Shown: piece by piece, positions 1-40,859 of the stretch
How positions within the stretch are numbered: the first letter of the stretch is position 1
How the letters are laid out: every line of letters starts with the position of its first letter
Assembly (NCBI GenBank): GCA_005223375.1
Contig: RXOD01003878.1
Coordinates: 1 to 40,859, forward strand
Length of the DNA: 40,859 bases
From: Amoebophrya sp. AT5.2
Taxonomy: Eukaryota > Sar > Dinophyceae > Syndiniales > Amoebophryaceae
Direction of reading: 5' to 3'
Notes under the pieces: model-generated
The model's input: the letters and a program-made list of their open reading frames with translations, nothing else
Databases searched by the model: none
What the model was told of the DNA's origin: nothing
Translations under genes and position numbers: made by a program

Positions 1-122
1 TTTGCTCACCCAGCGTAGTATATATATGCTCTTCAGGCTTGTTTTTTGATCTATACAACTCTAATATAAGATATAAAATATGTATAAACATAATATTACA
101 GGCGGCGGCCCTCCCGCTTCCA

Positions 123-165
123 AACAATAAACATTAGACATGATTAATGCTCAATGTTTATTGTT
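123..165. repeat. 13-bp inverted repeat (hairpin)
   Basis: AACAATAAACATT at 123-135 is the perfect reverse complement of AATGTTTATTGTT at 153-165, with a 17-nt loop. It lies in what is probably the last intron of the MFS transporter gene that ends at 623. Short hairpins inside introns would fit introner-type elements, but no target duplication can be assigned here. Confidence 0.7.
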
Positions 166-235
166 CTGATTCAGGAGCTAGCAATGTCCTCATTGCTCAC
201 TGGCCTTCGCAGCCACTGACCCAGCCACTGCTGAA

Positions 236-308
236 CGTTTAATGTTTCACTGACGCCCGGCTGCGGCACTGCGCTGAATGTTTATAATGTTTAGTGTTTC
301 ACTGACGC
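236..308. repeat. Degenerate direct repeat, about 52-bp period
   Basis: GTTTCACTGACGC occurs at 244-256 and again at 296-308. In both copies it follows an AT-rich stretch containing AATGTTT or a variant. The repeat lies inside the presumed intron before the terminal MFS exon. Confidence 0.6.
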
Positions 309-429
309 AACCGCGTGAGCAACGATACATGCACACGCATGGGGCCGTATCCATCGGTCATTGTTGCATACACTTACACACTGACCAAAACACTATAAAC
401 AATAATTTCTCACAGTCACACAAATACAG

Positions 430-623
430 GTCTCTGGGGAATCTCGGGCTTCATCGGCTCCTATATCGGTCCGATGGCGGGCGGTAGCTTGCTGGAGGTT
501 TTCGGCGCCACCGTGAAGAAGGATCATTACTCCTACCCTGGTTACGTGGCGCTCCTCTCCGCCGGCGGGCTGATGGCGATCCTTTCCGCCGTGGTCACGT
601 CGTACATAAAAAAGGCCAAGTGA
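430..623 (+). CDS. MFS-type transporter, C-terminal exon (5' part outside the window)
   Basis: The exon opens after an AG acceptor at 428-429 and runs in one frame to TGA at 621-623. The peptide begins VWGISGFIGSYIGPMAGG. It then has a polar loop (KKDHYSYPGY) and a second hydrophobic helix, and ends in a basic tail (YIKKAK). Two helices joined by a short loop, with a GP-x-x-GG motif in the first, resemble the last two transmembrane segments of major facilitator transporters. The substrate cannot be read from this fragment. The remaining exons lie upstream of position 1. It is on the same strand as all other host genes here. Family assignment is moderate; that it is coding is fairly sure. Confidence 0.6.
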
Positions 624-1407
624 GGATGAGGTAGACCAAGGTTGCTTCAAACACGAGACGGCGCGCCATCGCCAATGGCGCAGCGCCAATGGAGGCGCAA
701 CGCAGCTTTTTCTACCGCTGATATTTCTTTTCGCGGAAGGGAGCTGTCGGAGCCCACTAGGCGCGGCCACACAAAGGCCAAGTTCTTTATCTTTTCGCTA
801 CCTCCATCGCATTTCTTTGTCTTTTGTTGCATCAAAACGCAAGAGTTTTTCAATTCCCTCGAAGAAATGACTCCCAGGCGCGGATCATAGGATTCTGATT
901 CCTACCAGCAGCATCGTACTGTACACAAAAATTGGTGGGGTCGGTTGCTGAATATGCGTAATGTATGAGATTCTGGGCACCTTCATCGTGGCCGATATGA
1001 GGCCTACAGGGCGGGAGACACGCATATTGAGCCGGCGGGTGGCCGCCTCGGGCGGTAATGCTGCCACTGCTGGCGAAAATGAACGCGCCATACCTTCAAT
1101 CAATCAAATTAAAAGCTGTTAATCCATTCCTTAGGGAAGGTGGAAAATTGCAATTTTTCGCCGTTGGAACACGTACGGTTATGTTTGGTGCAGTTTGTCT
1201 ACTACTTTTTTGCAAGCATCACCGTGATTTTTGGTTCTATCGCCGTCGTGGTCCTGTACGTCGTTCATGTTTGAAACCATGTCGTGATGGTAGCAATGTC
1301 GCCCACTCGTCGTGTTGCCACAGATCTGAGCATTCGAGACGAGAACAACAGGACCGCTCCGTCGAATTGCTTTCTGCGCACTGCTCGGTACGCGTTGTGA
1401 TGAAACC
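624..1407. other. Intergenic region
   Basis: This stretch separates the MFS stop codon from the exostosin start. Only short frames without composition support are present on either strand. No RNA gene or repeat was seen. Confidence 0.6.
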
Positions 1408-3879
1408 ATGTCGGCTCGACGTCGCGGTCCGTTGTTCAACGTAGGTTTAGTCACGCGTCCATCATCTGGATTAAGAACTCTTCTCGCCGAGCAACGAAGC
1501 AATCGCGGTAGAAAAGCGGGATGGTCTTCTCCGACCACCAGCAGCTGCAAGAGGATAGCGCCGCTCCTCGCCCCCGCCACCCTTGTGGTAGCATGTTGTT
1601 TCGCGGCACTGAGCCTCCTCTCGTCCCCAGAGCGCGGAAGCCGACGGTTGCTATCGCGCTTTCAGTCGGGGCCGGTGTTTGTGACTGCAGCCGAGCAAGA
1701 ACACGAAGTAGAATCCCCACTGGAAGAAACAGGCGCATCACCGCCGCCCGCGCAGCAGTATCTCGCTTGCGACGGGCAGGCCATCAACCTCGGCGAAAAC
1801 GTGAACTTTTGGCGCGACTACATCGGCCCGGTCCGTCAGTTCCAGCTAGATTCCGGTGTCGCACTGAATGAATCGCGACAGTACAACGGGTTTACGCAAA
1901 AGATCCTCACCACCGGCAATTTGCCCCAAGTCGTCGACGAGTGCCTGTTTGGCACGTTGGTTTTGCTCCTGCAATCCCTCAGTGCAGAGGAGTACGACCG
2001 GGGAACGGAGTCAGCCCGGAAGGTTCTGCAGGTGGCAAGGGAGGTATGGGAGCAAATTGCGGAAGCTGATGGGGGCAGCTTTTTCGCGAAAGATCTGTTC
2101 GGGAGCGGACTGAATACACGCTCTGAAACTGGTGCGGACCAACTGACCTTGGCTGTTGGTAACCGGGAGTATTGGAACGTGGCCGCACTCGCAAGGAGTG
2201 TGCGCTTGTTCGACAGGGTCCTGACACCCTCAGCGGTGGGCGACTACATGCGGCACTCGACGAATGCAGAGAGCGTCGTGCGCGTGTACGTGTACGACTT
2301 TGCGGTAGAAGTTGGTGACGATGCAGTTGGGGGCGAAACTGCGCCGGCAGCGCTGCTGAAGCAGGGCCGGTACTTGGAGGCCGTCGGGCGTGGGTTGGTT
2401 AACTGCCAGTTCGGCATGTACGGCACGGAGGTGGCGTTCCACCGCTACTTTCAGCAGTTGAACAGCGGCGGGCAACACCGCAACTTCGTCCGCGTGGCTT
2501 CGCCGCATGAAGCGAACTTGTTCTTCGTGCCGTCCTACTTCAAGTGCGTCGAGTTGCTGAACTGGGTGGACGGATTTCGGGCGGAAAACGACGAGAGCGA
2601 GATTCTGCTGCAGCAGACCGTGGACTTCCTGCACCGGTTTCAACACGGGCGCTGGTGGAACCGGCGGAAGGGCGCGGACCACGTCTTCCTGTTCTCGTGG
2701 GGCCGGCACCCGTGCGCGATCGGCGAGCGGCGCGGGCGGTGGCGCGAGGTTCTGGGCGAAGACTTCGCCAAAAACGTGATCCAGCTGCAGGTCGAAGACC
2801 GGTGCGAGGACGTGAACGAGGAGAACGGGGCGGCCGAGTCCACGTTCGCCGTGCACAAGGACGTGATCATCCCCGGCTACACCGACCCCTGGCGGTCGAA
2901 GGAGCTGAAGAAGTGGAATCGCGGCCTCTCCGGGAGGCGTTACCTGGCCGCCTTCCATGGGCGCAGCGCGGCGAACGCGGAGAGCTACGGCAACGTGACG
3001 ATACGGGGAGAAATCGTGAGGCAGTGGGAGGAGCTGGAGGACGCCGAGTTGAAAGGCATGGTCTCGATCGGGGGCTTCGTCGAGGACTACCACGAGCTGC
3101 TCGGCACGTCCTTCTTCTGCCTCGCGCCGCGGGGCATCACGCCGTGGACCATTCACCTGTACATCGCGCTGCTGGTGGGCTGCGTTCCGGTGATTCTGTC
3201 GGACCACTTCAGGCTGCCGTTCTCGAGCTTCCTCGACTACTCGCAGTTTTCCATCCGGTGGCCGGAGCGGAACTTCAACTTGCACGAGCTGCTGCGGCAC
3301 CTGCAGCAGACGGTGGCGTCGGGCAGAGTCCACAGCATGAAGGTCGCGGCCGAGGCGCACAGTTGTTGGTTCGACTACGACCTGTGGGATGCCGCTTCCT
3401 GTTCCCCGTACGCTGGCGTCGCACGCCAACTCACGCTTCGCGCGCAGGCGCTTGGGAACGCGCTGGCCGCAGAGCCTGCTGCGCCCACCGCACTAGAGCA
3501 GACATCGCCGACGAGGTACGTGTACGTCGGCTACATGGTGTCGAGCCCGGGCTTTCTGCGGGAGCAGGAATTCTCCAGTCCGCGGCTGCTGCTGGACTTC
3601 GTGCGGCAGCGGAGGGATTCGTTATTCTTATTCCCCCAAAACGGAGACGTGGAGGTGGCGGTGGTTGTGGACGACTACCACGCGGAAGAGCTAGTGGACT
3701 TCGGGGTGCAGCACGGGGCGGAACTGGCCGTGGTGGTGCACCGGCGGTTCTTTCCGCGCGGAGTGGCAGAGGGCTACGCCGCACGGCTGGCGGAACTTCG
3801 GACTGGGGCGGGGGGAGGCGGGCGAAAAGCGCCAAGGATCGTTCGCGTCGTCGACGCAGTGTCCGACGTGTACATGTGA
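1408..3879 (+). CDS. Exostosin-family (GT47-like) glycosyltransferase, type II membrane protein
   Basis: A single-exon frame encodes 823 aa. A basic N-terminal tail is followed by one hydrophobic segment at about residues 51-72 (LLAPATLVVACCFAALSLL). This fits a type II Golgi or ER membrane enzyme with a lumenal catalytic domain. Family landmarks follow in order: VRVYVYDF near 290, GTEVAFHRYF near 345, ANLFFVPSYFKC near 378, HVFLFSWGRHP near 433, KDVIIPGYTDPW near 492, LAAFHGRS near 515, and SFFCLAPRGITPW with a long CVPVILSDHFRLPF block at about 572-612. These match exostosin/GT47 enzymes, which use nucleotide sugars to build glycans. Donor and acceptor are unknown. A further region after 660 (YVYVGYMVSSPGF) is not recognised. 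The start is the ATG at 1408, just before the basic tail and hydrophobic segment. Confidence 0.85.
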   Translation: MSARRRGPLFNVGLVTRPSSGLRTLLAEQRSNRGRKAGWSSPTTSSCKRIAPLLAPATLVVACCFAALSLLSSPERGSRRLLSRFQSGPVFVTAAEQEHEVESPLEETGASPPPAQQYLACDGQAINLGENVNFWRDYIGPVRQFQLDSGVALNESRQYNGFTQKILTTGNLPQVVDECLFGTLVLLLQSLSAEEYDRGTESARKVLQVAREVWEQIAEADGGSFFAKDLFGSGLNTRSETGADQLTLAVGNREYWNVAALARSVRLFDRVLTPSAVGDYMRHSTNAESVVRVYVYDFAVEVGDDAVGGETAPAALLKQGRYLEAVGRGLVNCQFGMYGTEVAFHRYFQQLNSGGQHRNFVRVASPHEANLFFVPSYFKCVELLNWVDGFRAENDESEILLQQTVDFLHRFQHGRWWNRRKGADHVFLFSWGRHPCAIGERRGRWREVLGEDFAKNVIQLQVEDRCEDVNEENGAAESTFAVHKDVIIPGYTDPWRSKELKKWNRGLSGRRYLAAFHGRSAANAESYGNVTIRGEIVRQWEELEDAELKGMVSIGGFVEDYHELLGTSFFCLAPRGITPWTIHLYIALLVGCVPVILSDHFRLPFSSFLDYSQFSIRWPERNFNLHELLRHLQQTVASGRVHSMKVAAEAHSCWFDYDLWDAASCSPYAGVARQLTLRAQALGNALAAEPAAPTALEQTSPTRYVYVGYMVSSPGFLREQEFSSPRLLLDFVRQRRDSLFLFPQNGDVEVAVVVDDYHAEELVDFGVQHGAELAVVVHRRFFPRGVAEGYAARLAELRTGAGGGGRKAPRIVRVVDAVSDVYM

Positions 3880-4446
3880 AGGGTTCTGCAGGGCGCCTTC
3901 GTGAGGTTTGGGCTGCGATTGCGATACGATTCATTTAATCGGCCCGTTCTCTGACGCGCGAGAGATTGAGACGTTGCGCCTTCTCATGTCGGTCTTCACC
4001 CAGCTCGTTGCGAATGCAAAATTCATGGGAACAGAAAAAGAAAAATGTTGTTCTGCCGGAAATAAGTGAGCAAGTAGCTTCTCAAAACGGAGCCAGAAAA
4101 CGAGAACTCGAAAAATCGAAGAGACAATGAATTCTCGATGTCCGGCACAGCAAATCTTGTTGAGCTCTTGTGCAGCGGCCCGTACCAGCGAGTAGCGCGT
4201 AGTTGTACTGGCACTTCGTACATCACTTACTAACTGGATTATTAGTGCCTCCCGCTAAAGGTCATCAGTAAAGAACCAATTGATTCAGCGAAGAAGTATT
4301 TATTTCATCGATATCAAAACAAGATACATTTTAAGACTCACATCTCATTTGTGTCGTATACGGGATCGCCGTTCTAGAAAGGCAGAAAGCAGCACCTAGA
4401 GGGCAGCGAGGAGGCCCGGACGCCGCAGGCGACGCAGTAGGAGAAA
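3880..4446. other. Intergenic region
   Basis: This is AT-richer sequence between the glycosyltransferase stop and the YKT6 start. No coding frame with support, RNA gene or strong repeat was seen. Confidence 0.6.
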
Positions 4447-5312
4447 ATGAGGTTGGTATCTTTGAAAATATGGAAGTGCCATGAGGGGCAGAGTCTCCAA
4501 CTAGTGGACTTCGAAAACTTGGCCTTTCTCCAGTTTTTCAAGCGAGGCACGGCGCGGGAACACCTCACCTTCCACTCCCGAACCATTGTCAACCATACCG
4601 AACCAGGCAAGCGACAAACCGTGAAGCTCGACGGCGACGTCGGTACTGAAATCGCTTCGGGTTTGTTTGTATTTGTATTTGCAAGTACAGGTATCACGAT
4701 AGAATTGGTGTAGAGAGTACTTCGCGTGATTTCCACGCATCAATCCTCCACACGTCAGGTTATTGCCACACCTGGATCCACCCGAGCGGCCTTGCCTGCA
4801 CCGTCGTGACGGACAGTGAGTATCCCCTGCGGGTTGCCTACACGCTGATATCAGAGGCCATCGCCGCATTCTTGAAGCAATATCCCAACAACGAGGGCCA
4901 GCGACAGCAAGCGGACACGAACATGGCGTTTCCGGAAGGCCAGGCCATGTTCGATAAGTTTCAAAATCCAGACGAGGCGGACAAAATCACCAAAATCGAG
5001 AAAGAACTGGATGAGGTTGATTTTTTGGACCCTTGGAGGTATTTGATGTTAAACAATAGCAGCAGATTCAAGAACAAGAAGTGCTTCGTACCGCTACCGG
5101 CGATGAGATAACCGAGAAAATTGCTTGCCGAAGCGGATTGCGAAATTAAATTCTCTCAGGTAAAGGCTACGGTAATACAGTCGATGGATGACATACTAAA
5201 GCGGGGCGAGAATCTCGACTCATTGATGCAAAAGAGCGGCGACCTTTCAGCGACGAGCTACCAGTTCTACAAAACGGCCCAAAAAAACAACCAGTGCTGC
5301 TCGGCGTATTAG
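4447..5312 (+). CDS. YKT6: YKT6-type R-SNARE (longin SNARE), three exons
   Basis: Joining 4447-4642, 4759-5015 and 5160-5312 gives 201 aa; human YKT6 has 198. Both introns are GT-AG and every acceptor AG is followed by GT. Residues 1 to about 125 form the longin domain, with FHSRTIV and VVTDSEYPLRVAYTL (compare VIADNEYPSRVAFTLL in animals). DKFQNPDEADKITKIEKELDEV leads into the SNARE motif. VIQSMDDILKRGENLDSLMQKS includes the zero-layer arginine of R-SNAREs. The end, NQCCSAY, has the two cysteines that are palmitoylated and prenylated in YKT6, here with a CSAY terminal box instead of CAIM. The protein drives ER-Golgi, vacuolar and endosomal membrane fusion. Identification is secure. Confidence 0.95.
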
Positions 5313-5877
5313 CGTTGGCTACCCGAAAGAAGACACTGACACACGTTAAACACATGCTTGACGCAACTCTTTGCAGACCACGCGCTACACGCAGTTTTTT
5401 ATATTATTGGGCGACTGTCGTGTGCGTGTGGCGGCGGCGCGCGAAAGTCGCGTTGGTCCGTCTCTCGGTATGGCGTTTCTCCCGCGACAAAATAGTGTGA
5501 TGTTCCCTTCTGCATGCTGTCTGTCTGCAGCGCCGGCATTCCACTTCGACAAATTTGCAACCTCTGTTCGTGATCAGCGCAAACGTAGTCTTCCGTTGTA
5601 CAACAGGTCAGTTGTCCAGCCTGCATGCGGTGAGGAAGTTTTGGATCTGATTTGTGCGCATTGATCCTTCGTGAGGATGAAGCTAGAACAGCAACACGAA
5701 TTTTTTTTTGCAGCTGCAAAAGCCTTTTACCTCACGTACGATTACTGACAAGACGCCGAGCCAGCGTACACAGTTATTTGCAAACGACCGCGTAAGAAGT
5801 GTAAAATTCTTTCTAGAGTTCTTTCTCTGCTACTCATCCACGTGCCGTGGAGGTCCTCCAGTAGCCCATAGCCGATC
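5313..5877. other. Intergenic region / probable 5' UTR
   Basis: No supported coding frame is present. A pyrimidine tract followed by AG (ending at 5713) is a good splice acceptor. It could be a trans- or cis-splice site for the gene starting at 5878, but this is only a suggestion. Confidence 0.45.
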
Positions 5878-6866
5878 ATGTCAGCCTGCGTGCACTACTT
5901 CCAGTGTTTGCACGAGGACGGCCGCGAGCACTTGCTGGACCCGTTTGTGATCGAGCTCGAGTGCTACCACCGGATCTTCGCCACGGAAACGGATGCGTCT
6001 TCGCAGCCTCGGGACCAACCCATTTCCTCGTCGCAGGCGCAGCTTCGGGGGGAATTCGATCCGGACGCAGTTGGAGCACTGCAGGAGTTCTATCGTCACA
6101 AGGTATCTCTGCAGCCGAGCGCCTACCCGAGGGACAACGAGCGCCGCGAGCTGCCCTACGCGGAACGAGGTGTTGACAATGAGGCTGTGTTCGACCGCGC
6201 GGACCTGTACCGAAGATTTCTTCCGAGGGTTGTCGCGGGGGAGTTGTCGGGGAAGCAAGAGCCTGCGGCGTCCAGCTCGCAGGCACCGGAGGAGCTGAAA
6301 AATGTGCAGCGTAACCACGGCGGAAGCAGCGGTGAAAGCGGCACTGGTGTTCATGCCAATGCGTATGCGACGCGGCGGCGCGAGGCCCTGCTGCTTGACG
6401 TTATTCGGACCGAATTGGCAGCCGCGGTTTCGGACTTGTGTTGGACTTGTGTTGGACCCCTCTACGACGCCGGCGTGCTGCCCAGTGTGTGCCGGAGCAT
6501 CCCGCACTTCTTTTCCCGCAAGTGGTACGTGTGGCAGCGGAGCCGGAGCGCCGCTTCGCCTGCATCGGAGGTGGAGGTTTCGACGCTGATCGCGCGGGTG
6601 TCGAACCTGCTGACGAACATCACCAAGCCGCACCTGTCAATCGTGCTCGACCTGGCGTTGTTCTCGGTCTTGCACGTGCTCTTCGAGAGCGCCTGCGAGC
6701 GAATAGTGGGGGCCATGCCACCGCAGGCGAGAAGAAGCGCAAACGGCTGCGGGGGGAAAAGCAGTTCTCCTGGCCGCGCGGCTCCTTCTGATAAAAGCTG
6801 GGGAAGCCTGCGGCAAGATATTAGCGACTCTGCTGGTGGGGGGTATAAAGTTCTACAAAAGCTGTT
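5878..6866 (+). CDS. Unknown host protein, 5' part, split by the 11.9-kb insertion
   Basis: The ATG at 5878 opens a frame of 329 codons plus two bases that reaches the insertion point, ending K-V-L-Q-K-L. Without excision it continues only into the element and stops at TGA 6868-6870. Joined to 18738-19473 it gives 574 aa with no stop or shift at the seam. The reconstructed reading across the junction is KVLQKLLKKDRNFK. I do not recognise the family. It starts with a Cys/His-containing stretch (SACVHYFQCLHEDG). It has a hydrophobic helical region near 240-280 (NLLTNITKPHLSIVLDLALF) and low-complexity Ser/Gly segments. The frame is intact on both sides, so either the insertion is recent or the element is removed from the transcript. 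Confidence 0.75.
6857..6866. repeat. Target-site duplication, left copy
   Basis: AAAAGCTGTT directly precedes the left inverted terminus. It is identical to 18728-18737 at the right end of the element. Ten bases is within the range made by Mutator-like and some other RNase H-fold transposases. Confidence 0.93.
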
Positions 6867-7035
6867 ATGAACGCACTATTTCCAAAAGTGGACAAGAATA
6901 GCTGCACGAGATTCGGGGCACACGACCGAATGGATCCAGCACCCTTCCCGAATGGATCCGAGGAGCACACCGATTTGCACCACACGAACTGCGGGCAGGA
7001 ACTCGAAAACTTTGGGTTTAAAGTAGAACCCCAAG
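6867..7035 (+). repeat. Left terminal inverted repeat
   Basis: The first ~108 bases match the reverse complement of the right terminus with two substitutions. A diverged block of about 16 bases follows, then ~45 further bases with one mismatch, ending CCCCAAG. Similarity fades further inward. The outermost bases are ATGAACGCACTATTTCC. Two copies of CCGAATGGATCC lie inside, at 6926-6937 and 6948-6959, spaced 22 bp. They are candidate transposase-binding repeats. Confidence 0.95.
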
Positions 7036-7221
7036 TATTCACAAACCACATAATCGCCCTCAGATTGCGACCGATCTGCGCACCACGACGCGCGCGCAAC
7101 ACACGTTTGTCCGATCGCGACTGAGTCCTCGCGGGCGCGCGCTGCCCCTCGTTCTATTCTCTTTGGTCAGTGGGAGCACCTGTCTGAACTTGGTTCTCGG
7201 AAAGTTCCGCACGTCTCTCCA

Positions 7222-7273
7222 TTTGCGGCTGAACGTGCAGCCTGCACGCTGCACGTGCACGTTCAGCCGCAAA
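7222..7273. repeat. Perfect 18-bp inverted repeat with 16-nt spacer
   Basis: TTTGCGGCTGAACGTGCA at 7222-7239 is the exact reverse complement of 7256-7273. The spacer itself contains further TGCACG/CGTGCA units, so alternative hairpins are possible. The site lies ~190 bp inside the left terminus. It could be a recombinase or ParB-like protein binding site, or a transcript hairpin; nothing decides between these. Confidence 0.85.
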
Positions 7274-7403
7274 CATCTCTCCGCGTTCGATCCTTTGGTA
7301 ATTGAAAATATTCGATCGATCGACAAGTTCCACAGGAAGATTCAGGGAGGGCCTTCAACTTCCAATCCGGTAGAGATGTATGATGATGATCGCCTTTGAT
7401 TAT

Positions 7404-7933
7404 ATAAAATTTCTATAAAATTAAGAACAAGTATTTTCGTGTGCAGCTTATCTGTGAAGGCCAAAAAGCTTGAACGTCGTAAAGGCTTGCGCCCCTTTGC
7501 GTAGGATTTGCCGACTTCGGGTGGCTTTGCGTAACGAGAGAAAAAGGATCATAGAGTAGTGCAAGAACTAGGCGATCATCTTTGATAAAATTAAAGAGCC
7601 TAATGATAAAATTCAAGAACAAGAAGCGCCATTTGATAGTATGTAGAAGAACCTATCGCATATAAAAAAAGAGCCGATCTCTTCAGATTGGAGTATCATT
7701 AAGCCGAGGTATGTTGATAAAATTTGTTCAACGTCATACCATTAACATAATCATTATCGAATCATAAAATTTTCCTGATGATGATGATCGAAGTAAAAAT
7801 TATCTAGAAGTAGCCGGCCCCAATTCATACGCTCCGGCAGAGTAGAAGGCGCAGCGGTGAGTCTTCATTTTCTAAAGTAGAACAAAAAGCACAAGAGATA
7901 GAAGTCGCCTGGCTTGGCTGTAAACATAAAATT
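7404..7933. repeat. Seven dispersed ATAAAATT motifs
   Basis: Copies begin at 7404, 7415, 7585, 7606, 7717, 7764 and 7926, all in the same orientation. Three are preceded by G, two by C and two by T. The sequence is AT-rich, so some copies are expected by chance, but the uniform orientation is notable. Confidence 0.45.
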
Positions 7934-8130
7934 GAAAAGCCGCATCTTCTGATCTCTCGCTCGATCTACGACTACTTCTAGCCCGACAGGTAGGCCGTCG
8001 TGAAAAAAAAGAAGGTCTCACACCGCCTCTCGCGATCACGACTACGCAGCAGTACCAATTCCAGAACAGCCTACTTACACCACCCCAGCCGCATCCTGGA
8101 ACGGCAGCTGCGGGCGCGCGCGCACTCGAT

Positions 8131-11068
8131 CTACTCGTTGGCGGAGTTGGAGGAAGTTCCGAGGAGGATCTGTGCCAGCTCGCGGTCCTCGCTCCCGGCC
8201 ACGCTGTTGCTGCGGCTGCGCTTCGCGGGCGGCGACCCGTTGCAGCTGGTGATGTCCAGGTCCTCGCCCCAGCCCGCCAGATCGATCTTACCGATCGCGC
8301 GGCCGCGCTTGGCGTACTCCTTCTGCATGACCTTCAGCTGCTTGCCCTTGCTGCCCTCGATGGAAAAGAGGGAGCTCGGCCCGAAGCTGCCCTTGTTGTT
8401 CGTGGTGAAGTCCTGCAACGTCAGCGCGGCGGCGGCCGAGGAGCTCGAGCTGGACGAGGAGCTGGTGCCGGACGAGGAGGACGCGCCGCCCGTGCTGGTG
8501 GACTTTTTCCCCGCCTCGTTGGAGCTGGCGCTGTCGGTGACCGCGCCGACACTCGCCTTCACGCCGATCGGCTTCATGAGCTTCTCCGCGTCCGCCTTCA
8601 CCTTCTCCGCCACCTTGGCCAGCTCCTTCTGCGCCTTGGCCCTCTCGGTCTTGGTCAGCTTCTTCTCCTCTGCCAGCTTCTCCATCTTGAGCTCGGCGCC
8701 GTAGGACTTCAAGTCCTTGTGCGCCAGGAAGGCGTGGCAAGCTGCCAGCAGCTGCGCCTGCTTGTTGGCCTTCGGGTTGTTCTTCGCGGCAGCACTCTCC
8801 GGCTTCTTCTTGGCCTTCGCGATCAAGTCGGCGCGGCGCTTCTTCCGGGTCTCGGGCAGGTGGTACGCGGCGCACGGCATCTTGTACTTGATGACGCAGC
8901 CATCCGGCATGGTGACGGATTCCGGGCAGAAGCTGATCACCTTCTCCCGCAGCCCCTGCATCGGCTTCCACAGCATCTCCACGCTCGAGTACAGGTCGTG
9001 GCCCGGATGGTCCGAGGGCGTGGCGACCTCCAGCGGCAGGCGAATCGGCAGCGTTTTCATCTTCGTCACGTCCTCCTCGCAGTACGACGCGCGGGTCGTC
9101 ACGGGGTTCTTGTCCGTGAGCTTGTAGTACGACTGCGCGACCACCAGCTGCGCGGACTCGAACTGGAAAGCAGTATCGGAAGATCAAATGAGTCATTGAT
9201 TCATTTTCATTTCTGCATAGGTACGCAATTTATGTTGGGGCACAATCGGAGGGCACAGTCGGAGGGCACCATCGGACGTTGCCATCGGGTGGTGCCATCG
9301 GATGGCGCCATCGGATGGTGCCATCGGATGGTTGTGCCATCGGATGGCACAACTCCACGTAGAATCGGAGGGCACAGTCGGAGGCGGAGGCGGAGGGGAA
9401 AAGAAAATGTGTTTATGTACGTACCTATGCAGAAATGAAAATGAGTATGACAAGTGCCGCGGGGTCCTGCTTTCCAGCCACGCCATCCAGCGCATCGACG
9501 GAGACCTTGTAGCAGTCCAGGGTGCGGGCGGCGGCCTCCTCCTCCTTGAGCTCCTTCACGGCCTTGGAATGGCGCTCGTCAGCCGACTTGCAGGACGCCT
9601 CGTACTCCTTCTCCAGCACGGCGAGGTCCTTCACGTGCTGCCCCTGCAGCTCCACGGCCTGGCCGACCTTCTTTGCCGCCTTCAGCGCAGTCGCCCCTGC
9701 GGCGATGGACGCGATGCGCTCCTTGTCGCACGTCTTCCTCATGTGGCGCTTCTCGTTGTTGTACCGGGTCGTTTCCAGGTTCTGCTTGATCTTCACCTCC
9801 TTGACCTCGTCGGAGTCCACCTGCGAGATGATGGTGGCAATCTCGCCCTTCAGCTCCGACCACAAGTTGCCTTCCCCGCATTCGATAACGACCTTGGTGC
9901 CCTTCTGCAGCCCGATGTTGGTCGCTGAAGTCAAGGCCAAGGTGATAAACAAAGATGGCGAGGCCGAGGCCGACGGTGGGGCCGTGAACGCTTACGCTAC
10001 GGACCGGGGGACGAGGACGTGGACAAAAATAAAGTTTGTTGCGGATAGCGATAGGGCTAGAAAAATAAAATCTCAAAGACTGGCACAGACGGGCGCGCCC
10101 TTCGTGATCGTCGTGAAGGACCCGGGGCAGCCGGTGTTCGCGAGCGTGTTCGTGGCCAAGGCGCAGACGCCCGCGATCTTCGACAGCTTCAGCACGCGCG
10201 CCTTCCGCTCCTTCGCCTGGACGTCGCTGTACAACCAATCTTTGTTGTACTCCAACCCCGCGTCGACCGGGTTGCAGGCGGTCACGAGGTCGTCCGGGCT
10301 GGTGATGTTGCTCAAGTCCACGCCGACCGCTTCCCCGAGCTTCTTCGTGGACATGCAGTTCATGACGACGGACGAGATCAGGCGGACCAGGTTCTTGCGG
10401 AACTGCGTGTGCGAGCCCTCGGCTTTCTTGTAGTTCAGCTTCACCAACTCGCGGATGGCCTCGCACAGCGTGAAGTCGTCGGTGAGCTTCAGCCCGATCT
10501 CGCCGAAGATGCGGAAGATGCAGCAGAGCACGACGTCGCGACAGGTGTCGCTGAGCTGCTCGATGCGGAGCTTGCGCAGGGTGTTCCTGGCGTAGGTGAA
10601 GGTAAGAGTAAGTGTAAATACAAGCAAGTGCAGCGAGGCTGTGGCCGAGGTAGAGCCTCCTGTCGTGAAGTGTTCGCTACTGCTAAAGCGGACAGCTACC
10701 CTACGCTGAGGCGAGGACCGCGCGATGAAAGTGATAAGAAAAAATTTACGACGCAAAGAGTACTTGAACATGTTCGCGTACTGGCGCTCGTCCGTCGCCT
10801 TGCCATAGGCGCGGACGTACTCGACCCACTCCTTGCTTCTCTCGCCCCACGCCGTCCGCGCGTGCAGGAACTCGGTGATTTCGTAGTCCGTCTGGATGGA
10901 CTCGCACCGGGTTTTGAAGTACTCCAGCCGGCTGACCTTCTCGTGGCCCGGGGTGGCGCAGTGGTCGTCGTATTCCTGCTGCAGCTGTAGAGTTGGTAGA
11001 AAGTGATTAGTCAATACAGATAGCAGGCGCAGTCGCTCTAGCTCTTGCAAAATTTCCTCGAACATCAT
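8131..11068 (-). CDS. Element-encoded 761-aa protein of unknown function, four exons
   Basis: Minus-strand exons are 11068-10764, 10586-10081, 9924-9482 and 9162-8131, totalling 2286 nt. Introns one and two are GT-AG. The third can be read as GT-AG (9481 to 9163) or with GC or GA donors a few bases further on, because repeats blur the boundary. The N-terminal half is helical and contains a Cys-containing stretch (SDTCRDVVLCCIF). The middle (residues ~280-420) is Lys/Glu-rich and probably coiled coil. It is followed by FCPESVTMPDGCVIKYKMPC, a KK/KR-rich segment, a serine run and a nuclear-signal-like PPAKRSRSNS. No catalytic motif was recognised. The start ATG at 11068 lies 16 nt from the divergent recombinase start; a second ATG is at 11065. 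Confidence 0.72.
9163..9481 (-). repeat. Intron with nested inverted repeats and a minisatellite core (introner-like)
   Basis: The outer pair is CTGGAAAGCAG at 9163-9173 and CTGCTTTCCAG at 9467-9477. An inner perfect 24-bp pair lies at 9201-9224 and 9421-9444 (CATTTCTGCATAGGTAC near its inner end). Between them, at about 9238-9395, are roughly 13-bp degenerate units of the type GGTGCCATCGGAT, flanked on both sides by ATCGGAGGGCACAGTCGGAG. The structure coincides with the last intron of the 761-aa gene. Confidence 0.8.
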
Positions 11069-11084
11069 AGGCAATAGCGACAAA
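11069..11084. promoter_or_regulatory. 16-bp divergent intergenic gap between two element genes
   Basis: The start codons of the 761-aa gene (minus) and the tyrosine recombinase gene (plus) are only 16 bp apart. Any promoter must overlap coding sequence, or the true transcript starts lie inside the opposite gene. Sequence alone does not show which. Confidence 0.4.
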
Positions 11085-11837
11085 ATGGCAAAGCCTAAGG
11101 CTTCTACTAAGCCTAAGGGTAGCAAGGTAGTGGCGAAGAAAGCCGCAAAGCCAAAAAAGCAGAATGCCCCCAAATCTAAATCCCCGGAGCATGAGCCACT
11201 AGCCTGCACCCCCGACGAGCCTGAGCTCGACGGCGAAGAAAGATCCGGCAGCCTCACCATCGAAGACTGCCGCCGATTCGCAGACCACCTCCAGGCCAGC
11301 TGCGGGAGAAAACAAAAAGCCGGAAGATATTACAAACTATGCTGGACCCTCCAGTGCCTGACCGGAAGAAGGGGGATGGACGTCCGCAAGCTAGAAGTGC
11401 GCGACGTCTTCACCGATCGCATACGGATCGGGAACAGCAAATTAGCGAAAAACAAGGGTGGACGGGGAACACTAAAAGTTGTCCCGATTGACCCAACGCC
11501 GGCGACGCTCAAGTTCTTAAAGGAGATGATAGCAGAGATGCAGGCCGATGGAAAATGCGGCACCGACAACGTCTTCGATTTCAGCTACGAGGCGGAGGGC
11601 GCTAAGATCAGAGCAGCGAGGAAGACTTTTCGCCCGAAAGACAAGACGAGCTGTCCGGCGGACTTGATTACGTCGCACACGCCGCGCCGGAGCCTGGCCT
11701 CCCACCTCTGGCGCCAAGGAACCAGCCTAACAACTATCGCGAACATCACGGGCCACTGCTCGACCGAAACGCTGCAAAGATACATCAATGGTGATTTTAG
11801 TTTTCAACGACAAGCGGCGAAGAGTGTAGGGCTTTGA
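11085..11837 (+). CDS. Tyrosine recombinase (phage-integrase fold), element-encoded
   Basis: A single exon encodes 250 aa. A Lys/Pro-rich tail (residues 1-40) precedes a short helical part, then the catalytic domain. The first arginine is R96 in CLTGRRGMDVRKLEV. A likely active-site lysine is K119 or K122 in SKLAKNKGG. The H-x-x-R pair is H198 and R201 in SHTPRRSLASH. The second histidine is H224 in ITGHCSTETL and the nucleophile is Y233 in LQRYI. The set R-K-HxxR-H-Y is therefore complete. The protein is shorter than XerC/D (about 300 aa) because the N-terminal core-binding domain is reduced. The family cuts and rejoins DNA through a 3'-phosphotyrosine link. Its 3' end overlaps the ParB-like gene tail to tail by 41 bp. 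Confidence 0.92.
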   Translation: MAKPKASTKPKGSKVVAKKAAKPKKQNAPKSKSPEHEPLACTPDEPELDGEERSGSLTIEDCRRFADHLQASCGRKQKAGRYYKLCWTLQCLTGRRGMDVRKLEVRDVFTDRIRIGNSKLAKNKGGRGTLKVVPIDPTPATLKFLKEMIAEMQADGKCGTDNVFDFSYEAEGAKIRAARKTFRPKDKTSCPADLITSHTPRRSLASHLWRQGTSLTTIANITGHCSTETLQRYINGDFSFQRQAAKSVGL

Positions 11838-12611
11838 AAAGAAAACTAAGTACGCGGGGCATAACATCGAACATCTTCTCGGGCATTGTGGTTCGCAAAC
11901 CAGTCTGGCCTTCGTTCTTGACGCGGATATACAACCGCACCAACTGCGGGCATTCCAACACCTCCGGCTCGAGCACGATGTACCTGAGTGCGGAGACGGA
12001 AATGAGGGGAAGAAGGTGCTTTTTTTTGCATCGTCTTCTATTGAATAGCAGAATAAGTACTTCATCGGAATCTGCTTGCACGCCCCTTCTCCCATCTCGC
12101 GCAGCGCCTGGACCCGGTGGCTTCCACTCAGCACGAGCAGTTTTCCGCCCTTGCGCACCGTGACGATCGCTGAAAATTTTCAAGGTATGAAGGCTTAGTC
12201 TGGTCACCGTTTCCTATCCTTTCAGGCACTGAGAAACAACAATCTAACAGGATAAGTACCGTGCGGATTCACGAAACGCCCCGCCTTCATCACGTCCACG
12301 ATCTTCCACTTGTTCGCATGCAGCCGCAGTTTGTTGTCCTCGTGCTCGTCCATTTGCTTGAGGACCTCGTCGGTGACGTCCATCTCCATCACGGAACGGC
12401 CACGGCAGCGGATCTCCATCATGTCCACGATGTCCTTGAACTTCGCGATCTTCCCGCGCGCGCACTTCTTGACGAACTCATCGAGTTCGTCCACCGTGGG
12501 CATCCCATAATCCTTGGGATCGACGACCGACGACATGGTGCCGGTGGTGTTGGTGGTGGCACAAGCGAGGAGGAGCTGTAGCCACCAGGCGAGAAAAAGC
12601 AAGCACTTCAT
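11797..12611 (-). CDS. ParB/sulfiredoxin-fold-like protein, element-encoded, three exons
   Basis: Exons are 12611 (or 12536)-12260, 12169-12061 and 11983-11797. Both introns are GT-AG with GTAC donors. From the ATG at 12611 the protein is 215 aa and begins with a hydrophobic leader-like stretch (KCLLFLAWWLQLLLACA). From the ATG at 12536 (MSSVVDP) it is 190 aa. VDVMKAGRFVNPHAIVTV precedes KLLVLSGSHRVQALREMGEG. This resembles the ParB core, in which a strand is followed by G-x-[HR]-R-x-x-A. ParB-family proteins bind DNA and in some cases hydrolyse CTP or act as nucleases. The best match is around the GSHR motif only, so the fold call is moderate. The third exon (YIVLEPEVLECPQL onward) is not recognised. 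Confidence 0.62.
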
Positions 12612-13299
12612 CAACGTTGAACTAGCCTAAGATGTATCGCAACACCAGTGTTGCGACCAGCCAAAAGCCGAAGACTTCTCTGTGATGTGGATGAAAAATT
12701 CGGGAATAATTGAGGCTCTGTGAGAGCCTGTCGCCGAAGGCTTCGCGGCCACGCCTCCGTTTCGTGCCAGATCTCCTGACTTTTCACGCGAATCCGGCCG
12801 AAAGCCGTGAAAATATGGTGGTTGCTGCTCGTTTCTAGCTCCGCTGGGCGAAGCCTTCGCGAGCCACTCCTTTCCGAGACTGCTTTGAGGCGTGAAATAT
12901 TCGGAGATCGAACGGAGAGAGTCGCTCGCAGAGGGATCGATACGCACTGTCTCAGAGCCGCAAGAGGGACACAACCGAGCTTCAAAACACATCATCACAT
13001 CATCACTCCAGGCGCGCAATCACGTCACAATCACGCCAAAAACACAAAGGTACTACAAGCTTTTACAACCACTTACAAGCAAAACTACATCATTTTCTCA
13101 TTGTCAATCACTACCAAAATGATGCAAAAATCTATTTATCACAGCTTTTCAGAAAGTTAAAATATTGCGGCATGATGTGGTTGCAGTGCTTATCTTGAAG
13201 CCATTTTATGGCACATGGTAGTGATTCAGTTCTAGCGAAAGCATTACGCTTTGCTTTAAATTTACAAGCAAAATCATAATCACGCTATTTCATCAAAAC
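12612..13299. other. Noncoding spacer inside the element
   Basis: It lies upstream of the ParB-like gene and downstream of the 1458-aa gene. A small hairpin is present near 12780-12815 (TTTTCACG ... CGTGAAAA). CGAAGGCTTCG (12733-12743) and CGAAGCCTTCG (about 12851-12861) are near-palindromes. No gene was recognised. Confidence 0.5.
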
Positions 13300-16200
13300 C
13301 TATCGGAGCAGTGGAGCAGCTTCAGCCTGCTCTTCATCATCACTAAATACCTGATTTCCATTCAATTCCATCAGCGCCCTTGTTGCATCAATATACTTCG
13401 CCACAGCCTTCCACGCCTTCTCTTCATCCGCCGCCGACACCTTCGGCACCGGTAGGCCGATATCCAGCGCGACCTTCTCGAGAACGTCGCACCGCCCCTG
13501 AGCCACCGACTCCCTATCCAGCGACCGGTTGTTGGTGGTGGCTCCCCATCGCTTGGGCTCGTCGCCCGCGACCCACTGCCCATTCACCTTCTTCCGCCGC
13601 GCGGCTGTCGAGACCTTTACGAACCACGTGGACTGCTCCGGCCGGAAAATCGCATACAACGACTTCTTGTTGAAGTGCGCGCGCCACGCCTGCGTTTTCG
13701 CGAACTCCGGCACCGCTGCAGCCTGCGATACGTTCTTCCACTCGAAGTCGCGCAGGGTCCGCCCCTTCGCGGTCCCATCCCGCGCCACGATCTCGTCGCA
13801 GAACTGCTTGCGGCGCGACGGAAGAATGATGTCCTTCCGCGGGCACGAGCGGTCCTCCCAGCAGCCAGGCCGCACCATCACCACGAGAGAGCCCCTCTTC
13901 TTCGACCACACGAACTTCGTCGTGGAGTTGATCTGCCAGCAGAACGGTCCACGCACCGTTTCAGCAACCGCGCCTGCCCACGAAGAAAGAGTTTTCGGAA
14001 ACGCCAGGGGAATGCGGTAGCAGTCGTGCCCCGCCGGCACCGGCCTTCCGATGCTTTCCGCCGAGGGGATGATCTCCTTGCACTCCAACAGCATGCCCTT
14101 CTGCTTGGACTTGTAGTAGCACAAGTAGACGGGCTGCTTGCCCCCGTTGGCCGCTAAGACCTCATGCCGCAGACCGCCAGGCTTTGGAGAGTCGGAAACC
14201 ACTTTCCGACACAGCCACATCAGGTCGACCATACCGGGGGCCGCAAGTCTACAGCGCTTCCCGGAGAACCGTTGCGCGATGATCGGGGTGCGGGCCTGGT
14301 TGAAGACCGGATAACAGATCTCCAGCGAGCCGTCCTTCCCGAGCGGTCCGCCGATGACGGGCGCGGGTTGCGTGAGCAAGGGGTCCTTCTCGTGCTTCAT
14401 CTCTATTGCGCGCGCACGCCGCAGCACCCGGTGGGTCGGACGAGCCTTTGACTTTTTTTTGGCAGCTGCCGCCTCGAGGGCCTCCTCTTCCGCAAAGACG
14501 AGCAGCCGGCGCAGTTCTTCACCCTCCAGATCAACCGGCTCCACTTCCGGTTCCGCAGCAGCATTTTCATCAGCATCAACTTCCATCGGCACAACCCCCT
14601 GCTCCTGCTGCTGCGCCGCCCTGTTCTCCACCGCCAGCTGCAGCGCCGCATGCTTGGGCAGCTTCTCCTCGTCTTCCAGCATGCCGAAAGCGCGGTCGAC
14701 TTTATCCTTGATCATCAGACGCTGCGCCTTGTGCTCCTTCGCGGTTTTCCGGCGGCAGTCGTAAAGTGCCTTCCACTCCCGCTCCAGGTGGTCCCACTCC
14801 TCCCACGGAAGAGGCCTCTCTCCATAAATCACTTGGAGGATTCCGGCCTTCTCCGACCGCATGTTCGGCGCGTTCACCTGGCCGTGTCGCGTCTGGCTGT
14901 GCCGCCCCTCCGTCCAAAGTGCTGTGGGGCTGCTCGCGATGTAAATGGGGGCGAGGATGAGGAAAAGCCGCAGTGGGATCGTCGAGTTGTTGACCCCGTT
15001 TGCTATCTTCTCGAAGTCCATGTAGTAGTACCTGAGGAGCCAAGCGAGAAACGGATCGCGGCCATCTGCATCCGTCATGATCAGCAAGCTTGCGGCGTTC
15101 TGGCGCTCCAGGGGGCACGAGGAAAAGAAGCGGTTGAAGAGTAGGGGCCAGGTGTGAAACTGCTTCTGCCGCTCTGGCATGCGCATCGCGAGGGTGATCA
15201 CGAGCGACAGGGCGAGTTGGTTTTCGTCGCCCATCACCTCCAGGAAGTCAGACGCCATTTTGTCCACGTCCGCAATGAAGAGCGGGCCAGCCCGCTTCAT
15301 CTCGCCCAGACTCGTGTCCGACCACACTTCCGCCATATCCTTCTTCACAGCATCGGCGGCTTCGCTGGTGATGGACAACACGCGGTGCAGCGCATGTACC
15401 ATTTCGAAGAAGCCAGGTTCTTTCAGCGCCTTTTGCGCTCCCCGCAAAGTGGCCTGCAGCTCTTTTTTCCGGCTGCTTGCGGCGATCTCGTTCAAGTCTT
15501 TCTCGATCTGCATGCGGTGCTGCATGATGTCTGCCAAGGTTAGGAGGAGAGTTTGCCAGCGGTGGTCCGCGAAGGTCCGGACGCGCACGGAGCCCCAGAA
15601 CGCCATCGCGCGGTAAATCTTCCGCAGCATGTCCAGAAACCCCGGAAAGTCATCTTCCAACCCATCCAGTATCTCACCGTCGAGGAGGTGGTACTGGTGG
15701 TTCATACACACGACCTGCATCGCGAAGCACTCGAGCGGAAGCCGCTCTCGCGGTGCGTCCGCTCTCCGGCCTGCGGCAAGTATTGCTTCTACGGGTACGG
15801 AAGGGACGACCGCATTGGCTGACGAAGATGCGCCGCCGTTCTCGATCTGATGCTGCGCGCGAAGCTGCTGCTCAGCGATTTTCTTGGCGTCGTCGTACTG
15901 CTGCTGAGTCTGGGCCTTCCGTTCGATCCGGGCAGCCGCGCAAAGTCTTCTGAACTCCCGCACAAACGCGAGAACGTCGCTGCCGCAATCGCTGGCGCAC
16001 AAGAAGAAAGTGATGGGGTCCGTCATCCACTCGGCAGCGACAGATCCGGGCATTGGAACTACATCTGCAATCATGGAGTATATGTCCTGGAGGAGCGACT
16101 GCGCGCCGCCCTCGTGATCGAGTGATTTGGGATGCACGTGGACGACGGAGAGCGTCTCGTCGTGGTTTGCTCGCACCAACACTACCTCCAGGGCGAGCTG

Positions 16201-17833
16201 CTTTCCCCGTCGGTAGTCGGTCGCATCCGGTCCCAGCCGCACGACGACGAACGGCCGCTGCCTCGGATCGAGAGCGTTCGCAAGCGACTGATCCGTGTTT
16301 ACCACCTTGGGGCTCTCCCCGCCGAACCGCCGCTGCCCGTCTTGGCCGAGGAAGCTTTTTCCGATCGCGCAGATGTCTATGTCCAGGAGCGACTCCACGT
16401 CGAGCATGCTCCGCATCGTGTAGTACCGCACCGCCTTTTTCTGGGCCCGCTCGGATGCCATCCGGAACGCGTTCTGCCGACGCGCGGCGAGCTCCTGCTC
16501 CGATTCCTTGGCTTCTTTCACTTCCGCGCGCGACTTGTTGTTTCCGAGGGTGATAAGTTTGCGACGCTTCACGGCTTCTCCGTCCACGAGCTGCCCGCTG
16601 TAGAGGTTGCCGGACCAGAGTCGGTCGCCCTCCTTGCAGGCTCTCTCCTTCTCGTCCAAACCCCGGCACCGCGTCTTGTGGGTAACAGAATCCTCGACGC
16701 CCAGCAGCTTTTGAAAGAGCGCGATTTTCTGCGTTGCTGTTGCCGACGATGTTCCGCAGAGCCACTCCAAGTATCTCCAGCGGTCGGACCTGGTGGGGAG
16801 CGCGATCATCTTGTTCCAGTCCTGGATGAGAAACTCCTCTTTCACGTCAACGACCTTAACCCAGGCCTTGTCCTGTGCGAGTGGGTGGGATGCGGAGCGT
16901 TGATTCACGACCGATAGCAGAAGCATTGATTCATTTTTTTTTTTTGATTCAAGCATTAGCATAAGCATTAGCATAGGCCTACTGCTAGAAGACCAAGACG
17001 AAGACGCCACTCATCCTTATTGTTGGTACCTCGTCAGCTTTGCGCTTTTTCCCACCTCCCAGAACGATGGCGTCGTCGGTTGCAGCTGGCGGCAGGAAAT
17101 CCATGACCATGAGGCTGTACCGCTTCGCAAGCGTCTTCGCAGCGAATTCACGCAGCTCCCGCGCGGAGATTGTTTTGCAAGTAGTAGTACACCCAGCCGG
17201 CCGCGTCCGCTTCCATTCTTTCTGCAGCGCTCCCTTCGACGGGTTCTCGCTTCGCCGGTGGACACCTTTGCCACCACCTTTGCGAGGGGCCGCTTGCACT
17301 TGCGTCTCCTGGTCCCCGTCCTCCTGCGGATACGGACCACACCAAACCTCCGTACAAAAATCTGCAAGCTGCGTCGACGCCACGGAAACGACCTCCTCGA
17401 GTTCCTGCCACGTCGTTATTTCCCCAACCGACTCACGTACGACGTCGATACGGAAGTCATCGAGCGGCTGTTTTCGCTCGATGTAAAACGGCGCCATGTA
17501 TCCGACGTCCGGGCCCACCTGGCCCACCAAGAGTTCACCGATCTCCTCCATCGCGTCCTCCAACACCTGCTGCTCAGCTCGAGTCGCCGCCTGCTCCTGC
17601 GCCGCGATCTCCGCCTCATGGACGGGAAGGCCGGTGACGGGATCGAGGATCTCCTCTTCATCAGCATTGAAGTTCTCGGCGAAGTTCATCAGCTCCTCGC
17701 GCCCCTGCTCCTCCACCTCGTTCTGGACGTTCTGGCTGTTGTGGCCGACGCTCTCGTCGGCGAGAAGATCATCTTCTTCATCAAGCTCCAGCCGGAGCTT
17801 GGCATTTTTGTTGCCGCCCTTTTTCGACGGCAT
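13300..17833 (-). CDS. 1458-aa element-encoded protein, putative RNase H-fold transposase, two exons
   Basis: Exons are 17833-17030 and 16872-13300 (minus), joined by a phase-0 GT-AG intron. The N-terminal 268 residues are acidic (LELDEEDDLLADE) and then basic. In exon 2 an acidic site sits in a predicted strand (FVVVRLGPDATDYRRGK, D484). A strand pair follows (QLALEVVLVRA, LSVVHVHPK), then FFLCASDCGSDVL (D563). VVCMNHQYHLL supplies C657-x-x-H660. This D...D...CxxH order resembles hAT, Mutator-like and KDZ transposases, but I cannot place it in one family. The C-terminal third has KKKSKARPTHRVLRRARA and Cys/Trp-rich stretches that could bind DNA. Size, position in the element and the 10-bp duplication support a transposase role. 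It could instead be another element protein. Confidence 0.6.
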
Positions 17834-17873
17834 TGCGACGTAGGGACGGCCACAGCGGCCGCAAGCCAAAGAG

Positions 17874-18080
17874 ATGGAGGAACGAGCTGCGGGTGCGAGT
17901 GCCGCGAAACGTGCACGAAATGAATCGGAAGACTTCTCTGCTGCTTCTACGTCTACTTCTGCTACTTCTTACACTAATTCTGCCGCTGCGGCTGCATGTG
18001 CTCGTGCTGACGACAATAGTATAATAATAGGTGTACGTGTAGCAGTTGCAGTGCCAGTAGCTCTCGCCCTAGCTGGCTAA
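17874..18080 (+). CDS. Small low-complexity frame divergent from the 1458-aa gene (doubtful)
   Basis: An ATG 41 bp from the start of the minus-strand gene opens 68 codons rich in Ala, Ser and Thr. The peptide starts MEERAAGASAAKRARNESED and ends with a hydrophobic segment (GVRVAVAVPVALALAG). No family is recognised and composition may explain the open frame. It is listed because it lies inside the element in a divergent position. Confidence 0.2.
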   Translation: MEERAAGASAAKRARNESEDFSAASTSTSATSYTNSAAAAACARADDNSIIIGVRVAVAVPVALALAG

Positions 18081-18557
18081 ACGAATGCGATCTGATAGCC
18101 CACGCCCTCGCTCCCGATCTCGATCAAACTTCTTCAAGCCCGAGCCCTCCCGAAATCGATCTCACGACGACGACCCACAAGAACTTCGAAATCGAAAACC
18201 GATCCAAATCAAAATCTAAATCGATCCGGCGACGATAGCGGCCGACTCCAGCACGATCTTTTTCTTCGCGACGAATCCAAGTCGCGCGGCAGGCCCTGGT
18301 CCACGCGAAAGCTGTTGTAGTCATGGGGTTGGGAATCGTCTCGTGCTAGCGTTGGACTTGGACAACTACAGCAGCTACAATATCATAATCAAGTTTTTTT
18401 TTTTCTAAAAGTGTATCAGCTGCAGAGGATAAGTATGGACGTAGGTCAAGCCAAATGTCATAACCTCGTCCCCCTCAGCTGCTGGTCGCAGTCCGTCGCG
18501 GTTCGCAGATCGCTCGTCAACGCTTTTGTAGCGGGCGCGAATGCCAAAAGTTGAATC
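18081..18557. other. Noncoding right arm of the element
   Basis: No supported gene was seen. Short repeated words of the AATCGAT/CGATC type occur at 18115-18235. The sequence leads into the right terminus. Confidence 0.5.
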
Positions 18558-18727
18558 CTTGGGGTCCTACTTTAAACCCAAAGTTTTCGAGTTCCTGCCC
18601 GCGCAATCTTGTTGAACAGATCGGTGTGCTCCTCGGATCCATTCGGGAAGGGTGCTGGATCCATTCGGTCGCGTGCCCCGAATCTCGTGCAGCTATTATT
18701 GTCCACTTTTGGAAATAGTGCGTTCAT
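18558..18727 (-). repeat. Right terminal inverted repeat
   Basis: This 170-bp block is the reverse complement of 6867-7035, apart from three scattered substitutions and one short diverged block near 18600-18620. It ends in GTGCGTTCAT and abuts the right target-site duplication. The two GGATCCATTCGG units are preserved. Confidence 0.95.
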
Positions 18728-18737
18728 AAAAGCTGTT
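18728..18737. repeat. Target-site duplication, right copy
   Basis: AAAAGCTGTT follows the right terminus and is identical to 6857-6866. The host frame resumes directly after it. Confidence 0.93.
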
Positions 18738-19473
18738 GAAGAAGGACAGGAATTTCAAGCTCCTGTACGACAAAGTGCTGGAGCCCTGGAGTGCGTTTTA
18801 CGAGTCGTTGTGCGGGTCGCTGCAGCTCGACAAACTCGAGTTCTCGCAGCTGCTTCCGAGTCAGAAAATCGTGCTGCAGTGGCGGGGGACCGGGGGAAGT
18901 TCTTCGGCTTCTTCGTCTTCTCGCGCCAGTGGTGCGCAAGGCGCGTCGCTGCCCGTTTCCGCGGACGGTGAGCCGCTGCTGCTTCCCTGCGGCCAGGAGG
19001 GTGAGGATCGAGGAGTTAGCAAAAAAGGGAAAATGGGTGGCGTAGGAAGCTGGACAGCTGCCAAAGCCGCATTCAGCAAAGAAGCCATGGCCGAGTGGGT
19101 CGAGTGGTGGTTTAGCCTGCCCCCTCGGACCAGTGCGCAACGGGAAAACGACGCAGCGTCGTCGGACGAGGAGGACGAGGAAAAAACGCAGGACGCGGAC
19201 AAACGAGAATTCAAGGCGGGTTTAGTCAGTCCAACAATTGTTCCGAAGACGTGGGCGCCTGGTAACGAGTGGCTGATAGCCCTTTTCGCGCGAGCGAAGG
19301 CCAACGCATTGTCGCTTGACTTTTGGTCACAACTCGGGGAGTCCCTGTGCAAGTCGCGGGGCTTCTGGGCAGTTTTCATCGGCGGGGTGAGCCTGCGGAT
19401 GATATCAACCGGCGCAAGCCCGCTGCCCGTGGACCAGTTCTTCTCGATCGAAGAACCCGATGAAGACGAGTGA
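18738..19473 (+). CDS. Unknown host protein, 3' part, split by the insertion
   Basis: This is the continuation of the gene that starts at 5878. It supplies residues ~330-574 and ends at TGA 19471-19473. It begins LKKDRNFKLLYDKVLEPWSAFYESL and continues through low-complexity Ser/Gly and acidic (SSDEEDEEKTQDADKRE) segments. WLIALFARAKANALSLDFW and a C-terminal FFSIEEPDEDE follow. The two parts sum to 1725 nt, exactly 575 codons, when one duplication copy is kept. No ATG stands at its start, so by itself it is a 3' fragment. Family not recognised. Confidence 0.75.
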
Positions 19474-19944
19474 CTCGAACCTATGCAAAACCGTGAAAGA
19501 CTTCCGTGGCGACAAAAAAGCGCAGCACTCCTATGTGCGAGCTTGGCCGATAATTGTCATTGGTGATTCAAGTCGAGCAGTCGAAAAGGGGTGCTGTCGC
19601 ATGTGGCGGTGCCAAAATCGGTGGCGAAATTCATTTGATGATCGTAAATGCGTGCGGCCTTGTTTTACCGACAATGGCCGAAGATCAGATCGAGAGACAA
19701 AATTGAGAAACCGCTCGTCCGGGCTGGAGGGAAAATGTGCGACGGGGGATTATAGTATGACGAGCTATCCTAGTCCTAAAGTCTCACTCTAGCACCTCAT
19801 TCCAATTTCAGAGCACTTTTTCCAGCACACGGTCACAGCGTAGAGAAAGGTTGATCGAGATAGCGCGCCGACCACCAGTCACCAAAATCCTACCAACGTA
19901 CAAAAACCATACCACAACAACATCGCGCGAAAAATATATAAAGT
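19474..19944. other. Intergenic region
   Basis: This is AT-richer DNA between the split gene and the ParA-like gene. No supported coding frame or repeat was seen. Confidence 0.6.
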
Positions 19945-21244
19945 ATGCCGCTGACGAGCGAGATCCACGTGTTTGCCTCCCACAAGGGCGGCACCGGGAA
20001 GACGCAGCTCTGTTTCCAGGCGGCCTGCCAGTACGCGAAGGAGCATCCCGCGGAGAACGTGCTGCTAATGGATCTCACCGAGCTCGGGGACCTGTCCAAG
20101 CGCGCACTCGGCGGCACCGCGCAGGACCCGCGCGTGATCGAAGAGAACTGCGGGCGGATTTTCGACCTGATTCACTCGGCGGAGCAGCAGAACAGCGTCG
20201 AGGAGAGGAACGCGCAGTCCGGGCTCTACTCCTTCTGGAACTACCTGCGGAACCCCAACAGCGTCTCCCTCGTTGACATTCCCTCGATTGCGGTGAAGCC
20301 GCGGCGGTTCAACGCGGCCATCCCGGAAAACGTGTTCCTGATTTCCTCCGGCGCCGCGAGCGGGGAGGAGAACGCGCGGACCACGGAGCAAACCATCCAA
20401 CTGGCGAACGCACTGCGGGAGGGACTCAGCAAAACGCCGGGGGCGGAGTGGAAGCTGTTCATCGACACGGACGGGGACAGGCGACCGAGCGCGGGGACGC
20501 GGCTGGGGTACGCGTTGGGGGACCTGTGCATCGTGCCGCTGCAGCCGGACGAGAGCGATTTCGGCAGAATAGTGCCCATGTTCGAGGTGATGCGAGAACT
20601 CTGGCGGCTGGGGGAAATGAGATGTACTTAATACATATGCCGTTGTGTATGTCAGTGGTTATGCTTGCCGCTGGTGTGCCGCTCAGCAATCTTTTCCATG
20701 TACTTAATACATATGTTTATTGGTTTTTGCCAGTCGTGGCACACCTCATGAAAAGAAAATTGAGTACAACTACAGGGTCTAGTCTACCAAAATGAACATC
20801 GGTTTTCACTGCAATCGCAACCCCGCAGGTAAGATCCAGATGATCGTTTGGAACAAGCTGCAGCTCTACAAGTCCGCTCCTGGGCCGCTCGGTAGCTTTC
20901 AGACGCCGAAGGTCACCACCGAGATGATTCAAAGCCTGAACAAGAAGCTTTTTGAGTACGCCAAGTCGGACCGGTTCAACCAGATCTTCCAGCACACGGA
21001 CGCGCCGACGGTGGACGTTTTTCGGCAGGCGGCAACCTGTTTGGTGAGGGACTTTCCAGATACCTGCTCGATCGTGGCGAACGCAAAGGGGATCCCGTAT
21101 TTCGAAATGACCCCCGGGAAAGTGAAGCTGGCCTCGGGGGCAGAATTCAGCGTGCAGCAACCACAGATCGACAGCTGCGTAGAAAACGTGAAGGAAGTGG
21201 TGGCGAGACTGGACAGAATGGAAATCGACGAGGACGGGCTGTAA
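19945..21244 (+). CDS. ParA/MinD-like P-loop ATPase, two exons
   Basis: Joining 19945-20623 and 20829-21244 gives 364 aa; the intron is GT-AG in phase 1. The N-terminus IHVFASHKGGTGKTQLCFQAA has the deviant Walker A of the ParA/MinD group: signature Lys14 and P-loop Lys19 in KGGTGKT. VLLMDLTELGDLSKR is the second ParA motif. WKLFIDTDGD followed by ALGDLCIVPLQPDESDF matches the Walker B strand and the next conserved strand of ParA (IDTPP ... VIPVQP). The exon-2 region (NKLQLYKSAPGPLGSFQTPK onward) is a C-terminal extension with no recognised domain. Such ATPases position DNA, proteins or septa. The cellular role here is unknown. It lies outside the transposon, after the split host gene. Confidence 0.82.
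20622..20715. repeat. 18-bp direct repeat at the intron 5' end
   Basis: ATGTACTTAATACATATG occurs at 20622-20639, spanning the donor site, and again at 20698-20715 inside the same intron, 76 bp apart. The first copy contains the GTAC donor at 20624, so the second offers a decoy donor. It may record a tandem duplication of an older intron end. Confidence 0.75.
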
Positions 21245-22003
21245 TTTCATCGACGGCCGATTGAAATTTAACGAATATATGGTTGACGCGGTAGTTGAAA
21301 ACTAGTGAAATCGATGTTGATCCTCTCCCTCCGAATTTTTTCAGGAGGCGATTAGATTACAAAGACCGGCACGCCTTTTTTGTCGATCCCAGACGACTTC
21401 TTTTTACTCGATCTGGTGGATCCAGTGGTACAGCAGACTCATCTACTCAAAAAATAGATTGGTGTAAAGCAAAAATTTGGTTCGCCGGCGAAGACAGGGA
21501 ATGTGCCAGAAGCTCCGTGAATGTGTCTCGTAGAAATTTGGACGTAAATGTCGTAATCCTAATCACCTCTCTCCCGTGCGACATTGTGATCGTCGATCTC
21601 TCGTGGCTTCCTACCACCCGGATCACAATTAATCGTGAAAAAAGGTGGATCAAGATCAGTGCAAAGTGAGTAGACCATGATCAGAAATTGATTTTAACAA
21701 CTTGGTTGGCACTGCTGCGATCGATCCGACCCATTTCGGTCCATATCTGTGGCCACACATTTTGGATTATCGCTTGATTTCCTCGGTGGCGTGATTTTTG
21801 ATTTTTTATCACGAACGACGTAAAGTATCGCCATTCATCTTCTCACTAACATCAGTGCATTTCGGCTACGCGAGTATTTTCTGGATCGTAACGCTAACGA
21901 CTGAAACTGACACTGCAAGCTACAATCAAACACGCTAAAGGTAAGGCCTTACCAAATGGCTCTACGACGGCACATCAACTGAACAACCTAGCTCCAAGCC
22001 ACC
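21245..22003. other. Intergenic region
   Basis: No supported gene was seen. A frame at 21295-21669 lacks recognisable content and lies in AT-rich sequence. It is probably 3' UTR, spacer and the 5' UTR of the WDR3 gene. Confidence 0.55.
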
Positions 22004-25000
22004 ATGGTCCAATTAGGCAAGTCTTATCTTCGCTACGAGCCTGCCGGCCACTTCGGTGTGATTCACTCCGCCAACTGCAACCTTTTGCTCTCCGGCTGCG
22101 GCAAGTACCTCTTCACCTGCTGCAACGAAGCCATCGCGTGCTGGTCGCTGAAGCGAAACGAGGTCGCGTTCACCTTCGACGTCTCGTCCAACGCCGCACA
22201 GTACAACACCCACGATGCGGACGACAATTTCAAACTCCTCGTGCCGGTCACGCGGCTCGGCTGGTTGGAAGACGGAAAGCTCCTCGCTGCGGGGTACGCG
22301 GACGGCACGGTGCGCGTGTGGGAGTTTTCCACGAACACGCCCGCGAACGTTTTCAAGGGCTACCACACTTTCGACCTGAAACCGCCGAAGCTGAAATCAA
22401 CCTTCCACGGCCACAAGAACCAGGTCAGCTGCCTGGGCTTTCGCGGTTTGGATTCGGGAACTTCTGCAACTGCTCCGTCTTCGCAGCAGAGGGCGCTTCC
22501 CACCACAGGCACAGCAACAAGTGCTGCTTCCGAAACCGCATCGCTTCTGTTCGCTTCGGGCGGCTTCGACACGGACATCGTGATTTGGGACGCCCTCGCC
22601 GAATCCGGTGTGTGCCGTCTGCGTGGACACCGCGACCGTGTGACGGGACTGGCCTTCATCGGGGGCAGCGGTGGTAGCGACAGGTTGCTCTCCTGCTCGA
22701 AGGACCGTTGCGTGAAGCTGTGGAACGTCGGCACGCAGGTGTGTTTGCAAACGCTCGCGGAGCGCACGGAGCTCTGGAGCCTGACGCTGCTGGATTCGCC
22801 GACCGATCACACTGCCGCTGGCTCCTCGAGGGAGAAGATGGTGGTGGCCGGCGGGGCGGACCACATCCTTCGCGTGTTCACGTATGGCGGAGAGGAGGGG
22901 AAAGAGGCCGCGGATAGCTCTGATGCGCGGCTGGAGCCCGCGGGCCACCTGCAGCGCGAGATTCAGAACTCTGCAACCGTGGATTTGCAGGTCGTCCGGC
23001 TCGGATGCGCAGCAGGGGGACAAAACAGCGAACCGACAGCAAATTCGGAGTCTTCGCAGGTGCTCGTGTGCCAGAGCAACGGCAAAACCGTGGAGGCGTT
23101 TCGCATCCATGACGCACGGGAGTGCGAAAAGCGCCGGAAACGCCGGAAAAAGCGCGCGGCGGAGAAGCTGAAGAAAAAGGCCGCTGCGACGTCGAGTGGG
23201 GGAGCGGAAACTGCAGGTGATGAGGAGGACGGCGCGGAGCCGGAGGAGAAGGAAGAGCACAGGTACCAACCGACGGACGTCTTCACGCGACTGCCTGTTT
23301 TTCGTGCCCACGCGAAGATCCACGGAATGGCCTGGACGGCCACGTCTGGGCGCTGCGCCCTGGGTCTTGGCACGAACGAGGTCAAGGTTCTGGACCGCGT
23401 CCTGCTCCCCGCCTCCGACGAGCGGCCGCTGGAAATTGTCGCCACCGGCGCGCAGGCAACCTTGGGCACCAGCGCCAAACCGTCCGCGAGAGGGATCGTG
23501 GACGACTTTGATGGGGCGGTGGGCGGTGGAAACGCCGCTCCAGCCGATGCTCTGTCGCTCACCCGCGGCGGGCACCGGAACCAGATCCGCGCGGTCGCGG
23601 TTTCGCCCGACGACATGCTGATCATGTCCTGTTCCGCCGAGTCGGTGAAGATCTGGTCCACGCAAACGCAGAAGTGCGTGCAGACCATTGCCAGTGGGTA
23701 CGGGACGGCGGGGTTTTTCCTCCCGGGGAACACGCACGTGGTCATCGCGACGAAGGGCGGCGACCTGGAGATGTACCAGGTGGGCCCGAATTCAGGCGGG
23801 GAGAGGGAACAAGTACTGAACGTCGTGAAGGAGGGGCGGGAGCTGAACGCGCTGATTCCGACACCTGACGAGTGCGGCCTGGTGTGTGGCGGCGCGGACA
23901 AGAAGGTGACGTTCTTCGCGCTCATGAGCGAGGAGACGGAAGTAGCCGCTGATGGAAAGGGAAAGAGGAAAAAGTCTTCTTCTGGCGCGGATCTTCGCAA
24001 GCAAAAGAAGGTCGTGACCGAGCGACTGTTCTACCAGAAGGGGTGGGCGCCGCCGGTGGTTGGCCAGATCGAGGAATCTTCGGGCGCAACGAATAGAGCC
24101 GAGAAGTTCACGTCCATCGACGTGCCGGACGACGTGACCTCGCTGGCGTTCTGTAAAGACTGGCTCGCGGTTGGCATGCTGGATTCGAACGTGTCCCTCT
24201 ACTACGCGGACTCGCTGAAGCACAACCTGTCTCTGTACGGGCACAAGCTGCCCGTGCTAGCGCTAGACATCACCTCCGACCAACAGATGGTGGCCAGCGG
24301 ATCCTCGGACAAGACGATCAAGCTGTGGTCCACCCGATTCGGTAACTGCCACAAATCTCTGAGGGCACACGAGGATTCCGTGATGGACCTGAAATTCGTG
24401 CGGCAGACGCACTACCTCGTGAGCGTTGGCAAGGACAAAGCGGTGAAAACTTGGGACTGCGACACCTACGAGCTCATCGCAAACCTCGGCTGGCACGTGG
24501 GAGAGGTGTGGGGGCTGGCGCTGTCGTACTTACTTATGATTGGATGGCATTTCGTTTTTTCTTACACTCTGACGTCTTGGGTTGCTGTTGGAATAATTCT
24601 CAACCACAAGGTGGGCCACGGCTGGTGCGTACTTAACTATACTACAAAAACCTGTACTTTTCAACATAATCCATTTGTCGGTTCCGAAAACCCAACAGGT
24701 ACGACGGCGCCTTCATCGCGACCGGTGGCGGCGACCGTGCGCTGCGGATCTGGCGGCGCTCGGAGCAGCAGTTCTTTGCGCACGAGGAGCGAGAAAAGGA
24801 GATGGAGCACCAGATGGAGCAGGAGGCGGTTCGCGACGACTTCCCGGGAGCGACCACTGTTGAACACCTCCGGCCGACGCGGAAGAATTTGGAGGTGATC
24901 AAGACCACCGACCGCCTGATGGAGATTCTCGACCGCGCGGAGGAGAACGTGAAAATGGGGCTGGACGCGACCCGGCAAACCGCGGTTGTGAAGAGCATCA

Positions 25001-25524
25001 ATACCCTGCTGCCCGCGAACATCTACGAAGTGCTTTTGGCACTGCCGTTCGCCTACTCCGTAGACGTGCTGGAGATGGTTTCCAAGCTGCTGGAGTCCCT
25101 GGAACTATCTTCGGGAAGATCAGCAAGGAATGATTCTGACGGAGCGCCGCCGAAATTTTCGATCATCACGGAAACGACGATTCGGGCGGCGCTCATTCTG
25201 ATCCACGTGCACTCCAAGCAGCTGGGCCAGAACGCAGAATATGCGAACCTGTTGATGAGGCTGCGGGACGGGATCCGCGGGTTCGTGCAGAAGCACATCG
25301 AAAACGTCGGCGTCAACGCAGCCGCGATGGAATTCTTTCTCGAGGAAATAAAAAGCAAGAACACGGTGCTCATCGGGGGAGAATTCGTGAACAGAAAGAG
25401 AAAAGCGCTTGGTGAAAATGGGGGACGCAGTGGCAAGGGCGAGGAAGACGGAGGGGGAGGCCAGGGTAAGATGGGGGGTGGAAAAATGAATGGCCTGAAG
25501 AAGAAAAAGCCGAACAAAAAATAA
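22004..25524 (+). CDS. WDR3: WDR3/UTP12-type SSU processome WD40 protein, two exons
   Basis: Joining 22004-24525 and 24699-25524 gives 1115 aa; human WDR3 has about 940. The intron is GT-AG, and GTAC stands at both boundaries. The start MVQLGKSYLRYEPAGHFGVI matches the WDR3 N-terminus. Tandem WD40 repeats fill two propellers, with repeats such as LLFASGGFDTDIVIWDA, RLLSCSKDRCVKLWNV, QMVASGSSDKTIKLW and HYLVSVGKDKAVKTWD. Two charged insertions (ECEKRRKRRKKRAAEKLKKK and DGKGKRKKSSS) account for extra length. The C-terminal Utp12 domain (LMEILDRAEENVKMGL to LLALPFAYSVDVLEMV and on) is followed by a basic Gly/Lys tail. The protein acts in the nucleolus in 18S rRNA maturation as a U3 snoRNP/UTP-B component. 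Confidence 0.93.
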
Positions 25525-26104
25525 ACAGTCCTGCTGAGGAGAACGAATTTTTTCTCGTAAGAAAATGCATCGCGACCCGCAGAATGAAGGCAAAGCTCGG
25601 GGTTTTTCTCTATTCGAAGTAATGGAATAATATTAAAATCATGATCAACTTGTTTTGGGCGGCCTTCTCGCGCAATCGAGTGCAGCAGAGCTTGTGCGGC
25701 GGGTTTGTGGCACGCGCTCTAAATTGCGACAAGTTTGTGGCCATCACGTCGCGCCGCTCTGTGTCGATCTTCCTTTGTCAACGGCAGCAGCTCCAGATCA
25801 CAATCAGATCCATTGCTTTTTTGCGATTCAGATCACCATGACCAACACTTTTGATCCTCCGTGTGCGATCCCACGTCCGTGAATGTCAATCTTGATATTT
25901 TCGTGGTAAGTAGGTACGGCGGATGAAACACCACTCCAAACCTCCTTCTCGCATCTCCTTCCATGGCAAGTTTTGAAAGTTATATGCGCCTATTCGGGCT
26001 ATTCATAATCATATCACCTTGAAGCGCCATTGTTTACGTTTACCTACTTTTCGACGAGTAGTACCACCCCCTCGTTGGGCCTTTTCCCTTTGTGAAGACG
26101 AACC
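25525..26104. other. Intergenic region
   Basis: The 3' flank of WDR3 and 5' flank of PheRS beta. No supported coding frame or RNA gene was seen. Confidence 0.6.
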
Positions 26105-29100
26105 ATGCCGACTGTGGGGATTTACGCCGATGAGCTGTGTAAGGCTCTGGCGATTGACTACGACGATGCGGACAAGACGCGCAAGGCCGAGGGCGAAAAG
26201 ACCTTCGACGACCTGTGCTTCGAGTACGGGTTGGAGCTGGATGAAGTCACCTGCGAGTACGAGATGGTGGAAAAGGAAAAAGGCACTGCCGCAGCAGAGC
26301 AGGTGCGGGAGGAGGCAAAGGCCAAAGGAAAGGACACCATGAGAACGATCTGGAAAGTGGACATTCCAGCAAACCGATACGAATTGCTGTGCATTGAAGG
26401 TGGGTGCTACCTAGTTTCACTTTCTTACGCAATTCCATCTTCTATTTGTTTCTAATGAGGTGTAGCACGACCTTTTGTTCCCGAAAACGGAAAGTAATAC
26501 GGGAAAAACCTCGACGCCAACGACAATAGATACTGAAACTTATACGCATTGCAACCAGGTCTCACGCGGTCGCTGCAGACCTACCGCGGCGTGATGGAGC
26601 CAGCAAAGTACACGCTGGTGAGGCCACAGAAGCCGCTGCAGTGCTACGTGAAGAAAGAAGTGGCGCAAGTGCGCCCCTACTTCGTGATGGCGGTCCTGCG
26701 AAATATTAAGTTTACGCAGGCCAGCTACGAATCCTTCATCGACCTCCAGGATAAACTGCACCAGAATATCGGTACGCAGCGCTCAATTTATCCAATACTT
26801 TTTTTCGTTTGGCTTGATTGTCGTAGCGCTTCTATTTGATGTATACCTAGTCTTCGACTGAGACTAAACGAACGACAAAATCAGGGCGACGACGCGAGCT
26901 TGTTTCCATGGGGACGCACGACCTCGATACACTCGAGGGTCCCTTCACTTACGAAGCGCTGGCGCCAGAAAGCATAAATTTCGTGCCGCTTAAGGACCCA
27001 GAGGGTGTTGCGCACGACGGAACGCGCAGCTACGACGCGAAAACGCTTCTCACGGGGTACCAGTCTCACCAGCAGCTCCGGGCATACGTACTATTATTTT
27101 TTTTCCTCGATGTCGATTCCGATTGGGAAAGTTCACATATGTTTGTTTCGGACAAATTCGAGACCACACAATTTGGACCGCAATGAATCTATAGATACAT
27201 AGAGCAAATAAATTTCGACTGCCGCGCTGAACACGTCGACAGGTTCCCCTGATTTACAACAAGCCGGCGTATCCGGTGATCTACGACAAGAACCGTACCG
27301 TGTGCTCCCTCCCGCCGATCATCAACAGCTACCACTCGCGTATCAAACTCGAAACGACAAACGTTCTCCTCGACGTTACCGGGCTCGACTACACCAAGTG
27401 CTGCGTGGTCCTCGACACTCTCTGCGCCATGTTCTCACAGCACTGCGAAAAGCCGTTCGAAGTGGAGCAGGTAATTCAATGTAAGGATTGGCTTTGTATG
27501 AAAATGTAAACTGAAATGGAAAATACTCGTTACGTGTGGTTCCTGTACGTAGTAGAGCAAACAGCCGATGCCGATGCGAGGCTGTTGAAAGAGCCCATTT
27601 TCGCGTCGTACAACCATTTGTACACTGCATCTACCGACCCTGACTGTCGACACCTCCGATCACGATCGATCTCGCCAAAAAAATGAACGCCAGGTGGAGA
27701 TGATAATCGAAGAGGACTACCCCGCGTCCGTGCCGTTTGTGCAGCCGGGGAGCGCCAAGCTGTATCCGGAGATGAAGGAGAAGAAGTTTGAGGCCGACCC
27801 CGAGCGCATGAAGGACTGGCTGGACCTTAAGCACCTTTCGAACGCCGAAGTGCAGACGTATTTGAAAAAAATGATGATGCCCAGCGACGCACACACCGTG
27901 AAAGACCCCACCACCGGCACGGACAAAACGATGCTGACGGTGAGGGTCCCATGCACCCGGTCCGACGTCATGCACGAGTGCGACCTCATCGAGGATCTGG
28001 CGATCGCCTACGGCTACAACAATCTAAAGGCGGTGGTGCCGGAGGTCGTCGCGGAAATCAAGGACCAGACAGTCGGGAGGCTGGCAGACATGCTACGAGT
28101 GGAGTTCGCCGGAGCGGGATACAACGAGGGGCTCAACTTCGTGCTGGTGCGATTTTTTTCGCCATTGTGGCTTGGTTTTTGCGCGGCTGCTGGTTGATAT
28201 TAATTCTCACTGATGTAAAGATCGAATTTTGTAGCGGGTTGTGTACGTGGGGGCCAGCGGCCTTGCCGTCGGCTGTCATCGGTTTCACCCTGGTGCGCCC
28301 GGAAGCAACTCGCCGTAGGAACGAATGTACGATGAAAAGAAACACAGCACGGGCCGAAATGGATGCACTTCCCCATCCACCGCCAATCGGATCACACAAC
28401 AACGCAACAGGTCTCCAAGGAGGATTGCTTCAAGTGGTTCCGGCGAGAGCCGTCGCAGCAGGTGCTGGACTCCAACCCGCACGTGTACAGCTACGAGCCG
28501 CTTTTGCCGCCTGTGCTGTTGAAAAACCCCAAGACCAAGGAATACAACACGGTCCGCACCTCCCTCATCCCGTGCCTGCTGAAAACCCTGAACCACAACC
28601 GGAAGAACCCGCTTCCGCTGCGTTTCTTCGAGGTTGCCGACGTCGTCGTTCAGGACAAGCGCGTGGAGACCAACGCCCGCAACCAGCGGCGGGCGGCAGC
28701 GGTGATCTGTAACAAGACTTCCTCTTTCGAGGACATCCACGGCCTGTTGGATCATGTCATGTACAAGCTGAACTGTCGATCAAAAGTCGAAGTGGAGGAA
28801 GAAAAACTGAAGCCAAGCGCGGGGAAAAGTGCGTGGAGCGGAAAAGTCTACGAACTGGTACTTGTGATTTTGGAATTATTTTAAAACGAAAAAATAGTAC
28901 TTCAAGTTCAACTCCTAGCAAAGAAGCGAGTCGAACGTCCTCGGTCCAAAAAAATATACAACTTCGCTCTTCACTTCACAGGTTCACGGGAGCGATCCGG
29001 AGTTTCTTCCGGGCATGTGCGGGCACATCATCGTAGACGGCATCCGCATCGGCGTGGCGGGCGTGCTGAGACCCGACGTTTTGAACCCGCCAGCGGACTT

Positions 29101-29215
29101 CGTGGGGGAAGGCGGGGACCGCGTCAAAATCACCGCTCCCTGGAGCATCACGGCGCCCGTCTCCGCGCTCGAATTCAACATGGAACCCTTCCTGGACTGG
29201 CTCGAGACCAGCTAA
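26105..29215 (+). CDS. FARSB: Phenylalanyl-tRNA synthetase beta subunit, cytosolic type, seven exons
   Basis: Exons 26105-26399, 26559-26771, 26885-27081, 27243-27470, 27694-28146, 28411-28857 and 28982-29215 give 688 aa (human FARSB 589). The start [15 protein letters not shown] matches the eukaryotic MPTVSV start. Diagnostic blocks follow: [136 protein letters not shown] and [15 protein letters not shown]. The C-terminus [15 protein letters not shown] corresponds to SSLEINVGPFL. It forms the alpha2-beta2 enzyme charging tRNA-Phe and carries editing and tRNA-binding domains. Five introns are GT-AG and the third is GC-AG. Confidence 0.97.
27082..27242 (+). other. GC-AG intron in PheRS beta
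   Basis: Frame and homology force the join CTCCGG to GTTCCCCTG, which gives QQLR-VPLIYNK. The intron therefore begins GCATACGTAC and ends CGACAG. No nearby GT preserves both the frame and the conserved residues. GC donors are reported for dinoflagellates. Confidence 0.8.
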
Positions 29216-30025
29216 TTTGATCTGGCGACTGGTTTTTGGTCTGGGTTTTCGCCTTGGTTGAGTAACCTATGTGACCTTCTATCGCTGTTTGAGTCTGCTG
29301 CTGTCGTCACAGATTGCTGTGCATGCTCGCATATTCACTCGGCGCCAGGAGAAGTGTGAGAAACCATATTTGGGCAGAAGCTGGAAAGGAACGCACGAAA
29401 AAAAGCTCCGACGAAAAGAGATCGCCAGAAGGAGTAGGGAGAGACGCGAACACCTCCGTAAAAAGGTGTTGCTGCAGGAATGAAGTCTTAGGTCATCGCT
29501 AACGTAAACGTTGTGCGGGTGTCGGTCATGGCGTCATGTATCGTGTAGAGAACTCAATACCGACTCTCGTGACTGCCAAACTGATCACCTGATCACGAGC
29601 AAACGATCCGTTGATCACGCAAGCACCGAAGTAGCAGTACAAGACATTTGCGATCAGGTACAGATCCGAAAATCGCTGATCGTGGACTTTAGTTTGATGT
29701 GTAGCGTGAGGAACTATTGTATGTTGCCGCTGCTACAGTCTGCCAGAAGTGCTGGAGGCCTCATTCATGCAATTGCAAACTTACTCCTACAACTTTCAAA
29801 GTACCGCTGCTTGATTAATAGGTTCAGGACGAGCTGCTGCTTTCATTGAGTATCTGACTGCGAGGACATACCAGCTAGTATCCCGAGTCTGTTCTCACAT
29901 CAGCTGCGTACATGCTTTATCCTGCTGTAGCTTGTTCGCATGGGAAGAGGTGCCACTAGAAAGCAGCACTGCACCATATCCGTTCGCATATAAGTAGTCG
30001 TAAAAACAAGAACCTCTACCTCGCC
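29216..30025. other. Intergenic region
   Basis: No supported gene was seen. The word GATCAC and close variants recur at about 29583-29615. The right end is presumably the WDR55 5' UTR. Confidence 0.55.
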
Positions 30026-31501
30026 ATGGACTCCTCGGCAACCGCCACACTGAAGCGGGGTAAGACCCCGCAGTCGACGCTGCAGCTCTCCCTCGATTCC
30101 GAGCAGGGCCCCATCTTCAGCTGCCGCTGGCACCCGGCCAAGCCCAACCTGTTTGCTGCCGCTTGTATCAACGGGAACGTTGACTTCTTTGACCTCGATC
30201 GCGCGAAACAGTCATCTTCAACTGCAGGAGCCAGCGGTAGCATCCTCGCGCGGCGCAAGCGACACAAGGGCGCGGTTCGCGACCTGGCATTCTCTCCCGA
30301 CGCGGGCGAGAAGTGGGTATCTGTGTCCAGCGACAAGACGGCCCTGCTGTCCGACACAGAGACAAACGCGCGAATCTTCCGCCGGAACTTTGACTCCGCA
30401 GTGAACGTCGTGCGCTTCTACAACGATGCGACTTCATCCTCAGGCGCACAGGGAAGTGGAACGAGCACAGCAGCCTCGATCCAGCAGCAGCGGTCCGACG
30501 TTTTCGTTTGCGGGCTCGACGACGGCAGCCTGCACTTCGTCGACACGCGGGAGAGACCACCGCAGCAGGGCGCAAACCATCGGACGAGGCCGCCCACGCT
30601 GTTTCTCCACGAGCAGGAGGACTTCATCTCCGACCTGCTCTTGCTGCACGACAAGAGCCAGCTGGCCGCCACCAGTGGGGACGGCACGCTCGGCGTGTTC
30701 GATTTGCGGAAGCGGAAGTTGTTCGCGCTGTCGGATCCTCAGGACGATGAGCTGCTCTCGCTGGCGCGCTGCAAGGGCGGCAGGAAGCTCCTCGTGGGCG
30801 CGCAGCGGGGCGACTGCAAGGTTTTCTCGGTCGACGATTACGGCGACTGCAAGGACCGCATCGTCCTGGACGCCCACCGCGTCGGGCAGAGGGACAGCGC
30901 CCTGGCCAGCGACGGCCGGGTGTTTGGGACGCTGGCGACGGTCGACGGCGGGGCGGCGGACCCGGGCGGAGGATCTGCTTCGGGCGCGAAGCAGAAGTCG
31001 GGGGCGGGCAAGAACAACACGCGAAGCAAGACGGCCCAGGCCTCGATCGAGCGCGTGTCCACGGACGCGTTGTGCAACGTGGGCGACCTGTCCGAGTACG
31101 CGCTGGCGGCCGGTTCGGACGGCGCGATCCGGCTGCTCGCCGTGCACTCGCAAAAGCACGGCAACCGGGTGGTGGCGAAGCTGGGCCTGCACAGCGAGAT
31201 GGGGGGGCTGGAGTCGTTGGCACAGAACCCCCATAATGCGTGGGAAGTGGCGACCTGCGGACACGACGGCGTGGTGAAAATATGGGATTTCGGGGAGGTG
31301 GTGCGCGAGATCTGCTCCGGGGGAAGAAGCGGAGGGGAGGAAGAAGCGGAGGGCGAAGCTCCCGCTGCGCGAAAAAAGCAGAAAAAAGGAAAGACATCGA
31401 AAACCAAGGTCCTGGATCTGGCATCGGCAGCAAGTGGAGGCGCAGGCGCGCTCGTCGCAAGAAAAAACAACTTCTGGGGCGGACTAGGGGACGACTTGTG
31501 A
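30026..31501 (+). CDS. WDR55: WDR55 (yeast Jip5-like) WD40 protein
   Basis: A single exon encodes 491 aa. The order of motifs follows WDR55: IFSCRWHPAKPNLFAAACINGNVDFFDL, HKGAVRDLAFSPDAGEKWVSVSSDK, VFVCGLDDGSLHFVDTRE, HEQEDFISDLLLL, QLAATSGDGTLGVFDLRKRK, ALSDPQDDELLSLARCKGGRKLLVGAQ and SVDDYGDCKDRI. The ISD/GDGTL/DLRKRK block and the GDC-DR block are especially characteristic. One serine-rich insertion lies near 140-155 and another near 310-345. The C-terminus is Lys-rich with KKQKKGKTSKTK, as expected for a nucleolar protein. WDR55 and Jip5 act in rRNA processing and large-subunit biogenesis. The start ATG gives a normal N-terminal length. Confidence 0.9.
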   Translation: MDSSATATLKRGKTPQSTLQLSLDSEQGPIFSCRWHPAKPNLFAAACINGNVDFFDLDRAKQSSSTAGASGSILARRKRHKGAVRDLAFSPDAGEKWVSVSSDKTALLSDTETNARIFRRNFDSAVNVVRFYNDATSSSGAQGSGTSTAASIQQQRSDVFVCGLDDGSLHFVDTRERPPQQGANHRTRPPTLFLHEQEDFISDLLLLHDKSQLAATSGDGTLGVFDLRKRKLFALSDPQDDELLSLARCKGGRKLLVGAQRGDCKVFSVDDYGDCKDRIVLDAHRVGQRDSALASDGRVFGTLATVDGGAADPGGGSASGAKQKSGAGKNNTRSKTAQASIERVSTDALCNVGDLSEYALAAGSDGAIRLLAVHSQKHGNRVVAKLGLHSEMGGLESLAQNPHNAWEVATCGHDGVVKIWDFGEVVREICSGGRSGGEEEAEGEAPAARKKQKKGKTSKTKVLDLASAASGGAGALVARKNNFWGGLGDDL

Positions 31502-31845
31502 AACTGAAATGGCGCTCGCGCAGACAGGTTTTCAATCGTATGTGCACGCGCGCGTCGTGGCTCCAACTGCCGAGTTCGGATCTGAAATTCGTTATACCCG
31601 ATGAATTTACGCGGAGTCGCGTTAAAAGAGCAATCTTCAGCAAGCGGATTCGAGCGCACTAGCGCAGAGTGTTCACCCTTGAGGCTGTAAGCTTACGGGC
31701 TGATGGAGACAGCGAGAAAGACGCATTTCAGCAGCGCGACGGCCAATATTTACCTGTAATGCGACGTACAACCTGGTCAGCATATAACACTGTTATTCGT
31801 GCCCTCCGCACAAGGAGACGTGAAATACACACTTTTGGCAAAAAC
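31502..31845. other. Intergenic region
   Basis: A frame continuing through this stretch lacks an early ATG except at 31759, which could be an alternative start of the next gene. Otherwise nothing was seen. Confidence 0.5.
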
Positions 31846-33730
31846 ATGAGAGCCGCCTCCCGTAATTCTGTGGGAGCGCGGCCGCGCGCCCGAATTTCGG
31901 CTGCCGACTCGGTTTCCCGAGATGTCGAGGCCACGCCCCAGGTAGCACCGGAAACATCTTCCTCGCAACAAGACCGTCCGGCGCCTTCCGGCAGCACGCA
32001 GCCGTTTACGCAACTGCGTACGGGCACTACTCCGGCGTCCTCGTCGAAAGAAGCGAAGGATGTTTCTTCGCTGTTCGTGCCGCCGCCGCGACAGCTGCTG
32101 CTTCCGGGCAGAGAGAACCCGAGAACGGAGTCCGAAACTCGAGTGTTCGCAGATAGTCCGAAATCCGCCAAGTCGGGGATGTCATCCGTGCGGGAAACCC
32201 GGACGGGTGCGCCGAGGCGCGAGGCCAGCAACTACAACGGCTTTCAGGAGCTCTCGGTGGACCGCGGAAGCTCCGTGCTCGACCGGAAAAACGTCTCGCG
32301 GATATTGCGATGTACGCACAGTCTACATGGAGTGTTTATGTTCAATTCATCTAGTACCTCTGCGCGGACGGTCTATGCGCGGACGATTTTCCTTTCTTAT
32401 ATGTCAGTGAGGGAAATCTAAGGCGTCAGCGCCGCAAGATTAACGTCGTCATCATGTCACCATTGATTCACGACCTGTGTGTGTTGAATTCGGAAATAAG
32501 TATCGGTGTGTCTGTCCGCGCGATGAGTCCTTGCCCACTTTCTCCAATAACCGCGGCGAACAGCAACACCCTCGTCTCCGGGCGGTGGCGGCGTAAAAAT
32601 ACCGTCGGGGAACATCATAAACCTCACCCGGCTGCAGCACGAGGAGCTCGCGTTGCGATACAGCGAAAAGCAGCAGCTCATCGAATTGATCCGGGAGAGC
32701 AAAAGGGAACTCGCTGAGTCGAAGCGGAAATTCGAGCGGCAGAAGAAGCAGGTGCTATCTTTTTTCGGAGATTAAAAAGGTTTTTTGTATGTTGACGTCC
32801 TCCGACATGCTGACATTGCTCCATCGCCTTCCTCACCAGAGCCGGATGCTGGCAGCAGAGACAATTAGGTTCGAGAACGAGACGAAGCGGGTGGCCGAGG
32901 AGCTAGAGCTGTTGCACCGGGAAAACACGGGCCTTGACCGCACGAACCGCAAGGCCACAGCAGAAACAAAACAGCTGGCGTACCTATGGTTTTGTGCCTG
33001 TTACTTTGCATCTATGACTTTGCACCTTTTAATTTTGCTACTGAGGTTTCTTCGCCGCCATCGACTTCTCGTTTTTACCTGCATCACAGGGAGGACAACA
33101 AGAGCATCATGCTGGCCTTGTACGAGGCTGCGAAGACCAAGCGCGAGACGGAGGAATACGTCAACGAGTACTACTGCGTCTTTGCGCTTGCGTTCTCAGC
33201 TATTGAACGCGCTGTTTCCATACTGTTCACCCTTTTCAGTTCGTTTCCAGACAGTCTACTTCTCATTTATTTTTATCTACGTGATCATCTTGCTATTTCC
33301 TAGGCTCTCGATTATATCCGGCGTGTCTAATATTGCGACCCCATCTCATTCTCATGGTCCCGCTCCGCAGCCACAGAATTGTCCGTTGAGCCTGAAACGA
33401 ACGCGCCCGCCCCCGGCGGAGCTTCCCCATTTGGGGAACAGATCAAACAATCAATCCGGTCGTCATCAAATTTTTCTCCCTCTCTTGGAAGGGGACGACC
33501 TTTCTGTGCAGCATAGTAATTCCTGCAATGACATCAAGTTCCTCGTGCTCGATTGTTTCACCAGGGCGCGGAAAGCGTACTTTGCGGAAGCGGACGCGCG
33601 GCGGGCGATGATGGCGAGCCTCCGCTTACACGAGGCCAAGTGCAACAGCCACGAGGCGAAGGTGAAAAAGGCCGTACGCCAGCGCGACCAACTCGAGGCG
33701 GCGATTCTCGGGACAGCTTTGAGTCCGTAA
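31846..33730 (+). CDS. Coiled-coil protein of unknown function, five exons
   Basis: Exons 31846-32311, 32564-32751, 32840-32979, 33090-33167 and 33565-33730 give 345 aa. All introns are GT-AG and three of four donors are GTAC. The N-terminal ~155 residues are disordered (Ser, Pro, Arg-rich). From INLTRLQHEELALRYSEKQ onward the protein is helical and charged, with heptad-like patterns (LIRESKRELAESKRKFERQ; NETKRVAEELELLHREN; EADARRAMMASLRLHEAK), typical of a long coiled coil. There is no signal peptide. No family is recognised. An ATG at 31759 in the same frame would add 29 residues. Exon joins are supported by frame and by continuous helix-forming composition, not by homology, so borders are less certain than in YKT6 or PheRS. 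Confidence 0.65.
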
Positions 33731-35179
33731 GAGTAATAAAGCGGCTAGAGATGGTGCGGAAGAGGACCAGCGGACACCAGGCAATGGAAAGGGATCCTCG
33801 TTCTGTAGGGCCCCACTCAGCGAGGGAGCTTCACCTTTAGACCGAGGGTCACGAGCAGCAGTTTTTTCAGCAGCGTGTTTTAATTTTCTTCTCAGCTGCC
33901 GCAACAGCTTCCAAATCCAATCGCAATCATAAAGACTTTCGCAGACTTTCTTTTGTATGTAGGTACGCAGCAGCTTCCGGCACAAGCATGTCAGGTGCCG
34001 TAGATGATCCTGTAAAGAAGTTCTTGTGAACAAACTACATCGTTACTGTACATAACATGCGTGTAAGCATCAACGCAAACGTCATTGAGAACGCATCTGT
34101 ACCAAACCCTGAGCACGACCACGAGGCAAATTTTGCTAAGTATGAAAGCACAATTCTTTTGCCTATCACAACATTTTCCTCGCGCAGGTAAGTAGGTAGT
34201 TCTTGGAAGAATGTGCGTCGCCATCGCGTTCCGCGATCACTAAAATGAAGAGAACATGCCACGAAAATGCAAATGCATCTGTTTTTGGTTTTCCTCCACC
34301 ATGACCTACCACAATCAAAGTCAAGCTTGGAGAACAGCGAGAGTCCGCCGATCCAGCTAGCGCGGCCTTCGGGTGGGGCAATTTTGAATCCGCTGCACTC
34401 GATACGTGCCTTGTCTTTTGTCCGTTTCGACGTCGGGACTCCTACTGGGTTCAAGGAAGAAGTTTGTAATAGTTGGGGTACTACTAGCTTTCTACTTCTA
34501 GGTCTAGGTGCAATTGGTCTGGTCATGGGCATGGCTTTTGTCGTGGATGTAGTCGCGCGCGAACCCTAGTAGTTAGGGGCTAGTTAGGATAGTTTCGTCG
34601 GCACTTCGGTCGCCCTTACGCCGTCTTGTTCGGAACACCGTTCAGGAACCCGGGCAGGGTACAGGCTGCCCCCGCGGGAAGAAAAACCTGAGGCCTGGCG
34701 AAGTGTATATGTTATGAATTGAATGTAGAAGTGTCGTGGCGGTTTTTCGAAAAACAATACCCTGTAACGCCCTCGTGAAGATCATTGGGCTCTACCATGG
34801 TGTATGTGAGTCGCAGCCACGGCGTTCGCGGTCATCCGGCCTTGTCGGAAGAGGCCGCAGAAATCTGTTTCACAGGGCGACTCCATCGTAGTTGGTGTAG
34901 AAAAGACCGCGTCCTCCGGCGGCGGTCGATGGGGGAGGTTCATCATCTTAGACCGGAGAAGCCCTGTGGTCCCCTCAACATGTCCTTGTGCTTCGAAGAG
35001 AGCAAAACTCCCGTCCCTCTTCGTGCCCGTGCCTCGTTCGTGCTCAAGGGGCAAGCTCTGCTCCCACCCCTTGTCCTGGGTCCACCAGAATAATTCTCAT
35101 CGATCGGTCTGCAGCACCAGCTACCTCGCTTCCTCGCCAGGGGTTCGTCGCCGGCGGCGCCGCGTCGGGGGCATCCAGG
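33731..35179. other. Long intergenic region
   Basis: About 1.45 kb without a supported gene. A plus-strand frame at 34267-34569 contains a hydrophobic stretch (TTSFLLLGLGAIGLVMGMAFVV), but its AT-rich composition and lack of context make it doubtful. The last ~190 bp are open in the frame of the next gene, probably as 5' UTR. Confidence 0.5.
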
Positions 35180-37876
35180 ATGTGGGTTCGCGTGTGCAGC
35201 GCGGCGCTTCTCCTGGCCGTCTGTTTCGGCGCGCCCGGCCCGCGGCGGAAGCGGCAGCTGCAACAGGTCCTTGACGCCATCGCAGACATGATTGCGGAGT
35301 CGGAAAAAGCGACGAAGGAGCAGGAGACGGCGTACTGCAGGGCCGAGGACGCGCTCAACGACGAAAAGGCTGCGCAGACCGCGCTGCTGCAGACGAAACA
35401 GCGGGAAGCCGAGGAAGCGTTCGAGGAGCAGAAGCTCTGCGCTTCGAAAATCGCCGAGCTGAACGTCCAAGCGCAGCAGGCCGCCGATTCGTTCGCAAAG
35501 CAGGAGGAAGCGCTGCAGAGGTTGGATGCCGACCGCGAGGAGGAGAAACGGGCGTTCGACCAGTCCTCCGGGGAGCTGGGCGTGAGCCTAGAGTCGCTGT
35601 CGCACGCGCTGCTTTCCCTGGAGAAAAAGGAGAAAACGGACGTGGCGACGCTCCTGAGCGTGCAGGGCTCGTCGGTGCTGGAGAAGCGACTGCGCGAGCA
35701 GGAACCGGAACTGGTTGCGAGTCTGCTGTCCGTCGGCGGCGGAATGGGGGGTGAGACAGACGCGCGAAACGCGGACATGATCCTCGGGATTCTGAAGACG
35801 CTCCAGGAGACGCTGGCGCGCGACAAAGCGGACGGGGAGGAACAGGAAAAAGAAGACGCGGCGAAGTACGCGAAACAAGTAGACGCAGGCAGAAAAATGC
35901 TGAAACGGTAGCAGGCAGTAGAGATTTTTGGAGACTGGATCTGGCTGTCATGCTTTCGACGGATAAGACGATCATCTGTGGTCGTGTTTCAAAGGAAGTT
36001 CCAAAATGCAGATCGATTCTTTTTCCGCCACGATTTCCTCAGGCTCGACGGCGTGTCGAAGAAGCTTGCGCAGGAGCTCGCGGATTTTCAGCAGCGTCTC
36101 ACGACAGCGACAGCGCAAAAGGAGAACGCGCGTGCGACTATCGCGGAGGTATCGCAGAAAGACTACGATGCGCAGCTGCGGGAGGTGAGGTCCCGGAAAA
36201 AAGAGTTTCGCGAAGATTCCGCGAGAACCCACGACGCAATGCACCAGGCCATGGATGTGACGGAGGGATTTATGCGCGGCGATGCGGAGGTGATCGCCGA
36301 TACGGGTGGAAAAAAGAAAGCCGAGGACGAGGGTCGAAAGAAAATAACGTACGGTGACAGCCTCAAGAAGAAAAGAGCGGCAAGTGGTGCGCGGAAGAAG
36401 CAGATGGATGATAAGGGCGCGACGAGGCGGAAAAGCGAGCACGCAATGTCGAAAAGCGCGGGCGACAAAGCTGCGAGCCAGCGCGAGAAGAAACGTGCTG
36501 ACAGGCCGCGAAAGAGCAGCTTGGACAAGAAGAGAGATGCGAGCCGACGGGACAAGCAGACGAATGATAAGGGCACGCCGAAGCGGAAAAGCGAGCGCGC
36601 AATGTCGAAAAGCGCGGGCGACAAAGCTGCGAGCCAGCGCGAGAAGAAACGTGCTGACAGGCCGCGAAAGAGCAGCTTGGACAAGAAGAGAGATGCGAGC
36701 CGACGGGACAAGGAGACGAATGATAAGGGCACGCCGAAGCGGAAAAGCGAGCGCGCAATGGCGAAAAGCGCGGGCGACAAAGCTGCGAGCCAGCGCGAGA
36801 AGAAACGCGCTGGCAGGCTGCGGAAGAAAAACTCTGACAGGAAGAGAGACGCAAGCCGACGGAAGAAGCAGATGTCTGATAAGGGCGCCAAGGCGAACAG
36901 TGCGGCTGGACGGAAGAAGGGTGCGGCGGACCGAAGGAAACGGAAGTTGTGGAAATCGAAGCAAACCGAAAGTGTGCGGGAGAAGAGGCGACGGAGAAAG
37001 CGGTCCTTCCTGCGAAGAATGCCTTCGGCGGGCCCTCTCAACTTTCTTCAAACGCGCGGCAAGGGGGAGTCAGTCGCAGACATTCTGAAGGTGATCGAGG
37101 CGCGCAGGAAATCTGTCCAGGAAGAGAACCGCGAGGCGGCTGAGCGTCAAAAGACGTGCGAAAACGACCTGGGCAGCGCTGCGAGACAGTCTGCTGCCGC
37201 GACCGCCCTGGCGCAGGACGCCGCATCGGCCTTCGAGCGCGCCAGTTTGGACTTGGAGGCGTTAGGCGCTCGTGTTGCTGATGCGCGTGCCGCATGGGAC
37301 ACTGTCACTGCAAACACTGCCAAAACGCAAGAGACGCTTGTAGGTACCGAGAGGGCGTACAAAACCGCCAGTGCCGAGCGGGCGGACGCACGCGCGGTCT
37401 TCCGGGACGCGAAAGAGCTGTTGCGGGAAGCCTTAGGCGGCGCAACGTCTTCCACTGGGGGCGCTTCGTCGAAAAATACTGGGGGAGGTGCTGTCGTCAT
37501 GGCGCTCATCGACACCATTCTCGCAGACCTGAAAACGGAGACGGCCGATGCGGATGCGGCCTTCACGAAACAAAAGCGAGAGTTGGAAACGGACAAGGAA
37601 GAGTTGGAGAAAGAGGCGGAGGAGCTGTACGAGCAGTTTGCGGGGGAAAAGTCGCTGCTAGCGACGAATCAAGTGAAGCTGGATTCGCTCGAAGCGGATA
37701 AAACTGCGGCAGACAAGGAGGCGGACGAAAGTAAGAACGAGCAGGAGCAGGTGAAGGGTGTGTGCGAAGAGTTTCTGCAGAAATATCGGGATGAGGAGGC
37801 GGATCGACAGAATGAGGTGGACTCCCTTACACGAATGACACAAATTTTACGCGGGGCGGAGCTGGATGCGGGCTGA
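35180..37876 (+). CDS. Secreted or lumenal coiled-coil protein with basic 52-residue repeats, two exons
   Basis: Joining 35180-35907 and 36043-37876 gives 853 aa with a GT-AG intron in phase 2. The N-terminus MWVRVCSAALLLAVCFGAPG is a good signal peptide. Two acidic, Ala/Glu-rich coiled-coil regions follow (about 35-285 and 590-850). They flank a very basic block (about 335-560) that contains three tandem repeats of 52 aa. Each repeat runs from KSAGDKAASQREKKRA to DKGTPKRKSERAM or a variant. GGA-type low-complexity stretches also occur. No enzyme motif is visible. Similar Lys/Arg-repeat coiled-coil proteins with signal peptides are common unknowns in dinoflagellates. The start is the ATG that opens the signal peptide; the frame is open further upstream without an ATG. 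Confidence 0.7.
36456..36890. repeat. Three tandem 156-bp coding repeats
   Basis: GCGCGGGCGACAAAGCTGCG recurs at 36456, 36612 and 36768, exactly 156 bp apart. The first two units are nearly identical and the third has diverged at its 3' end. The period is 52 codons, so the frame is kept. Confidence 0.92.
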
Positions 37877-38393
37877 GGAGATTGGCGAAAATACAACGAC
37901 TTTATTACAGCACGAAGCAATTAGTTCCTCGCGTATCTTGCTGACATAAAAGTATCTCGAGACGACTTTTTTTTCCTTGATCGCAGACCGAGAAGGGCAT
38001 ATCATCATCAGAACGAGCGACTAAAAAGGGACGCAGCTCACGGTGCAGCCCCGCACGAAAAAAAAAATAGACCTGGTTGCAAGGGGAGATTTTCCCATCG
38101 CGCCGACGCGTTTATTGCAGAAACAACGCTCAGGTAGAGCAAACTGTTCTCATGTGACGCGGGACTCTTCCGTGCGTTTTCGTTTTTTCCAATCAGTTCG
38201 TGCAGATCACACATTGTTTCGTTCCGCAAAAAGCTACTCTTCTACTGTCATCCCATTCGACTAAGAAGCGGCCCCGCACCAAGCCTTCCTTTGACAACAT
38301 ACAGCTGCAGGTAGCGCCGGATCTCTACTCGCAGCCCTAGTTGTGTCCTGATCGATCACTGGGAGCGTAAGTAGGTCGATCGATCGTGTCAGG
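37877..38393. other. Intergenic region
   Basis: No supported gene was seen. The end (GTAAGTAGGTCGATCGATCG...) contains a CGATCGATCG palindrome immediately before the next start codon. Confidence 0.55.
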
Positions 38394-39058
38394 ATGCGTG
38401 TGTTTGCGGCTCTGTTCGGTGTGGCCGCGGTTGTCGCCGAGCCACTGCTCAAGAAGAAGCCAGCGTCCAAGGAGCTCGCCAAGGAGATGACGCGCGACCT
38501 GGAGATGAACTTCAACAAAATTGCGCCGTTCGGTACGCTGGGAATATATCTTATCCTTTTCGCAGTTGCGAGGAAGTACGGAGGCTTTGCTTCAATCAAC
38601 AATCAACCATCACAGGCAAGGAGGACACGGCCAAGGAGCTGCAGGACCACGCGTCGAAGACGCAGGACACACTGGTGGATGCAGTGGAGAACGCCGAGGT
38701 TGCTGAAATCAAGCGCGCCGTCTTCCGCGCGTTGACCAGACTGCGCGCGGCCTCGATCAAGGAGTTCGATACCATCGCGCGCCTCGAGACCCAGGCCGTC
38801 GATGCGTACTTTTTTCCAAGCAATGCTTTGTGGACATGGATTTAGCATATTAATTTGAGGTGCTTGGGTTGGTTGCTTTGAGACTAAAACTAGATGTAAA
38901 TGTAGTAAAGGCGTCGAAGGAAGAAATGTGGTGGATGTGAACCTTGTTACGAATACAGGTACAATGACGCCCACCACTACCGGGCGGAGAACCCGCTGGA
39001 GCACCTGCACCAGGACGAGTCACCAGTCGACACCGACAAGTTGAAGTCGTTCCACTAA
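38394..39058 (+). CDS. Small secreted protein of unknown function, three exons
   Basis: Exons 38394-38532, 38616-38805 and 38959-39058 give 142 aa. Both introns are GT-AG with GTAC donors. MRVFAALFGVAAVVAEP is a short signal peptide with a likely cleavage after VVA or VAE. The mature part is charged and helical (ASKELAKEMTRDLEMNF; KEDTAKELQDHASKTQ; LRAASIKEFDTIARLE) and ends with a His-rich tail (NDAHHYRAENPLEHLHQDE). No family is recognised. The second exon join, DAYNDAHHYR, relies on frame only. An AG stands three bases upstream of the ATG, which would suit a trans-splice acceptor. Confidence 0.68.
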
Positions 39059-40047
39059 TCGAGAAACGGACGGCTGACAAGCTCGTTCTGGCGGCGGCGA
39101 AAATCTAAATCCCGTCATCGGTCGGGTGCCAGTGGCATTCGCTGGCGGGGCTGCGACGACGGGGCCGCCTGAGCCAACGGCCCGATTCTATTTTCCGACA
39201 CAGAAGGGTGGTCTGAGCCTTTTTCGCCTCGCACTTCTGTAGTGAAGATGGCGGCCTACTGCACCTCGATAAAAAGGTTTAACCATATTGTTTCAAACGG
39301 CGATGAAAATACTTGCACTCACGCGGGCCTTTTAGAAAAATTTATACCACACTCATGTATGCCTGTATTTTCAAGTTATGTTTTCGACGGATGCTCTTCG
39401 ACCTTTGTTTGACTTACTCTGCACTAGCGCGGGAAGGGCGGCCCTACTCAACTTCAAGACGCCCTCTTCTCGCAGCGAAATCACTAACAATCACTAATCT
39501 TACACTGGATCACGGATCTTTTACTTTGGATACTTTGCTTCGAAAGCCCGGATTTAATCATTTTTTTTCTCGACGGATGCACGACAGGCAGTGGAAGATG
39601 GTGTGGAAGTGGATGATTTAGATTGTTGCACTCGAAAGGCCCCGAAGTGTTTGACTCGCCAATCAATATCTGCGAATGAACCACGAATACGCAGGGCGCT
39701 GCTATGAATTGGGTGCCTTCGCCCTTCTTGTCTCAGGTGGCTGGTGGTGGGTCCGTGTTTGAAATGCGTGTTACCACTGAGAGCGAATTGAGGCGACACT
39801 GCATCTGACCCTGAAAAGTTAGAAATCGGGCAATTTTATCTGAAACCACAGAGAAGCTTTTGCAATCACACGAGAGCCCTAGACTGAGGGAAATACTGGT
39901 GTTGGAAAGCGCAGGTCGCCGTCATGAAGTGAATCGTTCGTCTTTTCTACCATCAATCTAGATACCCCAGCAGAGGCAGAGAGGTGCTCCTAGTTTTGTA
40001 GTGAGAGCTTCGGAGACCAGCAATGAATTGTACTTGTAGGCTGCATC
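39059..40047. other. Intergenic region
   Basis: AT-rich spacer. CGACGGATGC occurs twice (about 39385 and 39572) and short frames are present without support. No RNA gene was seen. Confidence 0.5.
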
Positions 40048-40304
40048 GTGAACATAAAGGTTTTGGCCACGACGGTGGCCTACAGATATGCGAGCATGGT
40101 CTCGGCAGCGTCGTCACTGTTGGGCGGGACGATCCAGTCGAGACTGGTGCGCGCGCAGCAGCTTGCCGAGCAGCGTTTCAGCATCGCACGAAAAAGGGCG
40201 TCGGACATGAAGGAGGTGCCCGCGCCAAACGGCCAGTCCAATGAAGCGACGGACGCGCTTCGGCCCGACACCCGGCCCGACACCCGGCCCGCCTTTAGCG
40301 CGAA
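40048..40304 (+). CDS. Possible exon of an incomplete gene
   Basis: A GC-rich open stretch encodes a helix-like peptide including YRYASMVSAASSLLGG and RAQQLAEQRFSIARKRA. It ends with a short DTRP repeat (three units). Its composition is like that of the exons in this window and unlike the flanking AT-rich spacer. No ATG start, family or clear splice site defines it, and the rest of the gene may lie beyond the window. Confidence 0.25.
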
Positions 40305-40709
40305 CTGAAGAACGTCCGCGATGAGTCGGACACCTCTTTCGTGCAATACGAGGCGGGGAGCGCTATCACGAGGCGCAGTCACATCCCTACTGCCGGAGAC
40401 ACGGCCGCTGTCGACGGCAGGACCGTCGTATTCCTCGGGTGCTTCTGTGACGCCGCGTAACGGGCCTTGCCGGCACTTAAGCACTACGGCAATGCCAACA
40501 TCGACCTACTTTCCGCAGTGTTCAGTCATTGTGTAGAGACGAATGACAGCATGTACTTCGGCGTCCAGCTCCTGCACGCGACTTGCTGCAACGGCGAAGG
40601 CGCGTTCACCACTACTGCCGACTGGACCCAGCAAACTGGCGATGGAGTGGGAAAAGTCGCTGATTCAGTGTGCGACTCGGCGCTTAATGGAGGTGCCTCG
40701 TACGGGTAG
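40299..40709 (+). pseudogene. Possible degraded or stop-interrupted coding stretch
   Basis: After a TTTAG acceptor-like site at 40294-40298, one frame reads RELKNVRDESDTSFVQYEAG and on to VVFLGCFCDAA. A TAA interrupts it at about 40458. The same frame then resumes RALPALKHYGNANIDLLSAV and runs to a stop at 40707-40709. Two open blocks in the same frame separated by one stop suggest a pseudogene or an unrecognised intron. No family was recognised. Confidence 0.25.
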
Positions 40710-40859
40710 GCAAGCGGCGTTACATTATTACAGAAACTCCGTCTACCTGGAGGCGGGCCCGTCGGAGTGCCCCGGCCAGTGGATCTAGCTTGAAGCCAGT
40801 AACAGCGACAACCCAAACAGCGAAGCCAGTAACAGCGTCAAAAATCTGCCCAAATTCCG

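Follow-up and report, generated by a model that had tools for sequence, protein, structure and literature searches.

Within the window, the 40,859-nt stretch of DNA that was analysed, a transposon of ~11.9 kb occupies positions 6866-18728 and is one of several members of its family in the genome. It lies between two forward-strand copies of an 8-bp target site duplication, AAAGCTGT, at 6858-6865 and, in identical form, at 18729-18736. The left terminal inverted repeat (TIR), which begins with TATGAACGCAC and has a dyad site as its inner end, covers 6866-7040 on the forward strand, and the right TIR, on the reverse strand at 18553-18728, reads inward from the same start. The TIR starts of this element are TATGAACG. 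Counted from the element end through the last base of the putative crossover core described below, the left and right TIRs are identical at 152 of 163 positions. Past the dyad site, identity falls to 22/100 in an ungapped comparison. The first-pass annotation had described flanking direct repeats and inverted termini, and both are present, with AAAAGCTGTT found at 6857 and 18728. Its 10-bp duplication, however, had to be shortened to 8 bp, the length seen in seven copies. TIRs across the family copies start with TATGAA or a one-base variant. Given these starts, position 6866 is assigned to the TIR, and the two further bases that match are attributed to chance. A search of the 50.7-Mb assembly with the TIR yielded matches at two places, both within this element.

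The element contains three genes rather than the four first annotated, with the pieces originally called ParB-like and 761-aa proteins forming a single 7-exon gene. This gene, on the reverse strand at 8131-12536, encodes a 915-aa protein from exons at 12536-12260, 12169-12061, 11983-11854, 10984-10764, 10586-10081, 9924-9452, and 9162-8131, which are separated by six GT-AG introns. Over 891 residues, the protein matches gene model P0008 at 36.6%. This model seems to be the copy on contig C1444, in the same genome, so the match lends support from another copy and not from another species. The ParB identity is unconfirmed: it depends on one motif, LSG[SN]HRxQAL, found in 4/4 rows, and the protein has no Pfam or PDB profile match. 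A PDB profile search of the ParB-like segment likewise gave no match, and the ParB_N model run over the element's own genome gave one sub-threshold match (C289, 17.3 bits). The third intron of the 915-aa gene (11853-10985, 869 nt) houses, in antisense orientation, a tyrosine recombinase (YR) gene of 250 aa at 11085-11837 on the forward strand. The YR is intact, as annotated, and matches Pfam Phage_integrase with an E value of 6.8e-11 and PHROG 1 with an E value of 1.3e-16. Its six catalytic residues, R96, K119, H198, R201, H224, and Y233, are invariant in 24 aligned rows. These rows represent 19 of 20 places in the genome and five proteins from the databases, of which P0003, P0004, and P0006, at least, duplicate rows already present; a fragment on C279 that contains a stop was excluded.

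The largest gene, at 13300-17833 on the reverse strand, encodes a 1458-aa protein as annotated and is made up of two exons (17833-17030 and 16872-13300) with a GT-AG intron of 157 nt between them. In the numbering of exon 2, its conserved residues are D216, D295, C389xxH392, R438W439, and E655, and this series of D, D, CxxH, RW, and E, in the order found in hAT transposases, is invariant in 11/11 rows. In hAT transposases an arginine precedes the tryptophan. Hermes and Kat1, both hAT transposases, also have the CxxH motif, as well as a tryptophan located after the aspartates and before the last glutamate (PMC4763223), and hAT elements share the 8-bp duplication. These motifs make the protein a putative DDE enzyme and, more specifically, a putative hAT-like transposase. 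AlphaFold modelled the large exon with a pLDDT of 40 and its core with a pLDDT of 45. The best structural neighbour of this low-confidence model was the hAT transposase Hermes, with a middling Z score, and no other transposase stood out in the comparison; a Foldseek search with the model returned nothing with an E value below 0.08. From the model, the RNase H fold suggested by the first-pass annotation is weakly supported. Pfam scans of five sequences gave no hAT-type match, although single-sequence scans can miss remote members, and searches of Pfam, NCBIfam, and PHROGs with the large protein and P0007-P0009 gave weak, unrelated matches only. Profile searches against the PDB likewise provided no useful match for the large protein. 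The Pfam KDZ model PF18758 had no match in the element's own genome, where control genomes were likewise empty, and none in the protein scans. There was also no Pfam match to a MULE domain or to Mariner, while the duplication and TIRs do fit Mutator-like elements (8-11 bp, long TIRs). The element differs from known hAT elements in having no sequence-profile match, a protein of 1458 aa, two further genes, and TATGAA termini.

Further copies in the genome, which the first-pass annotation had named as a test of its reading, have the same kind of ends, their own 8-bp duplications, and the same gene set. Duplications were identified in seven copies, six with both ends in one contig and one split over two contigs; six of the seven duplications are perfect and one matches at 7/8 positions, and no two of the seven copies share the same flanking 8-mer. 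Relatives of the large gene occur on 19 other contigs, and pieces of the 915-aa gene are present on other copies. No TIR pair was found on C1721, C2038, C2124, or C1649, nor in the parts of C1931 and C1089 that were read. At the locus in the window, the element splits a host reading frame into a left part at 5872-6867 and a right part at 18737-19473, both on the forward strand and without a Pfam match. When the flanks are joined with one duplication kept, a 576-aa open frame results. One related element interrupts a mitochondrial-carrier gene in frame. Host frames are restored in two copies. No empty allele was found, with the right host flank matching only itself in its own genome. That the contigs are short, and that two of them (C2125 and C2292) begin exactly at a TIR end, could point to an assembly artefact or a chance join of unrelated genes. 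The probability of such an artefact is negligible: it is refuted by the gene pair, which recurs on 15 contigs, by the duplications in seven copies, and by the two restored host frames.

The genome is of dinoflagellate type, judging by the dinoflagellate spliced leader, a 21-mer motif that gave 33 matches (18 of them perfect) where the reversed control gave 0. Three protein database searches, two of which scored only the best-sharing 7,996 and 7,992 candidates, retrieved nine proteins: seven EukProt entries and two, P0002 and P0006, encoded on short metagenome contigs. On visual comparison, P0001, P0003, P0004, and P0006-P0009 correspond to copies in the genome analysed here.

In each TIR whose sequence was readable, a 36-bp dyad site occupies the inner edge. 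It consists of two 14-bp arms around an 8-bp core and is situated where the TIR stops matching its partner. In the window, the left site is on the forward strand at 7005-7040, with arms at 7005-7018 and 7027-7040 that are symmetric at 12/14 positions and the core TAAAGTAG at 7019-7026. The right site is in inverted orientation on the reverse strand at 18553-18588, with the same core, TAAAGTAG, at 18574-18567 and arms symmetric at 10/14 positions. The cores are the same within an element and different among elements (TAAAGCAG, TAAAGTAG, TATACCAG, ACTACCAG, TAGAGCGG, TAAAGCGG, and CAGTGCGG), they lie about 150-260 bp inside the element in the copies, and TIR identity ends at or near them. The size and layout of the dyad site make it a putative crossover site for the tyrosine recombinase. 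Alternatively, the dyad could be a binding site for the transposase or for the 915-aa protein, as an operator or parS-like sequence, with the YR acting elsewhere or being a passenger. The dyad is palindromic, conserved, and close to the ends, the hAT-type transposase Kat1 requires subterminal repeats (PMC4763223), and the 915-aa protein has its ParB-like motif, all of which would suit a binding site. However, the ParB identity is unconfirmed, and the size of the site, its fixed 8-bp asymmetric core, the agreement of cores within elements and their difference between elements, and the end of TIR identity near the core are what a crossover site predicts, and we consider a simple binding site unlikely.

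The position of the core also bears on whether the YR could insert the element in the manner of a Crypton, with the flanking repeats as recombination cores. A YR is present, and most CryptonS elements have TATGG termini, which may be compared with TATGAA here (PMC3212892). Against this reading, which we regard as very improbable, the element has long TIRs and retains a DDE-like gene, and its YR-type core is ~150-260 bp inside. Cryptons have the YR as sole integrase, no TIRs, and 4-6-bp direct repeats, whereas the duplications here are variable 8-mers; insertion of the Crypton type was rejected on the grounds that these 8-mers all differ. A decayed Polinton-like or other virus that retained its recombinase and TIRs is a still slighter prospect. 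Literature on protist Polinton-like viruses, in the portions available, mentions tyrosine recombinase and terminal inverted repeats, and the YR here matches phage integrase families. However, the scans with Pfam and PHROGs found no capsid, packaging, or polymerase match in the proteins covered, although no fold could be assigned to the 915-aa protein; two scans of viral contigs confirmed no relative, nor did a scan of 50,697 phage records for the YR; and the genes present encode one transposase-like protein, one YR, and one uncharacterised protein.

The sequence suggests that the element encodes both a transposase and a tyrosine recombinase, each an enzyme that moves DNA. We think it probable that it is a transposon with two recombination systems, in which the putative hAT-like transposase inserts the element and the YR acts on the inverted sites in the TIRs, with the 915-aa protein as an accessory factor. 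In this model, the large protein would cut at the TIR ends and insert the element, the YR would work on the two inverted dyad sites, and the 915-aa protein would be an accessory DNA-binding or maintenance factor. Two inverted sites would imply either FLP-like inversion or resolution of intermediates. For inversion, the YR would flip the interior of ~11.5 kb, either while the element is replicated or while it is circular, and thereby raise the copy number, as FLP does on the yeast 2-micron circle; for resolution, it would resolve dimers or other transposition intermediates. If the site belongs to the YR, inversion or amplification is quite possible as its role, though short of an even chance, and resolution is possible to a lesser degree. 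The specific alternative, in which the YR serves to resolve transposition intermediates and the sites are doubled merely through their location in the TIRs, appears somewhat unlikely; such a role has been proposed for the YR of Tec1/Tec2 and is known from Tn4430/Tn5401. Two inverted sites per element make inversion the simplest product, and hAT-type elements move by cut-and-paste, which does not require cointegrates to be resolved. Within the model of two recombination systems, a more elaborate version is rather doubtful: an integrating plasmid-like transposon that would spread by hAT-like transposition, amplify by FLP-like flipping of its interior, and be helped in its maintenance by the 915-aa protein, so that a 2-micron-type module fused to a DDE transposon would constitute a new dinoflagellate superfamily.

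Several known systems share parts of this arrangement. In the yeast 2-micron circle, the inverted repeats contain two crossover sites in inverted orientation. Its FLP/FRT system relies on a YR, as here, but the circle is an episome without a transposase that is partitioned by Rep1/Rep2. Tn4430 and Tn5401, of the Tn3 family, have 5-bp duplications and short TIRs; they too combine a transposase with a YR, in their case the resolvase TnpI, but are bacterial and have one internal resolution site. Tec1 and Tec2 have long TIRs, a Mariner-type transposase, TA duplication, and developmental elimination. These elements, from the ciliate and fellow alveolate Euplotes crassus, likewise place a DDE transposase and a YR in one transposon (PMC3212892). 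In contrast, the present element has a putative hAT-like transposase, duplicates 8 bp of its target, and contains a candidate crossover site within each TIR, and a Tec-like Mariner transposase with TA duplication is absent from it, given its 8-bp duplications and lack of a Pfam Mariner match. MarCry-1_FO, in which a Mariner is joined to a Crypton, is a DDE and YR fusion with TIRs (PMC3212892), but it belongs to Mariner, duplicates TA, and has TIRs of 16 bp. Amplification of the 2-micron circle proceeds via replication-coupled recombination that turns forks (PMC10586699). Among KDZ elements, 8-bp duplications are described for Zisupton and one Dileera family, whereas Kyakuja has 7 bp and no TIRs (PMC12730594), and KDZ transposases may exceed 1300 aa, with giant elements carrying extra genes (PMC12477816). 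The 8-bp duplication and a very large putative transposase are also features here; however, the Pfam KDZ model is unmatched, and the available text of PMC12730594 does not contain the term tyrosine recombinase.

The copies with the same ends and the same gene set support the earlier proposal of a composite DNA transposon that no named superfamily fits, but the accompanying statement that none combines all its features was too strong in view of Tec1/Tec2 and MarCry-1_FO. The element represents a well-supported new transposon lineage. No element of such composition is named in the titles and abstract openings of the literature matches listed, a weak negative because most subscription journals and Repbase are outside its scope. 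What is new here is the candidate crossover dyad inside the TIRs. To our knowledge, the YRs that accompany DDE transposases in eukaryotic transposons such as Tec have no assigned DNA substrate. A concrete 36-bp candidate site makes the question of the YR substrate testable with one enzyme and one DNA. In Amoebophrya, transposons have been searched for using a library built from known transposase domains (PMC7789003), an approach that a large multi-gene lineage of this kind would likely escape. If the host is Amoebophrya-like, the elements described here would provide that lineage, in which transposon-like introns abound, with autonomous elements that are still intact.

The direct repeats reported beside the inverted termini of the window element were present, with the 10-mer AAAAGCTGTT adjoining the termini at 6857 and 18728 (a third copy in the window, at 1111, is unrelated), but their length had to be revised. 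Across copies on other contigs of the same assembly, the element opens with TATGAA or differs from it at one base: seven elements have TATGAACG, C299 has TATGAATG, C158 has TATGAGCG, and the two ends of a split element have TATGAAGG and TATCAAGG. Because the window shares this start, its border shifts by one base (element 6866-18728) and the duplication is the 8-mer AAAGCTGT instead of 10 bp; by sequence comparison, the two extra matching bases beyond AAAGCTGT are chance. Duplications were perfect in six of the seven elements examined, namely the window, C874 (GATCGGCT), C1444 (GGTCCGCT), C310 (TAGTTAGC), C299 (GCATTCAT), and the split element, whose left end on C2124 and right end on C1421 both carry AGCGCAGC, the two contigs being read as its halves. 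In C2027, AAAATGAA and AAAATGAG agree at 7 of 8 bases.

Removal of the element and one duplication from the window restores a 576-aa frame, the pieces of which have no Pfam match. The same operation in C874 joins two pieces of a mitochondrial carrier, the left one matching Pfam at E 2e-18 and the right one at 1.7e-30; this relative of the element interrupts the carrier gene in frame (L060:4435-4875 and L061:179-787). No frame of at least 100 aa crosses the insertion site in C1444, C2027, or C310, and only frames of 62-86 aa cross that of the split element. A long frame crosses the site in C299, but it is no evidence, since its left part is just two codons long and its length includes unread bases. 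Elsewhere in the window, three tandem copies of a unit at 156-bp spacing (36392-36886; 95% and 85% identical to the first) lie where the sequence is strongly skewed in A and G.

The window element is a member of a family, not a single copy. Its TIR, used as a query against the 50.7-Mb assembly, gave two matches, both within the element itself. Relatives of the large protein occur on at least 20 contigs, window included, and relatives of the tyrosine recombinase (YR) on at least 20; among the matches listed, the union is 25 contigs, 15 of which carry both, on opposite strands in every case. The five closest relatives (C874, C1444, C2125, C2027, and C2292) share the order large gene, ParB-like pieces, YR, and three of the four query pieces of the "761-aa" gene, those being the pieces that could be compared. 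The further copies sought by the first-pass annotation, with the same kind of ends, the same gene set, and their own duplication, were found on other contigs, with duplications of 8 bp, not 10. Long TIRs stand at both ends in five of the nine tiled contigs that were self-compared (C874, C1444, C2027, C310, and C299). The first base of contigs C2125 and C2292 is the outer base of one TIR, and both contigs stop inside the opposite TIR, which would fit collapse of identical TIRs during assembly. No TIR pair was seen in self-comparison of C1931 and C2038, parts of both being unread, in tiled C1721, C2038, C2124, and C1649, or in the partly unread C1089. In C158 (L090, 8206-8439), the TATGAGCG end is followed by a dyad site, on a contig absent from the matches listed for the element proteins; it may be a remnant or a diverged copy.

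The large gene was confirmed as two exons (17833-17030 and 16872-13300, minus strand) with a GT-AG intron, encoding 1458 aa, and exon 1 matches N-terminal parts of four EukProt proteins (E 2e-7 to 2e-9). Of the four genes originally annotated, the "ParB-like" and "761-aa" genes are one 915-aa gene (8131..12536, minus strand), as indicated by its plan of seven exons and six GT-AG introns and by 36.6% identity to P0008 over 891 residues. The EukProt matches are gene predictions that were traced by eye to copies in the same genome (P0001 to C2125, P0007 to C2292, P0008 to C1444, and P0009 to C2027), so the exon plan is backed by other copies, not other species. P0007 and P0008 fuse the large and 915-aa genes into a single model; we keep two genes, and one shared transcript is possible. 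The YR gene (11085-11837) lies antisense to the 915-aa gene inside its intron 11853-10985. The catalytic residues R96, K119, H198, R201, H224, and Y233 do not vary in an alignment of 24 rows, in which at least three rows duplicate others. A more distant YR clade (L047, L048, L049, L050, and L051; 34-40% identity to the window YR) has a loop inserted after the K residue, and its element ends were not found. Another intron of the 915-aa gene (9451-9163) bears a ~25-bp inverted repeat, TCATTTTCATTTCTGCATAGGTACG, near both ends and resembles the introner elements described in Amoebophrya, a genus in which introns with inverted repeats are reported (PMC7789003).

Of the 40 places matched by the large protein, 38 have no stop in the matched stretch; for the YR the figure is 19 of 20. 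Large-protein pairs are 39-65% identical, and dN is lower than dS in all 15; the 21 YR pairs are 56-76% identical, and for 18 of them saturation prevented a dS estimate. This pattern shows selection on the element proteins in the past, not necessarily now.

In the aligned TIRs of eight elements, the outer terminus is common to all and the inner edge reads GAATCCTTGTTGTT-TAAAGCAG-AACCACAAGTATTC or variants, the 14-bp arms being inverted copies around an 8-bp core. At least 10 of 14 arm pairs match at all 16 sites examined, a symmetry reached by 0.2% of 96,366 background positions, although the sites are not independent: the left and right sites almost copy each other, and those near the consensus owe their symmetry to it. 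Most weight falls on the diverged sites (C82 12/14, C2038 13/14, C310 11/14, and C299, which departs from the consensus at 14 positions, just 10/14). The core is identical at both ends in six of six elements and in both halves of the split element, which follows partly from the near-identity of the TIRs, and differs between some elements. TIRs of C874 and C2027 are identical at 217 of 217 bases through the core end, and the arm beyond differs between TIRs (12/14 and 11/14 matching, respectively). The next 100 bases match at 18-41 positions, ungapped, in six elements; C310, where TIR identity continues past the site, is an exception, and in C299 identity extends through all of the inner arm. 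A scan of the genome allowing up to three mismatches, too strict for the more diverged sites, including those of the window element, returned 10 matches (reversed control, 0). Nine of these are on contigs that carry element genes; the tenth lies behind the C158 end. YR sites are typically 11-13-bp inverted repeats with a 6-8-bp spacer (PMC3212892). Since other dyads of similar strength are present in the elements, the case for a crossover site lies in its repeated occurrence at the same position, in the core, and in the point at which TIR identity stops.

The DDE-type protein would best explain the 8-bp duplications. Each element offers the YR two candidate sites, inverted relative to each other, for which inversion of the interior would be the simplest product; in the 2-micron plasmid, replication-coupled recombination increases copy number (PMC10586699). 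Alternatively, the YR may resolve transposition intermediates instead of inverting the interior, as TnpI elements of the Tn3 family are known to do and as has been proposed for Tec1/Tec2.

The dinoflagellate spliced-leader 21-mer occurs at 33 places in this genome, 18 of them perfect (control, 0). Among the literature entries listed, with limited coverage of the field, none names an element of such composition. The claim that no known type combines all its features does not hold for the pairing of DDE and YR proteins, already present in Tec and MarCry. As far as can be told, what is new is that the pairing involves a hAT-like transposase, that one gene is nested within another, and that each TIR carries a crossover-like site at its inner edge.
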